In this document: in pieces, positions 1-64,000 of the stretch
Layout: every line of letters begins with the position of its first letter
How positions within the stretch are numbered: the stretch's first letter is position 1
IMG/VR virus record: IMGVR_UViG_3300024999_000029
Location: 285,051-349,050 of that record
DNA length: 64,000 nt
Reading direction: 5' to 3' (one strand)
Source: a virus
The notes under the pieces: model-generated
Told to the model about the DNA's origin: nothing
Seen by the model: only the letters and a program-made list of their open reading frames with translations
The model's database searches: none
Program-made: the position numbers and the translations under genes

Positions 1-1
1 T

Positions 2-181
2 AGCAAAGATGAAATTCGAGTTCGTCATATGAATCAAGCGCAGAATAAATCAAATAAGATTAAGATGCATGAAGAAAAAATTAGATTTAATGATTGGTTC
101 AAATGTTTTCAATGGCTTAAAAGTTCTCACGCATACAATACAAAACTTAAGAAAGATATTTTTGATTTGTTGAAAAAGTAA
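2..181 (+). CDS. 3' end of a gene of unknown function (partial)
   Basis: The window opens inside a reading frame that gives 59 residues ending at TAA (179-181). The visible tail is basic, helical and hydrophilic, with several Lys-rich stretches and no recognisable motif. The start lies outside the window. An AAAATATAAAA motif follows the stop directly, and then a promoter for the next gene. I do not recognise the product. Confidence 0.55.
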   Translation, partial: SKDEIRVRHMNQAQNKSNKIKMHEEKIRFNDWFKCFQWLKSSHAYNTKLKKDIFDLLKK

Positions 182-213
182 GATTAAAAATATAAAAGTA
201 TAATAACATTCTC

Positions 214-243
214 TTGACATATTGGTATTTTTTATGATATATT
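214..243 (+). promoter_or_regulatory. sigma-A-like promoter of the 275 gene
   Basis: TTGACA at 214-219 and TATATT at 238-243 are separated by 18 bases. The promoter lies 30 bp upstream of the next start codon, so the small cassette 275-2168 can be transcribed independently of the gene before it. The -10 assignment is the weaker half. Confidence 0.5.
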
Positions 244-274
244 TAAAATAAAAATATGTCGGGAGAATCTAGAG

Positions 275-700
275 ATGAGAAAAATCAAATTTAGCAAATG
301 GTCAATGTTGACATTAGTTGCTGTAGGAATTGTTACATGTAGTTTATTATATTATTCTGTAGTTTTCATTAAAGATAGACAATTAGAATTTATTAGTACT
401 GATGGATTTAAGCTTCTTGGAATGATATTTCTAATTTTTTGGATTTTATTATTTTGCACTATACTTGTTTTTAAAAATTATGAATTATTGAAAAGGGTAT
501 TTGTTTTAACAGAAAAAAACAATGAATTAATCCAAGAAAATAATAATTTATTGAAACAAGTAATAGCACATAATAACAACCACGTACAACAATGCGAATA
601 TCAATATGACAACATCGTTCGCTCCAATATGGAAGTTAAAGAAATGATAGTAGATTCATCTATTGATTATCGGAGGACGAACGATGTTGTTGAGAAATAA
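275..700 (+). CDS. small membrane protein with coiled coil
   Basis: A 141-residue protein. Two hydrophobic segments (about residues 11-32 and 45-66) are followed by an Asn/Glu/Leu-rich stretch (about 75-105) that looks like a coiled coil and would lie in the cytoplasm. The ATG follows GGGAGA. The end overlaps the start of the next gene, so the two are probably co-translated. It is the first gene of the cassette that includes the AgrC-like and AgrB proteins. The family is not recognised; a membrane-anchored partner of the downstream genes is inference only. Confidence 0.6.
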   Translation: MRKIKFSKWSMLTLVAVGIVTCSLLYYSVVFIKDRQLEFISTDGFKLLGMIFLIFWILLFCTILVFKNYELLKRVFVLTEKNNELIQENNNLLKQVIAHNNNHVQQCEYQYDNIVRSNMEVKEMIVDSSIDYRRTNDVVEK

Positions 701-1016
701 GATTAATTGGATTGATACTAATTCATTCAAAAAGAATGAAGGATATATCAATAAACTTTTAAAATTTTATAAGTTTGAAGAGAATAAAGATTATAAATTA
801 ATATATAATGGTTATGGAGACTATGATTTACTTATAACTTGGAATAGAAAAACTTATAAAATTCAGATAGATGAAGAATCTCAATGTTATAATTTGCTTG
901 CTAGAAATGAAGCAAATAATATTAAAAAAAAAGAAAGATACCATTTTTTAGAATCTTTTCACGGAGATGATTTAATTTTAAAAATTATAAAACATATTAA
1001 AAGTCGAGAGGTTTAA
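684..1016 (+). CDS. small conserved phage protein, paralogue of the 18745 gene
   Basis: A 110-residue soluble protein. The frame is open from TTG 663, but GGAGG at 672-676 places the start at ATG 684, overlapping the previous stop. It shares an ordered set of positions with the product of 18745-19017: a Tyr-Gly-Asp stretch, Asp-x-Leu-Leu, an Arg/Lys-Thr-Tyr-Lys, then Cys-Tyr-x-Leu-Leu-x-Arg-Asn and a Tyr-His. The two are diverged copies of one family. Function is unknown. Confidence 0.6.
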   Translation: MLLRNKINWIDTNSFKKNEGYINKLLKFYKFEENKDYKLIYNGYGDYDLLITWNRKTYKIQIDEESQCYNLLARNEANNIKKKERYHFLESFHGDDLILKIIKHIKSREV

Positions 1017-1017
1017 A

Positions 1018-1464
1018 ATGGAAACAATAATTAAAGAATTTGTATTATTTAATTTAATAGAAAATTTATTTATTGTTTTATTTTTCTTGATGTTTAATAA
1101 AATTAAAGAAAACCCAATGATTATAATAGTTCATGTGTTTATGTTAAGTTCCCTTAATACAATTTTAAAAGTATTGTTTTCAGGTTCTATATTAATGCAA
1201 TTATTTGGAATAATAGTTATTATAATATATTTTACAAGTATATATCATGTTAAAATTTCACATAGCATAATAACCGTTATAATTTCATTTTCTATTTTAT
1301 TAGTATCAGAGGCAATCATAGTAATATTTTATTTAAATATTACTATGATTGATATGTCAAAAATGTCAAATGATTTTAATAAGTTTTTATGGTTTATTCC
1401 AATTAGAATTTTGGAATATATTTCATTATATATTTTGTACTTAATAAAAAATAAAATGAGGTGA
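1018..1464 (+). CDS. AgrC-like membrane sensor domain without kinase
   Basis: A 148-residue, almost entirely hydrophobic protein with about five membrane segments, starting two bases after the previous stop. Its size, topology and position next to an AgrB gene resemble the N-terminal peptide-sensing half of clostridial AgrC receptors. The protein stops where the histidine kinase region would begin, and there is no H-box or ATPase motif downstream. I infer a receptor-only, possibly decoy, module. An unrelated multi-pass membrane protein cannot be excluded. Confidence 0.45.
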   Translation: METIIKEFVLFNLIENLFIVLFFLMFNKIKENPMIIIVHVFMLSSLNTILKVLFSGSILMQLFGIIVIIIYFTSIYHVKISHSIITVIISFSILLVSEAIIVIFYLNITMIDMSKMSNDFNKFLWFIPIRILEYISLYILYLIKNKMR

Positions 1465-1469
1465 TATTA

Positions 1470-1520
1470 ATGATGATTAGCACTGAGAAATGGTGGTTTG
1501 GAGATATTAAAAGAAGGTAA
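1470..1520 (+). CDS. 16-residue peptide ORF, possible signal peptide
   Basis: A very short frame beginning with two ATG codons right after a strong GAGGTG site, and ending just before an intrinsic terminator. The peptide, MMISTEKWWFGDIKRR, has a Trp-Trp-Phe core and a charged tail. Its place between an AgrC-like and an AgrB gene is where an AgrD precursor would lie. However, it has no Cys, no amphipathic leader, and its Ser is not at the usual ring position. Translation is plausible; an AgrD role is doubtful. Confidence 0.35.
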   Translation: MMISTEKWWFGDIKRR

Positions 1521-1538
1521 TTTAAAAACACATTTACT

Positions 1539-1567
1539 AGGAGTAGATAAAAATCTACTCCTTTTTT
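1539..1567 (+). terminator. intrinsic terminator
   Basis: A 10-bp perfect stem (AGGAGTAGAT with ATCTACTCCT) is followed by a T run. It ends the 275-1520 transcript before the agrB-like gene. Confidence 0.85.
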
Positions 1568-1598
1568 GTGTTCAATTTTATTTTAAGGATGATGGTAT

Positions 1599-2168
1599 TT
1601 GTTAGATAATATATCAGAAAAGTTTATAAATTGGCTTATAAAAATAAAAATTCTTAAGCAAGAACAATACTCAGATTGGGATTATTGGTTTAGGATTTTT
1701 TTATTTAATTCTATAGTTGTTTTTTCTTTATTAACAATAAATATATTGTTAGGCAGTTGGATTCAGTTAATTATAATTAGTATAGTAGTAAATGTTTTAC
1801 GAATGTATAGTGGAGGTTTCCATGCTCCACAAGGTAAATTAGAATATTGTGTTCTGTTAACAATTCCCTTAGTTACAATTGCATCTTTCATTGCAAAGTA
1901 TCTTCAATTATATCCATTGCAATTATTCATGGTTGCAGTTTTTTTAGGTATTCTTATAATCAGAAAAATTCCATTAATATCAGAAGAAGAAAAAGAAAAT
2001 AAGTCAGATAAATATTTTAGAGATAAATATATTTATAATTTTTTAATATTTTACAGTATTAGTTGTTTGGCAATAATGATAGATTCAAATATATGCAATA
2101 TTATTTCAAGCGCAATAAGCATGGGAATTATATTAGTTGCATTAGCAATGAAAAGTTCAACAAAATAA
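1599..2168 (+). CDS. agrB: AgrB-family peptide-processing membrane protease
   Basis: A 189-residue membrane protein with five to six hydrophobic segments. It carries the AgrB signature RMYSGGFHAPQGKLEYC (about residues 68-84), which supplies the catalytic His and Cys that in this family cleave the AgrD propeptide and form the cyclic autoinducing peptide. The TTG start at 1599 follows AAGGATG. Full-length AgrB proteins are about 190-210 residues, so it looks intact. No convincing AgrD frame lies beside it, so it may process a host AgrD or an atypical peptide. The role in quorum signalling is inferred from family and context. Confidence 0.85.
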   Translation: MLDNISEKFINWLIKIKILKQEQYSDWDYWFRIFLFNSIVVFSLLTINILLGSWIQLIIISIVVNVLRMYSGGFHAPQGKLEYCVLLTIPLVTIASFIAKYLQLYPLQLFMVAVFLGILIIRKIPLISEEEKENKSDKYFRDKYIYNFLIFYSISCLAIMIDSNICNIISSAISMGIILVALAMKSSTK

Positions 2169-2298
2169 AAGTATGATTTTATGGGAAGAAAAGAAAAATC
2201 TTCCCTTATACCTCTCAAATAATTAAAGAAAGGAATGAAATAAAGATACGTTTTTAATTATAGAAACGTATTAATTTAAATTGAGAGGATGATAAAAA

Positions 2299-2634
2299 AT
2301 GGGTAATTTCCATGCAGGAACGCATTATTGTGGTGCAATTCTTAAATCAACAGATAATTATATTTATGACCCAGTTACAAATCAAATAACTACTGGTGTA
2401 AATAGTCAAATTTTTTACTTAGAAGACCCAAGAACTGGTGAGACAACTATTGCAAGGGTATTTCTTTTTACTCCAATCGGGAGCGATATAAATTTCGATC
2501 TAAACAATAATTCAAATAGTAGACTTAAATGCCAAGATAGTATACCTAACGGAATCGAAAATGAAATGTTTTTAAGTTCATTTAAAGTTGGTAGTTTGGC
2601 AAACAGTATATTTGAATTCTATTGTGTCGTTTAG
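2299..2634 (+). CDS. hypothetical protein next to fibre gene
   Basis: A 111-residue protein with a good GAGAGGATG ribosome site. It is rich in Asn, Thr and Ser and predicted beta, with no signal peptide. It sits 18 bases before the large fibre-like gene and is probably co-transcribed with it. The composition fits a small virion-associated or fibre accessory protein, but no family is recognised. Confidence 0.55.
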   Translation: MGNFHAGTHYCGAILKSTDNYIYDPVTNQITTGVNSQIFYLEDPRTGETTIARVFLFTPIGSDINFDLNNNSNSRLKCQDSIPNGIENEMFLSSFKVGSLANSIFEFYCVV

Positions 2635-2652
2635 AAAGGAGAAGTGAAATAA

Positions 2653-5388
2653 ATGCCTTATATTGGTACAAAATATGGAAGTGGAAGTAGTGGTAGTTCT
2701 TCTTCAAATACTTCAACAACTTATATATCTTCAGGTACAAAAATAGCTCCAACAATTACATATAACAATGGTTTAGGAACAGTTACTATAGGTGATGGAA
2801 CATATAGACTTTTTCATACTACAAATTATACAGGAGTTATATCTGAACATGTTATATCTGGTGCAACTTTCCCTATAACAGAACATATCACAACTTATAT
2901 TTGTTCTGATTATAATAGTGGAACTCCTATAATTCGTACGATTACAGATTCATCTCAATTTAATTGGTCTAATATATGTCCTATTTATACAGTAACCAGA
3001 GATGGAGATAACTTATCTTGGGTCGATTGGGACTCGCCCAGCAATGGTTTACCTAACAAGATTCATGATCGTTTAATACGTACTGATAGATTTTCAAGAG
3101 AATCTGGATTAAGCATTGGAGAATCTAGTGTTCCAATAGCACATACTATAATTGTATCGGCAGGTACAATTTGGCAAGGTGTTTATAAAAACTCAATGGA
3201 TTCAGTTGATTCATCTATTGATATAGTTAAAATGCTATATACTGATGGTACTGGAAATTGGATTGATAGTTTTATAACTCAATATAATAACACACAATAT
3301 GATACAGGATTGGGATTAGCTACTCTTACAGATGGTAATTATGCAGTAAATTGGATATTTAGAATGATAGGTAATACTAAAGAAATTACTGTATTTTTGG
3401 GTGATGGGGATTTTGATTTAAATACAGCAAAAGCGTCTCAATTGCCTAATAATATTCCTGCATCAATGTCTACTAATGGTATGCTTATAGGTCGTATTAT
3501 TGTTCTAAAAGGTGCGGATACAGCAACTCAAATAGATAGTGCATTTGTAACAAAGTTCGCTGCTAGTACTGTAACAAGTCATAGTGGATTGACAGAAATT
3601 GAAGGTGGAGATGCACTTGTAGGACACTATTATCATTCAGATCAAGAAATTAATACTGATGATGATGTTGAATTTGCTTCAGTAACAACAAATGATTATA
3701 GAAGTTTGGCTGATGATTTACATTTAAACGCAGATGTTGGCTATGATATTATGGTTCATGACAATATTATTCCTTCTTTAAACAATTCTAAAACATTGGG
3801 TGAATCAGGCTTAGTGTATGCTGAAACATTTACACGAAAAGTAACTTCTGATGATGATTTATCATTAGATGCTTTAACTGGTAAAAATATTGTAATTAAG
3901 AAAAGTGTTTTACCAGATTTGACAAATACTCACAGTATAGGTTCTTCCACAAAAGTTATTAAAGAAGTTTTTACAGAGAAGGTTACTTCTGATGTTGATT
4001 TAATATTAGGTTCAGCTATTGGTTCTGATATTATTTTAAGAAATGGCAATGTGGATGCTGGAATAATTACAGAAACAGGCAATTGGGGAATTGGCAATAT
4101 TAATCCTACTAAAAAACTTGAAATAACTGGTGATGTATTAATTGATGGTGACTTGAGTGTTGATGGAACGGTTACACAGGTAGACGTTGTTAATCTTGAC
4201 GTTACAAATAAAAATATAAACTTAGCTGTAACAGATACTCCTACAGATGCACTAGCAAATGGTGGAGGTATTGTTTTAAAAGGAACAACCGATAAAACTA
4301 TATTATGGGATAATTCTAATGTTGAATGGGATATTTCTGATGGATTAGATGTTGATGGCATAGTTAAAGCAAATGGAACTACTAGTGATGGTAGTACTAA
4401 TATATTTATTGGTAAAGATTCTCTTGGCGCTGATGTATTTAAAGTAGATACTGATGGTAAAGTTACTGCTTCGGTCATTTCACCATCAATAGATAGTACA
4501 ACAGGTGTACAAATAACCAAAGCTGATAAAATAACGCCAATCATTAATGTTGATACTACTAATGAAAGAGTAGAGATCAAAGGTGCTTCTGCTTATGGTA
4601 TAACACAGTTTATTGGGAATGGATTAGACGCAGAATCTTCAATTGGCTTTAAGGATTCTACTGATATAAATGATGAAGCTTGGGTTATTGGTAAGAATGT
4701 AGGTTTGAGTAATACAACAGGCAGATTTGGTATATTTTATTTAAATGGTGAAAAATTAGTTATTACAACTGATGGGAATATTGGAGTGGGAATTGGAGAG
4801 CCTGATGACAGTGCAATTTTAGATTTAACGAGTACAAGTAAAGGATTTCTTTGTCCTAGAGTAACCAAAGCTCAACGACTGTTAATAACTCCGGTTGAAG
4901 GATTAGAAGTATTTGATACTACCGATAGTGGAAAATATTGTTATTCCTCAGGCAGATGGATACAAATAAGTGGTTTAGCTCAACTTACGGTTTATAAAAC
5001 TGTAGATGCTTTCATTCCAGATAATACCGATATCCCATTCGTAACTGAAATTAACTACAATATGGGAACAGTTACGTCCCCTTCAATTCCACTTAAAGCA
5101 AATAAGACCTACCGTGTCCATGCATACGTGCAAATAGATGGGGATGGTGCCGCCGCTGGTGCAAGGTTTGCATTTGTAAACTCTTCCGATAACAGTGCTA
5201 TCAGTGGTTTAAAACAAGGGTTAGTTTACACAACTACAACTACTGGACATGCTAGTTCACAACCAGTAGTAGGAGGATTGTATAGACCTACGAGTGATAT
5301 ATCAATAAAGCTAAGAGTTATATCAAGTTCTGGTACACCTAAGTTAAAGTACGATACATTCCGAATTGAGATCCAGCAAATAGACTAA
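2653..5388 (+). CDS. large tail-fibre-like structural protein
   Basis: A 911-residue protein with a Ser/Gly-rich N-terminus (residues 5-25) and long beta-rich stretches. Internal repeats include ETFTRKVTSDDDL and EVFTEKVTSDVDL (about 390-450). A segment GGIVLKG near 540 and a C-terminal GFLCPRVTKAQR (about 730) are typical of trimeric phage fibres and appendages. It follows an AAGGAG site. It lies upstream of the tail-assembly genes rather than downstream, which is unusual for a receptor fibre, so a neck or capsid fibre is also possible. Confidence 0.65.
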   Translation: MPYIGTKYGSGSSGSSSSNTSTTYISSGTKIAPTITYNNGLGTVTIGDGTYRLFHTTNYTGVISEHVISGATFPITEHITTYICSDYNSGTPIIRTITDSSQFNWSNICPIYTVTRDGDNLSWVDWDSPSNGLPNKIHDRLIRTDRFSRESGLSIGESSVPIAHTIIVSAGTIWQGVYKNSMDSVDSSIDIVKMLYTDGTGNWIDSFITQYNNTQYDTGLGLATLTDGNYAVNWIFRMIGNTKEITVFLGDGDFDLNTAKASQLPNNIPASMSTNGMLIGRIIVLKGADTATQIDSAFVTKFAASTVTSHSGLTEIEGGDALVGHYYHSDQEINTDDDVEFASVTTNDYRSLADDLHLNADVGYDIMVHDNIIPSLNNSKTLGESGLVYAETFTRKVTSDDDLSLDALTGKNIVIKKSVLPDLTNTHSIGSSTKVIKEVFTEKVTSDVDLILGSAIGSDIILRNGNVDAGIITETGNWGIGNINPTKKLEITGDVLIDGDLSVDGTVTQVDVVNLDVTNKNINLAVTDTPTDALANGGGIVLKGTTDKTILWDNSNVEWDISDGLDVDGIVKANGTTSDGSTNIFIGKDSLGADVFKVDTDGKVTASVISPSIDSTTGVQITKADKITPIINVDTTNERVEIKGASAYGITQFIGNGLDAESSIGFKDSTDINDEAWVIGKNVGLSNTTGRFGIFYLNGEKLVITTDGNIGVGIGEPDDSAILDLTSTSKGFLCPRVTKAQRLLITPVEGLEVFDTTDSGKYCYSSGRWIQISGLAQLTVYKTVDAFIPDNTDIPFVTEINYNMGTVTSPSIPLKANKTYRVHAYVQIDGDGAAAGARFAFVNSSDNSAISGLKQGLVYTTTTTGHASSQPVVGGLYRPTSDISIKLRVISSSGTPKLKYDTFRIEIQQID

Positions 5389-5510
5389 GTAAATAACGCA
5401 ATATCATAAAACCCGATAAAACATTCGATTTATGTTAATTTTGTACTAGAAAAACGAAGTATGAGTGAGTATTAATAAGATTGAAAGAGTTACAATATTT
5501 TACAAATATA

Positions 5511-5538
5511 AAGAAGAGTCGGAAATGGCTCTTCTTTT
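5511..5538 (+). terminator. intrinsic terminator
   Basis: AAGAAGAG pairs with CTCTTCTT around a short loop, then T. A second hairpin (AATAGGAAGA with TCTTCCTATT) follows at about 5578-5616, so the fibre transcript probably ends here. Confidence 0.7.
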
Positions 5539-5649
5539 AAATTTACAATAAATGCATATGCATTTTACATATAGCGAATAGGAAGATGATTATTATTTTG
5601 AGTCTTCCTATTCTATTTAATTTAAATTATTGAATGGAGGATTTTTAGA

Positions 5650-6228
5650 ATGATTAATTTTAAACAAGTAAAACCAATTGAGGTTGAGTTTCAAGGAGAA
5701 AAGATAGAAGTAAATCAGTATATAAAATTTAAAGATAAACAGGTTTTTGTAGATTTATGCGTTAATGATTATTTTATTATGGATGAAAATGGTAAAACAA
5801 CTGGAACTTCTGATTTTGATAAAGATTTAACATACTTTTATTGTATTATGCATTATTTCACAAATCTAGAAATTCCAGAAAAAGATTTAATTTCAGATGT
5901 TTATGATAATATTGTTGGAAGTGGATTGTTTGATTTGATTTGCAAAACAATACCATCAGATATAAAAGCGGATATTGACAATAAGATTTATAATAGTATT
6001 TATAATGCTGAAATAAAATTAGAAGAAGAAATGAAAAAAGAAAATAGTATTCAAAATATAATTGTTAATACTATTCAAGGGTTAATGGAGCGAATTCCGA
6101 ACGAAAAGGAAATTGGGAAGCTAATAAAAAAAGCAAAGAAAGAATTTGAAAATTTTAATCCTGAAAAGCTAAAAGTGGTTAAGGATTTATATGATTTTTC
6201 CAATGGCAAAAGTGAAAAATCTGAGTAA
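5650..6228 (+). CDS. tail assembly chaperone-like protein
   Basis: A 192-residue acidic, helical protein preceded by GGAGGA. Its size, composition and location a few genes before the tape-measure gene match the gpG-like tail assembly chaperones of Firmicute siphophages, which coat the tape measure before tail polymerisation. I see no slippery sequence for a gpG/gpGT frameshift at the 3' end; instead a stem-loop and a separate gene follow. The assignment rests on synteny more than on motif. Confidence 0.55.
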   Translation: MINFKQVKPIEVEFQGEKIEVNQYIKFKDKQVFVDLCVNDYFIMDENGKTTGTSDFDKDLTYFYCIMHYFTNLEIPEKDLISDVYDNIVGSGLFDLICKTIPSDIKADIDNKIYNSIYNAEIKLEEEMKKENSIQNIIVNTIQGLMERIPNEKEIGKLIKKAKKEFENFNPEKLKVVKDLYDFSNGKSEKSE

Positions 6229-6251
6229 AATATCGGTTTTGTTGAAATTCT

Positions 6252-6280
6252 AGCCTTAGAGTCGCAATGGTTCTGAGGCT
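6252..6280 (+). other. stem-loop between chaperone and next gene
   Basis: AGCCTTAGA pairs with TCTGAGGCT, with no T run. It is either an mRNA-stabilising or processing hairpin, or a weak terminator. Confidence 0.5.
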
Positions 6281-6304
6281 TAATATTTAAGGGAGTGATG
6301 AATT

Positions 6305-6814
6305 TTGCCTTCTTTTAGGTCGTTGGACGAACTAAATAAACATTTAAGTAAAACTAATGGTTCTAGAGTGAATTTGTCTAATGGAATGAGTGTAATGAAG
6401 TTAATGAAACAAGAAGGAAAAAGACTATATGATATTATACAAAAACATATTAATACTTATTATGCTTCATATGATCCCGTTTACTACGAAAGAACCTATC
6501 AATTTATGAAATCGCTTAGGATTGAACCAGTTAAATTATCTGGTAATATAGCAAGTGTTAAAATATATTTTGACGAAGATTTAGCGACTCATCATTCAAT
6601 AATGGGAGGAAAAGATGGGTATCTTCCTATCTTGCTCAATGAAGGTTGGCAGTGGAAAAATGGGGATAAATCAAGATATCATATGAGTTTTTATCCTGGT
6701 TATCATTTTATAGAAAAAGCAATTAAAGAATATAATTCAAGCAATCCTTATGGTTTTAAAATAATTGTCCATAAAGAATGGAATGGCAATATGATTGAAC
6801 ACAAGGAATATTAA
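6305..6814 (+). CDS. hypothetical tail or neck protein
   Basis: A 169-residue protein starting at TTG 6305 behind GGGAGTGAT. It has a helical N-terminus and a mixed alpha/beta C-terminus with many aromatic residues. The layout vaguely resembles HK97-gp10-type head-tail joining proteins, with a small basic helical start and a late beta part. No diagnostic motif is visible. It lies between the chaperone-like gene and the recombinase. Confidence 0.5.
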   Translation: MPSFRSLDELNKHLSKTNGSRVNLSNGMSVMKLMKQEGKRLYDIIQKHINTYYASYDPVYYERTYQFMKSLRIEPVKLSGNIASVKIYFDEDLATHHSIMGGKDGYLPILLNEGWQWKNGDKSRYHMSFYPGYHFIEKAIKEYNSSNPYGFKIIVHKEWNGNMIEHKEY

Positions 6815-6817
6815 TAA

Positions 6818-6846
6818 ATGAGGTTGAAATATGCCTCATTTTTGTT
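6818..6846 (+). terminator. intrinsic terminator
   Basis: ATGAGG pairs with CCTCAT across a short loop, followed by TTTTTG. It separates the structural genes from the recombinase gene. Confidence 0.7.
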
Positions 6847-6896
6847 TTGAAAATTATTATTTTATATAGATATAAAATATAAAAGGCGGTGACTGA

Positions 6897-7901
6897 ATGA
6901 GTAAAATAACTAGAGTTAAATACTTTACTGAAGATAGAAAATCTAAAATAAATCCTGATAATCTAAAATTATATGATAGGTATTTAAAGTCAAGTATTTT
7001 GAAAAATAAAGATGTCGAAACTACTACATATAAAGTTTATAAAAATTATATGGATATGTTTTTAGTTTATTTGTCTGAGCAATGGGATAATGTTGGTCTA
7101 TATGATCCAGAATTATTTAAAAACTCCATAGATGTAATCGAAGGATATATGGGTTTTTGTCAGGAAGTTTTACATAATAATAAGAAAGTAATTAACACGA
7201 AGGTATCAACGATATCTTCTTTTTATTTATGGTCATTAAAACGTAGATTAATTGATAGACATCCTTTCGATAAACAAGTAGATAGAATGAAAGGCGCTTC
7301 TGATGAGAAAATAATTAATTCTTACTTTCTAAATGATGAAGAAATAGAAAAAGTTTCTCAAGGAATAACTGAAGAAAATGGCTACGATATTATTGATAAA
7401 TTGCTTTGGAATATTATGCTTGATTCCGCAAACAGAATAGGAGCAATCGACAACTTAAAACTATCTAATTTAGACATAGAAAACTGTATGTTTACTGACA
7501 TAAGAGAAAAAAGAGGATATAGAGTTGAAGTTGTAGTATCTGAGCCAACCATGCAATTAATTGAGGAGTGGTTAGAAAAAAGAAAATCTATGGATAATTT
7601 AGAGGTAGATGCTTTATTTATCAGTAATTATGGTGGTGAGTATAGACAAATGACAAAATCTACACTCCAAAATCGAATTAAAAACATAGGTAAGATATTA
7701 GGTTTGGAAGATTTTCATAGTCACTGTATTAGGAAAACTACTTTGAATAATATTTATGACAAGACTGGGGATTTATCTTTAGCTGCCGAAATGGGAAATC
7801 ATAAATCTACTGAAACTACTAGGAGTAGTTACATAAAGCCTAAATCAAAAACAGAGATTAGAGACAAAATTAAAGAATTAATGGATAAAAAGAAAGAATA
7901 A
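6897..7901 (+). CDS. tyrosine recombinase (XerC/D-like)
   Basis: A 334-residue phage integrase-family recombinase. The N-terminal SAM-like core-binding domain spans about residues 30-130 and the catalytic domain about 150-320. Catalytic residues are visible: Arg in SANRIGAIDNL, His and Arg in HSHCIRKT, His in GNHKSTET and the nucleophile Tyr in RSSYIKP. It starts at ATG behind GGCGGTGA. The gene lies between tail genes and carries terminators on both sides, an odd place for an integrase. A serine integrase is also present, so this enzyme may resolve genome multimers, invert a segment or be cargo. Confidence 0.85.
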   Translation: MSKITRVKYFTEDRKSKINPDNLKLYDRYLKSSILKNKDVETTTYKVYKNYMDMFLVYLSEQWDNVGLYDPELFKNSIDVIEGYMGFCQEVLHNNKKVINTKVSTISSFYLWSLKRRLIDRHPFDKQVDRMKGASDEKIINSYFLNDEEIEKVSQGITEENGYDIIDKLLWNIMLDSANRIGAIDNLKLSNLDIENCMFTDIREKRGYRVEVVVSEPTMQLIEEWLEKRKSMDNLEVDALFISNYGGEYRQMTKSTLQNRIKNIGKILGLEDFHSHCIRKTTLNNIYDKTGDLSLAAEMGNHKSTETTRSSYIKPKSKTEIRDKIKELMDKKKE

Positions 7902-7962
7902 AATAAAACCCTTATTTTAATCATACCGCTTTTTGTTTTAATAAATTAAAAATATAAACATC

Positions 7963-7988
7963 TGAGGCAACTAGCCTCTTTTTATTTT
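7963..7988 (+). terminator. intrinsic terminator
   Basis: GAGGC pairs with GCCTC around AACTA, followed by a T run. It lies just before the tape-measure ribosome site. Confidence 0.75.
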
Positions 7989-8006
7989 CCTGAAAGGAGG
8001 ATATAT

Positions 8007-9586
8007 ATGGCAAATGACCTTTCTATAATATTAAAGTCAAAATTAGACCAATCAGCAAAGGCTGTTGGAGATTTAAACAAGCAAATAAAAGAAATTGAAT
8101 CTAAATTAAAAGAAATAAAATTAAAAGTTAATTTTGATAGTAAAAATATAAATTCTAATGTAAAAAGTAAAATGAAAGATGTTGAAACTACTGTTAAAAA
8201 TACATCAAAAAAAATAAAAATATTTGACGAAAATCAACTCAATAAAGATTTTATCGGTGTAAAAGATATCGTTAATAGAATCCAAAAAACCTTTAGTAAA
8301 TTAGGAGATACAAAAATTGCTATAGGTAAAAACGCAAAAGGTGAAATACAATCAGTAACAGCAGAAGTTACAAAAGCTAATGGTGTAATTGAAAAATTTA
8401 AATATAATTTAGGTGAAATACAAAAGGGTGGAAGGAAATATGCTGGTTTTGTATCTGGTGGTTCTAAAGTTACTGATAATACTGCTCAAATTGCAGAAAG
8501 ACAATTACAAGCAGCTCAAAAGACAAATTCAGCAATTGAAAAACAGAATCAATCAAGAATACGCGCAGAAAATAAAATAAATGAAATACAAGAGAGAAAT
8601 CTTAGGAATAGAGAAGCAAGAGAGGCACAAGCAACACAGAGAGAGTCACAAAGAAGACAAAGACTTGAATCTTCAACTAACGAAAGATGGCAGAGAAATT
8701 TAATACAAAGAGAAGCAAGAGAAGCACAAGTAGCTAGAAGAACGGCTCAAGTTGCAACTAATACTTCAAATCAACTAGGACTTTTTCAACAGCAGCAAAA
8801 TCTTAGAGCAACGTCACTCACTGGTGGTGCGGCTGGGAGATTTGTTGATAATACTGCATTAGAGCAATTTAGAAGAAGTGTTGCATCTCTAACACGAGAT
8901 ACGCCTAATCTTAGAAATAGAATGGCAGAATTGAGATTGGAATTTCAAAGAATTAATTCTTCCGCACAAAACGCTAGTAGAAGTTCTTTAAATCTTGGAG
9001 AATCTATTAGACAGGCCGCAATAAAATTCCCCCTCTGGATGGGCATAGCGACTGTCTTTATGCAAATAACAAATCAAGTAAGAGATTCTATTAAGTATAT
9101 ATATGATATGGATACCGCTCTTACTGAATTATCTAAGGTTACTGATTTTAGTGCAGAAAGATTGGATAATATGCGTCAATCTGCATTGGAACTTGGAAAG
9201 CAACTTGGTCATAGTTCTGTTGATGTCATGAAATCTATGGCTGAATTTGGTAGAGTAACTAAAGATCCAGAGGCAATAAAACAACTTGCTAAAACAGCAA
9301 CAATGGCTTCAAATGTTACTTCTATGACAGCTCAAGAAGCAGCCAAAGCTTTAAATTCTACAATGATTTCTTTTAAAATGAACGCAACTGATAGTATGAA
9401 GATATTAGATCAGTGGAATGAGATCCAAAATAATTTTCGTGTAAGTGCTGAAGATTTGGCAGATTCAATTGGGAAAGTAGGAGCAGCAGCAGGGCAAGCA
9501 GGAGTTAAAATTGAAGAATTAGAAGGATATACGGCAGCAATTGTATCAGCAACAGGCATTACAGGTTCGGAAAGTGGAACAGCCCT
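8007..9586 (+). CDS. tape measure protein, exon 1
   Basis: The first 526 codons plus two bases of the tail tape-measure gene, starting at ATG behind AAAGGAGG. Coiled-coil and Gln/Arg-rich repeats (about residues 170-260) lead into the conserved TP901-type tape-measure region, with a hydrophobic segment near 345. The exon stops within GTALK, a spot where homologues continue with (T/S)IxSRxxRIG. The reading frame continues after the intron at 10803. Spliced length is 1,673 residues, which would correspond to a long siphophage tail. Translation without splicing ends a few codons later at TAA. Confidence 0.9.
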
Positions 9587-10802
9587 TAAATTTAGGGGCT
9601 TGGCAGCATAATACATAAACTGCTAAGAAAAATCTATTCTAATATACGGCGAAACTCCAGAGATGGACAACGCCTTCCAATTTTTAATGTTATTTATAAA
9701 ATAAAATAAAATCATCACAAATATAAACTAAAATATAAAAAGGGTGATATAATGGCTTTTCATAAAATCAAAAAGCAAGATAGTTTTGCGCAATGGTTTT
9801 TAGATAATTTTGGTATTGATAAATTCAATACATTAATAAAACATGAGAAAAACTTAGAAGTAGGATTAGATATATGGATGATATTTAAAAGAAGCACAGC
9901 TAAAATATGGTTCTATTGCGAAAATAAAAATTATCATGAATTTTGTATGTCAGCATATAATTATTATAAAGGTCAAAGATGTAAATATTGTGCAAGAACA
10001 AAATATATTCATCCTAAGGATTCTTTAGGACAGTATATTATTGATAATTTTGGAGAAGATTTTTTAAATATAATATGGTCAAGTAAAAATATAAAATCTC
10101 CTTTTAAATATTCAATAGGAACTGAAAAAAAAGTATGGTTTTCATGTATTAATGAAATACATGAAGATAAATTAAGACAAGTAAAAAATGCGGTAAGAGG
10201 CGATTTTTATTGTCCTTATTGTATGGAAAATAATAATTCTTCAAAATTACAAGAAAAGGTAAATCAATATATAAATTCATTAGGATATAAAATAAATACA
10301 GAATGTAATTGCACTATTATCCCTAAAAATCCAAAAACAAAATTTAATTTACCTTTTGATAATGAAATAGAAGAATTAAAATTAATAATTGAAGTCAATG
10401 GACGCCAACACTATGATGAAATTAGCAGTAATAGTAAGTGGCTCAATGGGAAAACAGCTAAAGAATATTTACATAATAGAAAACTTAAAGACAGATATAA
10501 AAAAATCTTTGCGAAATCGCAAGGATATTTTTATTTGGAGATTCCTTATTGGTGTGATGACTATAAAGAATCTTGGAAAGATTTAATAAACAATAAAATA
10601 AATAATATTAAAAAGGGAACAACGACTGAGACGAATAGACTACATTTCTGATGTAGATGCAACAGTCTGAACGTCACGCTATAATCTAAAAAATGAAACG
10701 TGAGAGAAATGGTCGCTGGTAATCAGACCAGCTAAAGAAGAACCGTTTCCGCTATCGAACAGATAGTCAGTAACCTTAAATCAAGGTGAAAGTAACAGAT
10801 TG
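9587..10802 (+). mobile_element. group I intron in tape-measure gene with homing-nuclease ORF
   Basis: The intron interrupts codon 527. The exon end GCCCU pairs with GGGGC (9593-9598) to form P1 with a U-G pair at the 5' splice site. AUUUA just before that guide pairs with the start of exon 2 (UAAAU) as P10. The intron ends in G (10802). P7 is formed by GACTG (10624-10628) and CAGTC (10663-10667, within AACAGTCTGAACG, the usual group I S element), with a P8 hairpin CTACAT/ATGTAG between. Removing it restores a continuous tape-measure frame. Confidence 0.93.
9752..10651 (+). CDS. intron-encoded homing endonuclease, EDxHD/Vsr-like
   Basis: A 299-residue protein starting at ATG behind AGGGTGATATA. 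Two related N-terminal segments (residues 9-95 and 90-165), each with DNF and Cys-x-x-Cys pairs (CKYC, CPYC), look like zinc-ribbon DNA-binding repeats. The C-terminal part has LIIEVNGRQHYDE (about 210-222), as in Vsr-related EDxHD nucleases such as I-Bth0305I. Its last codons overlap the intron core (P7 5' strand and P8), showing ORF and ribozyme are merged. It presumably cuts intronless tape-measure alleles. Confidence 0.75.
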   Translation: MAFHKIKKQDSFAQWFLDNFGIDKFNTLIKHEKNLEVGLDIWMIFKRSTAKIWFYCENKNYHEFCMSAYNYYKGQRCKYCARTKYIHPKDSLGQYIIDNFGEDFLNIIWSSKNIKSPFKYSIGTEKKVWFSCINEIHEDKLRQVKNAVRGDFYCPYCMENNNSSKLQEKVNQYINSLGYKINTECNCTIIPKNPKTKFNLPFDNEIEELKLIIEVNGRQHYDEISSNSKWLNGKTAKEYLHNRKLKDRYKKIFAKSQGYFYLEIPYWCDDYKESWKDLINNKINNIKKGTTTETNRLHF

Positions 10803-13800
10803 TAAATCCATAATTTCCAGAACATTTCGTATAGGCGAAGAAGGTGCTGAAGATGCAGGTAAAACAGAAGAGTATCTTAATTCTATAGGTATTGCTGTCA
10901 GAAAATCAGCTACAGAATTTAGGGATTTTTCTGGCATATTAGATGATATTAAAGGTAGATGGGGTTCTTTAACATCTACGGAAAAAAGTGCTTTAGCTCA
11001 ACAAATGGCTGGAACCTGGCATTATTCAAAATTTATTGCATTAATGGAAAATTATGGAATAGCACAAGATGCAACCAATAAAGCAATGAATAGTCAAAAT
11101 TCAGCATTACAAGAAAATGCAAAATATATGAATAGTGTTGCTGGTAAAGTTGGACTATTTAAAGTTTCGTTAGAAAATTTATATTCCACAATTTTATCAT
11201 CTGATGCTTTAAAAAATATATTAGATGGTTTAATTAAATTTATAGAAGTCACAAATAGAGTTGTGACAGGATTGGGCGGATTTAATACAGCTTTATTATT
11301 AATAATTAATACTTTAATAATATTTAAAAGTAAGGCAATTGCTAGTGCTATAACAAGTGTATGGGCATACATTGCCGCTTTCGGTTTAGCCGAAACAGCA
11401 ACACTTGGGTTTAGTGCGGCAGTTAGTGTATTAAATACTGCTTTATTAGCATTGCTTAAAAATCCTATAACATGGATACTTGCGGCAGTGGGAACATTGA
11501 CTATTGGTATTTTTTCATGGATTAATGCTAATCAAAAATTAAAAGAATCAATAATTGAAACAAATAAAGCTCAACTAGATTTTAACTTGGCTGTTAAAGA
11601 TTTTTATCAAGATATGTCACCTGATAAAGTAAATGCAACTGCACAAGCTTTTGAAAATTTAAAAAAGCAACTTAATTATAAAAATGATAATGATTTACAA
11701 GAAGATATTAATAAAATTCAAGAGTTAAGAAAAGAATCTGAATGGGCTAAAAAAGTTTTATCTGATTCTGGCCGTAGTTCATATGAAAAGAATTTAGCTC
11801 AAAAAATATTACAACAACTATCTGATTTAGAAGATAAAACTAAAAAATACACTGAAGCTCAAAAAGAATTAGATACACAAAAGGCAATTACCAACATACT
11901 AGATACAGAATCCCAGAATAATATTGCCAAAAAGGTTAAAGGGAAATTATCTGAATTAGATGCAGACAAAGAATTGATAAAACAGTATGAAAAAAGCGTT
12001 AAAGCTGGAAAAGAAGATAAAGAGATTCGTGACCAAATTTTAGATAAATATCCTCAATATCTTAAAATGATTGGTGAGCATTCAGATAAAATTGGCATTA
12101 ACACAGATACATTAAAAATTAATATAGATATTCAAGAAACTCTTGCAAAAGCTGAAATAGTAGAAGCACAAGTAGCAATGCGGGCAAGCTTAGATAAGAC
12201 AACTACAATTGTAGAACAAACTAAGCAAAGAATAACGGCGTTAAAAGAAGAGCAATCCGCACTAGTAGCTATAAGTAAACCTATTTCTGTAGCTGATGTA
12301 GAAATTTCACCAGCTACAGAAATATTTAATGATCGAATAGAAGAAAAGTTTTCTCAAATAGTTGAGGCTGAAAAGGGTTTGGAACGACTTCAGTCAGCTA
12401 TTGAAATTCAAAAAGGCTCTTTAGAATTAACTCCAGAACAAATTTTAGCTGCTGCAAAATCAGGTAAAAAAGGATATTTTTCAGATTCAGATGGAGATAA
12501 ATCTTCCTTGCCAACTCTTAAAGAAGCAGTTGCTCGTGAAGAGTTAACTAAAGAACTTGTTAAGGCTTATAATAAAGAAGTTGATATATCAGATGTTAAG
12601 ATTAAACATCTTGAGAGACAACTTAAAATAAATGACGAACAAAAAAATTATAATAGAGAGCTTGAATTAACTAATTCACTTATATCAAACCAAGAGGCTA
12701 AAATTGGTCAACTTGGGACAGCTAATAAAAGTATAACAAAAGAGGCAGATAAACTACGTGCCGATAATCTTAAATTTGACACAACCAAGTGGTTTGATGT
12801 GGGTGGAGAAGCAACAGTAGATTATAGGAAACTTCTTAATTCATTTGCTATTGAATCAGAAAAAATACGTGCCAAAGCAGAAAAAACTAATACTAAAACA
12901 GCTATTCAAGAATCAAATAAACAGATTCAGGCTTTAGAAAATCAAAAGAAAAAAATTGAGGAATTATTTAACAATATTTATGCTCTTAAAAAGGCTTATG
13001 CTTCTAATACGGACGAAATATTAAAGACTGAAGATGCAGTTGATTCATTAAAACAAAGTGTTGTTAAATTAAATGAAGAACAAAAGAAACTCCAAGAAGA
13101 ACTTTACAAAAAGCAAAAAAAATCTCTTGAAGAAATTTTAGATTTAGTCACTGAGATGATTAAGCAAGAAGCGGAAGATCAAATTGACGCACTTGAAGAA
13201 CAAGTTGATAAATATAAAGAAATAATTAGTGCAAAAAAAGAAGCATTGAAGCTTACTGAAGAACAACACGATTATGAGAAGTCTTTAGCTGAAAAACAAA
13301 AAGATATATCTAAGATTCAAAATCGTCTTTTAGAATTAAGTCTTGATGATAGTCGTGCAGCACAGGCTGAAAGACTTAAATTAGAAGAAGACTTAGCAGA
13401 TAAAACATCGGATTTAGATGAGTTGCAACATGATAGAAGTATTGAACTTCAAGAGCAAGCTTTAGATAAAGAATTAAAACAGTTTGAAGATACTAAAGAC
13501 AAAGAGATTAAAGAAATTAAAGATTATCTTGATAAATCTGGACGTTTAACTGCCGATGCTATGAAATTAATTAATACTCAAGGTGATACGGTTTATAACA
13601 ATTTAGTAAAATGGAATGAATTGTACGGAGATTCGATTGAAAATAATGTAAAAAATTCCTGGGAGAGTGCTAAACAAGCCTTAAATAGTTATAAAAACTC
13701 TTTGAATCAAATTGATTATAATTTTGCATCACAAACTCTTAGCGATACTTTAAATGAGAGCGATATTATTGCTCAAATGCAAGCAAATTCTAAGTCTTGG

Positions 13801-14244
13801 TCTAATGCTAGTCCTGAATATAAAAAAGAGCTTGCGGCAGAGAATCTTAGACTTGGAACAAGTATAGGATTAACCAGAGATGATAAGACTGGCATTTGGT
13901 ATGATAAAAGTGGAGTTAGAGCTTATGCTGGTGGTGGCACAAGTACTGAAACTCAACTTGCATTATTACATGGCACAAAAGCTAATCCAGAATGGATTCT
14001 TAATTCAGGTCAAATGAAAAGTTTGATTACTAATTTGACTTTACCTCAATTCAAGATGCCTGAAGTTAAGGGATTATCTAATGGCAGTGGGGTTCAAATT
14101 GGTAGTTTGATTACAGTAAATGGAAATGTAGATAAAGCAGCTATGCCAAAACTTGAAACTGTTGTAAATCAAGCAGTTGATAAGTTGGTTAATACGATGG
14201 GACTTAGGGGCAATACTAGGTCGACAAAATCATATAGCATTTAG
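10803..14244 (+). CDS. tape measure protein, exon 2
   Basis: The continuation of the tape measure gene, beginning with the last base of the split Leu codon and reading LKSIISRTFRIGEEG, the expected continuation of the tape-measure signature. Hydrophobic segments (about the 380 to 470-residue zone of the full protein after splicing, and the next 80 residues) are followed by very long coiled coils to the C-terminus. A final beta-like region ends with IGSLITVNGNVDK. The exon encodes 1,146 residues. The protein fixes tail length and is likely ejected into the host envelope. Confidence 0.92.
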
Positions 14245-14249
14245 TTTTA

Positions 14250-14283
14250 TAGGGTATTGCAGAAATGTAATGCCCTTTGTTTT
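14250..14283 (+). terminator. intrinsic terminator
   Basis: AGGGTATT pairs with AATGCCCT, followed by TTTGTTTT. It ends the tape-measure transcript or acts as partial attenuation before Dit. Confidence 0.6.
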
Positions 14284-14335
14284 GAGAATAATTAAAAATT
14301 TAAATAGATATTAAAAAATTAAGGTGGTGAAATAA

Positions 14336-15124
14336 TTGGCTATACAGGCTTTAAATTTTATATATGACAATATTTCAAGCGAGGTATTTTCGGTCAAGAT
14401 TGTGAATTTTAACTCCAGTGGTTTACAAGAAAATAATTTTGGAGGTAACGTAATTCCGATTTATGAATCAATAAAAAGAAAACATAATGTGTTTTTGTAT
14501 GGGACTCAGCCGTCACAACCATTAGAATTTGAATTGAATATTGCAACAGAGGGAGAAGAACTTGACAGTTATTCACTAGGAGCATTGGGCAAGTGGCTCT
14601 TTGGTCATCAAGATTGGAAATGGCTACAAATTGAGCAAGTTTCATATGAAGGGTTATGGTTTAAGTGTTTATTATTAGATCCTCAAGTTATTTCAGTTGG
14701 TAATATGAATATAGGCTTTAAATGTAAGGTATTCTGTGACAGTTCATATGTATATTCTGATGAGTTTACATATAACCACAATATCACTACTTCTAATCAG
14801 CAAATTACATTTAATAATTTAAGTGATGCTAACTTGTATTTATATCCCTATATATCCTTCACAACGTCTAGTACAACTACTAGCTTCAGTATAAAAAATT
14901 CCTCAGATAGTGATAGAGAATTTAAATTTACAAGTATTGCAAATAATGAGACTATAACTGTGAATAATGATTTAAAAATTATAACGTCTAGTACATCTAA
15001 TAATAGATTGAGTAATTTTAATTTAAAGTGGTTGAGGTTAGTTCCAGGAACTAATAATTTAGTAGTTAATGGGAATGGTAGTATGTTTTTAAGAATGAGA
15101 TTCCCAGTTAAGGTTGGTGGGTAA
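14336..15124 (+). CDS. distal tail protein (Dit, Sipho_tail family)
   Basis: A 262-residue protein starting at TTG 14336 behind AAGGTGGTG. The N-terminal half has the typical Dit features: an early FNFxYD-like start, SSGLQENNFGG, and a WKWLQIE ... YEGLWFKC stretch. The C-terminal half is Ser/Thr/Asn-rich beta. It directly follows the tape measure, the invariant location of Dit. It would form the hexameric hub joining tail tube to Tal. The Tal gene follows only after about 5 kb of inserted accessory genes. Confidence 0.8.
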   Translation: MAIQALNFIYDNISSEVFSVKIVNFNSSGLQENNFGGNVIPIYESIKRKHNVFLYGTQPSQPLEFELNIATEGEELDSYSLGALGKWLFGHQDWKWLQIEQVSYEGLWFKCLLLDPQVISVGNMNIGFKCKVFCDSSYVYSDEFTYNHNITTSNQQITFNNLSDANLYLYPYISFTTSSTTTSFSIKNSSDSDREFKFTSIANNETITVNNDLKIITSSTSNNRLSNFNLKWLRLVPGTNNLVVNGNGSMFLRMRFPVKVGG

Positions 15125-15221
15125 ATTCCTTCGCAATAAGAAAATATTTTTTGTAGAAAATAGTAAAACAATATATTATAATCAATAATAAGAATAATTA
15201 TTCATATATTATGAAATATTG

Positions 15222-15250
15222 TTGTCAAATATACCATAATATGCTAAAAT
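15222..15250 (+). promoter_or_regulatory. promoter of toxin-antitoxin pair
   Basis: TTGTCA (15222-15227) and TAAAAT (15245-15250) have 17-base spacing. The promoter starts an accessory transcript within the tail module. Confidence 0.65.
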
Positions 15251-15325
15251 AAATTATACAGTTCTACAAATACTTTAATCCATTTGAGTTATATTATATT
15301 CAAATAAGCTTATTGAGGTGTTTGT

Positions 15326-15553
15326 ATGAATAAACGAATAAGAAAGAAAAAACAAATAAATGAGGAGGCGAATGATATGAGTGTTGCAACTATTAATAAT
15401 AGGAGTTATAATTCACTTGATTTGAATAAATTAAAAAGTAAAAAACATACTATTATATCCTCAAAAGAAGCACTCAAAGATATTACTCCTATTGAATGGT
15501 CTGAAGATGTTTTGTCTGGGAAAAAGAAAGTCATTATTGACTGTAACAAATGA
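15326..15553 (+). CDS. antitoxin-like protein of a MazF-like pair
   Basis: A 75-residue protein. ATG 15326 has GAGGTG, but an in-frame ATG at 15377 has a stronger GGAGG, giving a 58-residue form. The C-terminal half SSKEALKDITPIEWSEDVL followed by SGKKKV is an acidic-then-basic tail that recurs almost identically at the end of the 38652-39161 product. Position directly before a PemK/MazF-like gene suggests it is the antitoxin, with the tail probably wrapping the toxin. No DNA-binding motif is obvious. Confidence 0.6.
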   Translation: MNKRIRKKKQINEEANDMSVATINNRSYNSLDLNKLKSKKHTIISSKEALKDITPIEWSEDVLSGKKKVIIDCNK

Positions 15554-15571
15554 TATTTTTGGGGGCATACG

Positions 15572-15976
15572 ATGTGTAAGGTCGGAGACATTATTTTAAT
15601 TAAGAATTATATAGTTAATGGTGTACATTTAACAAAACATTCTTTCGTAGTTTTAAATGATAAAGCGGGACAAATTCAAGGCTTAGATTACGATATAATA
15701 TGCAATACCATGTCTTCATTTAAAAATGAGGAGCAACGAAAGAAAAAGTTGAGTTATTCTAGTAATTTTGAGATATTACATAATGATCAAGTTATAAGTA
15801 ATGGTGGAAATGATATAGATGGCTTTATAAAAGCGGAACAATTTTATTATTTTGATAAAGATAAAATTGATTATATGGTTATTGGCACTATGAAAGCAGA
15901 AGCTTTTAATTTATTATTAGAATTTATAGATGAATTAGAAATACCAATTCAAGATGTAGTAGATAATTTAAAGTAA
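15572..15976 (+). CDS. PemK/MazF-like toxin (putative endoribonuclease)
   Basis: A 134-residue protein, GGGGG ribosome site, 18 bases after the antitoxin-like gene. It starts VGDIILIKN and continues HSFVVLNDKAGQIQGLDYDI, a small beta-barrel opening like MazF/PemK proteins. It ends with an acidic helical segment (LLEFIDELEIPIQDVV). Such proteins cleave mRNA when not bound by antitoxin. Family placement is from memory of related clostridial proteins and is moderately sure. Confidence 0.6.
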   Translation: MCKVGDIILIKNYIVNGVHLTKHSFVVLNDKAGQIQGLDYDIICNTMSSFKNEEQRKKKLSYSSNFEILHNDQVISNGGNDIDGFIKAEQFYYFDKDKIDYMVIGTMKAEAFNLLLEFIDELEIPIQDVVDNLK

Positions 15977-15990
15977 TTTTACTGATTTTT

Positions 15991-16016
15991 AAGACCTCTC
16001 TAACTAGAGGTCTTAT
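15991..16016 (+). terminator. intrinsic terminator
   Basis: A perfect 9-bp stem AAGACCTCT/AGAGGTCTT with loop CTAACT and a short T/A tail ends the toxin-antitoxin transcript. Confidence 0.75.
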
Positions 16017-16052
16017 TCATTGTAAATAACCTCCTTTTCAGTAATATTATAC

Positions 16053-16080
16053 TTGCATAATATTTTCCATAAGATATAAT
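16053..16080 (+). promoter_or_regulatory. promoter of the zinc-ribbon membrane protein
   Basis: TTGCAT (16053-16058), 16 bases, then a perfect TATAAT (16075-16080), about 50 bp before the start codon. Confidence 0.7.
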
Positions 16081-16129
16081 AATTATATCAATATAAAAAT
16101 ATATAAATCACTGAGAAGGAGAGATAAAA

Positions 16130-17086
16130 ATGAATAAATGTACTAAATGTGGGGCTATCAACACAGATGAAACAATATATTGTGAGTGTGGTGAACCTTT
16201 GAATGACAATATTTCCGATAGAGATAATTCAATAAGCAAGGAACTGAGAAATACACTTATTTTTGGTGGAATATTCGCTATTGTTGTATTATTTATAATT
16301 ATTATTACTAATGTAAATAGTAAGTACCAACAGCCAGATCATAGCGAGCAGTCAAATGTAAGTATAGATGATAATGAAATAAAAATGAATAATTACAAAA
16401 ATGAGCTAAAAGATAAAATGTCATCTATTATTAAAAAATATGATTTTGCCACATCATTCGAACTTGATAGTGATATGGATGCTCATATGACGATAAAAGT
16501 TAATGATAAATTTGACAAATTAAGTAATGTAGAAAAGTATAAGGTATTAAGTAATTTATATCATGATTTTAAGGAAACAATAAATGAATGTATTATGGAT
16601 AAACTTGATAGCAGTTATATAGATACTGATATAGGGAAGCGTATTTTAGCCATTTCACCAAAAGGAACATTTACACAAAATTATGATCACCTAACATTGC
16701 CAGATGGGAAAGAAGTATGCGAGGACGATACACTAACAAAAGAAGAAAAAAAGCAACAACAGGAGGAAATAGAACAATTTAAAAAACAACAAAATCTTAT
16801 TGATAGTAGCGTGAATGGTTTAATTATTCAAAATGAAAAGATATGGACAAATGATGGCGATTATAGTTATTTTAAAGGAAGAGTTAAGAATATCGGCAAT
16901 TTAGACATTACATATTGGAAATTAACGCTTGAACTTTGTGATAGCAATGAAAATGTATTAGATACAGATTATACAAACTCATCGGAAACAATTAGACCTG
17001 GAAATATGAAAGAGTTTGAAATAATGCATAAATATGACTCTGAGTATAAAAAAGCAAGAGTTTTTATAGATGAAGCTAAGAACTAA
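16130..17086 (+). CDS. zinc-ribbon membrane protein with FxLYD-like domain
   Basis: A 318-residue protein with AAGGAGAG ribosome site. An N-terminal zinc ribbon (CTKC at 4-7, CEC at 21-23) is followed by one membrane helix (about 40-62). An extracytoplasmic region follows with a Gln/Lys-rich coil (about 200-225). The C-terminal domain has YSYFKGRVKNIGNLDITYW, as in FxLYD domains. The gene has its own promoter and terminator, as expected for a lysogeny-expressed cargo gene that alters the host envelope. The actual role is unknown. Confidence 0.7.
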   Translation: MNKCTKCGAINTDETIYCECGEPLNDNISDRDNSISKELRNTLIFGGIFAIVVLFIIIITNVNSKYQQPDHSEQSNVSIDDNEIKMNNYKNELKDKMSSIIKKYDFATSFELDSDMDAHMTIKVNDKFDKLSNVEKYKVLSNLYHDFKETINECIMDKLDSSYIDTDIGKRILAISPKGTFTQNYDHLTLPDGKEVCEDDTLTKEEKKQQQEEIEQFKKQQNLIDSSVNGLIIQNEKIWTNDGDYSYFKGRVKNIGNLDITYWKLTLELCDSNENVLDTDYTNSSETIRPGNMKEFEIMHKYDSEYKKARVFIDEAKN

Positions 17087-17113
17087 TTATATTATTAATG
17101 TAAAAGATTTATT

Positions 17114-17142
17114 TAAACTGGTGATGAGCCAGTTTTCTTTTT
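17114..17142 (+). terminator. intrinsic terminator
   Basis: AAACTGG pairs with CCAGTTT, followed by TCTTTTT. Confidence 0.75.
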
Positions 17143-17182
17143 ATAAAAATCTCTAATAATTTTCACCTCAACTTTTATTAAA

Positions 17183-17241
17183 ATATTGATAATTCTAATA
17201 TTTCTCTTGACAAATTATTAATATATTGATAATATTAATAT
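17183..17241 (+). promoter_or_regulatory. two 19-bp operator-like repeats over the Xre promoter
   Basis: ATATTGATAATTCTAATAT (17183-17201) and ATATTGATAATATTAATAT (17223-17241) differ at two bases and lie exactly 40 bp apart, about four helical turns. TTGACA (17207-17212) with TAATAT (17230-17235) lies between and over them. A further extended -10 (TGGTATAAT) is at 17271-17279. The layout suggests autorepression by the adjacent Xre protein. Confidence 0.6.
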
Positions 17242-17308
17242 ATTAAGAAATTTTATATTGATTAATTTTATGGTATAATCAAAATAAAAATGTTAATGAG
17301 GGATATTA

Positions 17309-17545
17309 ATGGAAGTAATGATTAAATTAAAAATAAATGAAAAAATTGAAGAGTACAGAAAAGACACAGGAGCAACGAAAACTTGGATTTCTCATAAACT
17401 TGGAATGAGTAAACAAAGATTGTCCAATATCGGCAACGGGGACAATATTACTTTAAAATTATTACTAAGAGTTGCAATATTTCTAAATTGTAAAACCGAA
17501 GATTTATACGAATATAGTATTGTTGACGATAATATTCAATCTTAG
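17309..17545 (+). CDS. Cro/CI-type (Xre) helix-turn-helix regulator
   Basis: A 78-residue protein behind GAGGG. The HTH is clear: KTWISHKLGMSKQRLSNIGN (about 24-43) followed by a hydrophobic helix LLLRVAIFLNC and the usual EDLYEY end. It is a single-domain DNA-binding protein without a cleavable C-terminal domain. Upstream repeats suggest it controls its own promoter. With the antirepressor downstream it may form a switch for this cargo region rather than for the whole phage. Confidence 0.85.
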   Translation: MEVMIKLKINEKIEEYRKDTGATKTWISHKLGMSKQRLSNIGNGDNITLKLLLRVAIFLNCKTEDLYEYSIVDDNIQS

Positions 17546-17566
17546 ATATTTTTGTATTTATTTTTG

Positions 17567-17595
17567 TTGACATTATTCAAACTCTTTTGTATACT
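17567..17595 (+). promoter_or_regulatory. strong promoter of antirepressor operon with leader hairpin
   Basis: TTGACA (17567-17572), 17 bases, TATACT (17590-17595). The transcript begins with a small hairpin (AAGGTA with TACCTT, about 17604-17619) before the GGAGG site of the next gene. Confidence 0.75.
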
Positions 17596-17651
17596 ATTAA
17601 TGCAAGGTAGATTTTACCTTTTGTAAAAAATAATATATAGGAGGGTTTATT

Positions 17652-17951
17652 GTGAGTAGATTAAAAACAATTACGATTAATGAATTTGAAAATGATTTTA
17701 GTAAATTAGAAGGAAAATCAGTTTGCGTAGATATCAAAGGGTCTATAAATTTATTGAAGGTTATAACCAACTTCAACGTATGGCAAGACGAAAATAAAAT
17801 TACATTGTTTGATCATGAAGATGAATCCGAAGTTAATATTAAAAAAGATGTTATTGATTGTATTGTAAAAGATAGACATGATACGAGTTTATTTTTAAAG
17901 AATGGTATGGAAGTTAATGTTTATGGGCAGGAGGACGTTGATCATGAATAA
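17652..17951 (+). CDS. hypothetical protein upstream of antirepressor
   Basis: A 99-residue protein starting at GTG 17652 behind AGGAGG. It is a compact acidic alpha/beta protein, with DIKGSINLLKVITNF and ITLFDHEDESEVNIKKDVI in the middle, reminiscent of small sensory or ligand-binding folds but without a diagnostic motif. Its stop overlaps the antirepressor start by eight bases, so the two are translationally coupled. Role unknown. Confidence 0.6.
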   Translation: MSRLKTITINEFENDFSKLEGKSVCVDIKGSINLLKVITNFNVWQDENKITLFDHEDESEVNIKKDVIDCIVKDRHDTSLFLKNGMEVNVYGQEDVDHE

Positions 17952-18726
17952 TTTAATGATAAAAGAAGTAAGTTTCAACGGAGATAGTTTACTGGCGGTT
18001 AAGAATAATTATGATAGTAAAATATATGTCGGAGTTAGTTATATCTGTAATGGTATAGGGTTATCTGAAGGACAGATGAAAAATGAAAGAAAGAAAATAC
18101 AGGAAGATTTAGTCCTTTCTAAAGGGGGACGAAATTTAATCCTCCCTACAAATGGTGGCAATCAAGAGGTTTTGGGTATAGAATTAGACTTCCTCCCTCT
18201 TTGGTTGGCTAAGATTTCTATCACTCCTAAAATGATAAAAGATAATCCTGATGTAGTAAGCAAACTTGTTGATTATCAATTGAAAGCAAAAGACGTTTTA
18301 GCAAAAGCATTTATATATGGAGAATACAACTTGCCAACCACATATAAAGAAGCACTAATACAATTGCTTACTGTAGTTGAGCAAAAAGAAAAGATTGAAG
18401 AACAAAACAAAGTACTTATTCCAAAGGCTGAAGGATATGATGTATTAATTGCAGCAGATGGTTATCAAAACATGAATGAGGTAGCCAAGGCATTTTCAAT
18501 TGGTCGCAATAAATTATTTAAATTACTAAGAAATGAAAAAATTCTCATGGACAACAACGTACCTTATCAAAAATACATCAACAATAATTATTTTTTAGTT
18601 AAAGAGATATCAATTAGTCGTGGCAATTACTACTATAATGGCCTGCAAACGTTTATTACAGCTAGAGGATTGGGCTTCTTAAAGGACTTGCTAAAAGAAA
18701 ACGGCTACTTGCAAAGTATAGCCTAA
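17944..18726 (+). CDS. phage antirepressor (P22_AR_N plus KilAC domains)
   Basis: A 260-residue protein starting at ATG 17944 behind GGAGGACG. The frame is open further upstream but this site decides the start. The N-terminal domain (about 1-120) has the Ant signature with YVGVSYICNGIGLSEGQ and ELDFLPLWLAKI. A coil joins it to a KilAC-type C-terminal domain (about 155-255) with MNEVAKAFSIGRNKLFKLLR and YNGLQTFITARG. Such proteins inactivate CI-like repressors and are common in Firmicute prophages. Its location inside the tail module is unusual. Confidence 0.85.
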   Translation: MNNLMIKEVSFNGDSLLAVKNNYDSKIYVGVSYICNGIGLSEGQMKNERKKIQEDLVLSKGGRNLILPTNGGNQEVLGIELDFLPLWLAKISITPKMIKDNPDVVSKLVDYQLKAKDVLAKAFIYGEYNLPTTYKEALIQLLTVVEQKEKIEEQNKVLIPKAEGYDVLIAADGYQNMNEVAKAFSIGRNKLFKLLRNEKILMDNNVPYQKYINNNYFLVKEISISRGNYYYNGLQTFITARGLGFLKDLLKENGYLQSIA

Positions 18727-18744
18727 ACAAATATCAAACAAAAG

Positions 18745-19017
18745 ATGAGATTTGACTTAGACTATATAATCAACTTATGCAGACCCAATAATATCTCCGT
18801 CAAAGTTATTGTTAATAAATACGGTGGAGATGATATACTATTAACACACAGGCGGGACACCTATAAGGTACAGCAAGAAGATGATTGCTATATTTTGCTA
18901 AAGCGAAATTGTGCTCAAAATCCAAAAAGACGTGAATATTATCATCTAGTTAAAAATGCTGGAGATAATGGTAAGTTTTATAGTTTGAAAGATTTGATTT
19001 TTGGGATAATTAAATAA
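18745..19017 (+). CDS. small conserved phage protein, paralogue of the 684 gene
   Basis: A 90-residue protein 18 bases after the antirepressor. It shares YGGDDILL, a Arg-Asp-Thr-Tyr-Lys-Val-Gln stretch, then CYILLKRNCAQNPKRREYYH with the product of 684-1016. It lacks a strong ribosome site, so it is probably translated by coupling. Unknown family; present in two accessory cassettes of the same element. Confidence 0.6.
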   Translation: MRFDLDYIINLCRPNNISVKVIVNKYGGDDILLTHRRDTYKVQQEDDCYILLKRNCAQNPKRREYYHLVKNAGDNGKFYSLKDLIFGIIK

Positions 19018-19034
19018 ATATAAAATCCAAGCAA

Positions 19035-19066
19035 GTAGCGGATAGTTCTCTACCCGCTTTTTGTTT
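19035..19066 (+). terminator. intrinsic terminator
   Basis: AGCGGATAG pairs with CTACCCGCT around a short loop, then TTTTTG. It ends the antirepressor operon. Confidence 0.7.
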
Positions 19067-19104
19067 TTATAGTAAATTAAAATATAATTTAGAAAGGTAG
19101 AATA

Positions 19105-19434
19105 ATGGAGTTAAAAGAAAATATTTTAGGTCAATTACATATATATTACGAATCAGTAAGTAGTGACTGTAAACCTATGGCTTTTTTCCCTATTCAAGAA
19201 CGATATGTTGAAGAAATAAAAAACTATGTTTTCTCTCGGAAATTAAACATCCATATTGAACCTTTATCAGATGGTTGGTTTACTATTTATATATATAAAT
19301 ATGATTATTTAATTCATATTATAGAAAATTTGCCCCAAAAACCACAAACTCCCTATGACCATTGGGTTATAGGAAAAGCCTGTGGCTATTCAGATTCAGC
19401 TATTGGTGAGTTTATCAAGTCAAAATTTAAGTAA
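19105..19434 (+). CDS. hypothetical protein
   Basis: A 109-residue protein behind AGAAAGG, preceded by the AAAATATAA motif. Aromatic-rich with a central beta/alpha pattern and a C-terminal helix after DHWVIGKACGYSDSAIGEFI. Not recognised. It lies between the antirepressor operon and the RNA-antitoxin locus, with no terminator after it, so it could be read with either. Confidence 0.55.
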   Translation: MELKENILGQLHIYYESVSSDCKPMAFFPIQERYVEEIKNYVFSRKLNIHIEPLSDGWFTIYIYKYDYLIHIIENLPQKPQTPYDHWVIGKACGYSDSAIGEFIKSKFK

Positions 19435-19471
19435 TTATTGTGTTACAATTAGAGCATTTTTTTCAACATAC

Positions 19472-19499
19472 TTGACATATAACCATGCTATGGTATAAT
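19472..19499 (+). promoter_or_regulatory. strong promoter of RNA-repeat/PBECR4 locus
   Basis: TTGACA (19472-19477), 16 bases, perfect TATAAT (19494-19499). The stretch ATGCTATGGTATAATTAAAT (19485-19504), continuing TTAAGG, is shared with the CptIN-like promoter at 24976. Confidence 0.85.
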
Positions 19500-19545
19500 T
19501 AAATTAAGGTAGAATAAAATATCTTATGTAGTTTATATAATATCT

Positions 19546-19611
19546 GTCGGGATGGAGACGAAAAACTCATTCTCATTGGTCGGGATGAAGACCTAAAACT
19601 CATTCCCATTG
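19546..19611 (+). ncRNA. tandem-repeat RNA, probable type III-like antitoxin
   Basis: Two head-to-tail 33-nt units (19546-19578 and 19579-19611) match at 29 of 33 positions. A degenerate third unit may follow (to about 19644). Each unit can pair its GGGATG with the CATTC(C/T)C near its 3' end, and the one difference there is a G-C to G-U exchange, so the stem is kept. The repeats lie 47 bases after a consensus promoter and just before an intrinsic terminator and a toxin-like gene. This is the arrangement of ToxI-type RNA antitoxins. Confidence 0.65.
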
Positions 19612-19635
19612 CAGAGTGAACTGCTAAAAATCAGT

Positions 19636-19660
19636 AAAAGATGGCTTAGGTCATCTTTTT
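19636..19660 (+). terminator. terminator between repeat RNA and toxin gene
   Basis: AAAAGATG pairs with CATCTTTT with loop GCTTAGGT. It sits between the repeats and the toxin ribosome site AGGAG, where type III loci use a leaky terminator to set RNA:protein ratio. Confidence 0.8.
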
Positions 19661-19680
19661 ACTTTTAATAGGAGATACAT

Positions 19681-20397
19681 ATGACAGAAGAAAAAAGTTT
19701 TAAAAAACGTGTAAAAGATGAAATTATAAATGGTGCAAAGATTTATAAGGAAAATTTTGTGGATTATGAATATCTTATATGTTCAGAAGCTTTTACTGCT
19801 AAAGAATTTTATACTATTGACGCAAAAGAAGATAATTATCAACATTTAACTGGAGTTAATTCCTTAATTGCATCAAAAGATTTTTTTAACAAGTCATATG
19901 ATAAAACTCTTCAAGAATCTGATTTTGATTTTAATAAGCGTGGGCAAAGTGAAAAATCAGTAAAAGGTTCTGTAAGAAGAAAAATTAGTGTTTTGCCTAA
20001 TATTATACATATTTTTGAGAATGGTACATTAGTAGAAGAAAATCTTATAAAAAATCAAATTAAATGTTCTTTTGCAACCACCGATAAGAAATGTACATTA
20101 GGCTTTATTGACTTGACAAAATCAAGACCTATGTCTTTACTTAAAGGTGACGAGATTGACAATACAAAAGCTAAAAACATTGACTTGCTTTTAAGGAAGC
20201 ATATATCCAAAGATAAATTTAATGAAATTATAATTGGTGATTTTGTCGCATTGCAAAAATATAGAGAAAACATAGAAGCGTTTTTAGATGAAAAAATTAT
20301 AACGGAACTAGATAAAATGAAAGTACTCTTAGTCAAACAGGAATTACAAGAAGCTCAAGAGCAAGTTGCTTCGGGCGAATATGTAAGACCTCTCTGA
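19681..20397 (+). CDS. PBECR4-like putative RNase toxin
   Basis: A 238-residue protein behind TAGGAGATACAT. The core (about 25-165) reads YEYLICSEAFTAKEFYTI, then YQHLTGVNSLIASKDFF, DFDFNKR, KGSVRRKI, CSFATTDKKCTLGFID and SRPMSLLKG. This order of motifs fits the PBECR4 group of Barnase/EndoU/ColicinE5/RelE-like nucleases described in phage and mobile-element proteins; candidate active residues are the His in QHLTG and the RRK cluster. A coiled C-terminal tail follows. The repeat RNA, promoter and terminator upstream suggest a toxin held by RNA. That activity is inferred. Confidence 0.6.
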   Translation: MTEEKSFKKRVKDEIINGAKIYKENFVDYEYLICSEAFTAKEFYTIDAKEDNYQHLTGVNSLIASKDFFNKSYDKTLQESDFDFNKRGQSEKSVKGSVRRKISVLPNIIHIFENGTLVEENLIKNQIKCSFATTDKKCTLGFIDLTKSRPMSLLKGDEIDNTKAKNIDLLLRKHISKDKFNEIIIGDFVALQKYRENIEAFLDEKIITELDKMKVLLVKQELQEAQEQVASGEYVRPL

Positions 20398-20454
20398 GTG
20401 GAGTTAAAAATTTGTCAAATTTAAGTAAATTAAAAATATAAATAAATCAGCATG

Positions 20455-20482
20455 AAGAGAGGAAAACACCTCTCTTTTATTA
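20455..20482 (+). terminator. intrinsic terminator
   Basis: AAGAGAGG pairs with CCTCTCTT, loop AAAACA, then TTAT. It separates the cargo from the Tal gene. Confidence 0.75.
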
Positions 20483-20502
20483 TATAAAAAAGAGGTGAAA
20501 TA

Positions 20503-23385
20503 ATGAATTTTACATATGATCTTTTTAATCGCATTGAAGCAATCCAAATAATTCTCTGTAAAAATAACTTAGAAAAAGTTGGTGTCTTAGGTTTAGCATA
20601 CGATAAAAAAGCAATATTGAGGCTTACGGACTTCTCGGAAATTTCTTTTACATATCCTCAAAAAGTTGATAATAAAACAACTCAATATTATAATGATATT
20701 AAAACTAAAAAAATAATTTATGTTCCAGAGTTAGGTTATTTTAGACTTGAAAAAGTAAAGATTGAATCGGATGGCATCAGGGAGGTAAAAAATTGTGTTG
20801 GTTATTCTATTCAGATAGAATTAAAAAATAAACAATTAGTTAATTTCTCAGGTACGTATAAACTATATGACAGTTTAAAACCCCAAGAAAGTTTGATGGG
20901 TATTCTTATAGATTATTTTCCAAATTGGAGTATTAATGAGGTTGATGAGAATCTTTGGAACATCTATCGTACATATGACATTTCAGAGAAGGATATCTAT
21001 TCATTTTTAATGGATGATTTAATGACCTCATTTAATTGCGTGGTACTATTTGATATTATGAATCGTAAAATAAGTGTCAAAGAATTAGGAAATGTATCTA
21101 AAGAAACTGATATATATATTAGTTTTGATAATCTTATTAAGTCAGCAGAAATTGAAGAATTGTCGGATGAAATTTGCAGTTCACTGAGGGTGAGGGGTGG
21201 ATCGGAAAGTACTGACATCAGGAGTGTAAACCCGAATGGAACTGACACTATTTATAATATAAACTATTATAAAACACTTGAGTATATGAGCCAGAGTCTA
21301 ATAGATGCTTTAAATGCATATGAAATAAAATATAATAGTAATAAGACTACATATTCAACAAAATTAACACAAATTAAAGATAAGAATACTATTTTAATAA
21401 CCAAAAATGGAGAATTAGATACACTCAATACTCAGATGGATGTGCTTGTAGCAACAAAAATGGTTAAAATACAAGGCGGTTTATCATTAACTGAAATAAA
21501 TTCTCAAATATCTTCAAAACAATCTGAGATAAATACAAAAAATAATGAGATAACGGGAATAAAAAATGAGATTGCGGTATTGCAAAGCAATCTAAATGAT
21601 ATAGTAGTTCAATTAAAATTCAGTAATAATTTTACAGTAGATCAATTAAAAGAGTTGGACAATTTTTTAATTGAATCCACATATACCGACTCAACATTTA
21701 TAGTTGTAGACAGTATGACGGAAGTGCAGAAGCAAGAGAAAATGCAAGAATTATATGATTATGCTAGTACTATATTAACACGACTGTCTCAACCAAGATT
21801 TTCTTTTAGTATTTCTAGTGCAAACTTTGTTTTTCTAAAAGAGTATGAAAGTTTTATGAAACAATTAGAATTAGGGTGTTTAATTAAAACTGAATTAAGA
21901 GAAGATTATATAGTAACACCAATTTTACTTGAAATTGAGATTGATTTTGAACAGGATGATAATTTTAATCTTCGTTTCGGGAATAGATATAAGCTGAGTG
22001 ACAACACGTTTACTCTAGCCGATATAATGAGTCAAACTACACAAAGTTCAAGCACTATAAGTTTTGAAAAGTATACTTATAAAGATTGGTATAAAAACAG
22101 TAAAGATTCGGTTAGTACGTTCATCGAAAGTGCCTTAAATGCTTCCGTAAACAATATCAAATCCTCCGATAACCAGGATATCTTAATAGATCAGCATGGC
22201 ATGCGCTGTAGACAATTCGATACAAGTACTAATGCATTTAAACCTGAACAACTTTGGATAGTCAATAACATGATCTCGATGTCTAATGATGGATTTTCTA
22301 ACACAGGTAAGATTGCAATCGGTAAAATTATAGATGATCGTTACGGAGAAATTTGGGGTATAGCCGCACCTCTATTAGCAGGAAAAATTCTTACGGGCAA
22401 CAACCTTCGCATAGAGAATTCAAAAAATAGTTTTGTACTGGATGAAAATGGTTGTGTGCTTACAGATGCAAAATTCACTCTCCAAACATCTAATGGAAAA
22501 GGCAAAATTATTTTAGACCCCACATTAGGTATAAGAATACAAGGAAATACAGGGGGTACTTTTGTAGATAAATTTTATGTAGACTCTTTGGGGAATGTGA
22601 AATTTTCAGGAGAATTGTCAGCTGCTACTGGAACTTTCAGTGGAACTGTTCAAGCAGGTAGTATTATATCAAGTACTATCACTGGAGGAACAATCTCTAT
22701 CGGTTCTAATTTTAGTGTTAATTCTAGTGGAATAATTACAGCTACAGGAGCTAATATTTCTGGTAATATAACTGCGAATGCTTTAACTGCAAATGCCACT
22801 ATACAATCTCCAATTGTTACTGGTGGAACAATAAAAACTTCAAGCAGTGGACAAAGAATTGAATTAAGTTCCAACAAACTACAAGCATTTGATTCAAATG
22901 GCATATCAAGAATAAAATTTGAGCCAGTAACTACTTCTGAAGTAAATTATTATGAATTACAATTTCAAGGACAAAGTGGTAGTCAACAAGGAAGTATATC
23001 TGGAACAGATAATCAACTTAATATTGTTGGTCATAATGCACTTGTCTTAAATGGTGGTAATGATAAGGTGTATTTTACTTCAGATGTCGATTTTCAAGGT
23101 AATATTGCTTATATTAATACGATTGAACCAGATGTTGCATTAGCTATTAATGGAATATTAGGACATACTGGTTCTAGAATAGGATTTTTTGGAGTAGATC
23201 CAGCTATACAACAAACAGCTTCATTATTAGGCGATAAATTTACAACTGAAACAGCAGACCTTACTTACGGCAGTATTGAGGTTTCCATGTTGACTCATTT
23301 AAAATCTGACGTAGGAAATTTGTATAATAAAGTTAATGGTATATTGACTAAATTGGCAGAATATGGATTATTTGAATTAGAATAA
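20503..23385 (+). CDS. tail-tip protein Tal (prophage endopeptidase tail family)
   Basis: A 960-residue protein behind AAGAGGTG. Residues 1-500 match the hub region of siphophage Tal/gp27-like proteins: an early LRLTDFSEISFTYP, IIYVPELGYFRLEKV, ICSSLRVRGG and a coiled coil at about 275-370. Residues 560-900 form a beta-rich fibre extension with repeated Ser/Thr/Gly stretches. Normally Tal follows Dit directly; here 5.4 kb of cargo separates them. The last 170 residues share long near-identical segments with the secreted protein at 23518. Peptidase activity is not evident from motifs. Confidence 0.8.
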   Translation: MNFTYDLFNRIEAIQIILCKNNLEKVGVLGLAYDKKAILRLTDFSEISFTYPQKVDNKTTQYYNDIKTKKIIYVPELGYFRLEKVKIESDGIREVKNCVGYSIQIELKNKQLVNFSGTYKLYDSLKPQESLMGILIDYFPNWSINEVDENLWNIYRTYDISEKDIYSFLMDDLMTSFNCVVLFDIMNRKISVKELGNVSKETDIYISFDNLIKSAEIEELSDEICSSLRVRGGSESTDIRSVNPNGTDTIYNINYYKTLEYMSQSLIDALNAYEIKYNSNKTTYSTKLTQIKDKNTILITKNGELDTLNTQMDVLVATKMVKIQGGLSLTEINSQISSKQSEINTKNNEITGIKNEIAVLQSNLNDIVVQLKFSNNFTVDQLKELDNFLIESTYTDSTFIVVDSMTEVQKQEKMQELYDYASTILTRLSQPRFSFSISSANFVFLKEYESFMKQLELGCLIKTELREDYIVTPILLEIEIDFEQDDNFNLRFGNRYKLSDNTFTLADIMSQTTQSSSTISFEKYTYKDWYKNSKDSVSTFIESALNASVNNIKSSDNQDILIDQHGMRCRQFDTSTNAFKPEQLWIVNNMISMSNDGFSNTGKIAIGKIIDDRYGEIWGIAAPLLAGKILTGNNLRIENSKNSFVLDENGCVLTDAKFTLQTSNGKGKIILDPTLGIRIQGNTGGTFVDKFYVDSLGNVKFSGELSAATGTFSGTVQAGSIISSTITGGTISIGSNFSVNSSGIITATGANISGNITANALTANATIQSPIVTGGTIKTSSSGQRIELSSNKLQAFDSNGISRIKFEPVTTSEVNYYELQFQGQSGSQQGSISGTDNQLNIVGHNALVLNGGNDKVYFTSDVDFQGNIAYINTIEPDVALAINGILGHTGSRIGFFGVDPAIQQTASLLGDKFTTETADLTYGSIEVSMLTHLKSDVGNLYNKVNGILTKLAEYGLFELE
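22873..23103 (+). repeat. Tal 3' segment duplicated in the secreted protein gene
   Basis: This stretch, coding for NKLQAFDSNGISRIKFEPVT to NDKVYFTSDVDFQG, recurs at 23619-23849 in the same order. It is nearly identical at both ends and diverged in the middle. The pair is 746 bases apart in direct orientation. Confidence 0.9.
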
Positions 23386-23413
23386 GGGATATTAATTAAT
23401 ATCCCTTTATTTT
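23384..23413 (+). terminator. intrinsic terminator
   Basis: A perfect palindrome AAGGGATATTAATTAATATC continues to CCTT and is followed by TATTTT. It overlaps the Tal stop. Confidence 0.85.
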
Positions 23414-23446
23414 CATTAATTATATTATATTTTTATTTATGAAATA

Positions 23447-23474
23447 TTGACAAATCTACCCAATGTGGTATACT
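23447..23474 (+). promoter_or_regulatory. promoter of the secreted Tal-like protein
   Basis: TTGACA (23447-23452), 16 bases, TATACT (23469-23474). The gene is thus expressed independently of the late tail operon. Confidence 0.8.
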
Positions 23475-23517
23475 AAAAGTATAATAAAATTATATTTAAT
23501 AATATTGGAGGTATATC

Positions 23518-24033
23518 ATGAAAAAATATAAACAATTTATCATAGGACTTTTACTTGGTTCATTATTATTTTCCACACTGGGAGTATTCGCTGCCAATGA
23601 ATTAATAAATATTAAATTAAACAAACTACAAGCATTTGATTCAAATGGCATATCAAGAATAAAATTTGAGCCAGTAACTACTTCTGGAGTAAATTACTAT
23701 GAATTGCAGTTCTTTGGTCAAGGTGGGAATGAAGAAGGGATAATATCTGGAACTAATGGGAAACTTAATATTGTAGGTCGTAACAAACTTATTTTAGATG
23801 GTGGTAATGATAAGGTGTATTTTACTTCAGATGTCGATTTTCAAGGTAAGAACCTTAACTTTAGTAATGCAACGGTTAATGGATTAGACACAAATTCACA
23901 TCTTCAAAAAAATCACAATCATGGAATTAAACCAGGAACAAAATTGGCTATTACTGATGGACGAGGGAAAATTACAGGATATGTTGAATGGACTGAGGAT
24001 GGAGGTTTTACTCATTCTCATAATATAGAATAA
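23518..24033 (+). CDS. secreted mimic of the Tal C-terminus
   Basis: A 171-residue chimera behind TTGGAGG. Residues 1-27 are a signal peptide (MKKYKQF, hydrophobic core, VFAA cleavage-like end) closely matching that of the 24124-24873 product. From residue 37 it copies the Tal tail-tip segment (NKLQAFDSNGISRIKFEPVT to DVDFQGK). The C-terminus is new and His-rich (HLQKNHNHGIKPG, FTHSHNIE), like the metal-binding HxH motifs of phage spikes. It has its own promoter and terminator, so it is probably made by the lysogen and exported. A role in blocking or binding phage receptors is inference. Confidence 0.75.
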   Translation: MKKYKQFIIGLLLGSLLFSTLGVFAANELINIKLNKLQAFDSNGISRIKFEPVTTSGVNYYELQFFGQGGNEEGIISGTNGKLNIVGRNKLILDGGNDKVYFTSDVDFQGKNLNFSNATVNGLDTNSHLQKNHNHGIKPGTKLAITDGRGKITGYVEWTEDGGFTHSHNIE

Positions 24034-24038
24034 TTGAC

Positions 24039-24092
24039 TATAATAAAGTTAATGGTATATTGACTAAATTGGCAGAATATGGATTATTTGAA
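24039..24092 (+). repeat. second copy of the Tal gene 3' end
   Basis: About 54 bases identical or nearly so to 23322-23375, the last coding bases of Tal (frame reading KVNGILTKLAEYGLFE). Here they lie outside any frame, downstream of the secreted-protein stop. They mark the end of a duplicated block and show that the secreted gene arose by duplication of the Tal 3' end. Confidence 0.9.
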
Positions 24093-24102
24093 ATAGTTGA
24101 TT

Positions 24103-24132
24103 AATAGGGGTGTTGAATATCCCCTATTTTAA
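24103..24132. terminator. bidirectional terminator between convergent genes
   Basis: AATAGGGG pairs with CCCCTATT, with A and T runs on both sides. It serves the + strand secreted gene and the - strand gene that ends at 24124. Confidence 0.8.
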
Positions 24133-24873
24133 TAATGGTAAAACATTTTGAGTATAATAATTATATGGGATATAATAATGCAGAACATCTTCAGAATCAG
24201 TATATGTTGTAAATGGTATGTTATTTATTAATATATCTCCTTCTTGTATTTTATGAATAGCTTTGGCTTTAGAAGCCGACCTCATACTCTTATCTTTTTT
24301 TATATTTTCTAATTGTGTTAAATCTTTTTTATACAAACTCAAAGTATCATTATCTTTATTTATTTTAGTGGTATATCCTACAGCAAGTTGTTTACCGCTA
24401 TATTTATCAGGCTTAACATATTGGTTATATTTACTTCCTATATACCTAGTAGGCACATACTGACCGCCATCAATATACACTATGGGTAATCCATCAGAAG
24501 TTTTCTCAACATTTTTATTACGAGATTGTTCATAAGGATTAAGTGTTTTAATATCTACTTTATCAATTTGTTCAGTTTCATAAACACCTTGAGTTACAGT
24601 AATATTCTCAGTTACACGAGCTATTTCTATATGACCGTTGGTTTGATTAAAAACAACTGGAATTTTTAAAACTTTACCAATATCTCCCAATTTCATATAG
24701 GTATAATCATTTATATTATAACCTTCAACGGCTACTTGCTCTCCATTAAAGAATATAGGATATTGATTTAGTTTGATAGTCAGTCCTAATTCATTAGTGG
24801 CAAATACTCCCAGAGTAGAAAATAATACTGAACCAATTAAAAATCCTACAGTAAATTGCTTATATTTTTTCAT
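24124..24873 (-). CDS. secreted stalk-domain (copper amine oxidase N-like) protein
   Basis: The only - strand gene within the tail module apart from the IStron RHH gene. GGAGG places the start at 24873, giving 249 residues. A signal peptide (MKKYKQF ... VFAT) is followed by a copper amine oxidase N-terminal-like domain (about 30-80: IFFNGEQVAVEGYNI, TYMKLGDIGKVLKIPV). The rest is polar and ends with FTTYTDSEDVLHYYIPYNYY. Such domains occur in exported clostridial proteins that bind the cell wall. It has its own promoter, consistent with lysogenic conversion. Confidence 0.75.
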   Translation of the reverse strand: MKKYKQFTVGFLIGSVLFSTLGVFATNELGLTIKLNQYPIFFNGEQVAVEGYNINDYTYMKLGDIGKVLKIPVVFNQTNGHIEIARVTENITVTQGVYETEQIDKVDIKTLNPYEQSRNKNVEKTSDGLPIVYIDGGQYVPTRYIGSKYNQYVKPDKYSGKQLAVGYTTKINKDNDTLSLYKKDLTQLENIKKDKSMRSASKAKAIHKIQEGDILINNIPFTTYTDSEDVLHYYIPYNYYTQNVLPLLK

Positions 24874-24916
24874 AATAACCTCCAAAAATTTAATAATTAT
24901 AGTTTGTTTTATTTTC

Positions 24917-24944
24917 AGTATATCATACTGGTCGAATTTGTCAA
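24917..24944 (-). promoter_or_regulatory. promoter of the stalk-domain protein
   Basis: Read on the - strand: TTGACA (24944-24939), 16 bases, TATACT (24922-24917). It lies just upstream of and divergent from the CptIN-like promoter. Confidence 0.8.
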
Positions 24945-24962
24945 TATTTTTGTCGTTAAGAC

Positions 24963-24990
24963 TTGACATGGTATTATGCTATGGTATAAT
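24963..24990 (+). promoter_or_regulatory. consensus promoter of the CptIN-like locus
   Basis: TTGACA (24963-24968), 16 bases, TATAAT (24985-24990). The -10 region and the following bases match those of the 19472 promoter. Confidence 0.9.
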
Positions 24991-25057
24991 TAAATTAAGG
25001 ACAGAATAAAATAACTTGTAATAGGAAACCCCTTGCCTGATAGTAGGGATCTGAACA

Positions 25058-25178
25058 AACACGCTTCACAATGTGCGGCAAAGAAACATTGTTAATACAA
25101 AAGTGCTTCACAATGTGCATTAAATTACATTGTTGATACAAACACGCTTCACAATGTGCGGCAAAGAAACATTGTAAG
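25058..25178 (+). ncRNA. CptI-like repeat RNA antitoxin
   Basis: Three tandem units with a 41-42-nt period (GCTTCACAATGTGC begins at 25063, 25105 and 25146). Each unit contains the stem ACAATG/CATTGT. The middle unit differs in the loop (ATTAAATTA instead of CGGCAAAGAAA) but keeps the stem. The array follows a consensus promoter and is closed by a terminator before the toxin gene, as in type III toxin-antitoxin loci, where the toxin cuts the transcript into single antitoxin units. Confidence 0.8.
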
Positions 25179-25203
25179 AAAGCCTTTTATGGGCTTTCTT
25201 TTA
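25178..25203 (+). terminator. terminator between repeat RNA and CptN-like gene
   Basis: GAAAGCC pairs with GGGCTTTC around TTTTAT, then TTTTA. It sits directly before the toxin ribosome site. Confidence 0.88.
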
Positions 25204-25215
25204 TATGAGGTACAA

Positions 25216-25743
25216 ATGAAAAAGAATGCCATATATTTTGGAAATAAAGACATATATCAAAAAATTAGAAATGCTGGTGGAGTATGGAATGATTCTAAAG
25301 ATAGACCTATTGTATGCTTGCTAGAATCAACAGAAACAATAGGCTTGTATTGGGCTATTCCAGTGGGGAATTGGGAGCATCGAGATCAGACAGCTAAAAA
25401 TAGAATTGAGAAATATGTGTCTTACCCAAAATCAGATTTAAGGTCGTGTTACTATCATGTCGGCAAGACTAATGAAAAATCAATTTTCTTTATAAGTGAT
25501 GTTATCCCTATAGCTAAAAAATACATAGATAGAGAATATAAAGGGTTTGACAAAAAGTTGTATGTAATTAAAAATAAAAAACTCATACAATCTTTAGAAG
25601 AAAAATTAACAAGGATTTTAGCTTTTGAAGCTACAAATAATAATTATTTTAGACAACGTATTACTGATGTTAAACATGTGTTGATTGAAGAATTAGAACT
25701 AGAAAATACATTCGGAAAAGTTGCACCAATCAAAGAGGAATAA
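25216..25743 (+). CDS. CptN/ToxN-type endoribonuclease toxin
   Basis: A 175-residue protein starting at ATG 25216 behind ATGAGG; the open frame extends upstream through the terminator but is not likely used. It opens AIYFGNKDIYQKIRNAGGVW, then RPIVCLLES and GLYWAIPVGNWEHR. These are the features of type III toxins (a small barrel with an early basic/aromatic strand pair, and a C-terminal helix). The upstream repeats and terminator fix the assignment to a type III system; CptIN is the closest family by repeat length. In such systems the toxin aborts infection by other phages or stabilises the element. Confidence 0.75.
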   Translation: MKKNAIYFGNKDIYQKIRNAGGVWNDSKDRPIVCLLESTETIGLYWAIPVGNWEHRDQTAKNRIEKYVSYPKSDLRSCYYHVGKTNEKSIFFISDVIPIAKKYIDREYKGFDKKLYVIKNKKLIQSLEEKLTRILAFEATNNNYFRQRITDVKHVLIEELELENTFGKVAPIKEE

Positions 25744-25755
25744 CTTACATAATTC

Positions 25756-25780
25756 AGACCTCAACCTAGAGGTCTTTTTC
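25756..25780 (+). terminator. intrinsic terminator
   Basis: AGACCTC pairs with GAGGTCT around AACCTA, then TTTTC. Confidence 0.85.
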
Positions 25781-25813
25781 ATGTAATCAAATGGTACTTT
25801 TATTGAGTTATTT

Positions 25814-25841
25814 AGACATCTAAGAAGGTGTCTTTTTATTT
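25814..25841 (+). terminator. second intrinsic terminator
   Basis: AGACATC pairs with GGTGTCT around TAAGAA, then TTTTATTTT. It doubles the previous terminator before the tail genes resume. Confidence 0.75.
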
Positions 25842-25882
25842 TGTTTATAAATAAAAATATAATTATAGAAAGGATTTAAAAC

Positions 25883-26047
25883 ATGGATAACAAAAAAATC
25901 ACAGACACATTAATGAACATTCACAGTACTCTTAACATTGTAGAAGTTAAAGGCAAACAGAATTTAACTTATCTAGTAGGTTGCATGAATGCAATAGAAA
26001 GTTTAGTACAAGAGATTTTAAATGAAAATGAAAACAAGTCTGAATAA
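25883..26047 (+). CDS. small hypothetical protein
   Basis: A 54-residue acidic, helical protein (MDNKKITDTLMNIHSTLNIV ...) behind AGAAAGGA, preceded by the AAAATATAA motif. It sits between the CptIN-like locus and a baseplate gene. No family recognised; the helical pattern would suit a small assembly or coiled-coil factor. Confidence 0.6.
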   Translation: MDNKKITDTLMNIHSTLNIVEVKGKQNLTYLVGCMNAIESLVQEILNENENKSE

Positions 26048-26063
26048 AAGGATGGTGATATAA

Positions 26064-26411
26064 ATGGCTATAAATGATTTATATACGTTAGAACAGATAC
26101 AATTTATCGGGGGGTCGACTATGATGCTTGAATATTCAGTGTATGATTCAGATGGGTTGCCCGTAGATCTCAATGGTGCAACTTGCCAAATGAAATTACG
26201 CAGATATGGTTCATTTGGAAGTGATGCAGTATTAACAAAAGATGGTACTATAATTACTTCTACAGATAATAATGTCTTTCAAGTGATTTTAAGTACAGCC
26301 GATACGCTTAGTTTGTACGGTAAATTCACACAACAAGTTATTGTTACTGATATGAGTAGTAAACAGTTCCGTTTCCAAGGCATAATCGTTATAGATAAGT
26401 CAGTGACTTAA
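26064..26411 (+). CDS. baseplate upper protein-like (BppU N-terminal type)
   Basis: A 115-residue all-beta protein behind GGATGGTGA. It has the pattern of immunoglobulin-like baseplate proteins: an early GGSTMMLEYSVYDSDGLPVD, CQMKLRRYG, then FQVILSTADT and a final FRFQGIIVIDKSVT. This corresponds to the N-terminal domain of lactococcal-type BppU proteins without the long helical part. It lies after Tal, as expected for a baseplate component. Confidence 0.6.
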   Translation: MAINDLYTLEQIQFIGGSTMMLEYSVYDSDGLPVDLNGATCQMKLRRYGSFGSDAVLTKDGTIITSTDNNVFQVILSTADTLSLYGKFTQQVIVTDMSSKQFRFQGIIVIDKSVT

Positions 26412-26492
26412 TTTTAAAAATTAAAATATAATGAAGAAAATTTTTAAAAAAGAGCTATTAAATTAAAAATATAAAATAGGAGGAAAATATAA

Positions 26493-26906
26493 ATGTCTCA
26501 AACTTTTTCGATGAGTAATTCTATACTTGACCATTGGTTCGGATTAACAAGCCCAACCGTTCCTACGAATTGGTATATGGGAATTTCTACCAGTTCAATT
26601 TCCCCTGATGGATCGGGAATATCAGAACCAACATCAGATCCAAATTATGCCAGAGTAGCTATAGCAAATTCAAAAGTTAGCTTCACAACTTCATCGAATG
26701 GTTCTCTGTCTAATGCCGTACAATTCACGTTTCCAGAGTCTACTATTTCGTGGGGAACTATTACGCACTTTTTTTTATCAGATGCAGCAACGTCTGGAAA
26801 TATTAAAGTTTATGGAGCTTTAACAGCCAGTAGAACAGTAGAGTCTCAAACAACTCTGATTCTTGCTGTAGGAGCATTACAGATTAACTTACAAAATATT
26901 GCATAG
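26493..26906 (+). CDS. small phage tail fibre/appendage protein
   Basis: A 137-residue beta-rich protein behind AGGAGG. Its layout (SNSILDHWFG, then NWYMGISTS, YARVAIANS, WGTITHFFLSDA, GALTASRTVES) matches small tail proteins found in many siphophages beside the receptor-binding fibre. It is likely virion-associated, near the tail tip. Confidence 0.65.
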   Translation: MSQTFSMSNSILDHWFGLTSPTVPTNWYMGISTSSISPDGSGISEPTSDPNYARVAIANSKVSFTTSSNGSLSNAVQFTFPESTISWGTITHFFLSDAATSGNIKVYGALTASRTVESQTTLILAVGALQINLQNIA

Positions 26907-26918
26907 GCGGTGATGTAA

Positions 26919-27554
26919 ATGGCTCATCCACTATATCAACAAAAGTTACAAGAAGAGCCTTATGTACATAGTTTTAAAATAACATTAGGTGAAATACAAA
27001 AATTTAATTTAACCCTGCCAAAATATCAACATAGTTTTAGTTTATCTGTATTTGGATTTTCCGTAAGTAATTCTATATTTGTAAAATTAAAATCTTATAT
27101 AGCAACAACTATTAATTTCTTAGCAAATAAAAAAATTGCTTATACAAGTAAAAATAAAATAAATACAAATATAAGTTTTAATATGACTAAAAAATTTGCA
27201 TCCAACATTCAAAACGCAATATCAACTATTATTCAATATACATTATCTAAAAAAATTAGCTCAACATTTAATACTGGTTTTACTGTTGGGAAACATACAA
27301 AATTATCTTCCCTTGATGATAAAGATTTATCTGAATTAGATAATAACACATTAAATTATGTAGATAGTTTTATTGGTAGTGGAATTTTATTAAATATGCT
27401 AAAAAAAATAGTCACCAATCCTTCCTCAAGTATAGTATCAAGTGCAACATTTACTTTAATTCGTTATATATCTTTAAATACACATGATACTAAAACATTA
27501 AATCAAATGGACAATATTACTTTAGGGGATTTGGATAGAACGATAGTTTCATAA
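26919..27554 (+). CDS. hypothetical tail-tip protein
   Basis: A 211-residue protein behind GGCGGTGATG. It consists of beta-like segments with Lys/Thr/Ser/Asn bias and two related acidic motifs, LSSLDDKDLSELDNNTLN (about 129-146) and LNQMDNITLGDLDRTI (about 194-209). Family not recognised. Its place between two fibre genes suggests a structural or fibre-attachment role. Confidence 0.55.
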   Translation: MAHPLYQQKLQEEPYVHSFKITLGEIQKFNLTLPKYQHSFSLSVFGFSVSNSIFVKLKSYIATTINFLANKKIAYTSKNKINTNISFNMTKKFASNIQNAISTIIQYTLSKKISSTFNTGFTVGKHTKLSSLDDKDLSELDNNTLNYVDSFIGSGILLNMLKKIVTNPSSSIVSSATFTLIRYISLNTHDTKTLNQMDNITLGDLDRTIVS

Positions 27555-27569
27555 ATTAAAAATATAAGG
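27555..27569 (+). repeat. representative of the recurrent AAAATATAA intergenic motif
   Basis: AAATTAAAAATATAA here runs straight into GGAGG of the fibre gene. The same core precedes many genes on both strands, always reading in the direction of transcription (positions listed under findings). It lies too near the ribosome site to be an ordinary -10 box. Confidence 0.7.
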
Positions 27570-27580
27570 AGGATGATATA

Positions 27581-29605
27581 ATGCCAAGTCAAACTACTAA
27601 TTATAACCTTAATTTGTACGATAAAACCGCAGATAGCGGTTCTAATTTTATAGATTTCAGAGATGATGTTGCTGGGTCTGGTTCAAATAGCAATATGGTT
27701 AAAATTGATAATCAAATGAAAGTAAATACGGACGCAATATCCAATTTAGCAGGAACTGGGAGAACTACAGAAACGGTCAAGGCGAACGCAGATTCTATAT
27801 CCACTTTAAAAACTCAGACCCCGTATGCTATAGCTGCCACGGCATCTTCCGCAAACATATATACAGCAACAAATTCAAGTATAACATCTTATACAACTAA
27901 CTTATTGCTTATTACAACGTTCAACCAAGCAAATACTGGTTCAGCAACTTTAAACATAAGTTCATTGGGGGCAAAAACTTTAACTAAAATTGATGCGTTG
28001 GGTAATGCAAATAGTTTATCTGCTGGAGATATAAAATTAAATAAGCCAATGATGTTTAGATATAATGGTTCAGTTTTAGTATTGGTAGGAGCAAATTCAC
28101 AAGACCAAATTAATACTTCCATAATATCTAAAAGTTCCGATACAACTTTATTAGTTTCTGAAAGTGGAATAATTGAAGTAACTACAGGTTCTACGAACAA
28201 AACAATAACATTGCCTACTGCTATTGGTAATAGTGGTTTAAGATTTGCTATCAAAAAAGCAGACATTGATATTGGAACTGTAATAATTGATGGAAATGCT
28301 TCAGAAACAATTGACGGTGCAACAACGTGGACATTATATGCTCAAAATGATTCTGCAAGCATTATTTCCAATGGAACAAATTGGGATATCATTGCTGATA
28401 ACAGTTTGCATAAAATCGGTATTTTATCGAGTTTAAACACGAGTGACAAGAGCACTTTGGTGGCTTCAATTAATGAAGTTAATACTAACAATATAGCAAA
28501 TACCCTATTATCGGTGCAAGGAGACTTACTTTATGCTTCTGCCGCTAATACTCCAGCAAGATTAGCCAAAGGTTCAGCAGGGCAAGCGTTGATTATGAAC
28601 GCTGGTGCTACTGCTCCAATGTGGGCAGATCCACTAACCAACCTATACCAGCAAGCCATAATCAACGGTAACTTCGATGTGTGGCAGAGGGGGACTAGTT
28701 TTGTAGCAAGTACAAGTTATACTGCGGATAGATGGCAAGGTTTTAGGGGGGCACTTGCTACGGGTATGACGGTATCCAGACAATTAGCTGGATTGAATGG
28801 TTCTCAATATTGCAGTAGGGTGCAAAGAGATAGCGGAAATACTAGTACAAATACGCTAAATTTTGGGCAAGCAATAGAAACTAATAATTCTATACTTTTA
28901 AGAGGTCAAAAAATAACATTATCATTTTATGCTAGGGCTGGTGCTAATTTTTCAGCCGCATCAAATTATTTAGTTGCAGGAATTGGACAAAGAACAGTCG
29001 TTGACGAAAATATAACTGCATATAGCGGAACTACAGATTCTATTAATGTTGTATTAACGACATCATGGCAAAAATTCACGCTTACAACAAGTGCAATAGT
29101 AGATGTTAGCATAAATACAATTAAAGCTATTTTTGCACATGTTCCAACAGGAACTGCAGGAGCGGCGGACTATTTTGAACTAGCACAAGTACAACTATGT
29201 GCTGGTGATGTAGCATTACCGTTTCAGCCTAAGAGTTTTGAAGATGAGTTGAGAGCGTGTCAGAGGCATTATTATCGTATGTCTGCAAGTGATGCGTCTG
29301 GAAATTCGTATCCACGTTTAGCGAGTGGTATGTGTAACACGGCAACACAAGCACAAATAATAATACCTTTCCCTGTAAAAATGAGAAGTATACCTACATT
29401 CCAAACTGGCGGTTCATTTGGAGTATTAAATAATGTTGCTAGTGTAGCGGCTGTTACTTCTATGACACAAGACTCATTATCAAGAAACGTTAATAATAAT
29501 ATGTTGCTTGTAAATGTTGCGAGTGGATTGACCATTGGATACACCACAAATTTATTCACCAATAATGATGCGAATGCTTACATAGCATTTGATGCAGAAT
29601 TATAA
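27581..29605 (+). CDS. receptor-binding tail fibre protein
   Basis: A 674-residue protein behind AGGAGG. The N-terminus TTNYNLNLYDKTADSGSNFI is the standard attachment segment of Firmicute phage fibres. The middle contains Ala/Thr/Ser-rich repeats. A C-terminal carbohydrate-binding-like module starts near residue 357 with IINGNFDVWQRGTSF and YTADRWQGFRG, continuing to a jelly-roll (ITLSFYARAGANFS, WQKFTLTTSA). The final 140 residues (YYRMSASDAS...) look like a separate tip domain. Likely determines host adsorption. Confidence 0.8.
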   Translation: MPSQTTNYNLNLYDKTADSGSNFIDFRDDVAGSGSNSNMVKIDNQMKVNTDAISNLAGTGRTTETVKANADSISTLKTQTPYAIAATASSANIYTATNSSITSYTTNLLLITTFNQANTGSATLNISSLGAKTLTKIDALGNANSLSAGDIKLNKPMMFRYNGSVLVLVGANSQDQINTSIISKSSDTTLLVSESGIIEVTTGSTNKTITLPTAIGNSGLRFAIKKADIDIGTVIIDGNASETIDGATTWTLYAQNDSASIISNGTNWDIIADNSLHKIGILSSLNTSDKSTLVASINEVNTNNIANTLLSVQGDLLYASAANTPARLAKGSAGQALIMNAGATAPMWADPLTNLYQQAIINGNFDVWQRGTSFVASTSYTADRWQGFRGALATGMTVSRQLAGLNGSQYCSRVQRDSGNTSTNTLNFGQAIETNNSILLRGQKITLSFYARAGANFSAASNYLVAGIGQRTVVDENITAYSGTTDSINVVLTTSWQKFTLTTSAIVDVSINTIKAIFAHVPTGTAGAADYFELAQVQLCAGDVALPFQPKSFEDELRACQRHYYRMSASDASGNSYPRLASGMCNTATQAQIIIPFPVKMRSIPTFQTGGSFGVLNNVASVAAVTSMTQDSLSRNVNNNMLLVNVASGLTIGYTTNLFTNNDANAYIAFDAEL

Positions 29606-29618
29606 AGGAGGTATATAA

Positions 29619-29933
29619 ATGATTGAAAATTACAACAAACATTACGAAAGAATAGATTCCAACGGATACTTAATAAAAGCTTTTTCAGATGCGTTTGAAC
29701 AGCCTATTAATGGCGATATTTGCGTAAATGAAGAGGGCGGTAGACATTACAATCCTGATTTATTGTCGGAAATAGACGTACCTAAATTTAAGTATGTGAA
29801 TGGAGCTAAATCAGAATTAACACAAGAAGAAATAGAAGCCTACAAGGCTAGTCTACCCAAACCTCCCAAAAGCGAAATAGAACAACTCAAAGATATTATT
29901 GCAGATTTAACATCTGTAGTATTGGGGGTGTAG
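29619..29933 (+). CDS. fibre accessory protein
   Basis: A 104-residue protein behind AAAGGAGG. It has a compact N-terminal domain (YERIDSNGYLIKAFSDAFEQ, DICVNEEGGRHYN) and a helical end with a Pro-rich linker (LPKPPKSEIEQLKDIIADL). Similar small proteins follow tail fibre genes in many Firmicute phages and may assist fibre folding or cap the fibre. Motif-level proof is lacking. Confidence 0.6.
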   Translation: MIENYNKHYERIDSNGYLIKAFSDAFEQPINGDICVNEEGGRHYNPDLLSEIDVPKFKYVNGAKSELTQEEIEAYKASLPKPPKSEIEQLKDIIADLTSVVLGV

Positions 29934-29936
29934 GGT

Positions 29937-30038
29937 ATGGATGAAAAGAAGTTAAGGTTATATAAATTTTTGCTTAATATGGGAAGGATTATAATTGAGG
30001 ATGTTCCAGAACCTTATAGGGAAGAATTGAATAAATAA
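29937..30038 (+). CDS. XkdX/CD1375-like small tail protein
   Basis: A 33-residue protein starting at ATG 29937. The pattern LYKFLLNMGRIIIEDVPEPY followed by REEL is that of the very short XkdX/CD1375-type proteins found directly after fibre genes in Bacillus and Clostridium phages (hydrophobic helix, E/D-VPE, R-E-E-L). It overlaps no other gene and follows the fibre accessory gene by three bases. Confidence 0.7.
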   Translation: MDEKKLRLYKFLLNMGRIIIEDVPEPYREELNK

Positions 30039-30091
30039 CATAAAACAAAACTTTTAATCAAAAATATAAAACATTTCAAATCGGAGGCGAT

Positions 30092-31108
30092 ATTATTAAT
30101 CAAAAGGAATTTGAATATTGTAATATCCCATTATGGCACAGTAAAGGTTTCACTGGTAAAGGTGTAAAAATTGGAATATTTGATGAAAATATAAGCATCA
30201 ATATTCCTTTTTTTAATGGAAAAGTTCATGATCCATTTAATATTAGTTCAAATGAACAAAATTCTCATGGACAAAAATCAGTTGATATTATCTTACAAAT
30301 ATCTCCAGATGCAGAAATATACATATTGCCTCACTCATATCCTTCTATTTCACCTGAAAATTCAGGTGAAATAGAAGGACTTAAATGGGCTATAGGTAAT
30401 AAAATTAATCTTATTAATATGAGCATGGCTGGTATTGCTCCAGTACCGTTAGTAAAAGCAGAAACAGAAGCTTACAATAAAGGTATATTCTTAGTTTGTT
30501 CTTCTGGGAATGAAGGAGAAAATAGATTAACTGATTCTGCGAAACAAGAGCAATGGTTTTCTGTTGGTGCTTGTCATTTAATAAATGGATTACCAGTTAG
30601 ACAATCTTATAGTTCTACTGGAAAAGAATTAGATGTGATGGGTTTTAGTAATTTATATGTTAGAAGTTCTACTAATCTAAGTTATACATATCAAGTTCAA
30701 GGAACTTCCTTTTCCAGTCCTTTTATTACGGGAATGTTGGCATTATTTTATCAGTGGTTTAATCAAAAATACAAAAGACTCCCAACATGCGCTGAGACTA
30801 AAACTTTTATATATGCTAACTGTAAGGATTTAGAGAAGATTGGTTTAGATTCTGAGACTGGTCATGGATTACTGGTTTTACCAAGTGAAATTGATATGGA
30901 GGTAGAAATTGTGGAGATCAAAATGAAAATTGATAGTACTGATATTTATATTGATGGAGTAAAAGAAACTACAACCACCCCTGCTAAGTTGATAAACGGA
31001 AGTACATATTTGCCTTTAAGATTTATAACTGAAAAGTTAAAGGGAAAATCTATTAGTGATTTAAAGTGGAATAATATTAATAAAGAAGTCACAATAATTA
31101 CAAGCTAA
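30092..31108 (+). CDS. subtilisin-like (S8) serine protease with stalk domain, non-AUG start
   Basis: The frame from 30092 encodes 338 residues. Catalytic Asp31 (GKGVKIGIFDEN), His59 (SHGQKSVDIIL) and Ser206 (GTSFSSPFITG) are present. No ATG, GTG or TTG occurs in frame before 30326, which lies after Asp and His. A GGAGG at 30083-30087 precedes two ATT codons (30092, 30095), so ATT is the likely start. Residues 270-338 form a copper amine oxidase N-like stalk domain (TYLPLRFITEKL). It sits between fibre and lysis genes and may mature tail fibres or act on the host surface; no signal peptide is seen. Confidence 0.8.
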   Translation: MINQKEFEYCNIPLWHSKGFTGKGVKIGIFDENISINIPFFNGKVHDPFNISSNEQNSHGQKSVDIILQISPDAEIYILPHSYPSISPENSGEIEGLKWAIGNKINLINMSMAGIAPVPLVKAETEAYNKGIFLVCSSGNEGENRLTDSAKQEQWFSVGACHLINGLPVRQSYSSTGKELDVMGFSNLYVRSSTNLSYTYQVQGTSFSSPFITGMLALFYQWFNQKYKRLPTCAETKTFIYANCKDLEKIGLDSETGHGLLVLPSEIDMEVEIVEIKMKIDSTDIYIDGVKETTTTPAKLINGSTYLPLRFITEKLKGKSISDLKWNNINKEVTIITS

Positions 31109-31131
31109 ATATATAAAATAATTTCATTTAA

Positions 31132-31170
31132 AAAAACAACTTCTTACAAAATCGAGAGGTTGTTTTTGTT
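31132..31170 (+). terminator. intrinsic terminator
   Basis: AAAAACAACTTCT pairs with AGAGGTTGTTTTT (with G-U pairs), ending in a T run. It closes the fibre/protease operon. Confidence 0.8.
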
Positions 31171-31252
31171 TTGTAAGCTCAAGGGAATTATCCCTCTTCA
31201 TATACAGTTGTTAGTAAAACTAACGGATGTGAAATGAAAGGAGCGGGTTACA

Positions 31253-31474
31253 ATGACTCAAACAAAACGTAAAAAAGAAGGTCGGAAACAAGCAAGGAGT
31301 TTAAAAAAAATTATTATTCTGGAACGTGGTCGCAGATGTGAAATTTGTGGTTCAACAAGGGATGTATCAATATGAGGATTAAATCTAAAAAATATTAAAC
31401 TTTGATTGTGTAAAAAATGTATCAAAATTTTTAACTCAATTCGTACCATTGGAACAGGCATTGTCTGTTGTTAA
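31253..31474 (+). pseudogene. degraded HNH homing endonuclease
   Basis: ATG 31253 behind AAAGGAG starts MTQTKRKKEGRKQARSLKKI, then LERGRRCEICGSTRDVSI, a typical HNH N-terminus, but TGA follows at 31373. After a second stop the same frame resumes LCKKCIK, the distal Cys pair. The central His-His segment is missing or mutated. A short, otherwise unassigned frame to 31565 (LTQFVPLEQALSVVNS ...) overlaps it. Probably a dead remnant beside the IStron. Confidence 0.6.
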
Positions 31475-31599
31475 TTCTCCACTAAAATCAATTGAACTTG
31501 AGGAAACCATTATTTTAATTGAAAAAACGAATAAAGAATGGTTAGTTGGGGTAACTAACAGTTAATAAAATCTTATAAGAAGTTATAAATTATGAGGTT

Positions 31600-31985
31600 A
31601 TTATATAACTACGCCCCCTTTGTCGAGTAATTGGCATAGCAAACAACACATATATGCAGGTAATGCCTAAAGCCTTACACCACAATATGACTGAAAAGAT
31701 TATATGATGGGACGAAAGTAGAAAAAACGTAAGGATGGATATAAGGTTAAACCCTAATTATCTATAAACAATGGCTGTTCATGCAGGGAATTTTCTAAGT
31801 CTGAAAAGATATGGATTGCTCTCAACGACTATTCCGATAGGAAGTAAAACCACAAGCGATTGGTGGAAGAAAAGTGTTGCCCCTTAGAAATAAGGGTGGT
31901 GAAATAGTCTACGCTCATATGAAAGTATGAGGTTATTAGCGTGAGCGAAATGGCATTTATGAAGTAGCGTTCATAGGTAAATAGT
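31600..31985 (+). ncRNA. group I ribozyme core of the IStron
   Basis: No protein gene lies in this stretch. The segment CAACGACTATTCCGATAGGA (31823-31842) is a textbook R element with the P7.1 insertion of group IA introns. GACTATT (31827-31833) pairs with AATAGTC (31913-31919, in GGTGAAATAGTCTACGCTC) to form P7. A P9-like hairpin (CGCTCA ... TGAGCG) follows at about 31922-31949. Upstream parts (31610-31800) presumably form P1-P6. Splice sites could not be placed with confidence. Confidence 0.75.
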
Positions 31986-32053
31986 ATGAAAGTTATAAGA
32001 AAGCATATAAATCTTTAATAAAATTTATAAAACAAATTAACATCTGACAAATG

Positions 32054-32200
32054 TTAGTTATTAGAAACATAATTCTTTAAAATAGTAATAATTAAGTTAT
32101 TAAATGAACGATTTTCATGTTCGGCTAATTGTTCTAATTGTTCTTTTAATTCTTTAGGGATTGTAATTAAAGTTCTAGTATTGTCTTTAGAAATACTCAT
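32054..32200 (-). CDS. ribbon-helix-helix DNA-binding protein
   Basis: A 48-residue protein on the - strand behind GAGGTGATATTT: MSISKDNTRTLITIPKELKE, then QLEQLAEHENRSFNNLIITI. The beta strand TRTLITIP followed by two helices with RSFNNLI is the classic Arc/MetJ/CopG fold. It is divergent from tnpB, and the two promoters overlap, so it probably represses both. Confidence 0.85.
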   Translation of the reverse strand: MSISKDNTRTLITIPKELKEQLEQLAEHENRSFNNLIITILKNYVSNN

Positions 32201-32218
32201 AAATATCACCTCAATATA

Positions 32219-32269
32219 ATTATAACATGATATAATGGTATTGACAAGGTGATATCACTATGATATACT
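32219..32269. promoter_or_regulatory. overlapping divergent promoters with palindromic operator
   Basis: For tnpB: TTGACA (32241-32246), 17 bases, TATACT (32264-32269). For the RHH gene on the - strand: TTGTCA (32247-32242), 17 bases, TATAAT (32224-32219). The two -35 hexamers overlap by five bases. The perfect palindrome GTGATATCAC (32249-32258) lies in the tnpB spacer and is a strong operator candidate. Confidence 0.8.
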
Positions 32270-32288
32270 GTAAATAAGAGGTGAGAGT

Positions 32289-33431
32289 ATGATAAAAGGA
32301 TTTAAAACAAAAATATATCCAAATCAAGAACAAAAAGAAAAAATAATTAAATTTTGTAATGCCAGTAGATTTTCATATAATTGGAGTTTAAATGTTGAAA
32401 GCGACAATTATGAACAAGGAAATAAATTTCTTAGTGGATATGATTTAGCTAAAATATTTACACAATTTAGGAATCAAGAAGGAAATGAATGGTTGAAAGA
32501 AATTCCTGCTTGCACTACTAAGATAGCAATATTTAATTGTGCAGAATCATTTAAAAATTTCTTTGAAAAACGTGCAAAATATCCTAAATTTAAATCTAAA
32601 AAACATAGCAAAATGAAATGTGCTACTAGATATGACAGGATGACTATTGAAGAAAAAAGAATAAAGTTAGAAAAATTAGGATGGATAAGAACAGTAAAAG
32701 GTAGGATACCTGTAGGAAATGATATAAAATATTCTAATCCTGCACTAGAGTACGATGGAATAGATTTCTGGTTTTCTGTAGGGGTTGAAATTATTGATAA
32801 TCAAGATAATGACAAACCTAAAACTGAAGCAATAGGAATTGACTTAGGTATAAAGCAATTAGGTACTTGCTCAAATGAAATGAAGTTAGATAAACCAGAT
32901 ATTAAGAAACAAAAAAAGAAACTTAAAAGACTTCAAAAGCAAGCAAGTAGACATTACCAAAAAATGATTGAGGAAAGCAAACGAACGAAAATCAAGTTTT
33001 CTCAGATTCCTAAATCAAAGAACCTACTTAAACTTGAAAAAGAAATTAAAAAACTACATATAAGAATTAATAATACGCTCACTACAAATATACATGAATT
33101 CACAACAAAACTTATTAAGTTAAATCCAGAAGCAATAGTAATTGAGGATTTAAATGTAATTGGAATGATGAAAAACAAGCATTTATCAGAAAAAGTTAAA
33201 GAAGCAAAATTCTATGAGATACGTAGACAATTAGAATATAAAAGCAAATGGAACAATGTTAATTTAATACTGGCTGATAGGTGGTATGCAAGTAGTAAAA
33301 TATGTAGTGAGTGTGGAAACAAAAAAGATAAATTAAGTTTGAGTGAAAGAATATATATTTGTGAAGAATGTAGCTGTATTATAGATAGAGATATGAATGC
33401 TGCATTAAATTTAAAGAAATTAGCTATATAA
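32289..33431 (+). CDS. tnpB: TnpB RNA-guided nuclease
   Basis: A 380-residue protein behind AGAGGTGA. The N-terminus KGFKTKIYPNQEQKEKI is typical TnpB. RuvC acidic residues are intact: Asp in IGIDLGIKQL, Glu in AIVIEDLNVIG, Asp in IDRDMNAALNLK. The zinc ribbon has CSEC and CEEC. Length and motifs indicate an active omega-RNA-guided DNA nuclease that maintains the element. It is read from its own promoter facing the RHH gene. Confidence 0.93.
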   Translation: MIKGFKTKIYPNQEQKEKIIKFCNASRFSYNWSLNVESDNYEQGNKFLSGYDLAKIFTQFRNQEGNEWLKEIPACTTKIAIFNCAESFKNFFEKRAKYPKFKSKKHSKMKCATRYDRMTIEEKRIKLEKLGWIRTVKGRIPVGNDIKYSNPALEYDGIDFWFSVGVEIIDNQDNDKPKTEAIGIDLGIKQLGTCSNEMKLDKPDIKKQKKKLKRLQKQASRHYQKMIEESKRTKIKFSQIPKSKNLLKLEKEIKKLHIRINNTLTTNIHEFTTKLIKLNPEAIVIEDLNVIGMMKNKHLSEKVKEAKFYEIRRQLEYKSKWNNVNLILADRWYASSKICSECGNKKDKLSLSERIYICEECSCIIDRDMNAALNLKKLAI

Positions 33432-33600
33432 GCAACCTAACTGCTTAATATGGTATGTACCCTAACCGTTTAGGGGAGTTTAAGTCCTTGGAATCGCACG
33501 TCAAACTGGAGTAGCTTCGGCAAAACAGGCGATAATGAATTGGAAAGTATGAAAGTTAGGGAAATTATAGGTTTTATTAAAGATTTACAACTTTTTATAA
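33432..33600 (+). ncRNA. putative omega-RNA / 3' end of IStron
   Basis: A gene-free stretch directly after tnpB with several short stems, including CCCTAACCGTTTAGGGG and GGAGTAGCTTCGGC. TnpB guide RNAs come from this location, with the guide taken from sequence beyond the element end. Exact boundary unknown. Confidence 0.5.
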
Positions 33601-33621
33601 CTTTTATATAACGGTATTTCT

Positions 33622-33652
33622 TAAATAGGGCTTATTTGCCCATTTTTTTTAA
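33622..33652 (+). terminator. intrinsic terminator
   Basis: AAATAGGGC pairs with GCCCATTT, followed by a long T run. Another hairpin (GGAGGTGT with ACATCTCC) lies at about 33685-33712 before the holin gene. Confidence 0.75.
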
Positions 33653-33740
33653 AATTACTTGAGAAATCAAGTTAATATAGATTGGAGGTGTTCATTTACT
33701 GGACATCTCCTTTTAATTATAAAAGAATGGAGGCTTAATA

Positions 33741-34307
33741 ATGAATGTTTTTATAGATCATATTATAGATTTTTTAAAAATATTAGGTAATAAAATAATT
33801 TTGTTTTGTAGTTTTATATTTGGAATATTATTATCTGCAATCGGATACCCAAAAGAGATATTGGTTTTTATTTTAGCTCTTATAATTATTGATTTGTTAA
33901 CAAAACATTATTCAATTACAGTAATTAATTATAGAAAATTTAATTTACAAAATTATATAAGAGCATGGCAAGAAAAAAATCTTACAAGTAGGGCTATGAA
34001 AATAGGGGTAGGTATGAAATCTATTTTATATTTACCTCTATTTTATATAGCTCATCAAACATCTATAATACCAGAAATTATTTATGGTCAAACAATATCA
34101 AGCGTTCTATATTCTTTGCTTGTTATTATTGAATCTATAAGTGTAATTGAAAATTTAGTAGATTGTGGTCACACAAAACTTATTCCATTTTTAAGTTTTT
34201 TTAAAAAAAAGGAAGAGGAGATAATTGGCACTCAAATTCAAGACATAAATAATTTGAATTTAGAATCAAAAGGAGAGGGTGACAGTGACTTACAAAGTAC
34301 AATCTAA
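33741..34307 (+). CDS. phage holin (Phage_holin_4/TcdE-like)
   Basis: A 188-residue protein behind TGGAGG. Hydrophobic segments are at about 15-36, 37-60 and 100-150, with a charged loop between and a polar C-terminus. The size and LIIIDLLTKHYS ... IIESISVIENL pattern resemble clostridial holins such as TcdE. It directly precedes and overlaps the amidase gene. It would form membrane lesions that release the endolysin. Confidence 0.75.
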   Translation: MNVFIDHIIDFLKILGNKIILFCSFIFGILLSAIGYPKEILVFILALIIIDLLTKHYSITVINYRKFNLQNYIRAWQEKNLTSRAMKIGVGMKSILYLPLFYIAHQTSIIPEIIYGQTISSVLYSLLVIIESISVIENLVDCGHTKLIPFLSFFKKKEEEIIGTQIQDINNLNLESKGEGDSDLQSTI

Positions 34308-35067
34308 GTTTCTTGTGCCCAATGAACACCCAAATAGATGCGGAATTAAACTTACAAATATTTTAGGTTTGGTTATACATTGGACTGCAAATACAAGTAA
34401 TGGTGCTGATGATATTGCTAATGTTCGATATTTTGGCAGACAATATGAAAAAGATAATGGTAGATGGGAAGAGATTAATACTAATGACCCTTTTAGATAT
34501 GGCTCAGCTCATTACATAGTAGACCAAGATAGTATTCAATTATCTATTCCTGAAGATGAAGTCGCTTATCACGTTGGTGCTAAAACTTATACTAATTTTG
34601 CAAAACAAAAATTTACACAAAACGGAATATGTAAACCCAATTATTTCACTATTGGAATTGAAATGTGTGTAAATAAAGACAATGATTGGGACAAAACAGT
34701 TGAATTAACTGCTGAATTGGCTTCGGATATTATGCTTAGATATAAACTTAATATTGACCAAATAATCAGACATTATGATATAACTGGAAAAATTTGCCCC
34801 AAGCCTTATGTTGATAATCCTAAAGCATGGTCGGATTTTAAAGCGTTGGTAGCAAAAAAAATAAAACAAAAAACTATAGCAGAGGTGATAAATTTGTTTA
34901 AGGATAGTAATAAAGTAAGTGCATTTGCTAAATCTAGCGTAGAAAAATTAGAAAAAATTGGATTAATTAAGGGTGACAATAATGGTAATTTTAATCCAAA
35001 AAATCCTATAAATAGAGAAGAATTTGCTGTAGTTATAGATAGATTGATTAAATATCTTGGCAAATAA
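34279..35067 (+). CDS. N-acetylmuramoyl-L-alanine amidase endolysin
   Basis: A 262-residue endolysin starting at GTG 34279; GTG 34285 fits the AGGAG spacing better. The Amidase_2 domain (about 20-185) has zinc ligands and catalytic residues in VIHWTAN, AHYIVDQ, IGIEMCVN and IIRHYDITGKICPKP. The C-terminal 55 residues form an SLH-like repeat (SVEKLEKIGLIKGDNNGNFN ... INREEFAVVI) that would bind the cell wall. It overlaps the holin gene by 29 bases, a standard lysis cassette. Confidence 0.9.
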   Translation: MTVTYKVQSKFLVPNEHPNRCGIKLTNILGLVIHWTANTSNGADDIANVRYFGRQYEKDNGRWEEINTNDPFRYGSAHYIVDQDSIQLSIPEDEVAYHVGAKTYTNFAKQKFTQNGICKPNYFTIGIEMCVNKDNDWDKTVELTAELASDIMLRYKLNIDQIIRHYDITGKICPKPYVDNPKAWSDFKALVAKKIKQKTIAEVINLFKDSNKVSAFAKSSVEKLEKIGLIKGDNNGNFNPKNPINREEFAVVIDRLIKYLGK

Positions 35068-35091
35068 AAATATAATATTGGAGGGTTATTT

Positions 35092-35418
35092 ATGGAATAT
35101 ATTTTTTATATAATTGCTATATTTTTAATAGGATATTCTGGATATAGCATTTATAATATAGTCAAAAAAAATAATGGGTTTACAGAAGAAGGATGGAAAG
35201 AAGTCTCTAAAATTGGTTCTGAAACTATTGATGAATTAATAAAATTATATAATTCACGAAAAGATAAAACGAAATTTATATCAGATGTGATTAATATAAT
35301 TATGATAAAAGTTTATAAATTGCCAGATGATATTAAAGAGTTTTTTACTAAGGATCGGATTGAAATTATATTTAAACCAGTAATTGAAAAGTTGATTGAT
35401 AAATTGGATAAAAAATAA
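35092..35418 (+). CDS. small membrane-anchored protein of lysis cassette
   Basis: A 108-residue protein behind GGAGGG. One N-terminal membrane helix (about 3-24) is followed by a charged helical region. Position after the amidase suggests a second holin, antiholin or spanin-like factor, but sequence alone does not decide. Confidence 0.6.
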   Translation: MEYIFYIIAIFLIGYSGYSIYNIVKKNNGFTEEGWKEVSKIGSETIDELIKLYNSRKDKTKFISDVINIIMIKVYKLPDDIKEFFTKDRIEIIFKPVIEKLIDKLDKK

Positions 35419-35428
35419 TTGATACTCT

Positions 35429-35474
35429 AGGGGAAGATGGCGATTTCGGTTACCTCTTCCCTACTATTTTTTTG
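35429..35474 (+). terminator. terminator at end of late operon
   Basis: GGGGAAGATGG pairs with ACCTCTTCCC, followed by a run of seven T. It faces the convergent integrase region. Confidence 0.85.
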
Positions 35475-35576
35475 TCTATTTTGGTTGTACCCTCGCCAAT
35501 AGCTAGAATGTTGATGTTAAAGGGTTTAGCCTCTCCCCTGTCATAATTTAAGATTTCTTATTTTCAGATAAACCAT

Positions 35577-35918
35577 CTATTTTGTTGTACCCCATGAGAG
35601 TCTTGTGTCAGAAATGATTGTTGAAGGTAATTTTCCATTGCTGTAGTTGATTGTGTATGATCCGTTAATTTCCACAATTATTTCTTTTATCAGTTCTCTC
35701 ATAAACTTGTTGTCTTTTATATAAAGGATATTGTATATATTACATTGTTTTAAAACTACTGAAGCTAATTCTTCTTCATTTATGAAACTTTTATTTATAC
35801 ATGCAAGTGTGCCATTTTTTAAACGGTTATTGCAGCGATAGTTTATTTGGTTGCGTTCTTTTCTACCTTTGTATGCGTGGTTGCAATTTTGACAGTGGAT
35901 TAGTGAACTGAATAACAT
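35577..35918 (-). CDS. truncated serine recombinase, zinc-ribbon remnant
   Basis: AAGGAG places the start at 35918, giving 113 residues: a recombinase zinc beta-ribbon (SLIHCQNCNHAYKGRKERN, YRCNNR, CINKSFINEEEL) and a short C-terminal helix. The catalytic and DNA-binding domains are absent. It lies downstream of the intact integrase, with a tRNA between. It may be a relic of another integrase, left after replacement, or a small protein that still binds att DNA. Confidence 0.6.
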   Translation of the reverse strand: MLFSSLIHCQNCNHAYKGRKERNQINYRCNNRLKNGTLACINKSFINEEELASVVLKQCNIYNILYIKDNKFMRELIKEIIVEINGSYTINYSNGKLPSTIISDTRLSWGTTK

Positions 35919-35937
35919 TGATATCTCCTTAAAATTA

Positions 35938-36012
35938 TGGTGGATGCAATGGGGATTGAACCCATGACTTTCACGCTGCCAGCATGACACTCTACCGCTG
36001 AGTTACGCCCCC
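35938..36012 (-). tRNA. tRNA-Ala (anticodon GGC)
   Basis: A complete cloverleaf on the - strand, with encoded CCA. Anticodon stem TCATG/CGTGA with loop CTGGCAG gives GGC. T arm ATGGG/CCCAT with TTCAATC. D arm CTCAGCGGTAGAG. The acceptor stem has G3-U70, the alanine identity pair, but one mismatch at position 4 (G-A). It is wedged between the intact integrase and a recombinase fragment, so it could be phage-borne or a remnant of an attachment site. Confidence 0.85.
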
Positions 36013-36025
36013 ATATATGTATATA

Positions 36026-37792
36026 TTAACCCGCTTCTTTGATATTTACAACAATTAAATTTTCTATAATCTTATTGGTAGTTAAAGGCACTTGCTTGCG
36101 CTCCCCGTTGAGTGCTTTTTGCATCCCAAAATCATTGCTTTTAATTGATTTTACAAACTCATCTATGTACAATTTAACATTAATACTTATTTTGTTTTTA
36201 TAAACAATAATCTCATCTACAATTTGTGAAATCATTATTTTTTTCTTTTCATTTGATGATATTTCAAACTCATTTTTCCAACTAGGGATAGATTTTTGTA
36301 AGCTAGTCATATCATCTAGTTCTATTTTTTTATCTTTAAATTTATCTTCCAACTCAATAATTTTAGAGTTAGTATCTTTTATTTCGTTTTCTTTCTGTTC
36401 CATTAAATTAGATAATTGGTGTGGTTTAAATTCACTTTTGCCCATTATGCTTTTAGTGACTTCTTTATTTAATATATTTAATTCTTTATAATTCTCTTCA
36501 TTTTGTTTTTGGAGTCTTTTTAGTGCTAACGTATCTTGTGAAATATTTTTAGTTTTAAATTTTTCTATTTCACTTATTAAATCAACTTGTTCAAGTTGCA
36601 CCAAATATTTATAAATTTCTTCCATTATTGTTTCTTCGATTTTAATTTTGGCATGAAGTGTTTGCCCATTACAATCAGTTTTACCAGTAGATTTTCCGCT
36701 ACATCTATAAAACACTCTTTGTTTTGTCATTACTGTTCCATCTTTATTTTCCCATTTTCTATTATTATAGGTAGTTGTTAGTGGAGATTGGCATTGCCCA
36801 CATTTTATGAACCCTACAAATAATAAGGGACTTTTTGTTTGAATTGGGAAGTGAATAGTGTTATCATTTTTTCTAGTCATAGTATTTCTTTTTTTTCTTA
36901 ATTGTTGTAATTTATCCCACATTTCTTCTTCGATTATAGCTAATTCAGGTATTTGAGTTGCCGATAATATCCAGTCATTTGAATTAATTCTATTTTTTGA
37001 TGCTCCGTCAGAAGATGTTTTACCATAAGACATATAGCCTTTATAAATTGGATTTCTTAAAATATAGTTTACAACAGATTCTCTCCATCCCGATTCTGTT
37101 TTAGATGGTATTTTAAGAGAATTTAAATATGTAGAGATTCTTTTACCTCCATATCCTTCTTCACATGCCAGTCTAAACATTTCTTTAACTGTTTTACTTT
37201 CATTCTCATCAATGCTTAATTTATGTAATTCCTTGTTCTTCTTATTTTGTTTCCCCGATTTTACTAATTCATAACCATATGGAGGTTTACCACCTCTAAA
37301 AGAACCCTCTTTTGTCATTTGAACATGGCTTTCGTTTACTCTTATCGATGTTTTAATACTTTCTCCGCTTGATGTCCAGTATCTTAAATAGTTTAAAAGC
37401 TTGTCTGTATGATTATCAAATTTTTGCTCTCCTTCTATTACAGACCATATTTCTATTCCTTGTTTACTAAACCATTCTACAACAAATGGCGTTTCGTCAT
37501 CTTTTCTTCCCAATCTGTCAAACATAAATACCAATAAAATATCAAATAACCCCATGCTCGCATCGGCTCTTACTTTTTGAAGTACGTCTCTGTCTTTCGC
37601 AGATTTTTTAAACCCCGATACTCCCATTTCATAATATTCTTTTACTAAGTTCCACTCTAATTGCTTATCAATAAACTCTCTACATGCGGTTTTTTGCATA
37701 GGTATATCATTATTATCCACTTGACCTTTTGTTGATACTCTATATAAACAAGCGACTCTTTTTACATTGCAATTAATTTGTGGGGTTTCCAT
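36026..37792 (-). CDS. int: large serine integrase
   Basis: GGAGG places the start at 37792, giving 588 residues. The resolvase domain carries the nucleophile Ser20 in CLYRVSTKGQ, plus DRLGRKDDETPF. Then a recombinase domain (PPYGYELVKS ... YILRNPIYKGY), a zinc ribbon (CGQCQSP, CSG) and a coiled coil (about 420-490). It is complete and would catalyse attP x attB integration of the element. The gene is convergent with the late operon and has its own promoter. Confidence 0.93.
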   Translation of the reverse strand: METPQINCNVKRVACLYRVSTKGQVDNNDIPMQKTACREFIDKQLEWNLVKEYYEMGVSGFKKSAKDRDVLQKVRADASMGLFDILLVFMFDRLGRKDDETPFVVEWFSKQGIEIWSVIEGEQKFDNHTDKLLNYLRYWTSSGESIKTSIRVNESHVQMTKEGSFRGGKPPYGYELVKSGKQNKKNKELHKLSIDENESKTVKEMFRLACEEGYGGKRISTYLNSLKIPSKTESGWRESVVNYILRNPIYKGYMSYGKTSSDGASKNRINSNDWILSATQIPELAIIEEEMWDKLQQLRKKRNTMTRKNDNTIHFPIQTKSPLLFVGFIKCGQCQSPLTTTYNNRKWENKDGTVMTKQRVFYRCSGKSTGKTDCNGQTLHAKIKIEETIMEEIYKYLVQLEQVDLISEIEKFKTKNISQDTLALKRLQKQNEENYKELNILNKEVTKSIMGKSEFKPHQLSNLMEQKENEIKDTNSKIIELEDKFKDKKIELDDMTSLQKSIPSWKNEFEISSNEKKKIMISQIVDEIIVYKNKISINVKLYIDEFVKSIKSNDFGMQKALNGERKQVPLTTNKIIENLIVVNIKEAG

Positions 37793-37828
37793 TAAATATT
37801 CCTCCTTAGTGTAGCATTGCACATCCCT

Positions 37829-37857
37829 ATGTTAATTCAATCCTCAGATAATGTCAA
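37829..37857 (-). promoter_or_regulatory. integrase promoter
   Basis: On the - strand TTGACA (37857-37852), 17 bases, TAACAT (37834-37829), about 35 bp before the start. Confidence 0.7.
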
Positions 37858-37865
37858 TAGGACTA

Positions 37866-38081
37866 TTATTTACTAATAGCCCTATCTATAAATTGCTTTG
37901 AAAGTAATTTAATTATTGAGTTTTCTATTTCTTTAGCATTTACTATTGAATGACTTGGGAAATTTATTTCAACCCACATTTTTGTTTTTTTATTAAATCT
38001 ACTAATATTTGATGAATCATCTTCATTTATAACTAAATTATATTTATCGCCTTGGAATTCTATAATTTGTTCATTATCCAT
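37866..38081 (-). CDS. small hypothetical protein
   Basis: A 71-residue protein behind GATGAGGTTATAA, overlapping the RecU-like gene by eight bases. Short beta strands (IIEFQGDKYNLVINED) then a helix. It is the last gene of the early operon before the integrase. Not recognised. Confidence 0.6.
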   Translation of the reverse strand: MDNEQIIEFQGDKYNLVINEDDSSNISRFNKKTKMWVEINFPSHSIVNAKEIENSIIKLLSKQFIDRAISK

Positions 38082-38592
38082 TTATAACCTCATCATTCTT
38101 ACATTTCTCAATAAATTCCCCTATGTAATAACCATACTTAACCTTTTTTAGCTTGCCTATGACCTCTATAGCCCCATAGTTTTTTATATCTTTTTCATTA
38201 ATACTTTTCTTTTCTGTTTCTACCATAAATCTGTTGAAATCTTCTATGTGTAAAAAATAAGTCTTAGCCACACTTCTCATATTGAAAACAAATCCAGCCA
38301 CAATACCTTTATAATTAATAGCCTTGGTTAATTCTTCTATCTGGTGTTTTTTTATCATTGGCGTTTTACCTGTGAAGCTGTAGCTAGTTCCTTTTGTACT
38401 TTTTAACTCCATTAAAAATAAATTTGGATAACTATACATAAGGGCATCGAAAGGATTTTTTGGAGCAAAGCGCACCCCTGTATTCTCTTTATCATTTCCC
38501 CACCCAATCGCAGGATCTATTATTCTTAGATAATAAACATCTGGAGGAATGCTATTTTTCCATGACTGTTCAAAAACTTTGCCGTCGTTCAT
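38074..38592 (-). CDS. recU: RecU-like Holliday junction resolvase
   Basis: A 172-residue protein. The N-terminus GKVFEQSWKNSIP and the nuclease core NPFDALMYSYPNLFLMELKS, then KGTSYSF and KKHQIEEL, are diagnostic of RecU (PD-(D/E)xK, with Asp in PFD and Glu-x-Lys in ELKS). It resolves recombination intermediates, as in other Firmicute phages. Confidence 0.85.
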   Translation of the reverse strand: MNDGKVFEQSWKNSIPPDVYYLRIIDPAIGWGNDKENTGVRFAPKNPFDALMYSYPNLFLMELKSTKGTSYSFTGKTPMIKKHQIEELTKAINYKGIVAGFVFNMRSVAKTYFLHIEDFNRFMVETEKKSINEKDIKNYGAIEVIGKLKKVKYGYYIGEFIEKCKNDEVING

Positions 38593-38651
38593 TTTTTACC
38601 TCACTATTTTATATTTTACATTATTGTATTACTATAAATTTGTATTTTTAA

Positions 38652-39161
38652 TTAAATTTCATCATCATAACTTAATCGTTTACCTGATGCTTGAATTTGT
38701 TCTTTGGTTAATTTAATATCATCTGAGAAGTGTGATATAGTTACCTTCTTTTTACCAGATAAAACATCGTCTGACCATTGTATAGGTTCAACATCTTTCA
38801 ACGCTTCTTCCATAGATACAAAAGTATGTTCTTTTCCTTCAATCATATCATTCAACTGCTTTATATCTTCTTCACTTAATTCATTAAAAGTTTGAATATA
38901 TTTGTTATTATTTTCTTTTTCTAACAGCCATTGTTTATATTCAACTTCTTCATTATCAATTTCATTTGATAGCCAATTAAAAATCAACGCTTTCCCATGA
39001 AGGATTCTTTCTTTGAACTCATCTGGTCTAGTCAAAAATAACTTATATAAAAATATATCTATTTCCTCATCTGAAACTTTTGTTGTATTAAACACAACAT
39101 TATTTTTAGAATCGTCGTGCCATATGTAATGTCCAGTTCCGTTTGGTCTTGCGTAACTCAT
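38652..39161 (-). CDS. protein with antitoxin-like C-terminal motif
   Basis: A 169-residue protein behind AAGGAGAAATT. The N-terminal 110 residues are unrecognised and helical. Near the C-terminus it carries SMEEALKDVEPIQWSDDVL then SGKKKV, almost the same as the antitoxin-like protein at 15326. The shared tail suggests it could bind the MazF-like toxin in trans, or that both bind a common partner. It belongs to the early operon with RecU and PTH2. Confidence 0.6.
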   Translation of the reverse strand: MSYARPNGTGHYIWHDDSKNNVVFNTTKVSDEEIDIFLYKLFLTRPDEFKERILHGKALIFNWLSNEIDNEEVEYKQWLLEKENNNKYIQTFNELSEEDIKQLNDMIEGKEHTFVSMEEALKDVEPIQWSDDVLSGKKKVTISHFSDDIKLTKEQIQASGKRLSYDDEI

Positions 39162-39174
39162 AAATTTCTCCTTT

Positions 39175-39543
39175 TTATAATAATTGTAGTCTTTTAATAT
39201 ACTGTTGCGCTTCTGACTTCCGCATTACTCCTAACCCGACACATGTTAAACTTCCAGTAGATATTTCAGTCAATCCTAAATCTTCAATATAGTAAAATCC
39301 CTCTTCTTTAAGTTTTAATAAATCTTTAGTCTTACCTCTTAATATAATTTTCTTTTGGTTGTGGTTTGTATACCACTCTATAAATGTTTTCTTTCTTTCC
39401 ACCCATAGTTTATTTTCTTGAAAGCACAAACTATCAAGTGAAATAATGGTTGCAACATGAGCCACTTGACCAGCTATTTTACCGACAGACATATTTAATT
39501 CTGAATTTACTATGTAATATTGAACTAATTCGTCTCTATCCAT
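39175..39543 (-). CDS. PTH2-like peptidyl-tRNA hydrolase
   Basis: A 122-residue protein behind AGAAAGGATA. The opening LVQYYIVNSELNMSVGKIAG followed by QVAHVA is the PTH2 signature (strand, MSxGKxAAQxAHA helix), with KKIILRGKTKDLLKL and a final TGSLTCVGLGVM in the expected order. PTH2 enzymes release peptides from stalled peptidyl-tRNA and are mostly archaeal or eukaryotic but occur in phages. It overlaps the next gene by eight bases. Confidence 0.75.
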   Translation of the reverse strand: MDRDELVQYYIVNSELNMSVGKIAGQVAHVATIISLDSLCFQENKLWVERKKTFIEWYTNHNQKKIILRGKTKDLLKLKEEGFYYIEDLGLTEISTGSLTCVGLGVMRKSEAQQYIKRLQLL

Positions 39544-39781
39544 TGCTATTATCCTTTCTTATAATTTTATATTTTGGTTGATTGCCTGCTAACTTTTTCA
39601 TCAATTCTGCATGTTTATCATTAGATTTATTAATGGATTCGACTATATTTTTATCATAATTATATACGCAATTATCCTTACATACGTCTTCCATCCAATC
39701 ATATTGATATGTACATACTCCCCAGTCATCTAATTCAAAATGAGGACATTCTTTTTGTTGTTTTAATTGATTATCATTCAT
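39536..39781 (-). CDS. small cysteine-containing protein
   Basis: An 81-residue protein behind AAAGGAGTGG. Four Cys lie in the first half (ECPH, VCTY, VCKDNC), compatible with metal binding. Overlaps the PTH2-like gene. Unknown function. Confidence 0.6.
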   Translation of the reverse strand: MNDNQLKQQKECPHFELDDWGVCTYQYDWMEDVCKDNCVYNYDKNIVESINKSNDKHAELMKKLAGNQPKYKIIRKDNSNG

Positions 39782-39814
39782 ATAAATTCCACTCCTTTGA
39801 ATAAATGTGATTTT

Positions 39815-40057
39815 TTATTGAAATTTTTTAAATTTTTTAAATGTCTTATTAAAATCTTCTAAAGATTTATTAATTGATTTCATCGTATCTCTAAATGATT
39901 TATCTTGAATTACTTGAAAAACAATATTACATTTTTTACATTTAATTTCATTTTCATCTATTGCGTCTTGTATTTTTATTTTATTTATTTTATTGCAATT
40001 TGGACATTCTATTTCGACATTTTCATTGCCAAACATATTATTAAAATCTAATTTCAT
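39815..40057 (-). CDS. zinc-ribbon protein
   Basis: An 80-residue protein. A clear zinc ribbon (IECPNCNKINKI ... IKCKKCNIVF, about 16-48) is followed by a Lys/Phe-rich helix. Possibly a small nucleic-acid-binding or adaptor protein. Preceded by AGGAGG. Confidence 0.7.
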   Translation of the reverse strand: MKLDFNNMFGNENVEIECPNCNKINKIKIQDAIDENEIKCKKCNIVFQVIQDKSFRDTMKSINKSLEDFNKTFKKFKKFQ

Positions 40058-40089
40058 ATTAATATTCCTCCTTATATTATATTTTTAAT

Positions 40090-40251
40090 TTATACCTTAT
40101 TTAATTCATTTTGCTTTTCTTCTTCGGTAAGCTGTTCCCAATCTTCATAATACATCCATCGTAATTTCTCTTCTGTTTCTGGATGTTTACCTGCTGATTT
40201 TCTCTTGCGTCTGCAACATTTTCCAATATCACTAGGTTCAAATTCATTCAC
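40090..40251 (-). CDS. small hypothetical protein (GTG start)
   Basis: A 53-residue frame beginning at GTG two bases after the previous stop, with no clear ribosome site, so probably translated by reinitiation. It has a Cys-Cys with basic residues (GKCCRRKRKSAGKH) and an acidic helical end (MYYEDWEQLTEEEKQNEL). Unknown. Confidence 0.5.
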   Translation of the reverse strand: MNEFEPSDIGKCCRRKRKSAGKHPETEEKLRWMYYEDWEQLTEEEKQNELNKV

Positions 40252-40253
40252 TT

Positions 40254-40541
40254 TTAATCCACAAACATAAAAGACTTTCTTTTTTCTACTTTTGATTTTA
40301 AAAAATCAAATATATCTTTTTGTTTTGTAGAGTTTATCGTACTTCTTTTCCCAAAACTTTGGCTTATCCACTCCGTAACCTCACAAAAATATCCTTTATA
40401 ATCTTTTTTAATTGACACTGTATATCCGTGTGAAATTCCTGCTTCCGTTAATAGTAAATTATATTTTGAATCAATATCAAACCTAACTTTATATCTATCA
40501 ATTGAAAGATGTTGGTCTAATAATGTTTTAAATTTATTCAT
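40254..40541 (-). CDS. hypothetical protein
   Basis: A 95-residue basic protein behind TGGAGGCG, with alternating strands (YKVRFDIDSKYNLLLTEAGI, YTVSIKKDYKGYFCEVTEW) and a C-terminal helix. Not recognised. Confidence 0.6.
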   Translation of the reverse strand: MNKFKTLLDQHLSIDRYKVRFDIDSKYNLLLTEAGISHGYTVSIKKDYKGYFCEVTEWISQSFGKRSTINSTKQKDIFDFLKSKVEKRKSFMFVD

Positions 40542-40579
40542 ATATTCGCCTCCAACTTTGTATTTTTTTATTCATAATA

Positions 40580-41059
40580 TCACCTATTTAAATAGATTTC
40601 ATATCCGCACCAATTCATATTTTCACAACCATTATAATGCTCATATCCATAATAGATTTCTTTAATTTGATTAGTTAGCAATATATTTTTAATTTCATTA
40701 ATGGCTTTTTGATAATTCTTTTCATTTTTTTCAAAGCTTATAGAATTAACTTTACCTTTATAAATTAAATCAACAGACATTTTAGGTAAAGAATATAGCA
40801 AATTATATTCCCTGTCTAAAAAATCATCAATAGTATTTATAAATTGTCTATACATTAATTTTATTCTTTTTAGTAATATATCAACAGGCAATACTTCTTC
40901 TTTATTATAATCATCATATGAGCCATACATTGCATCAAAGGCTTCACACGCATAATCGGTTGCTTCTTCCCATGAACATTTTTCTTCCAACCTAATTTTT
41001 TCCCTTAATTCTTTAAAATCTTTGTCTCTTTCTTTCACTATTTGTTTTATATTTTTCAT
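40580..41059 (-). CDS. hypothetical protein
   Basis: A 159-residue helical protein behind AAAGGGAG. Highly charged N-terminus, a central VLPVDILLKRIKLMYRQFI stretch and an end rich in Asn/Tyr/Glu. No known motif. Confidence 0.6.
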   Translation of the reverse strand: MKNIKQIVKERDKDFKELREKIRLEEKCSWEEATDYACEAFDAMYGSYDDYNKEEVLPVDILLKRIKLMYRQFINTIDDFLDREYNLLYSLPKMSVDLIYKGKVNSISFEKNEKNYQKAINEIKNILLTNQIKEIYYGYEHYNGCENMNWCGYEIYLNR

Positions 41060-41111
41060 AGTTATAATCTCCCTTTAATTATCACTATAGCCTATTTTTA
41101 ACTATAGCTTA

Positions 41112-41822
41112 TTATATTATTATATTATTATCGTTAATTATGTGTTTCAATTTATCAATAAACTTAAATTTAAATTTATCATAATGCAGTTTATTTTTCC
41201 ATATATCCCAATTCATAATCAATAATACACTTTTTTTATTATCTGACAACACTACACTTAAATTATCAACAATACAATTACTCTCTTTATCACAAATATT
41301 AATTTCAATAATGTTATTTAGAACTCTAATATTAAAATAGTCAACATAAAAGAAATCTTTTCTTATTTGTTTTTCTAAATACTTTGAATTTTTAAATGTT
41401 TTGCCACCAAGTTGTCTTATTTTAATTTTTTCTTGTATCTCTCTTATATTATTTAATGATTGTATAATATTGTCGGCATAATAAAAATTTAAATCTTGAC
41501 TCTCTTGTTTGGCTTTTAACCATTTTGAAAAAGCATTGTCTATTTGGTCTAAATAGCTATTAATACATTTTTCTCCAGCATTATTTCCTAGAGTTTTTGC
41601 ATCATAAATATATTTTTTGTTAATATATAAAGTATTGTTTTTAATTTCAAAATATCTAACTTCATCCATATTATCAGTAAATATTATTTTGAAGTTATCT
41701 ATTTGTTTTTCTCGAAATTCTTTGTCGTGCCTTCCAAATATTACTCCATACCATCCTTTAGTTAAATAATATTTAACTTTATCTTCAAGTGATAATTTTT
41801 CCAATTCTATGTAAGTACTCAT
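41112..41822 (-). CDS. hypothetical protein
   Basis: A 236-residue protein that overlaps the previous gene's stop by four bases. Lys/Asn/Ile-rich with strands at the C-terminus (NCIVDNLSVVLSDNKKSVLL). No motif recognised. Base composition is even more AT-rich than its neighbours, as is the whole 41-43 kb stretch. Confidence 0.6.
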   Translation of the reverse strand: MSTYIELEKLSLEDKVKYYLTKGWYGVIFGRHDKEFREKQIDNFKIIFTDNMDEVRYFEIKNNTLYINKKYIYDAKTLGNNAGEKCINSYLDQIDNAFSKWLKAKQESQDLNFYYADNIIQSLNNIREIQEKIKIRQLGGKTFKNSKYLEKQIRKDFFYVDYFNIRVLNNIIEINICDKESNCIVDNLSVVLSDNKKSVLLIMNWDIWKNKLHYDKFKFKFIDKLKHIINDNNIII

Positions 41823-42247
41823 ATATTTTCCTCTCTTTGTAATTCTTCTATATCTGAATTTATTATATCTTTAAAAATTTCTTTGTCTGTTTTTAAATAA
41901 GCTAAATATAATTTATATTCTTTATTTTCATTATTAAGTATAATATATAATGAATGATTTATATTTTTTATTGTATTAATAGTTTCAATTATACTATTTT
42001 TATATTCATATTTTCTCAAAGGAGAAACTTTTATAAATTCTTCATAGGAATTTTTATTATCTTTATAATAAATTAATCCTATTTTTGAATTATTTGTTTT
42101 ATCTTTTAAACTTGGGGAAATTTTAAACATGGTTTCAATTAATTTATTTGGTATTTTAATAAATTTACTTTTATTATCTAATACCTCATTTAATAATAAT
42201 TTTTCTATTTCTTCATCATAAAATTTAATTTCTTTTATAATTTTCAT
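41819..42247 (-). CDS. hypothetical protein
   Basis: A 142-residue protein behind AAAGGAGATAA. Central strands (SKIGLIYYKDNKNSYEEFIK, SLYIILNNENKEYKLYLAYL) suggest an alpha/beta fold. Coupled with the following gene. Unknown. Confidence 0.6.
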   Translation of the reverse strand: MKIIKEIKFYDEEIEKLLLNEVLDNKSKFIKIPNKLIETMFKISPSLKDKTNNSKIGLIYYKDNKNSYEEFIKVSPLRKYEYKNSIIETINTIKNINHSLYIILNNENKEYKLYLAYLKTDKEIFKDIINSDIEELQREENI

Positions 42248-42264
42248 ATTTATCTCCTTTTAAT

Positions 42265-42975
42265 TTATATTTTTACTATTTCATTTAACCCAACTATATT
42301 AGAAAAACCATATTTTTTATGAAGTTTTTTATGACATTCATAACATAATGTTAGCCCATTTTCTAAGATATACCTATCGCCTATGTAGATAGCATAGGGT
42401 TTAATATGATGAGATTCTAATTTTCCTCCTTTTTTATTACAACATTTGCAAGTATAATCATCTCTTTTAAAAACATTACTTCTCCAATATGTATATTCTT
42501 CACAACTTCTATTATTTTGATATTCTTTATATAATTCTATATAATTTAATATTTTTATATATGTGTTTTTATATACTAGTTGCAATTCAAAATTTTGTAT
42601 TAAATAATTATATGAAAGTACTAAAGACTTATAATTTGCATATAAATTAATTGTAATAGGAATTACTTCAAATATATTAGATTCTTTTTTAACATTTTGA
42701 TTTAATATATTGCAAAAATTTAAAGCATCATTAAAATCTAAAAAGATTTTGGATTCATTGTATTTAATTAAATAGTCAAATCCATTTTGACAATATGTTC
42801 CATTAAAATAATAATTATTATGAGATATAGTTGTAAATTTATAATCTCCATTTTTGCATTTATAACAATCAATCCAAAAATTATTTTTAAAATCATCTGG
42901 TAAAATTAATTCTTGATACCCTATTGTACAAGCATCAATAAATATATCTCTACATTGTGTTTTTATTTTAATCAT
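42265..42975 (-). CDS. HNH endonuclease
   Basis: A 236-residue protein. The C-terminal 85 residues form an HNH domain: WRSNVFKRDDYTCKCCNKKG, ESHHIKPYAIY, then GLTLCYECHKKLHKK. The N-terminal 150 residues are unrecognised and may be the DNA-specificity part. Probably a free-standing homing-type nuclease; no intron flanks it. The ribosome site AAAGG abuts the ATG. Confidence 0.8.
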   Translation of the reverse strand: MIKIKTQCRDIFIDACTIGYQELILPDDFKNNFWIDCYKCKNGDYKFTTISHNNYYFNGTYCQNGFDYLIKYNESKIFLDFNDALNFCNILNQNVKKESNIFEVIPITINLYANYKSLVLSYNYLIQNFELQLVYKNTYIKILNYIELYKEYQNNRSCEEYTYWRSNVFKRDDYTCKCCNKKGGKLESHHIKPYAIYIGDRYILENGLTLCYECHKKLHKKYGFSNIVGLNEIVKI

Positions 42976-43027
42976 CCTTTCATATTTTTATTTTCGATAA
43001 AATGATTCTTTTAATTTATATTTTAGT

Positions 43028-43223
43028 TTATTGATTAATAATATATTTATAATAATCTGCGGAACGTTTAATTGCCATTTTAGTCCAATCATAATCTTTC
43101 CACATTTTATTAACAATATCAATACACTCTTCTTTGGTAAATTCATAATTATTCACTTCAGAAATTTTTTTTTACTGTATTTAATAGTCCTAAATACATT
43201 GGATGTTCAGAAATCATATACAT
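43028..43223 (-). pseudogene. frameshifted small gene with A9 run
   Basis: GGAGG and ATG 43223 start MYMISEHPMYLGLLNTVKK, but the frame stops shortly after a run of nine A (T9 at 43165-43173). Removing one A restores a 64-residue protein continuing ISEVNNYEFTKEECIDIVNK to a stop at 43028. It is either a mutated gene, a sequencing slip, or a gene that relies on polymerase slippage. Confidence 0.65.
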
Positions 43224-43246
43224 TGCCTCCTTTCTATAAAATCATT

Positions 43247-43525
43247 TTAATCCAATATATAATCCCTTTTTATGTTTAATTTATTAATTGATAAATTTTC
43301 AAACTTTAATAATTCTTCATATAAAGCTATCCCAAAACCATTAACATCTATGTATATTTCTACATCTTCTTTTTCTGCTATAATCTTAATTACGTCTACA
43401 TAATTACTATAAGTTTTATATGATTTCCCACGTAATATATATTGTTTATCGTTGATATGTACAATTACTACTTCTTCACCTTTGTGATTTTGAATATCAC
43501 TTACATACATTATCTTTTTATTCAT
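43247..43525 (-). CDS. hypothetical protein
   Basis: AAGGAG places the start at 43525, giving 92 residues. Alternating strands (EEVVIVHINDKQYILRGKSY, DVEIYIDVNGFGIALYEELL) point to an alpha/beta fold. Upstream lie two hairpins in 43526-43697 (CGTCATAA/TTATGACG and TGTGGT/ACCACA) that could regulate it. Not recognised. Confidence 0.6.
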   Translation of the reverse strand: MNKKIMYVSDIQNHKGEEVVIVHINDKQYILRGKSYKTYSNYVDVIKIIAEKEDVEIYIDVNGFGIALYEELLKFENLSINKLNIKRDYILD

Positions 43526-43697
43526 AAATACTCCTTTTCTATTTGATGGACAGGTCATCACCCTATTAAATGTGGTTCTGCACCACAAAATTATATTTCG
43601 TTACTAATAATTAACCTTTATGGTTTTTCGTCATAAAAATTATATACTAGTTATGACGAGGTCTTTCACTGTGAGTATATTTTAACTTTCAATAGAA

Positions 43698-44069
43698 TCA
43701 CTCATTTATATTAATATATATTTTATCTCCTTCTATTTCCACCATCTGACCTTTGTTGTGATCCTTGAAATCTTCATTCCATTTAATATCCAAATATAAT
43801 ATAGATTCATTATCCTTTATAAAATCAATATGAGTAATATCTTGATACTGATTAATCCTGTCATATTTTGATTTATTTCTAATATTTATACATGCCGATT
43901 GAGCAGTTTTCTTTAATGTTAATTCACAAGATTCCTTGCCAAATAAATTATTAGTCCATATATTTTCAGTAATTCCACCCAGTGATATATATAATACATC
44001 AGTCATAGGAATACTTATTACTTCACAATTTTCAAAAACTATATCAATTCCATTTATTTGTTCCATCAT
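43698..44069 (-). CDS. hypothetical beta-rich protein
   Basis: A 123-residue protein behind AAAGGAGAA with two adjacent Met codons. Predominantly strands, with ISIPMTDVLYISLGGITEN and MVEIEGDKIYININE at the end. Not recognised. Confidence 0.6.
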   Translation of the reverse strand: MMEQINGIDIVFENCEVISIPMTDVLYISLGGITENIWTNNLFGKESCELTLKKTAQSACINIRNKSKYDRINQYQDITHIDFIKDNESILYLDIKWNEDFKDHNKGQMVEIEGDKIYININE

Positions 44070-44125
44070 TCTATTCTCCTTTGTTTATATTTTTAATAAA
44101 AAATTCGATCACTTCTTAAAGCATT

Positions 44126-44215
44126 CTAACGCAAAACTACACATCCGAACCCTACCGCCATGCTCATTACAAAACAGGTTAAAAATAAAATCACGTATTT
44201 CAAGTAATTACTCAT
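44126..44215 (-). CDS. 29-residue membrane peptide
   Basis: A very short frame behind GGAGAAAAAC: MSNYLKYVILFLTCFVMSMA followed by VGFGCVVLR. It is a single hydrophobic helix with small residues, like small phage membrane peptides. Supported by the ribosome site and by filling an otherwise empty gap. Confidence 0.5.
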   Translation of the reverse strand: MSNYLKYVILFLTCFVMSMAVGFGCVVLR

Positions 44216-44237
44216 GTTTTTCTCCTAATTTTATATT

Positions 44238-44798
44238 TTAGATCAAATAATTTCTTGTTGATTGCCAATTGCTAATTCTTAAACCTTCCCATTCCTCATT
44301 CCAAGGTTTCACTCCACCAAAACAAAATTTTAAAGCTGCGTTTGAGGATTTAAGATTACTATAAACATCGTCCATGAAAATTGAATCTCCGCTCATGTTA
44401 ATTATTTCTTTGTTCATTTGAACTCCATCATTTACAAGTAAAACCGAATTCTTTATAAATGGTAGCTTTTCCTTTATGAATAAAGATTTTCGAGATATAT
44501 TCCCGTAAGTCCCAACACTCGCTATTATTATTTTATACTTCTCATTCAATTCCCGTAGCACTTCATAAGCATCTGGCATAAACTCAAGCACATGGAAAAA
44601 TTCAAATGAAGCAAACATATCGTCAATTCTTTCAATTGCCAGAGGACATTCTTCTCCGAAATCCCATAGTTTATTGTTTAAATAATTAGCTTTTTTGAAG
44701 CCATCTACTCTTTTATATCTTATATTGTAAGCGTCACAATATGCTTTGGAAGACAGGACAAGAGTATCGTCAAAATCAAGAAATAAATTATATTTCAT
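44238..44798 (-). CDS. HAD-family 5'(3')-deoxyribonucleotidase-like protein
   Basis: A 186-residue protein behind CTGGAGGAAA. HAD motif I is LFLDFDDTLV; later motifs are in IIIASVGTYGN (Ser/Thr of motif II) and SIFMDDVYSN (motif IV Asp pair). Size and features fit NT5C-type nucleotidases, which dephosphorylate dNMPs. It neighbours thymidine kinase and the ThyX-like gene, suggesting nucleotide-pool control. Confidence 0.75.
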   Translation of the reverse strand: MKYNLFLDFDDTLVLSSKAYCDAYNIRYKRVDGFKKANYLNNKLWDFGEECPLAIERIDDMFASFEFFHVLEFMPDAYEVLRELNEKYKIIIASVGTYGNISRKSLFIKEKLPFIKNSVLLVNDGVQMNKEIINMSGDSIFMDDVYSNLKSSNAALKFCFGGVKPWNEEWEGLRISNWQSTRNYLI

Positions 44799-44799
44799 A

Positions 44800-45399
44800 T
44801 TACATTTCCTCCAGAATCAATTCTTTAAATCGTGGTAATTCTTCAATCCATTTGCAGAAATAATCCCATTCTTCAAGTTTGTGACTTTTGCGCTGATCAT
44901 AAATAGTTTTTAGTTGTAGATAATTTGTTGTAATTCTTTTAGTAAGTTGCAATCCTTCTGGAATGTTAGAAATAACATATTGAAAATTCTCTGGTGTCGG
45001 GTATGCATTATAACGATCAATATAAAAATTAACAACATCTTTAACTCTTTTATTAACATATTTGTTACATTGTTTATCTAAGTCCATTTTAATAATTCTG
45101 TGCATAGTCGATTGGCTACTTACAACATCGTGAAAATGGTACCTATCCCATTGCAACCAGAAGTATTGAGGCATCTCAACATCAGTTTGAACTATAACTC
45201 CTTTGAAAGCACAATTATGCCCTGAGCCTGCCTTAGCATGACCTAAAGTTTTAGCTCTTTTTAAATCTTTGTCTGTAAATACTTGATTATTTTCTCCAGT
45301 AAATATATCTTCATAATTTTTAACCTCTATGGACATTGGATATCCGCTCGCTATTATTGATTCTTCTAAGCCATAAACTTTAACATTAAATATCTTCAT
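44800..45399 (-). CDS. ThyX-like protein
   Basis: A 199-residue protein behind GGAGG, overlapping the previous gene. It has a run of features like flavin-dependent thymidylate synthase: YFWLQWDRYHFHDVVSSQST then MHR, resembling the RHRxxSxNExSxR region, and TTNYLQLKTIYDQRKSH resembling the C-terminal substrate helix. The classic motif is altered (Gln in place of Asn-Glu), so enzymatic activity is uncertain. Related phage proteins are known without proven function. Confidence 0.5.
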   Translation of the reverse strand: MKIFNVKVYGLEESIIASGYPMSIEVKNYEDIFTGENNQVFTDKDLKRAKTLGHAKAGSGHNCAFKGVIVQTDVEMPQYFWLQWDRYHFHDVVSSQSTMHRIIKMDLDKQCNKYVNKRVKDVVNFYIDRYNAYPTPENFQYVISNIPEGLQLTKRITTNYLQLKTIYDQRKSHKLEEWDYFCKWIEELPRFKELILEEM

Positions 45400-45580
45400 T
45401 ACGTTCCTCCTTTAATTGTTCATAATGTTGGCTCATGCTCTTTTCCAGTAACTGTTCACTAAATGATTTGTTGATATCTAGCACACAACCCTCACTAATC
45501 ATTTCATCAATCATTTGTTTATCAGTCATATTCTTTATATATTGTATGATTTCATTATAAATATTTTTTATATTTGCCAT
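45386..45580 (-). CDS. small helical protein
   Basis: A 64-residue acidic helical protein (MANIKNIYNEIIQYIKNMTD ...) behind AAGGAGATAT. Overlaps the ThyX-like start. Unknown. Confidence 0.6.
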   Translation of the reverse strand: MANIKNIYNEIIQYIKNMTDKQMIDEMISEGCVLDINKSFSEQLLEKSMSQHYEQLKEERNEDI

Positions 45581-45590
45581 TTATATCTCC

Positions 45591-45779
45591 TTAATTGTTG
45601 ATTAAAAAAGCAATTTTATCTAAAATTTGAGCGATTGTTAATTTTTGAAACTCTTTTCGCTCTAGGTATTCAAGCAATATTGTTGTCATGTAATCAATCT
45701 GATTTTGATTTGGATATACTTCACACCTTTTAAAATACCACTTTTTATATTCTTGGATGATTTCTTCATTATTTATCAT
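45591..45779 (-). CDS. small helical protein
   Basis: A 62-residue protein behind AATAGGTGA. Contains EYKKWYFKRCEVYPNQNQID and a helical C-terminus. Unknown. Confidence 0.6.
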   Translation of the reverse strand: MINNEEIIQEYKKWYFKRCEVYPNQNQIDYMTTILLEYLERKEFQKLTIAQILDKIAFLINN

Positions 45780-45809
45780 TTAATCACCTATTGTTTTATA
45801 TTTTATTTA

Positions 45810-46400
45810 TTAAGCTTCTAAATTTTTCTTCCAGCATTTGCGACACATAGATATGTATTCAGCATCTCCGTCGATTTTAATTTGTTCTCCTTTATTAACT
45901 ACTTTACCATTTTCAACTCTGGCATTTATCGTAGCTTTTTTCGAGCAACTGCACATGCTCTTGACTTCATGTATCTCATCAGCAATTTCTAAAAGTCTTT
46001 GACTAGATGGAAAGAAAGATGTTCTAAAGTCAGTTTTTAATCCCCAACATATTACTGGAATTCCTAAAGAATCAACAACGTCTGACAATTGGTCTATATG
46101 TTCTTTGGTAAAAAAATTTGCTTCATCTACTAAAACAACGTCTATTTTTGTTGAATTTGATAAATCAAATACGATGTTGCAAACCATATCATATATGTTG
46201 TCTTTATTATAAACAGAAATTGCTTTATATTCTAATCCTTCAATTCTTGATTTTACTTTATTTAATCCAGATCTCTTGTCTTTTGCCGATGTAAGTATTA
46301 AAGGATTCATTCCTTTTTCTTTATAATTATAAGCAACACAGATGAGCAATCCGCTCTTAATACTGCCCATTACTCCGTGATAAAACCATAACTTGGGCAT
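45810..46400 (-). CDS. tdk: thymidine kinase (type II)
   Basis: A 196-residue protein behind GAGGAGAAA. P-loop GVMGSIKSG (GxMxSxKS variant, the usual Gly before Lys is Ile), Walker B-like VLVDEANFF, then VICWGLKTDFR and a zinc ribbon (CSCSKKA ... CRKCWKK) place it in the TK1 family. It phosphorylates thymidine for phage DNA synthesis. The altered P-loop residue may affect activity. Confidence 0.9.
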   Translation of the reverse strand: MPKLWFYHGVMGSIKSGLLICVAYNYKEKGMNPLILTSAKDKRSGLNKVKSRIEGLEYKAISVYNKDNIYDMVCNIVFDLSNSTKIDVVLVDEANFFTKEHIDQLSDVVDSLGIPVICWGLKTDFRTSFFPSSQRLLEIADEIHEVKSMCSCSKKATINARVENGKVVNKGEQIKIDGDAEYISMCRKCWKKNLEA

Positions 46401-46404
46401 ATAC

Positions 46405-46572
46405 TTATTTCTCCTCTTTTATATTTTCTATTATATTTAATCCTACTGCCATTTTATTTGCTAATTCTTCAGTTAAAATTTTATCGGCAACCATACATCC
46501 ATATTCATCTCGAATGCAATAAGTTAATGCTGTGCTGTTTTGAAATATTTTATATCCTTCTGCCTTATACAT
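46405..46572 (-). CDS. small hypothetical protein
   Basis: A 55-residue protein behind GGAGAAAAATT, ending just before the thymidine kinase start codon region. YCIRDEYGCMVADKILTEEL in the centre. Unknown; coupled to tdk. Confidence 0.6.
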   Translation of the reverse strand: MYKAEGYKIFQNSTALTYCIRDEYGCMVADKILTEELANKMAVGLNIIENIKEEK

Positions 46573-46584
46573 AATTTTTCTCCT

Positions 46585-46962
46585 TTATTCGGGTAATACA
46601 TCCCACAATTCACAATCATTATTATTTTTATAATTAATAAAACCGACTACATACCAATCTTCAATGCTGCTACCATGAACAGGATTCTTATAATTATCAA
46701 TATAATTTCCATGTTTATCTATCCATCCCCATCCAATTTCATCTTTAAATTCTTCTACATCTGTTTCTGCACCCACCCATATATATGGTTTCATTATTTT
46801 GAGTTCAGCAAAATTATCAAATCTTTTATCAATAATCATGCAAAGATACCATCTATTAGAATTGTATATTGCATCTTCTTTAGAATCTTTAATTGTACAT
46901 TCTTCTATTGGAAAATTAGTACTTAGAAAACTATGAATATCTTTTAAATTATGTATTAACAT
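46585..46962 (-). CDS. hypothetical protein
   Basis: A 125-residue acidic protein behind AAAGGGAAC, with YNSNRWYLCMIIDKRFDNFA and VGFINYKNNNDCELWDVLPE. Mixed fold, Trp-rich. Unknown. Confidence 0.6.
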   Translation of the reverse strand: MLIHNLKDIHSFLSTNFPIEECTIKDSKEDAIYNSNRWYLCMIIDKRFDNFAELKIMKPYIWVGAETDVEEFKDEIGWGWIDKHGNYIDNYKNPVHGSSIEDWYVVGFINYKNNNDCELWDVLPE

Positions 46963-46978
46963 TTTTTATGTTCCCTTT

Positions 46979-47572
46979 CTATAATCCATCAATTTTAATC
47001 TCACTATTTTTAAAAATATCATTCACCGTACTTCTGTAAGCAATTCTTCTCAAAACATTAAAAGTATCAACTCTATAACTATCGCTTCTTTTGTACAATT
47101 CTTTCTTTCTGCTGGAGCATTGTTTAGTGGTTTGTATTCCTGTAAATTCAAATCCTCGGTTCGTATTTTTTATTGTATAGTTTTCTAAATCCACCTCAAT
47201 GAGCCCAATTTTTTCTGGAATTTTATCTACTGGAATAATGCCTATTGGAGCAATTATGTAAGTATATTCACACTGGCAACAGAATCCGTTTAAAAAGTCT
47301 TGATATGATGCTTTAGATTCAATACCCATAACCTTGTATTTATCTATTTCATTCTCTTTTAGACTAAATAAGCTACCTTTTATTCCTACGACATCAATAG
47401 TGTTTTTATGGGTTGCTTTAGGCTTAAACCAATTGTATTTTTTGAGATATTGGCTATATCTAGAGAACTGGACTTCTGTGGCTATACAATTGTAGCCTTT
47501 TTGATATAATATATATTTTGCTATTTGTTTCAACTCATAATGTTCTTTGCTCTCGTTTTTGTTGTAATTCAT
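46979..47572 (-). CDS. putative PD-(D/E)xK nuclease
   Basis: A 197-residue protein. ESKEHYELKQIAKYILYQKG, then IDVVGIK and MGIESKAS give the Asp ... Glu-x-Lys pattern of MmcB/CoiA-like endonuclease folds, with CCQCEYTYIIAPIG following. ATG 47572 lacks a near ribosome site; GGGTGATATAA lies before an in-frame ATT four codons upstream, so a non-AUG start is possible. Role in DNA repair or host DNA breakdown is inferred. Confidence 0.55.
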   Translation of the reverse strand: MNYNKNESKEHYELKQIAKYILYQKGYNCIATEVQFSRYSQYLKKYNWFKPKATHKNTIDVVGIKGSLFSLKENEIDKYKVMGIESKASYQDFLNGFCCQCEYTYIIAPIGIIPVDKIPEKIGLIEVDLENYTIKNTNRGFEFTGIQTTKQCSSRKKELYKRSDSYRVDTFNVLRRIAYRSTVNDIFKNSEIKIDGL

Positions 47573-47637
47573 ATTTAGTAGAATTTATATCACCCACTTT
47601 TATATTTTCAATAAATTGGAAATTTCAATTAAATATT

Positions 47638-48132
47638 TTACCAAATTTTATTCCATAAGTTAAAAACTCTCCTATAATTATTACCCTTTAAACTAAATTC
47701 ATTATTTTTTCTAACTTGTTTATTGCTCCACTTTTTATAAAATCTCTTTGTATTAGTAGCAAACCATACTCTAATTAAATAATGATGTTTTCCTTCTAAA
47801 TCTTTATTCTTTTCCCATACAGTCCACCAAATAGTATTTTTAAGTTTTTGGAGTTTATTCTTGTCGTATAGTTTATTTTTGTAATAATTGTCTTTGTTTT
47901 TAAAGTGTTTTCGGTCGGATTTAAAGTAATGATTATCTTCTAAGACATCTATGCATTCATTTATAGCCCATTGTTCCATTTTCCAATATACATCTTCGCT
48001 TGTATTAGAATCATCATAGACCCATTCTCCATAAAAACAGAAAGACTTTTTTTGTAAATTTCGATATGCTTCTAATTCATTCCAGTCGATGTATAATTCT
48101 ATTAATTGTCTTTCTCTATTTATAAAAATCAC
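47638..48132 (-). CDS. hypothetical Trp/Lys-rich protein
   Basis: A 164-residue basic protein with many Trp, Tyr and Lys (NTIWWTVWEKNKD, YHFxxx-like NHYFKSDRKHFK). Possible GTG start at 48132, but AGGTGATTTTT overlaps it, so the true start may be a downstream codon. No family recognised; composition suggests nucleic-acid binding. Confidence 0.5.
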   Translation of the reverse strand: MIFINRERQLIELYIDWNELEAYRNLQKKSFCFYGEWVYDDSNTSEDVYWKMEQWAINECIDVLEDNHYFKSDRKHFKNKDNYYKNKLYDKNKLQKLKNTIWWTVWEKNKDLEGKHHYLIRVWFATNTKRFYKKWSNKQVRKNNEFSLKGNNYRRVFNLWNKIW

Positions 48133-48173
48133 CTACTTTTATATTTTAGATAATCTTCTATTTTATTCATTAT

Positions 48174-48335
48174 CTATATTATTTTACTAATAATTTCGTT
48201 TACTTTATCTATCACTTCATTTAAGACTTTTGCCAACATTCTAATGTCAGACTTAGAATCATGAAAAATTCCTATACTATCACTCTGCCTAATTTTTGTT
48301 TTTATTGGCTTAATTTTTTCATATACTTTTATCAT
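48174..48335 (-). CDS. small helical protein
   Basis: A 53-residue basic protein behind GAGGAGAAAATT: MIKVYEKIKPIKTKIRQSDS and a hydrophobic helix at the end. Unknown. Confidence 0.55.
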   Translation of the reverse strand: MIKVYEKIKPIKTKIRQSDSIGIFHDSKSDIRMLAKVLNEVIDKVNEIISKII

Positions 48336-48361
48336 AATTTTCTCCTCATAAAACAGAATTT

Positions 48362-48835
48362 TTAATTAATTTTTCGCTTTCTCCATTTGTTATTTTCTTT
48401 TCGTAAGTTTTTAAAAAACTCAGTTAGATAATTTTTAAATGGTTTTATTTCTTTTAACGATGTAAAGTTTAAAATTTTTATACCAGTATCGCCAAACCTA
48501 TCAAAACTTTCTTCCCTATACCATGATACTAATATAGGATATTCGTCATCAGAAGGCACTAATGTGTTTTCATTAACATTATTTAATAAAAATACCTCTA
48601 ATTCCGATATGTTGTTTATCAAAAAATTTTCTTCATCACAATTTTCATTCTCATAATTTTCATATCTAACGTCTAAATCATTTAATATATGATATAGTGT
48701 TTCAAACATGGGAATATCTCCACCACAATAATTTTCTGCACCATGCTTTAAAAACCATTTCAATAGTTTGATAAATTCAGAATGATTGTTAATTATGCAT
48801 TGATTAGTGCTATGTGTATAATCTTTTAATGCCAT
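48362..48835 (-). CDS. hypothetical protein
   Basis: A 157-residue acidic protein behind AAGGAGATAAAC. Helical N-terminus (NNHSEFIKLLKWFLKHGAEN) and a Lys-rich C-terminus. Unknown. Confidence 0.6.
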   Translation of the reverse strand: MALKDYTHSTNQCIINNHSEFIKLLKWFLKHGAENYCGGDIPMFETLYHILNDLDVRYENYENENCDEENFLINNISELEVFLLNNVNENTLVPSDDEYPILVSWYREESFDRFGDTGIKILNFTSLKEIKPFKNYLTEFFKNLRKENNKWRKRKIN

Positions 48836-48901
48836 TATTGTTTATCTCCTTATCTCCTATAAAATTTGATCCATCTTATTCTTTCTATAAAAAATTGTAC
48901 G

Positions 48902-49402
48902 TTAATTTTTATTCTCTAAACACTCATTAATAACGTTAGCTACAGCCAATGACATTTTAGATTTAAATACTGCATCTTGCTTCAATTCGTTGCTCACTTT
49001 ATCAAATAATCCATCATTATTACTAATAATTGTCCTAGCAATTTTATGTGAAAATCCAGCCCTAACCGCATCTTTAAATTCATCAAGCTTAATTACATCG
49101 TTAAAACTATCGGATATAATCCTTTTAAGCTCTATTGAGTTTTCGTTAACAACACTGGTCACAAGCTTAATTAACGGACTATCATATCGTGCAAGCGATT
49201 CTTGTATGGCTTTTTGTACTGATATTTGAGCAGTTGATAAAATATCCTGCTCAAGAGTAATAGGCATATGCTTTTGATTTACTTTAGTATTAATTTCTTC
49301 AATCGTCTTGGTTAATTTTTCTACCAATAATTTGTTTTCTGTTTTAATATCTGAAACAGTTTTGTATAATTGGTCTATTGTTTTTTGTTCTGAATTTGTC
49401 AT
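48902..49402 (-). CDS. coiled-coil protein
   Basis: A 166-residue protein behind AAAGGGGAT. An N-terminal coiled coil (EQKTIDQLYKTVSDIKTENK) and long helices throughout. Could be a scaffolding or DNA-associated factor; no motif recognised. Confidence 0.6.
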   Translation of the reverse strand: MTNSEQKTIDQLYKTVSDIKTENKLLVEKLTKTIEEINTKVNQKHMPITLEQDILSTAQISVQKAIQESLARYDSPLIKLVTSVVNENSIELKRIISDSFNDVIKLDEFKDAVRAGFSHKIARTIISNNDGLFDKVSNELKQDAVFKSKMSLAVANVINECLENKN

Positions 49403-49434
49403 AATTTTATATCCCCTTTTTATTTGAATAATTT

Positions 49435-49605
49435 TTACCTTTTATTTAGATATCTCAAAGCGGTTTCCAAACCTTCTAAATATCCTTCTTTCCATGCTTT
49501 ATCTTTTATATAATTAATTTCGCTTGAATAACTATCTGCTTGATTTTTAATAAATTCTATTTCATCATTAATCCTTAAAATAGTTTCTTCAATTAAATTA
49601 TCCAT
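49435..49605 (-). CDS. small helical protein
   Basis: A 56-residue protein (MDNLIEETILRINDEIEFIK ...) behind GAAAGGATA; a single amphipathic helix pattern. Unknown. Confidence 0.55.
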   Translation of the reverse strand: MDNLIEETILRINDEIEFIKNQADSYSSEINYIKDKAWKEGYLEGLETALRYLNKR

Positions 49606-49621
49606 AAAAATATCCTTTCAA

Positions 49622-49822
49622 TTAAAGTAAGATTTTGTCTGATAATATTTTTCTACAATCATACCAATCTTTAGCTTCTTCTACCGTTAATTCTCTACCA
49701 TCTTCTTCTCTTAAACAAAAATCATCACTATAATTTTCACTGATTTCTTCATCAGAATAACCACCTACTTTACAATTCAAAATTCCATTAATTTGTTTAT
49801 CTCTTTTATCCCACCAATGCAT
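49622..49822 (-). CDS. small acidic protein
   Basis: GAGGAG places the start at 49822, giving 66 residues: MHWWDKRDKQINGILNCKVG then an acidic stretch and a helical end. Unknown. Confidence 0.55.
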   Translation of the reverse strand: MHWWDKRDKQINGILNCKVGGYSDEEISENYSDDFCLREEDGRELTVEEAKDWYDCRKILSDKILL

Positions 49823-49920
49823 AATTGGTTCTCCTCTCAATAAAACCCCGAATTTATCAAAAATAAGTTATTCTGACAGCCCCATAGAGCGATTATTTTT
49901 AGGTGGGTGGTACGATTACA

Positions 49921-50136
49921 CTACCTAAATAATGCGACATCCATTAATTTTTGCCACCAAGTTCTTTTTTCTATAAAATTTACATCTCTGCTTTCTAAAA
50001 TTGAAATTACAAATTCCATTCCATTAAGAAATGAATCATTCCAATCTGAAGATTTAGATTCGTCTAATAAAAATTCATAAACTTTTTTAATATCTGCCAT
50101 TTTCTCTTCATAAGTTAATTCGCTTAATGATTTCAT
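49921..50136 (-). CDS. small hypothetical protein
   Basis: A 71-residue helical protein behind AAAGGTGGG, with KKVYEFLLDESKSSDWNDSF. Unknown. Confidence 0.55.
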   Translation of the reverse strand: MKSLSELTYEEKMADIKKVYEFLLDESKSSDWNDSFLNGMEFVISILESRDVNFIEKRTWWQKLMDVALFR

Positions 50137-50226
50137 TGTATACCCACCTTTTATATTTTACTTAATTAGCCCTGCTATAAAATTCTTCATACTTCTATTT
50201 TTGTAAAATTCATAATTGATCTCCTT

Positions 50227-50736
50227 TTATTTGGCATCCGTAGAACCAAAGCCGCCCTGACGTTCTCCCTCGGCATTGTCATTATCTACAGTCAAAAACT
50301 TTTGAAATACTCCTTGCCCAATTCTGTCTCCCTTTTTTATCTCAACGTCATATGGAAAGAAGTTATAAAATCCAAACATTATTTCACCTTCATTACTTTC
50401 GTTGTTAAAATAGTCGCTCTCTACGCAGCCAACACCATTGCTCAGTACTAATCCTAGTTTAAATGGATTGCTAGAACGGTTATACATAAATAACCCTTCA
50501 TCATCTGGAAAATATGCTTTTATTCCTGTATGTATTAATGTTGGTTTGATTGCAGTAAAATCTTCTAACCCTTTAAAAAAGTTTATTGTATTGTTTGATA
50601 TTTGCTTCCATATGGAAGGTATTTTTATATCCTCTGCTGATTCTATATCGTAACCTACACTATGGGCGGTTGAGCGTTTTGGTAAGTTAATGTTCATATC
50701 TTTATATTTAGAAACTACGTCAAAATATCTAGTCAT
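50227..50736 (-). CDS. dut: dUTPase (dUTP pyrophosphatase)
   Basis: A 169-residue protein behind AGTGGAGG. All trimeric dUTPase motifs are present: AHSVGYDI, YNRSSNPFKLGL, GVGCVESDYF, KKGDRIGQGVFQKF and the Gly-rich RQGGFGSTD tail. An insertion between motifs I and II (about 40-65) lengthens it. It keeps dUTP low and supplies dUMP for thymidylate synthesis. It overlaps the FTR-like gene by eight bases. Confidence 0.95.
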   Translation of the reverse strand: MTRYFDVVSKYKDMNINLPKRSTAHSVGYDIESAEDIKIPSIWKQISNNTINFFKGLEDFTAIKPTLIHTGIKAYFPDDEGLFMYNRSSNPFKLGLVLSNGVGCVESDYFNNESNEGEIMFGFYNFFPYDVEIKKGDRIGQGVFQKFLTVDNDNAEGERQGGFGSTDAK

Positions 50737-50917
50737 TGTTTTCCTCCACTTTTATAAATAATTCACATATACATTCTTGCGTTTGGCGAAAATCTAGGCA
50801 GGGACACAAAGAATTTTCGTCGGTTAATATTCTGCAAGGACAATAGTTTGAATTTGCTTTTAGTTTTTCTCGTATTTGATTTACTTTTTCTTTATCTGGA
50901 TTTAATATTGCTTTCAT
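50729..50917 (-). CDS. ferredoxin-thioredoxin reductase beta-like protein
   Basis: A 62-residue protein behind AAAAGGGGAG. Cys spacing NYCPCRI ... SLCPCLDFRQTQECICELFI matches the catalytic CPC/CPC/CxC arrangement of FTR beta chains, which hold a 4Fe-4S cluster next to a redox disulfide. It is shorter than plant FTR-beta. Next to glutaredoxin and NrdG it probably passes electrons to the reductase system. Confidence 0.75.
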   Translation of the reverse strand: MKAILNPDKEKVNQIREKLKANSNYCPCRILTDENSLCPCLDFRQTQECICELFIKVEENND

Positions 50918-51591
50918 TAAAACTCCCCTTTTATTGTAGTTTTTATAATCTTATTACACTTATTTTTTATATCTTTTAATTCTTTTACGCTATACGGTTT
51001 TACATCGCAATCAGATAAGTTTTTAGATTCAAACTGCTGCAATATATATTCAGTAACATTAAAACTTTTTAATACTTTAGCAATTTCTATACAATCTTCT
51101 GCATTCACAAATTTAGGATAAACAGTAGTTCTAAACTCGTATTGTATATTTGCATCTAAAATTAATTCTATTGATTCTAAAATGCGTAGATATTTAACCT
51201 CTTTGTTTGTAATTAAGTTGTATTTTTCTTCTGAAGTTTTAATATCCATCCCCACATAGCTTAAATAAGGAAGTATTTCATTTAATACCATGGGTTTGTT
51301 TCCATTAGTGTGAATTCCAACTGTGAACCCATTCATACAAAGTTCTTTAATTAAATCAGATATTCCAGACCACTCGGTACATTCTCCACCACTTATAACA
51401 ATATGATCTATGAAATTTTTACGCTTAATTAATTTAGGCAACACGTCTTTTTTGAAATTAATATTCTTTTGTTTTATTAATGGCTTATTGTGGCAAAAAT
51501 CACAATCCCAACTACATTGCCCAATGAACAATGTAGTTGAAATGTGTTGGGGGTAATCTAACATAGTAGACCAAACTACTGACTTAATCAT
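50917..51591 (-). CDS. nrdG: anaerobic RNR activating protein NrdG (radical SAM)
   Basis: A 224-residue protein from ATG 51591 (TTG 51600 also in frame), overlapping the glutaredoxin stop. The radical-SAM cluster motif is GQCSWDCDFCHN; HIVISGGECTEWSG and VGMDIKT follow as SAM-binding elements. It generates the glycyl radical on NrdD. Same operon as NrdD, as usual. Confidence 0.92.
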   Translation of the reverse strand: MIKSVVWSTMLDYPQHISTTLFIGQCSWDCDFCHNKPLIKQKNINFKKDVLPKLIKRKNFIDHIVISGGECTEWSGISDLIKELCMNGFTVGIHTNGNKPMVLNEILPYLSYVGMDIKTSEEKYNLITNKEVKYLRILESIELILDANIQYEFRTTVYPKFVNAEDCIEIAKVLKSFNVTEYILQQFESKNLSDCDVKPYSVKELKDIKNKCNKIIKTTIKGEF

Positions 51592-51817
51592 CTTTTTCAA
51601 GCTTTACAACAGTTTTTAAATAATCTAAGTCGCCACTATAGTATTGGTCAGCCACGCCAATAACTGGCATTACATTAAACCCTTTTGCTATCATTTTCGC
51701 TTTTGTTCTAAAGTCAGCCATCGCATTTTTTTCTTCGTACTCTATATTATTTTCTTTCATAAAGCCCTTTAGCTCATCGCATCTTGTACATGATGGAATA
51801 GTATAAATCGTAATCAT
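51584..51817 (-). CDS. glutaredoxin/NrdH-like redoxin
   Basis: A 77-residue protein behind AGGAGGAG. IYTIPSCTRCDELKGF carries the CxxC active site and MPVIGV the cis-Pro. It sits between nrdD and nrdG and could reduce the ribonucleotide reductase. Confidence 0.85.
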   Translation of the reverse strand: MITIYTIPSCTRCDELKGFMKENNIEYEEKNAMADFRTKAKMIAKGFNVMPVIGVADQYYSGDLDYLKTVVKLEKDD

Positions 51818-51826
51818 ATGCTCCTC

Positions 51827-53317
51827 CTAATATGTTTCTCTTTTTCTGTCTTTTAGTTCTGCCTTTTTGCTTGAATTAAACTTATTTATTTGTACCATAT
51901 AGCCAGTAATTCTTGTTTGCGATATTAAATCTTCACCCCCGCATATAGGACATTGTTCCAATAATCCACCAAAGGTTTTTTTACAAACTTTACAGGCGGT
52001 TTGTTCGGGAGAATTTACGTTTTGCACACAATCAGTTTCAAGCCATATCTTTTCAATTAAGTTGTATATAGCTTTTGGTGAAGGTTTCTTTTCCCCAGTC
52101 CATGTATGAATCATACTCCCTGCCTCAACCAATGGATGAAACTTTGATTGCTCTGTCAATCTGGTAATGTAATCAATATCACTGTCCGTCGCAAAATGTA
52201 CGGAATTAGTATAATAAACTCCAAATTCATTTTCTTTATGAAAAGCTTTATCTCCATATTTCTTTATATCAAGTTTGGCAAATCTCCCTGCTGTAGATTC
52301 GGCGGGGGATTCTTCCAGCTTCATCCCGATTTTATATTTTTCATTCAAGTCTTTTATTTTCATATTCATAAACGTAATAATTTCGATACCTTTTTCAAAC
52401 GCTTCGTCTGACTCATGCAGCTCTTTCCCAATTAAATTATATACACATTCATTTAAACCAACTATTCCAATTAAATATGAGCCATTTTCAAGTCTAACAT
52501 AAGGCTTACCATCCATACCTTCGGTATAATATTTTAGAGGGGAATCTTTTAATTTTGTTAAACTCCAAACATAGTCACGCCTAATTATATGCGCTCTTGC
52601 CGATAGCTCCATCCTATATTCAAGCTCTTCGTAGAACTTATCTTCGTCTTTCCCTACTTGTAGCGGAATATTAGGAAGGCTTATTGATACATTTTGTATT
52701 CCTACAAACCTCAATTCTTCTGGGGTAGATATTAACTTCTTATCTTCTTCGGTAAAGGTTATGCTTAATCGACAGCACTGTGAGATGCTAAATGCATTTC
52801 TATCAAATATCTGGTAAACACTTCCCTTTTCACTAATCGCTTCACACGCCAACATTAATAATGCTTTAGATTGAGGATTTGAAAATGCTTCATCATTAAT
52901 ATGAAGATTAATTTTAGGGAAAGCAAACGTTAGTCCCAATGCGTCCCCTTGCTTACTTACTTCAAGAATTGCTTTTAAAAACAATTTAGACTCTTTATCA
53001 AAGTCTTGATATGTAAGAACTTTATAATCATGTTCTTTTGCAAATTCCTTGGCTTTTTCTTGTGTATCTAAATAATGCAAACCTCCAAGGTTATCTTCTA
53101 CAATATATTTGCCACCATTACCCATTGCCAATACGGACTTATAGTGGTTTGGGATATTCAAATATACATTAAAATCTGTAAAACTTACTTGACCGCCTTT
53201 TGCTCCAGCTAGTTGTGACAGATCAAATATTAAAGTTTGCGCAAGTTGTTTGATATCTTTATATTTCATGCCTCTAATCATTGGCGCAAAGAATATATTA
53301 AGTCCTTCCCATCCTAT
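51827..53317 (-). CDS. nrdD: anaerobic ribonucleotide reductase NrdD, exon 2
   Basis: Codons for 496 residues starting IGWEGLNIFFAP, the direct continuation of exon 1. Contains the active-site region FDLSQLAGAKGGQ, the zinc site CKVCKK ... CPICGG and the glycyl-radical loop RITGYMVQ near the end. Spliced length is 715 residues, normal for NrdD. The open frame extends upstream into the intron with an unrelated start. Confidence 0.92.
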   Translation of the reverse strand: MGWEGLNIFFAPMIRGMKYKDIKQLAQTLIFDLSQLAGAKGGQVSFTDFNVYLNIPNHYKSVLAMGNGGKYIVEDNLGGLHYLDTQEKAKEFAKEHDYKVLTYQDFDKESKLFLKAILEVSKQGDALGLTFAFPKINLHINDEAFSNPQSKALLMLACEAISEKGSVYQIFDRNAFSISQCCRLSITFTEEDKKLISTPEELRFVGIQNVSISLPNIPLQVGKDEDKFYEELEYRMELSARAHIIRRDYVWSLTKLKDSPLKYYTEGMDGKPYVRLENGSYLIGIVGLNECVYNLIGKELHESDEAFEKGIEIITFMNMKIKDLNEKYKIGMKLEESPAESTAGRFAKLDIKKYGDKAFHKENEFGVYYTNSVHFATDSDIDYITRLTEQSKFHPLVEAGSMIHTWTGEKKPSPKAIYNLIEKIWLETDCVQNVNSPEQTACKVCKKTFGGLLEQCPICGGEDLISQTRITGYMVQINKFNSSKKAELKDRKRETY

Positions 53318-54216
53318 CGCCTTTTCCATATTTTTCAATATCGGGCTGACTATATCTTTATCCTTCTTAAAGGATAGGATGCACTTCGCAATAATGAATT
53401 TCACATTAAAGCTACTCTACTCACTATAATTTTAAATTATGTTTTCGATAGTCGATACACCTTTTATATTTGTATATGTTTCCAACTATTTCTTTTAATA
53501 ATATTCTCTAATGTGCTTTTAGGAATATTATAATCTTTTGACATCTTACTCCATGATGCATATTTGCCTCTGATTAATATTTTTATTACATCCTCGTCAT
53601 TTAGCTTTGTTGCATTGTTATTTTCTCCAACTTGATTTATTAATCCAACAAAATATGCATGATCTATATTTCCTTTATTAGAAATCCATTCTAAGTTATC
53701 TTCTCTATTGTTACTTTTATTACCATCTTTGTGATTTACTTGCGGAAGATAAAAAGGATTCTCTATAAAATGGATAGCAACCAATCTATGTACTTGAATT
53801 GTTTTCTTTTTTATTCCATTATACAAAGTAACGTTTTTATATCCTCTTATATTTTTATATTTCATTTCTATTGGTTTTATCCTACCAAAAGAAATAATTT
53901 TACCTGTATTGGATATTTTATATCTTTTGTCATATCCTTTTATATATTTCCATATTTCTTCTATATGACGTACCTCCTATTGTTTGAATTTAGCACAATA
54001 ACATCATAGTTGGGTTTTCAAATATAACTTGGCACGGTATTACCTGCTATCTCCTCATGAGACCGTAGGCTTTCTTAGAAAGTGTATTCGTGCAATATGC
54101 CTTATTTAACTTTTACCGTTAGCAGTAGCATAAGTCTTAACTACCACACCCTGCATTTACAGGTTCACATCCTTATTTTTTCTATTCATTACTGAATAGT
54201 GTGCCATCTATTACAT
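53318..54216 (-). mobile_element. group I intron in nrdD with HNH ORF
   Basis: On the - strand exon 1 ends GGUGCU, which pairs with GGCAC inside the first 16 intron bases (P1, U-G at the splice site). The intron ends in G before ATAGGATGGG. R element CGACTATCG (around 53445-53453) and S element AAGATATAGTC (around 53348-53358) form P7. GCTAACGG near the 5' side fits the Q/P3-P4 region. The gene-free 53866-54210 part is the 5' half of the ribozyme. Confidence 0.9.
53464..53865 (-). CDS. intron-encoded HNH homing endonuclease
   Basis: A 133-residue protein within the intron. HNH motif: QVHRLVAIHFIENPFYLPQV, then NHKDGNKSNNREDNLEW, typical of phage intron nucleases. A C-terminal helix-turn-helix-like segment (SWSKMSKDYNIPKSTLENII) follows. 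It would cut intronless nrdD genes. Confidence 0.9.
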   Translation of the reverse strand: MKYKNIRGYKNVTLYNGIKKKTIQVHRLVAIHFIENPFYLPQVNHKDGNKSNNREDNLEWISNKGNIDHAYFVGLINQVGENNNATKLNDEDVIKILIRGKYASWSKMSKDYNIPKSTLENIIKRNSWKHIQI

Positions 54217-54873
54217 AGCACCTGCAAATAAGCTTGTGTAGAACTGAGTAATAGAGCAAATATGCCTAACTAGTACCTCTGCACTATTTGCTGGACTAGA
54301 TGTAGATGGTATAGTAGATATATTTTTAATTCCATTCTTCTTTATATACTCTGGAGAATGTCCTGAACAATAGTATCTCGTTATCATTCCTAGATCGTGA
54401 ATATGTATTTTTCCCTCAAGATGAGCCTTAGATATTTCAGTTTCAAATATTTTCTTTAAAGCGAATTCTTTTAACACTCTTTCTGCAATTGTAAGGTTAA
54501 TACTTTCGGGATTGTGTGATGTATTCCCGTTTTCGCTATTACTATTTTCAATTATTTGTTGAATATCATATAAAGACATAGTTATTTCAGAATCGGAGTT
54601 TAGCTGTTTATTAAATCCTTTTTCATATAATACAACATTTACAAAGCTTCTAATTAAAGACGTTGTAATTGTTTTTAGTTCTAATTTTAATAGTTTATCG
54701 CTTACTGTATGTGCGACTTCTTTAGCTATGTCTTCTGGACAATCCAATTCTTTAATTAATGATTCAGCTATTCTACTTTCATCAAATTCAAAGAAATCCT
54801 CTTGCGTTGTTGATTCAACCATTAGTGCTATGTCTGTAGAATTGTTTTTACTAGTTCTTTTTTTAACCCTCAT
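54217..54873 (-). CDS. nrdD: anaerobic ribonucleotide reductase NrdD, exon 1
   Basis: The first 219 codons behind ACAGGAGG. ATP-cone-like N-terminus (about 20-95), then KAHLEGKIHIHDLGMITRYY and SPANSAEVLVRHICSITQFY, ending SLFAGA exactly on a codon boundary. Without splicing translation ends two codons later. The enzyme makes dNTPs without oxygen and fits an anaerobic host. Confidence 0.92.
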
Positions 54874-54900
54874 ATATTTCCTCCTGTTTTATATTTTGGT

Positions 54901-55122
54901 TTAATGAATTTCTTTAGAAGAACTTGTTTCTGTATTACTCATCAATTCCAACATCTCTAACCCACGAATAGAATCTAATACTAGCTCTCCAGAAGAATAA
55001 ACTAACCCACCTATATCGTTTAATGTCTTTTCAGTAGTATCCTCCAATAAATAGCTATAGACTTTTGCTAATCTTGCATTCACTAATTTCAAATCTTCCA
55101 ACATAGCATTTCTAATACTCAT
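54901..55122 (-). CDS. small hypothetical protein before nrdD
   Basis: A 73-residue helical protein behind GAGGAGATAGA. Leu/Glu-rich with LEDLKLVNARLAKVYSYLLE. It is the first gene after the nrdD promoter. Not recognised. Confidence 0.6.
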   Translation of the reverse strand: MSIRNAMLEDLKLVNARLAKVYSYLLEDTTEKTLNDIGGLVYSSGELVLDSIRGLEMLELMSNTETSSSKEIH

Positions 55123-55146
55123 AAATCTATCTCCTCTTCATGTTAA

Positions 55147-55174
55147 ATTATACACTACCCAGTAATAAAGTCAA
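55147..55174 (-). promoter_or_regulatory. promoter of the nrdD operon
   Basis: On the - strand TTGACT (55174-55169), 16 bases, TATAAT (55152-55147), about 25 bp before the start at 55122. Confidence 0.75.
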
Positions 55175-55220
55175 TAACTATTTTATATTTTAGTTTATTG
55201 ACTTTGTATAAAAACAGAGT

Positions 55221-55397
55221 TTAATCGAAATCTTCTTCCTCAAATTCTATTTCATTGCCAAAGAGAGTGCTTTTTAAATAAATTATATATCCCAGCATTC
55301 TTATTTTGTTTAATTCTAATGCTCTAACTTCATATTCTACAGTATCAATTACATCTTTTATATCTTGAAAATTTGTTACCCATTGTCTTATATCCAT
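55221..55397 (-). CDS. small hypothetical protein
   Basis: A 58-residue protein (MDIRQWVTNFQDIKDVIDTV ...) behind AATAGGAGAA; two helices and a very acidic tail. Unknown. Confidence 0.6.
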   Translation of the reverse strand: MDIRQWVTNFQDIKDVIDTVEYEVRALELNKIRMLGYIIYLKSTLFGNEIEFEEEDFD

Positions 55398-55408
55398 AAT
55401 AATTTCTC

Positions 55409-55573
55409 CTATTGATTTTTCTTTTTTGAATATATCTCTTTCCCATCTGCTGTTTTCACTCTAGCATAATTAACATTAGTTTTATTTACTTCATACTCTT
55501 CTTTACTACAAGTCACCCAAGTATTTTCTTCCAGAAAGTTTAAAAAGTAATTTTCAAAACTATTATCTTTCAT
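55409..55573 (-). CDS. small hypothetical protein
   Basis: A 54-residue protein (MKDNSFENYFLNFLEENTWV ...) behind ATGAGGAG, ending Lys-rich. Unknown. Confidence 0.6.
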   Translation of the reverse strand: MKDNSFENYFLNFLEENTWVTCSKEEYEVNKTNVNYARVKTADGKEIYSKKKNQ

Positions 55574-55577
55574 TTTA

Positions 55578-55778
55578 TTACTCCTCATGGATTCTATTTT
55601 TAATACTCTTAACTGCTAAATCCATTGCGTCAGCAAAAATATGTTCATCTAATTTTTCAAAATCAAAATAGTCAACTTCTTCTCTTTTTTCTGGTTCTCT
55701 AATGATGTTTAAAATAGCATTTGAAATTGATTTAGCATATCTTACGGTTAACATTTGTTCCTTGGTTAATTCAAACAT
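55578..55778 (-). CDS. small hypothetical protein
   Basis: A 66-residue helical protein behind AAAAGGAG, with KRE/DYFDFEKLDEHIFADAMD. Unknown. Confidence 0.6.
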   Translation of the reverse strand: MFELTKEQMLTVRYAKSISNAILNIIREPEKREEVDYFDFEKLDEHIFADAMDLAVKSIKNRIHEE

Positions 55779-55814
55779 TTGGATCTCCTTTTTAATTTCA
55801 TCGAATTCGATGGT

Positions 55815-56024
55815 TTAAATTATTTTATTCATATCATAGTTATCTCTTATGTAGTCTACTAAATCATTCATTGTGGAAATTACATGTTCATCATTTCTAA
55901 TACAAGGATGCATGTTTAGCATACAAGAGTTCTTCTTCCCTTTTGTTTTAAAGTGCTGATAATTAAAGTTTATAAATAATAACGGAATTTGTGTGAGGTT
56001 TTTAGTAAACAATTTTGTAAACAT
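55815..56024 (-). CDS. small hypothetical protein
   Basis: A 69-residue protein behind GAAAGGAG, with basic N-terminus and DEHVISTMNDLVDYIRDNYD at the end. Unknown. Confidence 0.6.
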   Translation of the reverse strand: MFTKLFTKNLTQIPLLFINFNYQHFKTKGKKNSCMLNMHPCIRNDEHVISTMNDLVDYIRDNYDMNKII

Positions 56025-56073
56025 GGTTTTCTCCTTTCGTTAAAGATATTTTCATTTAGATGAATTATTTTTA

Positions 56074-56343
56074 TTAAAAATTTAGAATAGATTGTTTTTT
56101 CAGTGCACTTAAATACTGCTTTCCTTTTTCAGTTATAAAAATGTAGTCATTGTCAATCTTTAGCCTTCCAATAAGAACATTTGTCTCGATTAAGTCATCC
56201 AAACTCACATTAGCATTAAAGAAAAAAGTGCTGGCATATTTAGTGTTTAAATTATCAATCAATGCCCCAATCGTTATTCCATCTGATGAACTAATAATAT
56301 CGAACACACCGCATGTTTTTTCTTCTAGCATTGTTACACACAT
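56074..56343 (-). CDS. winged-helix-like small protein
   Basis: An 89-residue protein behind AAGGAGGTATA. A helical core with VSLDDLIETNVLIGRLKIDN followed by DYIFITEKGKQYLSALKKQ resembles the last helix and wing of small DNA-binding proteins. Possible regulator; not certain. Confidence 0.55.
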   Translation of the reverse strand: MCVTMLEEKTCGVFDIISSSDGITIGALIDNLNTKYASTFFFNANVSLDDLIETNVLIGRLKIDNDYIFITEKGKQYLSALKKQSILNF

Positions 56344-56414
56344 ATTATACCTCCTTGTTTAGACGATATGATTATTTGTTTGTTCTCCATAATAATTTCT
56401 CCTTTTAATATATT

Positions 56415-56699
56415 TTAGTTTAATTGTTTCCCTATGTTTTTTATCTCATCTCTTGCCTCTTTAAGTATTTCTTTAAATTCTTTCAATGTAACCAATCCTG
56501 CGCTATCTACCTTTTCAGCCACAAACAGCTTTAGCAATTTTTCAAATAGATTATCCCAATTGCCAAAGTATCCTTCTGCTGTCCACACTACTGTTTCTTC
56601 TTTTGTGGTTTTGTTCTTACTAATACCTTTTTTCTGTAGTGTGAATTGCTTATCCTCCACATTTACTCTGTAATCGTCGGTAAGTATTACTGCTCCCAT
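56415..56699 (-). CDS. hypothetical protein
   Basis: A 94-residue protein behind AAAGGAGAA. Beta start (AVILTDDYRVNVEDKQFTLQ, WTAEGYFGNWDNLFEKLL) and helical Glu/Lys-rich end. Similar small proteins are widespread in Firmicute phages near replication genes; function unknown. Confidence 0.6.
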   Translation of the reverse strand: MGAVILTDDYRVNVEDKQFTLQKKGISKNKTTKEETVVWTAEGYFGNWDNLFEKLLKLFVAEKVDSAGLVTLKEFKEILKEARDEIKNIGKQLN

Positions 56700-56725
56700 A
56701 ATTTTATTCTCCTTTATATTTTTAT

Positions 56726-56908
56726 TTAATCTAAATCTCTTTTATCACATTGTTTTTCTTCATCCCACCAGCCTCCAGCTTGTTCTTGTGGTGTACAAGG
56801 ATTGTCTGATCTTTTTTCAAGTAGTTCACGATAACATTCTTCTTGTGTCTTCCCGTTAAATCGACTTCTTAAATATGCATCTCCCCAACATTTTTCGCAC
56901 CCTGCCAT
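56726..56908 (-). CDS. small Cys-containing protein
   Basis: A 60-residue protein behind GAAAGGAG: CEKCWGDAYLRSRFNGKTQE, then a Pro-Cys and Trp-Trp-Asp motif. The GCEKCWxDA opening recurs in phage proteins of unknown function and may bind metal. Confidence 0.6.
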   Translation of the reverse strand: MAGCEKCWGDAYLRSRFNGKTQEECYRELLEKRSDNPCTPQEQAGGWWDEEKQCDKRDLD

Positions 56909-56943
56909 TATTTTTCTCCTTTCATATAAAATTGGGATTTGGT

Positions 56944-57228
56944 TTAATCTATAATTTTAATGTTTTTTCTTCTATCTATTTCTTCTGCTCTTTTATATGC
57001 GTCATCTAAATTATTATATAAACTCTTTGAATTATCTATAAAACAATAATCATTGTAATCTATTCTATAATTCCATATATTCGTAAAAGAAATAGACGAT
57101 ATTTCAGTTTTCACAATCATGATTTTTCCAAATCTTTTATAAACATAATACACTGTTTGAAATGTATGAAATTTAGGAGTATATACCTTTTCTTCCCCAT
57201 TATTTTCTATAACTAGCTTTATATTCAT
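56944..57228 (-). CDS. hypothetical protein
   Basis: A 94-residue protein behind AAGGGAG. Beta strands followed by a helix (SLYNNLDDAYKRAEEIDRRK). Unknown. Confidence 0.6.
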   Translation of the reverse strand: MNIKLVIENNGEEKVYTPKFHTFQTVYYVYKRFGKIMIVKTEISSISFTNIWNYRIDYNDYCFIDNSKSLYNNLDDAYKRAEEIDRRKNIKIID

Positions 57229-57281
57229 ATTTTCTCCCTTTCTTTTTAAATAAAATTTTGCTTTTATCTTAATTTTATATT

Positions 57282-58730
57282 TTACTTTATTAATAAGTTA
57301 TTAAATATTTCTTCTAATACATTAACTACTATTGAATTACCAGCCATTTTATAAAGTTGAGTATCGGATATTTCATTCTCTTTTAATATGTAATAATCTT
57401 CATCATCAAATCCCATAAGTCGCAAACATTCTTTTGGAGTGAGTTTTCTAATCCGATATAATTCATGAATTAATACTGTTGCACTACTTGTTGTGCTTCC
57501 ACATTGTGTTGTTTGTGTTGGTGCAATATCATTTATTTCTGTCTTATTGTAGGGGTTGAACATACTTGGAATATATCCATTTTCTTTAATAAACTCGTTA
57601 TATTTGTCTTGAACAAATTTTTGATTTTCTAAATACAATCCCGTATGACTACCTATCCCACCTCCATTAGATTTTTGACAGCAAGCAATCCCTTTACTAT
57701 CGTAAACCCTATATCCTTCTTTATAGTTTCTACTTAAATCTTTTTCATTTTCAATCCATTTATCTGTGACATCAATACCTCCAATAAATCTTAACTTATT
57801 TTCTTCTAATATTTTAGGTTGCCTATTGCCTCCACTCATAGTATTTAATGTAGGACTTAATCCGTCAGAAGAGTAGACTCTTCTGACCTGCTCATTGCCT
57901 CTAATATCCAACATGCCAAGCTGAAGAATTCTAACTGGGTCTTTGAAGTCTCTTGCTTTAAGTGTTGGACATATTCCGTTTTCCGAATATACATCTAACC
58001 CATGATGACCCGTATTTCCAACATTACCAACTATATTTAGACTATTATCATTATTTAAGATTTTTTCTTTGTTTAATAATTGGTTAATTAATTTATTTGT
58101 TTTCTCTTGACTTATATAATATTTTTCATCTACCTCATTTTCTAAAATATCTTTAAGTCTTATCCCATTATCAAATTCTTCTGGAAACTCAAATGTTTTA
58201 TTATCAACATCTTTTCTAATGCTAATTATAAATATTCTTTCTCTATTTTGGGGTACTCCAAAATCTTTTGCATTTAATACTTTCCAATAATTATTGTATC
58301 CCGCATCATCTAAATCTTTTAATATCTGGTCAAAATCATTCTTAAATTTCTTTTGTGTTAGTGCCTTTACATTTTCAATTATTGAATATTTAGGTTTTTT
58401 GCATTGTAATATTCTTAACCCTTCATAATACAAACCACTTCTTGTTTTATTGCCTTCTTCATCTATGAAACCTTTTTGTTTTCCTGCTGTAGAAATATCG
58501 GTACATGGAAAACCCCAAGTCATCAAATCAAAATCTTGTAATTCGGTTTCATTAACTTTGGTTATATCTCCAAGATTTAATTCTTCATTTTTATTATGTA
58601 TAAGGCTATAGGATTTACTTGCCCAACGATCTATTTCTGAATAGCCAATTAATTCATATGTAAAATTTATTCTTTGTAAAGCTTTTTCAAATGCCCCAAT
58701 GCCTGAAAATAAACTTAAAACTTTTAACAT
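57282..58730 (-). CDS. dcm: DNA (cytosine-5) methyltransferase
   Basis: A 482-residue protein behind AGTGAGGG. Motifs in order: I LSLFSGIGAFEKAL, IV WGFPCTDIS, VI IIENVKAL, VIII PQNRERIF, IX RKLTPKECLRLMGF, X MAGNSIVVNVL. The region between VIII and IX holds three related segments (NGICPTLKARDF, DGLSPTLNTMSGG, KGIACCQKSNGGG), the target recognition part. It likely protects phage DNA from host restriction. No paired restriction enzyme is seen. Confidence 0.93.
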   Translation of the reverse strand: MLKVLSLFSGIGAFEKALQRINFTYELIGYSEIDRWASKSYSLIHNKNEELNLGDITKVNETELQDFDLMTWGFPCTDISTAGKQKGFIDEEGNKTRSGLYYEGLRILQCKKPKYSIIENVKALTQKKFKNDFDQILKDLDDAGYNNYWKVLNAKDFGVPQNRERIFIISIRKDVDNKTFEFPEEFDNGIRLKDILENEVDEKYYISQEKTNKLINQLLNKEKILNNDNSLNIVGNVGNTGHHGLDVYSENGICPTLKARDFKDPVRILQLGMLDIRGNEQVRRVYSSDGLSPTLNTMSGGNRQPKILEENKLRFIGGIDVTDKWIENEKDLSRNYKEGYRVYDSKGIACCQKSNGGGIGSHTGLYLENQKFVQDKYNEFIKENGYIPSMFNPYNKTEINDIAPTQTTQCGSTTSSATVLIHELYRIRKLTPKECLRLMGFDDEDYYILKENEISDTQLYKMAGNSIVVNVLEEIFNNLLIK

Positions 58731-58756
58731 TTATACCCTCACTTTTATATTTTGTA

Positions 58757-59479
58757 TTATTGCATGAAACTATTTAACCATCGCTCAATTCTAGTGTATC
58801 TTTCTTGATTGAATAATTTATTTTTAGGAATAAACCACACATTCCAATCCAATTTTCTTTTCTTGCTGTTGCAGCTTTTACATGCGGGTATACAATTATC
58901 AATTTGATTAGAGCCGTTATTGATTGCATGTTCCTTATGTAGTTTATTATTATATCTTTCTTTAGCATTTTCTTCAGGCATTCCGCAAAATGAGCATTGA
59001 TAATTAAAATAATTTTTACATTTAATCCATTCTTCTTCTGAAATATCATGTTCTTTATGCATTTCTCTTTCAATTCTGTATTTTTTCATTTTGTCTGGAT
59101 TAGCTTTTTGATATTCTTTAGTATAGTTATAAATATCCTCTTTATTATTTTCTCGCCAAACGATCATTTTTAATTTTTCTTGCTCCATATTGTCTTGATA
59201 ATATTGCTTTCTTTGGACGCTACGGTCGTCTCGGTGTTCATAATAATATTTCGTAGCTTCATCTTGTAAATATTCTTTATTATTGCTGTAATAGTTTTTA
59301 TTGTTTTCTTTTTGACAAACTATACAAAAATCATTAACTTTATCTCGGTTGCTATTATTTTTTCTAAAATTATCTTGATTCATAATGAACCATTCTTTGC
59401 ATTTTTTACATTGTTTATATTCCATACCATTAATAGTCTTATGATAATCTTCATATTTTCTATAGCTAATATTTAACAT
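58757..59479 (-). CDS. HNH endonuclease
   Basis: A 240-residue protein behind AAGAGGAG. N-terminal zinc ribbon (CKKCKEWF, CIVC), Tyr/Asn-rich middle, and a C-terminal HNH (CSFCG, LHKEHAINNGSNQIDNCIPA, CKSCNSKKRK). It sits between two methyltransferase genes; more likely a free-standing homing nuclease than a restriction partner. Confidence 0.8.
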   Translation of the reverse strand: MLNISYRKYEDYHKTINGMEYKQCKKCKEWFIMNQDNFRKNNSNRDKVNDFCIVCQKENNKNYYSNNKEYLQDEATKYYYEHRDDRSVQRKQYYQDNMEQEKLKMIVWRENNKEDIYNYTKEYQKANPDKMKKYRIEREMHKEHDISEEEWIKCKNYFNYQCSFCGMPEENAKERYNNKLHKEHAINNGSNQIDNCIPACKSCNSKKRKLDWNVWFIPKNKLFNQERYTRIERWLNSFMQ

Positions 59480-59519
59480 CTCCTCTTAAATTTTCACTTT
59501 TCGATATATTAATCTATCT

Positions 59520-59939
59520 TTAAAATATTACTACCATACTTGGAAACGGAGCTGAATTTTTACTGCAACCAAACTTCAGCCTACCTTTTATAAACCTAAT
59601 CTTTGCCTTGCCATATATGTAATCATGAAACCACCGTGTATCAGTTCTTGCTGGTAATAGCATAACTACTTTTGTATTTTGTCTTATTCCCTCTTCATAG
59701 CTTTTTTTAACCCATTTGCCTATTTCCCTGCCGTAAGGAGGGTTCACAAAGACTATTTCGCCACTCCAATCTTGTTCTAAGCCGTTATTTTCTATGGTGA
59801 AATACAAATTACATTTTGCATTTTCTGGCGTAGCGCAAGGATCTAAGGTGAAATGAAATTCTTTATCTAATTTGTCAAAGAAATCTTGAGGAGTAGCCCA
59901 AAGATCTGTTTGACTGCTAAACATTAAATCTGTATTCAT
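59520..59939 (-). CDS. phage N6-adenine DNA methyltransferase (Dam-like)
   Basis: A 139-residue protein behind AGTGAGG. Starts FSSQTDLWATPQDFFDKLDK, then LDPCATPENAKC and catalytic IVFVNPPYG, and ends FGCSKNSAPFPSMVVIF, the layout of the PF05869 phage Dam family. Probably modifies phage DNA against restriction. Confidence 0.92.
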   Translation of the reverse strand: MNTDLMFSSQTDLWATPQDFFDKLDKEFHFTLDPCATPENAKCNLYFTIENNGLEQDWSGEIVFVNPPYGREIGKWVKKSYEEGIRQNTKVVMLLPARTDTRWFHDYIYGKAKIRFIKGRLKFGCSKNSAPFPSMVVIF

Positions 59940-59991
59940 TTTAACCTCACTGTTTTATATTTTAGTTAATTACGATCAAACTTTACTTTTA

Positions 59992-60348
59992 TTAAATAAT
60001 TTTTATTTCATTTTCAGACCAATAATCACCTAACTCTAAACACCTATAAACATCCAAATCCCCACAATGATGCGCTCGCTCTACAGTAACAAGACAACCT
60101 ATGTATTTTATCTTCCATGATTTATTATTTTCTTCTTTTTCATTAATCTCTTTGTATAAATGATACATACCAGTTTGATTAATATCATCTACAGCAATAA
60201 TTTTAGCTTTGTATTGTTCACTATGATAATGCAAATTTCTGTCGTAAATTTTACCAGTCTTAATTCCAACATAATCTCTATTTTCATTTAATAAACATTC
60301 TTCGTTCAAACCCATGCAATTATTTTTCCACACATGATATATTTGCAT
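59992..60348 (-). CDS. hypothetical protein
   Basis: A 118-residue protein behind AGTGAGGAT. Strands with RDYVGIKTGKIYDRNLHYHS and KIKYIGCLVTVERAHHCGDL. His/Cys clustered but no known motif. Confidence 0.6.
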   Translation of the reverse strand: MQIYHVWKNNCMGLNEECLLNENRDYVGIKTGKIYDRNLHYHSEQYKAKIIAVDDINQTGMYHLYKEINEKEENNKSWKIKYIGCLVTVERAHHCGDLDVYRCLELGDYWSENEIKII

Positions 60349-60378
60349 ATTATCCTCACTTTCTATAAAACTGCATTT

Positions 60379-60468
60379 TTATTGTAATTCTTCCTCTACG
60401 GGCAGTAATGTTTCAGCCTCCGCTTTTTTAAAAATCATGTCTGACCATTGCTCAAATACGTTTTTCAT
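60379..60468 (-). CDS. 29-residue peptide gene
   Basis: A short frame behind GAGGAGAAAAACG: MKNVFEQWSDMIFKKAEAET then LLPVEEELQ. It overlaps the end of the upstream gene by 17 bases. Good ribosome site, unknown product. Confidence 0.45.
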   Translation of the reverse strand: MKNVFEQWSDMIFKKAEAETLLPVEEELQ

Positions 60469-60877
60469 CGTTTTTCTCCTCTAAAATTTTAACTTTAGCT
60501 AATTCTTCAGTATTTGAAGATTTCATCGGCTCATGAAAATTAACTGTACTTCCACCTTGGGGATATTTATACCAACTCATATCATGTCTAAGTACTTGTA
60601 TCAAATCCCATGAAATTTTTGAATCTTCATGCGTTTGAGAGTTAAAAATTCCATAATATGAATTATAAGATAATTCTGGGAAGTATATATTTCTTAATAT
60701 TTGTATTGCATCTTCTTCGTCTTTTGTAGAGAAGTATTTATTTAACTCTCTATTTACTCTTAGCCTAAATAAACTTGATATCTCATTCAATTGACCCATT
60801 ATTAATCTACTATAAAGGTCTAATGCGTTTTGAATTACATATGCTTGTTGCTCTGACACTTCTAATTGAACTCTCAT
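60452..60877 (-). CDS. hypothetical protein
   Basis: A 141-residue protein behind GGAGGTAAA, helical N-terminus (QQAYVIQNALDLYSRLIMGQ), and a conserved-looking HDMSWYKYPQGG stretch seen in phage proteins of unknown function. Confidence 0.6.
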   Translation of the reverse strand: MRVQLEVSEQQAYVIQNALDLYSRLIMGQLNEISSLFRLRVNRELNKYFSTKDEEDAIQILRNIYFPELSYNSYYGIFNSQTHEDSKISWDLIQVLRHDMSWYKYPQGGSTVNFHEPMKSSNTEELAKVKILEEKNDEKRI

Positions 60878-60878
60878 A

Positions 60879-61127
60879 TTAACTATTTACCTCCGCAACT
60901 ATTTCATCTAAACTTTTATATTCTTTTTCAACACTACATCTCACAAATTTCTGTTTATCGTTTGGTGAACTTTCTTCATAAGTTATAAACTTATAAAACA
61001 TTGCAACACCATCTTCATATGCAACAATAAAATTTGTTAAATTATTAAAGCTATCACAATCTGAATAAGCAAAATATGATGTTCCTGCCGAATGTAATAT
61101 TGAAACGAACTTTTCTAAATCAGTCAT
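60879..61127 (-). CDS. hypothetical protein
   Basis: An 82-residue protein behind AGGAGGGGG, with strand pattern SYFAYSDCDSFNNLTNFIVA. Similar to small phage proteins of the early region; unknown. Confidence 0.6.
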   Translation of the reverse strand: MTDLEKFVSILHSAGTSYFAYSDCDSFNNLTNFIVAYEDGVAMFYKFITYEESSPNDKQKFVRCSVEKEYKSLDEIVAEVNS

Positions 61128-61166
61128 AGTCCCCCTCCTGTTTTATATTTTACTTTAAATAATGGT

Positions 61167-61508
61167 TTACATAAATTCTAATGGTACTTTATTTTTAATA
61201 CAATATTCCATACCTTCTACTAACTCTAGAGCTTCATTTTTATCATAATCATCGTCATCCCATTTATTAACTAATTCTTTTAGTCTTGGTGCAACTTTTT
61301 CACATTCTTCAACTGTTAAAATGCCATCGCAATCTGAATGATTTAAAAATGGCTCAATATTATCTTTGATTGTTTCAAATGAAATATCTCCACCAAATCC
61401 TTTCATGGCACTAAGATTTATGCCTATTTTATTTGCGAGTCTTCTTCTAAAATTACCGAATCCTCCATAGCTCCAATGTGCATCACTATGATTAAAATCC
61501 AGGTCCAT
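61167..61508 (-). CDS. hypothetical protein with acidic loops
   Basis: A 113-residue protein behind TAGGAGG. GGFGNFRRRLANKIGINL and an EF-hand-like HSDCDGILTVEECEKV. Related proteins are common in Firmicute phages without assigned function. Confidence 0.6.
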   Translation of the reverse strand: MDLDFNHSDAHWSYGGFGNFRRRLANKIGINLSAMKGFGGDISFETIKDNIEPFLNHSDCDGILTVEECEKVAPRLKELVNKWDDDDYDKNEALELVEGMEYCIKNKVPLEFM

Positions 61509-61618
61509 AATAATATCCTCCTAATATTTTTATACTTTTCTTTAAAACACGAAATTTATCTAAATTTTCAATTTTGAAACTCTTGTGGCGGTAGGGTTTC
61601 AAAATGATGTTATTTGCT

Positions 61619-61966
61619 TTAATCTTCTATATACCATTTTCCATTTAATATTTCTTCAGCGGAAATACCATAGCCATTATTATCGGCAATCACATTGCCT
61701 TCTCCGAATACTATATTATATCTGTTGTTTCTAAATTTTTCTCTTTCACATTTTATTGTTTTACCATTTTGGTATGCTTTAATTGCAGTCGTAAAATCAA
61801 CTGGTTCTTGAATTAGTTCCCACTCTGTATTAAAATAATAAGAATATTCACATTTAAACCATCCATTGTCAGCGCATACCGTATTATAAAGCCCACTTTC
61901 CAACTTACATTTAAATCTTAATTTTGGATTTTCGGTTAACATTTTAATCATTTCCCAAGTTTTCAT
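61619..61966 (-). CDS. hypothetical protein
   Basis: A 115-residue protein behind AAAGGAGAAG, with short beta segments (LYNTVCADNGWFKC, EWELIQEPVDFTTAIKAYQN), a pattern found in many small phage proteins. Upstream (61509-61618) lies a hairpin TTTTGAAAC/GTTTCAAAA that may be a terminator. Confidence 0.6.
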   Translation of the reverse strand: MKTWEMIKMLTENPKLRFKCKLESGLYNTVCADNGWFKCEYSYYFNTEWELIQEPVDFTTAIKAYQNGKTIKCEREKFRNNRYNIVFGEGNVIADNNGYGISAEEILNGKWYIED

Positions 61967-62021
61967 ATTGGCTTCTCCTTTATATTTTAGTTAATAAGAT
62001 TTAATTTTACTTTAAATCACA

Positions 62022-62210
62022 TTACTCTCCTTTCCCGTGATCTGATTTTGAATGCGCTCCCGAAGTTTTCCACTGTGATATAACACCTGCGCTATAGATT
62101 CTTTCAACTTTCTTATTTCTACATGTTGGGCATTTTTTGAGGGGAAGATCCGTGTAGCTCATTTGAATTTCAAATTGCCCACATTTAGAACATTCATAAG
62201 TATAAAACAT
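62022..62210 (-). CDS. FmdB-type zinc-ribbon protein
   Basis: TAGGAGG places the start at 62210, giving 62 residues: MFYTYECSKCGQFEIQMSYT, then CPTCRNKKVERIYS, the standard FmdB-like Cys4 ribbon, and a polar tail. Probably binds zinc; role in phage unknown. Confidence 0.75.
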   Translation of the reverse strand: MFYTYECSKCGQFEIQMSYTDLPLKKCPTCRNKKVERIYSAGVISQWKTSGAHSKSDHGKGE

Positions 62211-62220
62211 ATTTTGCCTC

Positions 62221-62403
62221 CTATTTACATAGCTCTTTGTACATAAATTCACATTCTTTTAATCGCTGATTTTCTAGATAAAGTTGTGTGTTTTCATTAA
62301 CTAGATTTGTTATTTTTACCTCGACTTCATCAATTAGTTCAAAATATTTTTCTTTGGTAGTCCATTTTGTCGAATTCATTTCTGCTCTTAATTTACTTAA
62401 CAT
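62221..62403 (-). CDS. small coiled-coil protein
   Basis: A 60-residue protein behind AAAAGGAG, with a clear heptad pattern (LIDEVEVKITNLVNENTQLY then LENQRLKE). Unknown. Confidence 0.6.
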   Translation of the reverse strand: MLSKLRAEMNSTKWTTKEKYFELIDEVEVKITNLVNENTQLYLENQRLKECEFMYKELCK

Positions 62404-62446
62404 TTGTGCATCTCCTTTTATATTTTATTTAATTAGAATTGAAGTT

Positions 62447-62752
62447 TTATAGTATAGATTTTACTGCTTCCCATAGCGCATCACATAATTCATCACCTTC
62501 AAAACATTTGCCACGAAGCCTTTCGGAACCACCAATAGAATATACTCCCACAACTATGTACTCATGCCTATTTTTAGATTCTGTTAAACCTATACGTGGA
62601 AAGCAAAAATCAGAATTGCATAATATCTCTATCATTTTTCCAATTGTATAATGCTCCGCTCTACTGAACACTAAATCCGTTTTAGCTTCTAACGTTCTTC
62701 TTTGTTCACGAGATATTTCTTCAATTTGTCCCTGCCCTATATGTTGTTTCAT
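62447..62752 (-). CDS. hypothetical protein
   Basis: TGGAGG places the start at 62752, giving 101 residues, rather than the longer frame that overlaps the previous gene. Contains CNSDFCFPRIGLTESKNRHE and VVGVYSIGGSER. Unknown. Confidence 0.6.
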   Translation of the reverse strand: MKQHIGQGQIEEISREQRRTLEAKTDLVFSRAEHYTIGKMIEILCNSDFCFPRIGLTESKNRHEYIVVGVYSIGGSERLRGKCFEGDELCDALWEAVKSIL

Positions 62753-62795
62753 ATCTAACCTCCATTTTAATAAAACTGAAATTTTACTGCAATAT

Positions 62796-63503
62796 TCATT
62801 TTTCTTTATCTTTTTCATTTAACCAATTGCAGTACTTTTCACATTCTTCTTTTGACTTAAATAATATATCACCCTTATACTCTGAAGCCATTGATTCATC
62901 AAAAGTGTCTATAAATTGAGTAAATTCTAATTTATTCCAACGACAATCATCATCTTCGCTACTCTGATATTTCGGTGTGATTCCGAATTCTCTTCCATAA
63001 TAATCTTTTGATTTATACAAATTTAGTGTTTCTATTACAGTGTGTGTGGGAACATATAGTCTATAGTTTTTTTGACACGAACAATTTTGTTTTATCTCAT
63101 CTCCACTAGGCGATTTATATGTAATTTTTCTATCTTCGTCGCATAATTTACATTTTTTAATCATAGCCCATGTAAAACCTACATAATATCCACTATATTT
63201 TTCTTCAAATGGTTTTAACAATTCTGAGAATTTTTTTCGTAAAAAATCATATTCTAACGACTTTTCTTTTTCCTCAATTTCTCTTTCTTTTCTACTGAGT
63301 TCATATTCTCTTTTTGTTAAAGCTTGTTTGATTTCTTTATTCTCATTTTTAAGTTTATAATTTTCATTTTTAATATTTTCATAATATGTTTTAACTTCTT
63401 TCTTTAATATATCTTTCATCTTATTAGCAAATTCAATAGCTACATTGTCATATTCGCTTGGCTCATAATACTCTCGTTCATTATAGTCATCAAAATCATA
63501 CAT
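62796..63503 (-). CDS. coiled-coil protein with Cys motifs
   Basis: A 235-residue protein behind AGAAAGGA. A long coiled coil (about 35-95) precedes CKLCDEDRKITYKSPSGDE and CSCQKNY, a possible zinc-binding domain also seen in other phage early proteins. Unknown role. Confidence 0.6.
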   Translation of the reverse strand: MYDFDDYNEREYYEPSEYDNVAIEFANKMKDILKKEVKTYYENIKNENYKLKNENKEIKQALTKREYELSRKEREIEEKEKSLEYDFLRKKFSELLKPFEEKYSGYYVGFTWAMIKKCKLCDEDRKITYKSPSGDEIKQNCSCQKNYRLYVPTHTVIETLNLYKSKDYYGREFGITPKYQSSEDDDCRWNKLEFTQFIDTFDESMASEYKGDILFKSKEECEKYCNWLNEKDKEK

Positions 63504-63552
63504 AGATATATTTCCTTTCTATTATATTTTTCATTAAAATCTGTGTTTCGTG

Positions 63553-63858
63553 TTAATTTTTTTGATAACCCAATTCATCAGCTATACTTTCAAATAACTC
63601 AAAAACCTTATCTATTAATTCTGGCTGTTGAGAAAAACTAGGCTCTATCTTTTCACTCGGTATCCCCATTTTAACTTGACAGTCTTTGCATAAGAATTTT
63701 GAAGTTTGCGTAACTAAATTGCTAGTATATCTTTCATCTATATAACAACTTCCCTTTCTACCTATTAAAAACTTTATCGTCCTATATTCTGAATCTGAAC
63801 TTTTATTATAGGTTTCTTCATGACCACACTTGTCGCAAATATGTATTACTTTTTCCAT
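63553..63858 (-). CDS. zinc-ribbon protein
   Basis: A 101-residue protein behind TAAGGAGA. CDKCGHEET and CKDCQVK provide four Cys; C-terminal acidic helix (IDKVFELFESIADEL). Probably a small regulatory or adaptor protein. Confidence 0.65.
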   Translation of the reverse strand: MEKVIHICDKCGHEETYNKSSDSEYRTIKFLIGRKGSCYIDERYTSNLVTQTSKFLCKDCQVKMGIPSEKIEPSFSQQPELIDKVFELFESIADELGYQKN

Positions 63859-63897
63859 AATTTCTCCTTATTTTTTTATCAAAACCGCAATTTTAAT

Positions 63898-64000
63898 TTA
63901 ATCTCTTGTGGTTTCAAAAGCCATTACATATCCTTCCAAACTAACAAAATCAATAAGTCCATAATTATCGCAATTGGTGCATTCCCAAGGCATAATGCCT
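63898..64000 (-). CDS. small CxxC protein (partial or complete)
   Basis: Frame reaching the window edge; an ATG at 63993 would give 31 residues, MPWECTNCDNYGLIDFVSLE and a short tail. CTNC suggests a zinc knuckle. The ribosome site lies outside the window, so the true start is unknown. Confidence 0.5.
   Translation of the reverse strand, partial: GIMPWECTNCDNYGLIDFVSLEGYVMAFETTRD

What the first reader, a model, noticed from the sequence alone, without database searches (positions are those of the whole stretch)
19472..20397. Type III-like toxin-antitoxin locus with a PBECR4-like toxin
A consensus promoter, two 33-nt head-to-tail RNA repeats (29/33 identical, stem kept by a G-C to G-U change), a compact terminator and then a nuclease-like gene reproduce the layout of ToxIN/CptIN loci. 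The toxin, however, looks like a PBECR4 (Barnase/EndoU/RelE-like) protein and not ToxN, CptN or TenpN. I know of no type III family with this toxin, so it may be a new family and a phage-defence or addiction system.
Basis: partly seen in the sequence, partly recalled or inferred. Interest (0 to 1): 0.88.

Follow-up and report, generated by a model that had tools for sequence, protein, structure and literature searches.

The report
RNA-neutralised PBECR4 phage toxin family
A bacteriophage gene for a predicted RNA-cutting toxin sits directly behind two copies of a small knotted RNA, and dozens of distant relatives of that toxin in other phages, plasmids and bacteria have the same arrangement with quite different RNA sequences, which points to a new family of toxins held in check by RNA.

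Summary
In detail: a 12/12 promoter, two 33-nt repeats (29/33), a terminator, then a 238-aa PBECR4 gene (54 bits, cut-off 27). PBECR4 homologues from Lactobacillales, Listeria, other Bacilli and Pasteurellaceae carry two tandem ~50-56-nt repeats and a terminator just upstream: 50 of 63 loci, and 31 of 38 stand-alone genes found by the Pfam model. None occurred at 30 control genes or at 4 testable PBECR4 domains inside large polyvalent proteins. The repeats share no sequence with the window's but use the same device: a hairpin, an A-rich strand, and a tail pairing with the hairpin loop. This pseudoknot is backed by strong covariation (98.9% paired; 7 of 8 pairs change on both sides). Best reading: a new type III toxin-antitoxin family with a BECR-type toxin, unlike ToxN, CptN, TenpN or AbiF. 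Toxicity, RNase activity and neutralisation are inferred. Exact or near copies of the window repeat also sit, without a toxin, before the packaging genes of related phages: orphan antitoxins, perhaps decoys. I found no paper on this pairing, but only open-access papers were searched.

The parts
19472..19499 (+). sigma-70-type promoter TTGACA-16 nt-TATAAT with TG before the -10
   Evidence: 12 of 12 matches
19506..19667 (+). inferred small RNA transcript (putative antitoxin), from about 7 nt after the -10 to the T-run of the terminator
   Evidence: inferred from promoter and terminator; fold z-score -4.66 for 19517-19668
19546..19578 (+). repeat 1, H-type pseudoknot unit (GUC[GGGAUGGA]GAC-GAAAAAC-UCAUUCU)
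19579..19611 (+). repeat 2, H-type pseudoknot unit (GGUC[GGGAUGAA]GACC-UAAAAC-UCAUUCC; the first G of the stem is base 19578)
   Evidence: subthreshold GP20-b match 19578-19636
19611..19630 (+). third hairpin with A-rich tail (GCAG[AGUGAA]CUGC-UAAAAA); its loop can pair 5 bp with the tails of repeats 1 and 2
   Evidence: sequence; covered by the second half of the GP20-b alignment
19636..19659 (+). intrinsic terminator between RNA and toxin gene
19670..19674 (+). ribosome-binding site AGGAG, 6 nt before the ATG
   Evidence: sequence
19681..20397 (+). PBECR4 protein, 238 aa, putative BECR-type RNase toxin (His55, Lys101, Ser152 invariant in 20 aligned relatives)
20454..20477 (+). terminator downstream of the toxin gene

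Best explanation
A phage-borne RNA-protein toxin-antitoxin module, new as a family of the type III kind. One promoter makes a short RNA of tandem pseudoknots that mostly ends at the terminator; read-through gives the PBECR4 mRNA. PBECR4 is a BECR-type ribonuclease that would stop growth, and the pseudoknot RNA binds it and blocks its active site. The excess of RNA over mRNA keeps the toxin silent. Loss of the RNA, by shut-down of transcription during superinfection or loss of the element, frees the toxin, giving abortive infection or addiction. Shown here: the layout, its conservation across distant PBECR4 homologues, and the pseudoknot by covariation. Inferred: toxicity, RNase activity, direct RNA-protein binding, biological role.
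For: Window layout: promoter, 2 repeats, terminator, PBECR4. Tandem repeats directly upstream of 50 of 63 homologous PBECR4 loci besides the window, each beating all of 100 shuffles (loci). In loci found by the Pfam model alone, 31 of 38 stand-alone PBECR4 genes have the repeats, against 0 of 30 control ORFs and 0 of 4 testable PBECR4 domains inside large proteins. The 33 non-redundant repeat arrays differ greatly in sequence but keep one pseudoknot: in 22 cores 98.9% of cells paired, 7 of 8 pairs with changes on both sides, covariation 0.642 against 0.213 shuffled, 0 of 500. Loop-tail pairing in nested order: loop1-tail1 26/28, loop2-tail0 24/28, loop0-tail2 25/28, 0 of 300 shuffles each, while loop0-tail0 and loop2-tail2 do not exceed shuffles. 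The RNA persists where the toxin is absent (L191, L192; loci A and B), while toxin genes in this clade without the RNA are few and mostly truncated: the expected asymmetry for antitoxin and toxin. Carriers are temperate phages, often next to the lysis or integration genes, and plasmids. Published type III loci and RCd22-AbiF share this layout and are proven (PMC5086642, PMC12373285).
Against: No toxicity, RNase or binding data. The predicted structure (pLDDT 84) finds no significant PDB match; RelE appears only at E 3.8, so the nuclease reading rests on the Pfam family definition and three invariant polar residues. The window protein is only 15-23% identical to its aligned relatives, and its 33-nt repeats share architecture, not sequence, with theirs. 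The same repeat occurs in phages without the toxin, so a purely phage-regulatory RNA is possible. L. salivarius plasmid PBECR4 genes lack repeats and follow a 165-aa ORF.
Confidence: 0.8

Rival explanations
1. The RNA is a cis-acting leader: the tandem pseudoknots sense a signal or protein and control termination before a moron nuclease gene. PBECR4 then acts on incoming phage or host RNA, and the RNA never binds it.
For: A terminator lies between RNA and gene. The window RNA has a subthreshold match to GP20-b, a class Rfam lists as cis-regulatory (29.4 bits against 36.2). RCd22 represses abiF transcription as well as the toxin (PMC12373285).
Against: Orphan copies with promoter and terminator but no gene behind them (L191, L192) and copies before packaging genes suggest a function in trans. 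No alternative antiterminator helix was seen, though none was sought systematically. Tandem repetition and between-repeat loop-tail pairing are typical of protein-binding antitoxins.
Confidence: 0.1
2. The 33-nt repeat is a dispersed phage RNA element of unrelated function (GP20-b-like, upstream of packaging genes) that by chance was copied next to PBECR4 in this phage.
For: Copies of 33/33 and 31/33 identity before the packaging genes of both related phages and in two further contigs; three related records have no PBECR4.
Against: Other PBECR4 genes have tandem pseudoknots in exactly this place with unrelated sequences, so a chance neighbour is very unlikely. The PBECR4 copy has a perfect promoter and its own terminator.
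Confidence: 0.05
3. PBECR4 is neutralised by a protein antitoxin (type II), for example the 109-aa product of 19105-19434, and the RNA is incidental.
For: In L. salivarius plasmids PBECR4 follows a 165-aa ORF by about 4 nt.
Against: In the window the 109-aa ORF ends before the promoter and has no family match. In most homologues the nearest upstream gene is unrelated or on the other strand and an RNA of 100 nt or more lies between.
Confidence: 0.04

Closest known systems
ToxIN / AbiQ, CptIN, TenpIN (classical type III toxin-antitoxin systems)
   Same: One promoter, RNA gene of tandem pseudoknot repeats (34-36 nt in ToxI; 45-50 nt, about 2 copies, in CptI and TenpI), terminator, toxin gene; phages and plasmids as carriers (PMC5086642; PMC12373285).
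   Different: The toxin is PBECR4 (BECR group), with no Pfam match to ToxN-type toxins. Repeats here are 50-56 nt plus a leader unit, or 33 nt in the window; loops and tails of three units pair in nested order, which I did not find described for ToxI or CptI.
RCd22-AbiF of Clostridioides difficile prophage (type III-like; abiF motif RF03085)
   Same: Prophage location, two RNA motifs of 33 and 35 nt, terminator, then toxin; the RNA was shown to neutralise the toxin in cis and in trans (PMC12373285).
   Different: The toxin is Abi_2/AbiF, not PBECR4; no abiF-motif match in the window RNA.
GP20-b RNA (Rfam RF03003, cis-regulatory class)
   Same: A match covering repeat 2 and the next hairpin, 29.4 bits; two hairpins each followed by a UAAAA run. 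That the family is of phage origin is from memory.
   Different: Below the curated cut-off of 36.2 bits; I know of no toxin association; the orphan copies A and B do not match it.
Pseudo-ToxI of phage PhiTE
   Same: Phage-encoded repeats resembling a type III antitoxin, without the toxin, which after expansion suppress the host toxin (PMC3475682).
   Different: The orphan copies here resemble the RNA of a PBECR4 locus in a related phage, sit in arrays with other, different pseudoknots, and their activity is untested.
PBECR4 (PF18813) domains of polyvalent proteins
   Same: Same domain, over the Pfam cut-off.
   Different: There the domain is part of 800-2000-aa proteins, and no upstream repeats were seen in the 4 testable cases.

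Membership tests
Pfam PBECR4 (PF18813) | Match over the curated gathering score | tested here: met
   54.2 bits against 27, residues 15-185
Type III toxin-antitoxin (mechanistic class) | Tandem RNA repeats directly upstream of the toxin gene | tested here: met
   Window; 50 of 63 other loci; 31 of 38 stand-alone genes against 0 of 30 controls
Type III toxin-antitoxin (mechanistic class) | One upstream promoter and an intrinsic terminator between repeats and toxin | tested here: met
   for the window; terminators visible in homologues
Type III toxin-antitoxin (mechanistic class) | Antitoxin repeats fold as pseudoknots | tested here: met
   Homologues: covariation, and loop-tail pairing. Window-type repeats: consistent but only 4 distinct rows
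Type III toxin-antitoxin (mechanistic class) | Toxin is an endoribonuclease | tested here: inconclusive
   The Pfam family is described as BECR-like nuclease; invariant His, Lys, Ser; no significant PDB fold match
Type III toxin-antitoxin (mechanistic class) | RNA binds and neutralises the toxin; the toxin may process the RNA | not testable with these tools
   Needs expression and co-purification
ToxN / CptN / TenpN families | Toxin homologous to ToxN-type toxins | tested here: not met
   Only PBECR4 and a weak LPD3 hit in Pfam; none in NCBIfam or PADLOC
AbiF / RCd22 | Abi_2 toxin and abiF RNA motif RF03085 | tested here: not met
   No such hits
GP20-b RNA (RF03003) | Score over the Rfam gathering threshold | tested here: not met
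   29.4 bits against 36.2; possibly related, but not filed as a member

The most novel reading that the evidence does not exclude
Phages carry orphan arrays of antitoxin pseudoknots, without any toxin, before their packaging genes. Each differing pseudoknot would silence a different RNA-controlled toxin (PBECR4 or others) of hosts and rival prophages, and GP20-b-like phage RNAs would be such decoy arrays. Together with a new PBECR4 toxin family this would be a two-sided RNA arms race inside one phage group.
Probability: 0.3. Interest if true: 0.9.

Novelty: new variant of a known kind. Interest (0 to 1): 0.82.

Why it matters
The held literature lists three type III families, whose toxins are homologous to one another, plus AbiF- and AvcD-type additions. 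This would add a family with a different toxin, found in 53 of 398 sampled Lactobacillales genomes (counting polyvalent forms) and 9 of 140 Pasteurellaceae. It would give a function to stand-alone PBECR4 proteins, now annotated only by domain name, including those on Enterococcus plasmids. The RNA gives a sharp structural prediction (nested loop-tail pairing of three units) and a ready experiment, and the toxin-free copies make RNA decoys by phages testable.

Tried and rejected
Single-sequence searches with the window protein found no relative in phages, plasmids, viral contigs or genomes at E 1e-3; the relatives came through a weak L. salivarius hit. The idea that the RNA is an unrelated dispersed phage element seemed likely after and was dropped when homologues showed their own repeats. 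Rfam scans found no family for the homologues' repeats. A likeness of UAAAAC to Cas13a repeat ends was considered from memory and not pursued. PDB fold search was uninformative; BFVD returned only two good matches, of unnamed viral proteins. An automatic hairpin parser mis-chose the leader in a few loci (L037, L043, L077, L079, L136), which lowers rather than raises the counts. DNA search for free-standing Enterococcus RNA in phage records gave nothing. No paper mentions PBECR4.

Full report
Observation. Window 19472-20397 holds a perfect sigma-70-type promoter, two head-to-tail 33-nt repeats with 29 of 33 positions equal, a terminator, and a 238-aa gene. The protein matches Pfam PBECR4 at 54.2 bits, twice the cut-off. 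Each repeat fits an H-type pseudoknot with an A-rich crossing strand: S1 GGUC/GACC, S2 GGGAUGA/UCAUUCC, L3 UAAAAC. Four distinct copies in the record give 95.5% paired cells, with G-C, G-U and A-U exchanges at one S2 pair. None of 100 shuffles gives pseudoknots as good.

Context. The window is the last 64 kb of a 349-kb IMG/VR record. The record is two related phage genomes joined: many gene pairs recur about 160-180 kb apart, and separate contigs from related samples match each part at 100%. The PBECR4 locus lies in a cassette between the distal tail gene (14336-15124) and a minor tail gene (20503-23385), next to a KilAC antirepressor. In the other phage those two tail genes are neighbours.

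A complication. The repeat also occurs without PBECR4 at record 90375 (identical to repeat 2) and 247495 (31 of 33 to repeat 1), both 3' of a roughly 60-aa ORF and 5' of the packaging genes, within arrays that hold other, unrelated pseudoknots and end in terminators. Two further contigs carry these same loci, and three related records have no PBECR4. Taken alone, this argued for a dispersed phage RNA.

The decisive test. PBECR4 relatives were reached through L. salivarius plasmids, then phages, plasmids, viral contigs and genomes. Directly upstream of the gene lie two tandem repeats of about 50-56 nt and a terminator: L032, L034, L037, L038, L039, L042, L043, L046 and many more. Of 64 loci with enough upstream sequence, 51 including the window score above every one of 100 shuffles; the 13 others are mostly truncated frames, visibly decayed arrays, or the L. 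salivarius type. To avoid bias, genomes were then sampled with the Pfam model alone (53 of 398 Lactobacillales, 9 of 140 Pasteurellaceae, 4 of 399 from the phylum). Of 38 stand-alone genes that also fit an HMM built from the first ten proteins, 31 have the repeats; none of 30 control ORFs and none of 4 testable embedded PBECR4 domains does. Many sampled loci are near-identical, and some repeat those of the first set; 33 non-redundant arrays remain, one of them the window's.

The RNA. Units consist of a stem in most loci, then a hairpin with a five-base loop, an A-rich strand and a tail. In 22 different first-repeat cores, 98.9% of S1 and S2 cells pair, 7 of 8 pairs change on both sides, and sliding the partners by one base drops pairing to about 35%. 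A leader hairpin of the same design precedes the two repeats. Across 28 loci loop 1 pairs with its own tail, loop 2 with the tail before repeat 1, and the leader loop with the tail after repeat 2; the two non-nested alternatives (leader loop with its own tail, loop 2 with its own tail) do not exceed shuffles. Such an RNA would fold as one nested object with three hairpin units. The window RNA has two self-paired units and a third hairpin; its nesting is not established.

The protein. AlphaFold2 with 20 sequences gives pLDDT 84. No PDB structure matches significantly; T. thermophilus RelE appears at rank 17 with E 3.8. His55, Lys101 and Ser152 are invariant among the 20, which would fit a metal-independent RNase; this is inference.

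Toxin-antitoxin asymmetry. In Streptococcus two loci keep promoter, leader, a single repeat and terminator with no PBECR4 behind them (L191, L192). Loss of the toxin with the RNA kept, but rarely the reverse, is what a toxin-antitoxin pair should show.

A second PBECR4 clade (L147, L148, L150, L153-L160) has no tandem repeats but a single long structured RNA and T-run before the gene. RNA control thus seems general for stand-alone PBECR4, with repeats in one clade; this second part is a lead, not a test.

Comparison. The layout equals that of ToxIN, CptIN, TenpIN and RCd22-AbiF, while the toxin is none of theirs. I therefore file it as a new family of the type III kind as regards how it works; membership in the published families fails on toxin homology. 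GP20-b RNA is a subthreshold match of the window RNA.

Limits. No experiment; the literature search covers open-access papers only, so earlier description elsewhere is possible. The window member is remote, and its link to the family rests on the protein profile match and shared architecture.

Noticed in passing
whole record G000 (1-349050); L018, L019: The 349-kb record is two related phage genomes joined; parts match separate contigs at 100%, so it is probably an assembly join of two phages, not one jumbo phage.
   Followed up: partly
L006:10344-10407 and L014:7360-7560 (record 90344-90407 and 247360-247560): Toxin-free arrays of different A-rich pseudoknots, ending in terminators, between a roughly 60-aa ORF and the packaging genes; one unit equals the PBECR4 repeat.
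   Followed up: partly
L191:1070-1190, L192:1060-1180: Orphan Streptococcus RNA with promoter, leader, one repeat and terminator but no PBECR4 gene; decayed remnants in L187-L190.
   Followed up: partly
L147, L148, L150, L153-L160: A divergent PBECR4 clade (motif LPHLLGLHK) is preceded by long single-copy structured RNAs with a T-run, of at least two kinds.
   Followed up: partly
L030:3475-4507: In L. salivarius plasmids PBECR4 follows a 165-aa ORF of unknown function by about 4 nt; possibly a protein partner.
   Followed up: no
L032:2149-2236, 3226-3311, 3666-3751: Three RatA type I antitoxin RNAs flank the PBECR4 locus of Enterococcus phage Efs 1-1-1: a cluster of toxin-antitoxin loci.
   Followed up: no
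window 24961-25017: 57 nt resembling the PBECR4 promoter region (86%), shortly before a Fusobacteriales-1 RNA (25057-25175): perhaps a shared lysogeny promoter.
   Followed up: no
window 33485-33546; L005:12381-12454; L013:16061-16131; L011:13037-13156: RAGATH-18, two Pistol ribozymes and a skipping-rope RNA in the phage record.
   Followed up: no

What the first reader, a model, noticed from the sequence alone, without database searches (positions are those of the whole stretch)
32054..33431. IStron whose tnpB faces an RHH repressor gene over one shared promoter region
The -35 boxes of tnpB and the RHH gene overlap, and a perfect GTGATATCAC palindrome sits in the tnpB spacer. This suggests tight protein control of TnpB and of guide-RNA production, a control layer not usually described for IStrons. 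TnpA is absent.
Basis: partly seen in the sequence, partly recalled or inferred. Interest (0 to 1): 0.62.

Follow-up and report, generated by a model that had tools for sequence, protein, structure and literature searches.

The report
Phage RNA-guided nuclease with built-in repressor
A mobile element in a giant phage carries an RNA-guided DNA-cutting enzyme (TnpB) facing a tiny repressor gene across one shared switch, and the same repressor and switch recur beside unrelated selfish DNA-cutting enzymes, which suggests a portable safety catch for selfish nucleases.

Summary
Window 31552-33613 is a 2,062-bp group B (IS607-type) IStron: a group I intron, a divergent 48-aa RHH gene, tnpB and a RAGATH-18 guide-RNA scaffold. 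Two related viral contigs show the empty site, so the RHH gene arrived inside the element. The overlapping -35 boxes and the GTGATATCAC palindrome are as described, and they are conserved. In 56 non-redundant RHH relatives, 46 keep the back-to-back promoter layout (shuffles 0.4 on average); 26 keep a near-perfect palindrome at the same place (shuffles 1.3). A second half-site lies exactly 11 bp away in 32 of 49. Strand-variant RHH proteins (VR[AS]NL[IV]I) go with a TACGTA operator, 7 of 7 against 0 of 40 with the usual strand. The partner is usually a selfish nuclease: TnpB 21, HNH 13, GIY-YIG 2 of 57. So this is neither IStron-specific nor tied to one tnpB lineage: the nearest tnpB (64%) is an IStron without it. 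Best reading: an autoregulated RHH repressor cassette swapped among mobile nucleases. Binding, repression and any effect on guide RNA are inferred, not shown. The closest published precedent is the Arc_2/CvkR repressors of type V-K CASTs.

The parts
31552..33613 (+). Whole group B (IS607-type) IStron, 2,062 bp; target TTGGGG, 3' end AACGG (GG at the junction is shared, so the ends may equally be set 2 bp to the left)
   Evidence: Empty site TTAGTTGGGG/TATTTTCTAAATAGGGC in L245 and L244; 5' end GGTAACTAAC and 3' AACGG shared with other IS607-type elements
31640..31935 (+). Group I intron core, homologous to the intron of the known IStron SrISt1 and of Staphylococcus phage introns
   Evidence: blastn to L004, L005, L008; alignment A4 and consensus fold with 27 of 53 pairs showing compensatory change
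31827..31831 (+). P7 5' strand GACTA
   Evidence: Invariant in 8 sequences, pairs with TAGTC
31905..31909 (+). P7 3' strand TAGTC
   Evidence: Invariant in 8 sequences
31983..31995 (+). 5' copy of the IStron direct repeat AGTATGAAAGTTA
   Evidence: D13; group B IStrons are described with such a repeat (PMC4227781)
31985..32032 (+). 5' arm of the long AT-rich inverted repeat (partner 33565-33608)
   Evidence: I1, I13, I24
32054..32200 (-). RHH (CopG/Arc-like) repressor gene, 48 aa, ATG start
   Evidence: Pfam RHH_5 above its cut-off; AlphaFold model with pLDDT 89 matching CopG, Arc and AmrZ bound to DNA
32219..32247 (-). RHH promoter: -35 TTGTCA 32247-32242, -10 TATAAT 32224-32219
   Evidence: layout conserved
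32241..32269 (+). tnpB promoter: -35 TTGACA 32241-32246, -10 TATACT 32264-32269
   Evidence: layout conserved
32249..32258 (.). Operator palindrome GTGATATCAC in the tnpB promoter spacer, 2 nt from the -35 box
   Evidence: conserved and covarying across RHH loci
32261..32265 (+). Second operator half-site TGATA, 11 bp from the one in the palindrome, overlapping the tnpB -10
   Evidence: spacing of exactly 11 bp in 32 of 49 loci, 0-4 at other spacings
32289..33431 (+). tnpB, 380 aa, putative RNA-guided endonuclease with catalytic triad D185, E286, D368 and four zinc-finger cysteines
   Evidence: these residues are invariant in alignment A5; the catalytic assignment is from family knowledge
33485..33546 (+). 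RAGATH-18 RNA, the guide-RNA (reRNA) scaffold of IS607 TnpBs
   Evidence: Rfam RF03064, 50.5 bits against a cut-off of 44.9; function from PMC11061315
33546..33558 (+). 3' copy of the IStron direct repeat
   Evidence: D13
33565..33608 (+). 3' arm of the AT-rich inverted repeat
33614..33633 (+). Presumed natural guide (first 20 nt outside the 3' end); matches the empty allele of L245 with 2 differences
   Evidence: Boundary from the empty site; guide position inferred from TnpB biology
31389..31551 (+). 5' exon of the interrupted phage gene; joined to 33614-33627 it reads ...KTNKEWLVGVFLK, like ...EWLVGVFSK in relatives

Best explanation
A group B IStron in a giant phage carries, in the place where IS607 elements carry tnpA, a small RHH repressor gene transcribed away from tnpB. 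RHH dimers bind the TGATATCA palindrome between the -35 and -10 boxes of the tnpB promoter and the half-site 11 bp away that overlaps its -10. A pair of dimers on one face of the DNA would then shut off tnpB and, through the shared -35 region, also limit the RHH gene itself. The result would be a self-adjusting off state in cells or phages that already hold the element. On entering a cell without repressor, tnpB would be transcribed first and could cut empty target alleles (homing) before repressor builds up. Shown here: anatomy, empty site, conservation of layout and operator, operator/protein covariation, re-use with other nucleases. Inferred: binding, direction of the effect, autoregulation, zygotic-induction timing, and control of the guide RNA made from the same transcript.
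For: Layout score at least 19/24 in 46 of 56 RHH loci (shuffles 0.4 on average, at most 2; distant chromosomal RHH 2 of 19). Near-perfect 10-bp palindrome at one fixed offset in 26 of 56 (shuffles 1.3, distant RHH 0 of 19). Dyad positions covary (pair 1-10 P=0.0015; 3-8 and 5-6 below 1/2000). A second half-site lies at exactly 11 bp in 32 of 49 (0-4 at other spacings), as expected of paired RHH dimers. RHH with strand VR[AS]NL[IV]I has operator TACGTA (7 of 7); RHH with the usual strand has it in 0 of 40. The divergent neighbour is TnpB 21, HNH 13, GIY-YIG 2 of 57; an annotated phage pair is 'Arc-like repressor'/'HNH endonuclease'. The RHH gene lies inside the insertion, as the empty site shows. 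Model closest to CopG, Arc and AmrZ on DNA. TnpA is absent in 0-of-18 fashion from RHH-type tnpB loci, present in 15 of 62 others (P=0.014).
Against: No binding or expression data. 16 of 57 RHH loci have no recognised nuclease partner (some cut by contig ends, two with DNA methylases). The closest tnpB relative (L150) does without the RHH gene. Permutation tests do not correct for shared ancestry. Which strand is repressed more cannot be told from sequence.
Confidence: 0.8

Rival explanations
1. The RHH protein works mainly at the protein level, as an antitoxin-like inhibitor that binds TnpB, and the operator only gives autoregulation, as in type II toxin-antitoxin pairs.
For: RHH proteins are common antitoxins; the nearest solved sequence is the antitoxin EndoAI (E=0.0045).
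Against: The protein is only 48 aa, just the DNA-binding core, without a C-terminal tail for partner binding. The same family pairs with TnpB, HNH and GIY-YIG nucleases that share no surface.
Confidence: 0.06
2. The RHH protein regulates mainly its own gene, or activates rather than represses tnpB.
For: The two promoters overlap, so one site can serve both; a further TGATA at 32228-32232 lies near the RHH -10 (sequence).
Against: The best conserved palindrome sits in the spacer of the nuclease promoter, not in that of the RHH promoter; a protein lying between -35 and -10 normally blocks RNA polymerase (general knowledge).
Confidence: 0.08
3. The RHH protein replaces TnpA as an end-binding accessory factor for transposition or homing.
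For: It occupies the tnpA position, and RHH-type loci lack tnpA (0 of 18 against 15 of 62). A Sporolactobacillus genome holds at least 7 copies of an RHH-TnpB element.
Against: The conserved sites are in the promoter, not at the ends, and the same sites occur beside HNH and GIY-YIG genes that have no IS ends.
Confidence: 0.04
4. Chance neighbour or passenger phage gene with no link to tnpB.
For: The closest tnpB relative lacks it.
Against: Empty-site comparison puts the RHH gene inside the element, and the pairing and promoter layout recur in dozens of independent loci.
Confidence: 0.02

Closest known systems
Arc_1/Arc_2 (RHH_5) and CvkR repressors of type V-K CASTs (PMC9938897)
   Same: Small DNA-binding protein, in part RHH_5, encoded upstream of and in reverse orientation to an RNA-guided effector gene of TnpB descent (cas12k); for CvkR overlapping divergent promoters and repression were shown there.
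   Different: There: cyanobacterial Tn7-like transposons and cas12k only. Here: phage and Bacillota elements, TnpB itself, an intron-bearing IStron, and unrelated HNH and GIY-YIG nucleases sharing one RHH family and operator. In that paper the repression tested was by the MerR-type CvkR, and no CvkR autoregulation was seen.
Group B (IS607) IStrons: BcISt1, SrISt1, CbISt, CsISt1 (PMC4227781)
   Same: GG target, CGG end, AT-rich inverted repeat, direct repeat, intron homologous to SrISt1, tnpB.
   Different: No ORF A. A reverse-strand RHH gene is not mentioned in the survey, which places the ORFs on the forward strand.
IS607 TnpB guided by RAGATH-18-derived reRNA (PMC11061315)
   Same: TnpB with RAGATH-18 downstream.
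   Different: No repressor is mentioned in that paper (text search).
CopG and Arc repressors
   Same: RHH fold, about 45-50 aa, pseudo-symmetric operator overlapping a promoter.
   Different: They regulate plasmid copy number or phage lysogeny genes, not mobile nucleases.

Membership tests
Group B IStron | Insertion after a GG-ending site without target duplication; 3' end CGG | tested here: met
   Empty sites in L244 and L245; element end AACGG
Group B IStron | Group I intron component related to known IStrons | tested here: met
   78% and 71% identity stretches with SrISt1 (L008), invariant P7 pairing, compensatory changes. Rfam's group I model did not fire, but it does not fire on SrISt1 either
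Group B IStron | Long AU-rich inverted repeat and direct repeat around the IS part | tested here: met
   (I1, I13, D13)
Group B IStron | GAAYRN motif just before the IS component | tested here: inconclusive
   None of the five published variants is seen at 31935-31995 by reading the sequence
Group B IStron | IS607 ORF A | tested here: not met
   Absent; not strictly defining, as CsISt1 has ORF B only (PMC4227781)
Group B IStron | Self-splicing | not testable with these tools
   Joined exons would restore ...EWLVGVFLK, as in relatives
IS607 TnpB / reRNA system | RAGATH-18 RNA downstream of tnpB | tested here: met
IS607 TnpB / reRNA system | Intact RuvC triad and zinc finger | tested here: met
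   Invariant D185, E286, D368, C339, C342, C358, C361
RHH transcription factors (CopG/Arc type) | RHH fold above the family cut-off | tested here: met
   RHH_5 35.6 bits; structure model
RHH transcription factors (CopG/Arc type) | Binds its own operator | not testable with these tools
   Indirect: operator conservation and protein/operator covariation
Type II toxin-antitoxin | Antitoxin with a toxin-binding tail | tested here: not met
   48 aa, no tail
CAST V-K Arc_2 regulators | Reverse-oriented RHH_5 gene directly upstream of an RNA-guided effector gene | tested here: met
CAST V-K Arc_2 regulators | Link to cas12k, tns genes, CRISPR array | tested here: not met
   Element holds only intron, RHH, tnpB and RAGATH-18

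The most novel reading that the evidence does not exclude
An RHH repressor plus its divergent operator/promoter is a portable cassette that selfish nucleases of unrelated kinds (RNA-guided TnpB with or without an intron, HNH, GIY-YIG) have acquired repeatedly, with protein and operator evolving together. It gives zygotic induction: silent where the element is resident, active on entry into a naive genome, and it could set immunity groups among phages.
Probability: 0.6. Interest if true: 0.75.

Novelty: new variant of a known kind. Interest (0 to 1): 0.64.

Why it matters
How TnpB elements and free-standing homing endonucleases avoid harming their carriers is little understood. A compact repressor cassette shared by RNA-guided and classical homing nucleases would be a general answer. 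It gives a ready test (48-aa protein, 50-bp operator, two operator types with a predicted specificity residue), and a natural off switch for TnpB and its guide RNA.

Tried and rejected
A genome scan with the single TnpB found nothing and a viral scan found one distant TnpB. A phage search with the RHH alone found nothing at E 0.01; at E 10 it gave S-CoN_Ph26 and Perkons. A DNA pattern for the operator region in viral contigs gave no match. Rfam's group I intron model does not detect this intron, nor the known SrISt1, so its silence was not counted. Terminator for the RHH gene: a weak hairpin at 32036-32056, no better than shuffles, so not claimed. Toxin-antitoxin reading rejected because the protein has no tail. 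Paper searches: no report of RHH regulators of TnpB or homing endonucleases; the library lacks most subscription journals, including the 2024 work on IStron splicing versus guide RNA that I know of only from memory.

Full report
WHAT IS THERE. The window is bases 285051-349050 of a 349,050-bp IMG/VR virus record, a giant phage. tnpB lies at 32289-33431 (+) and a divergent RHH gene at 32054-32200 (-). The two predicted promoters each match 11 of 12 consensus bases, have 17-nt spacers and overlapping -35 boxes. GTGATATCAC at 32249-32258 is the only exact copy in the window, expected 0.04 by chance. RAGATH-18, the guide-RNA scaffold of IS607 TnpBs (PMC11061315), follows tnpB at 33485-33546.

ELEMENT BORDERS. 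Two viral contigs carry the interrupted gene whole. The window flanks joined at 31551/33614 align with them without a gap at the junction, so the element is 31552-33613 (2,062 bp), inserted after GGGG and ending AACGG. Those two records hold no RHH of this family, and the window's record holds one: the RHH gene is cargo of the element. Joined exons read ...EWLVGVFLK, against ...EWLVGVFSK in the relatives. The first 20 bases after the 3' end, the presumed natural guide, differ from the empty allele of L245 at 2 positions, so the TnpB could in principle aim at such alleles (inference).

INTRON. The part upstream of the RHH gene is similar to the intron of SrISt1, a known IStron (plasmid pSRC1, L008), and to introns of Staphylococcus phages. 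Eight aligned sequences share an invariant P7 pairing (GACTA/TAGTC), and 27 of 53 predicted pairs show changes on both sides. With the direct repeat and the AT-rich inverted repeat this fits group B IStrons as described in PMC4227781.

RHH FAMILY. The closest annotated relative, in a Staphylococcus hominis plasmid record with phage genes, faces an HNH endonuclease over the same layout: palindrome TTGATATCAA at the same place in the spacer. Scans of viral and bacterial contigs gave 57 non-redundant core loci (sorted by hand). Divergent neighbour: TnpB 21, HNH 13 (two below the Pfam cut-off), GIY-YIG 2, zinc-finger proteins without a nuclease hit 5, other, none or contig end 16. The annotated phage S-CoN_Ph26 has 'Arc-like repressor' facing 'HNH endonuclease'. 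Distantly related chromosomal RHH genes in Bacilli MAGs have no such neighbour and serve as outgroup. A matched background rate for random gene pairs was not measured.

OPERATOR. Of 56 core upstream regions, 46 reach 19/24 for the joint divergent-promoter layout; dinucleotide shuffles reach it 0.4 times on average (60 sets, at most 2), the outgroup in 2 of 19. A 10-mer with at least 4 of 5 dyad pairs at one fixed offset occurs in 26 of 56, 1.3 in shuffles (at most 4), 0 of 19 in the outgroup. Dyad positions covary: pair 1-10 P=0.0015, pairs 3-8 and 5-6 below 1 in 2000 by permutation, not corrected for ancestry. A second half-site recurs at exactly 11 bp in 32 of 49, 0-4 at other spacings from 5 to 17; part of it overlaps the -10 box, which constrains two of its five bases. 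RHH proteins with strand VR[AS]NL[IV]I have a TACGTA operator in 7 of 7; those with T at that position in 0 of 40 (Fisher P=8e-7 for I against T, ancestry not corrected). This is the strongest indirect sign that the protein reads the palindrome.

MODULE EXCHANGE. On the RHH tree (51 columns, poorly resolved) nuclease types change 12 times where 3 is the minimum. On the TnpB tree RHH_5 presence changes 6 times, at least 5 forced by well-supported branches. The window TnpB groups with L150 (64% identity, also an IStron), which has no RHH gene. Of 80 related viral tnpB loci, 8 have this RHH family and 10 have another RHH in the same divergent place, nine of them RHH_3 type by sequence (Pfam checked on four). 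None of these 18 has a tnpA directly upstream, against 15 of 62 others (P=0.014). RHH-bearing IStrons: window, L040, L050, L100, L107 and L232; RHH-bearing IS607 elements without a recognised intron: L021, L080, L043, L115. A Sporolactobacillus genome holds at least 7 copies of an RHH-TnpB element sharing one left end, so such units move. The family is rare in bacteria: 10 of 400 genomes of that class.

PROTEIN. The 48-aa protein is modelled with two helices after an extended strand (pLDDT 89); best structural matches are AmrZ, CopG and Arc, several bound to DNA, each with E above 0.01 as expected for so short a chain.

MECHANISM. RHH dimers bind the palindrome and the neighbouring half-site, lie between and over the -35 and -10 boxes of the tnpB promoter and block it; the shared -35 region makes the RHH gene self-limiting. 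Resident elements are thus quiet, and a newly arrived element is briefly active. Binding, sign, autoregulation, timing and the effect on guide RNA are inferred.

COMPARISON. CAST V-K systems have reverse-oriented RHH (Arc_1, Arc_2) or MerR (CvkR) regulators upstream of cas12k; repression was shown there for CvkR (PMC9938897). The present case is a new variant of that kind: TnpB and IStron instead of CAST, and the same RHH family shared with unrelated homing endonucleases. No paper in the searched library describes it, which is weak evidence of novelty.

Noticed in passing
L156, L163, L165, L179, L180, L186, L192, L198, L201 (upstream of tnpB, reverse strand): A second, different RHH family (RHH_3 by Pfam in the four checked) sits divergent to tnpB, again with palindromes in the intergenic region (GTCAATTGAC, AACTACATGTAGTT): independent recruitment of an RHH gene.
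   Followed up: partly
L134-L141, L046, L048, L049, L051, L052, L058 (Sporolactobacillus sp. THM19-2): At least 7 copies of an RHH-TnpB element share a left end with a GAGTGTTCTC-type stem and have different flanks; no TnpA seen beside them.
   Followed up: partly
window 31253-31375: Short ORF MTQTKRKKEGRKQARSLKK...CEICGSTRDVSI is a truncated form of an 87-aa CxxC/HNH-like protein found whole in L245 at the same position.
   Followed up: partly
window 25057-25175: Strong match to Rfam Fusobacteriales-1 RNA (93 bits), a repeated hairpin array in the tail-gene region of the phage.
   Followed up: no
L002 (record bases 27719-28801): Second, distant TnpB (33% identity) in the same phage, without an RHH gene of this family.
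   Followed up: partly
L006 1543-1800 (Staphylococcus phage PALS_1): An 86-aa 'MerR' protein directly upstream of tnpB looks like an IS607 TnpA cut down to its DNA-binding domain; perhaps another regulator of tnpB.
   Followed up: no
L011, L084: RHH gene with the family layout facing a DNA methylase gene instead of a nuclease; in L084 the first residues match the TnpB start of L081, suggesting a deletion fusion.
   Followed up: no
L112, L114, L118, L122, L103, L113, L127: RHH subgroup with strand VR[AS]NL[IV]I and a TTACGTAA operator; partners include HNH proteins, a DUF2786/DUF7168 protein and a gp49-like protein.
   Followed up: partly
L150 2455-2470: TTGATATCAC lies upstream of tnpB in the RHH-less IStron closest to the window: possible leftover operator or chance.
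   Followed up: no
window 32228-32232: A further TGATA lies 22 bp (two turns) from the palindrome half-site, near the RHH -10 box: possible autoregulatory site.
   Followed up: no
window 8007-14244: Tape measure protein homology is split over two ORFs (8007-9611 and 10786-14244) with a third ORF between them, so this gene may itself be interrupted.
   Followed up: no
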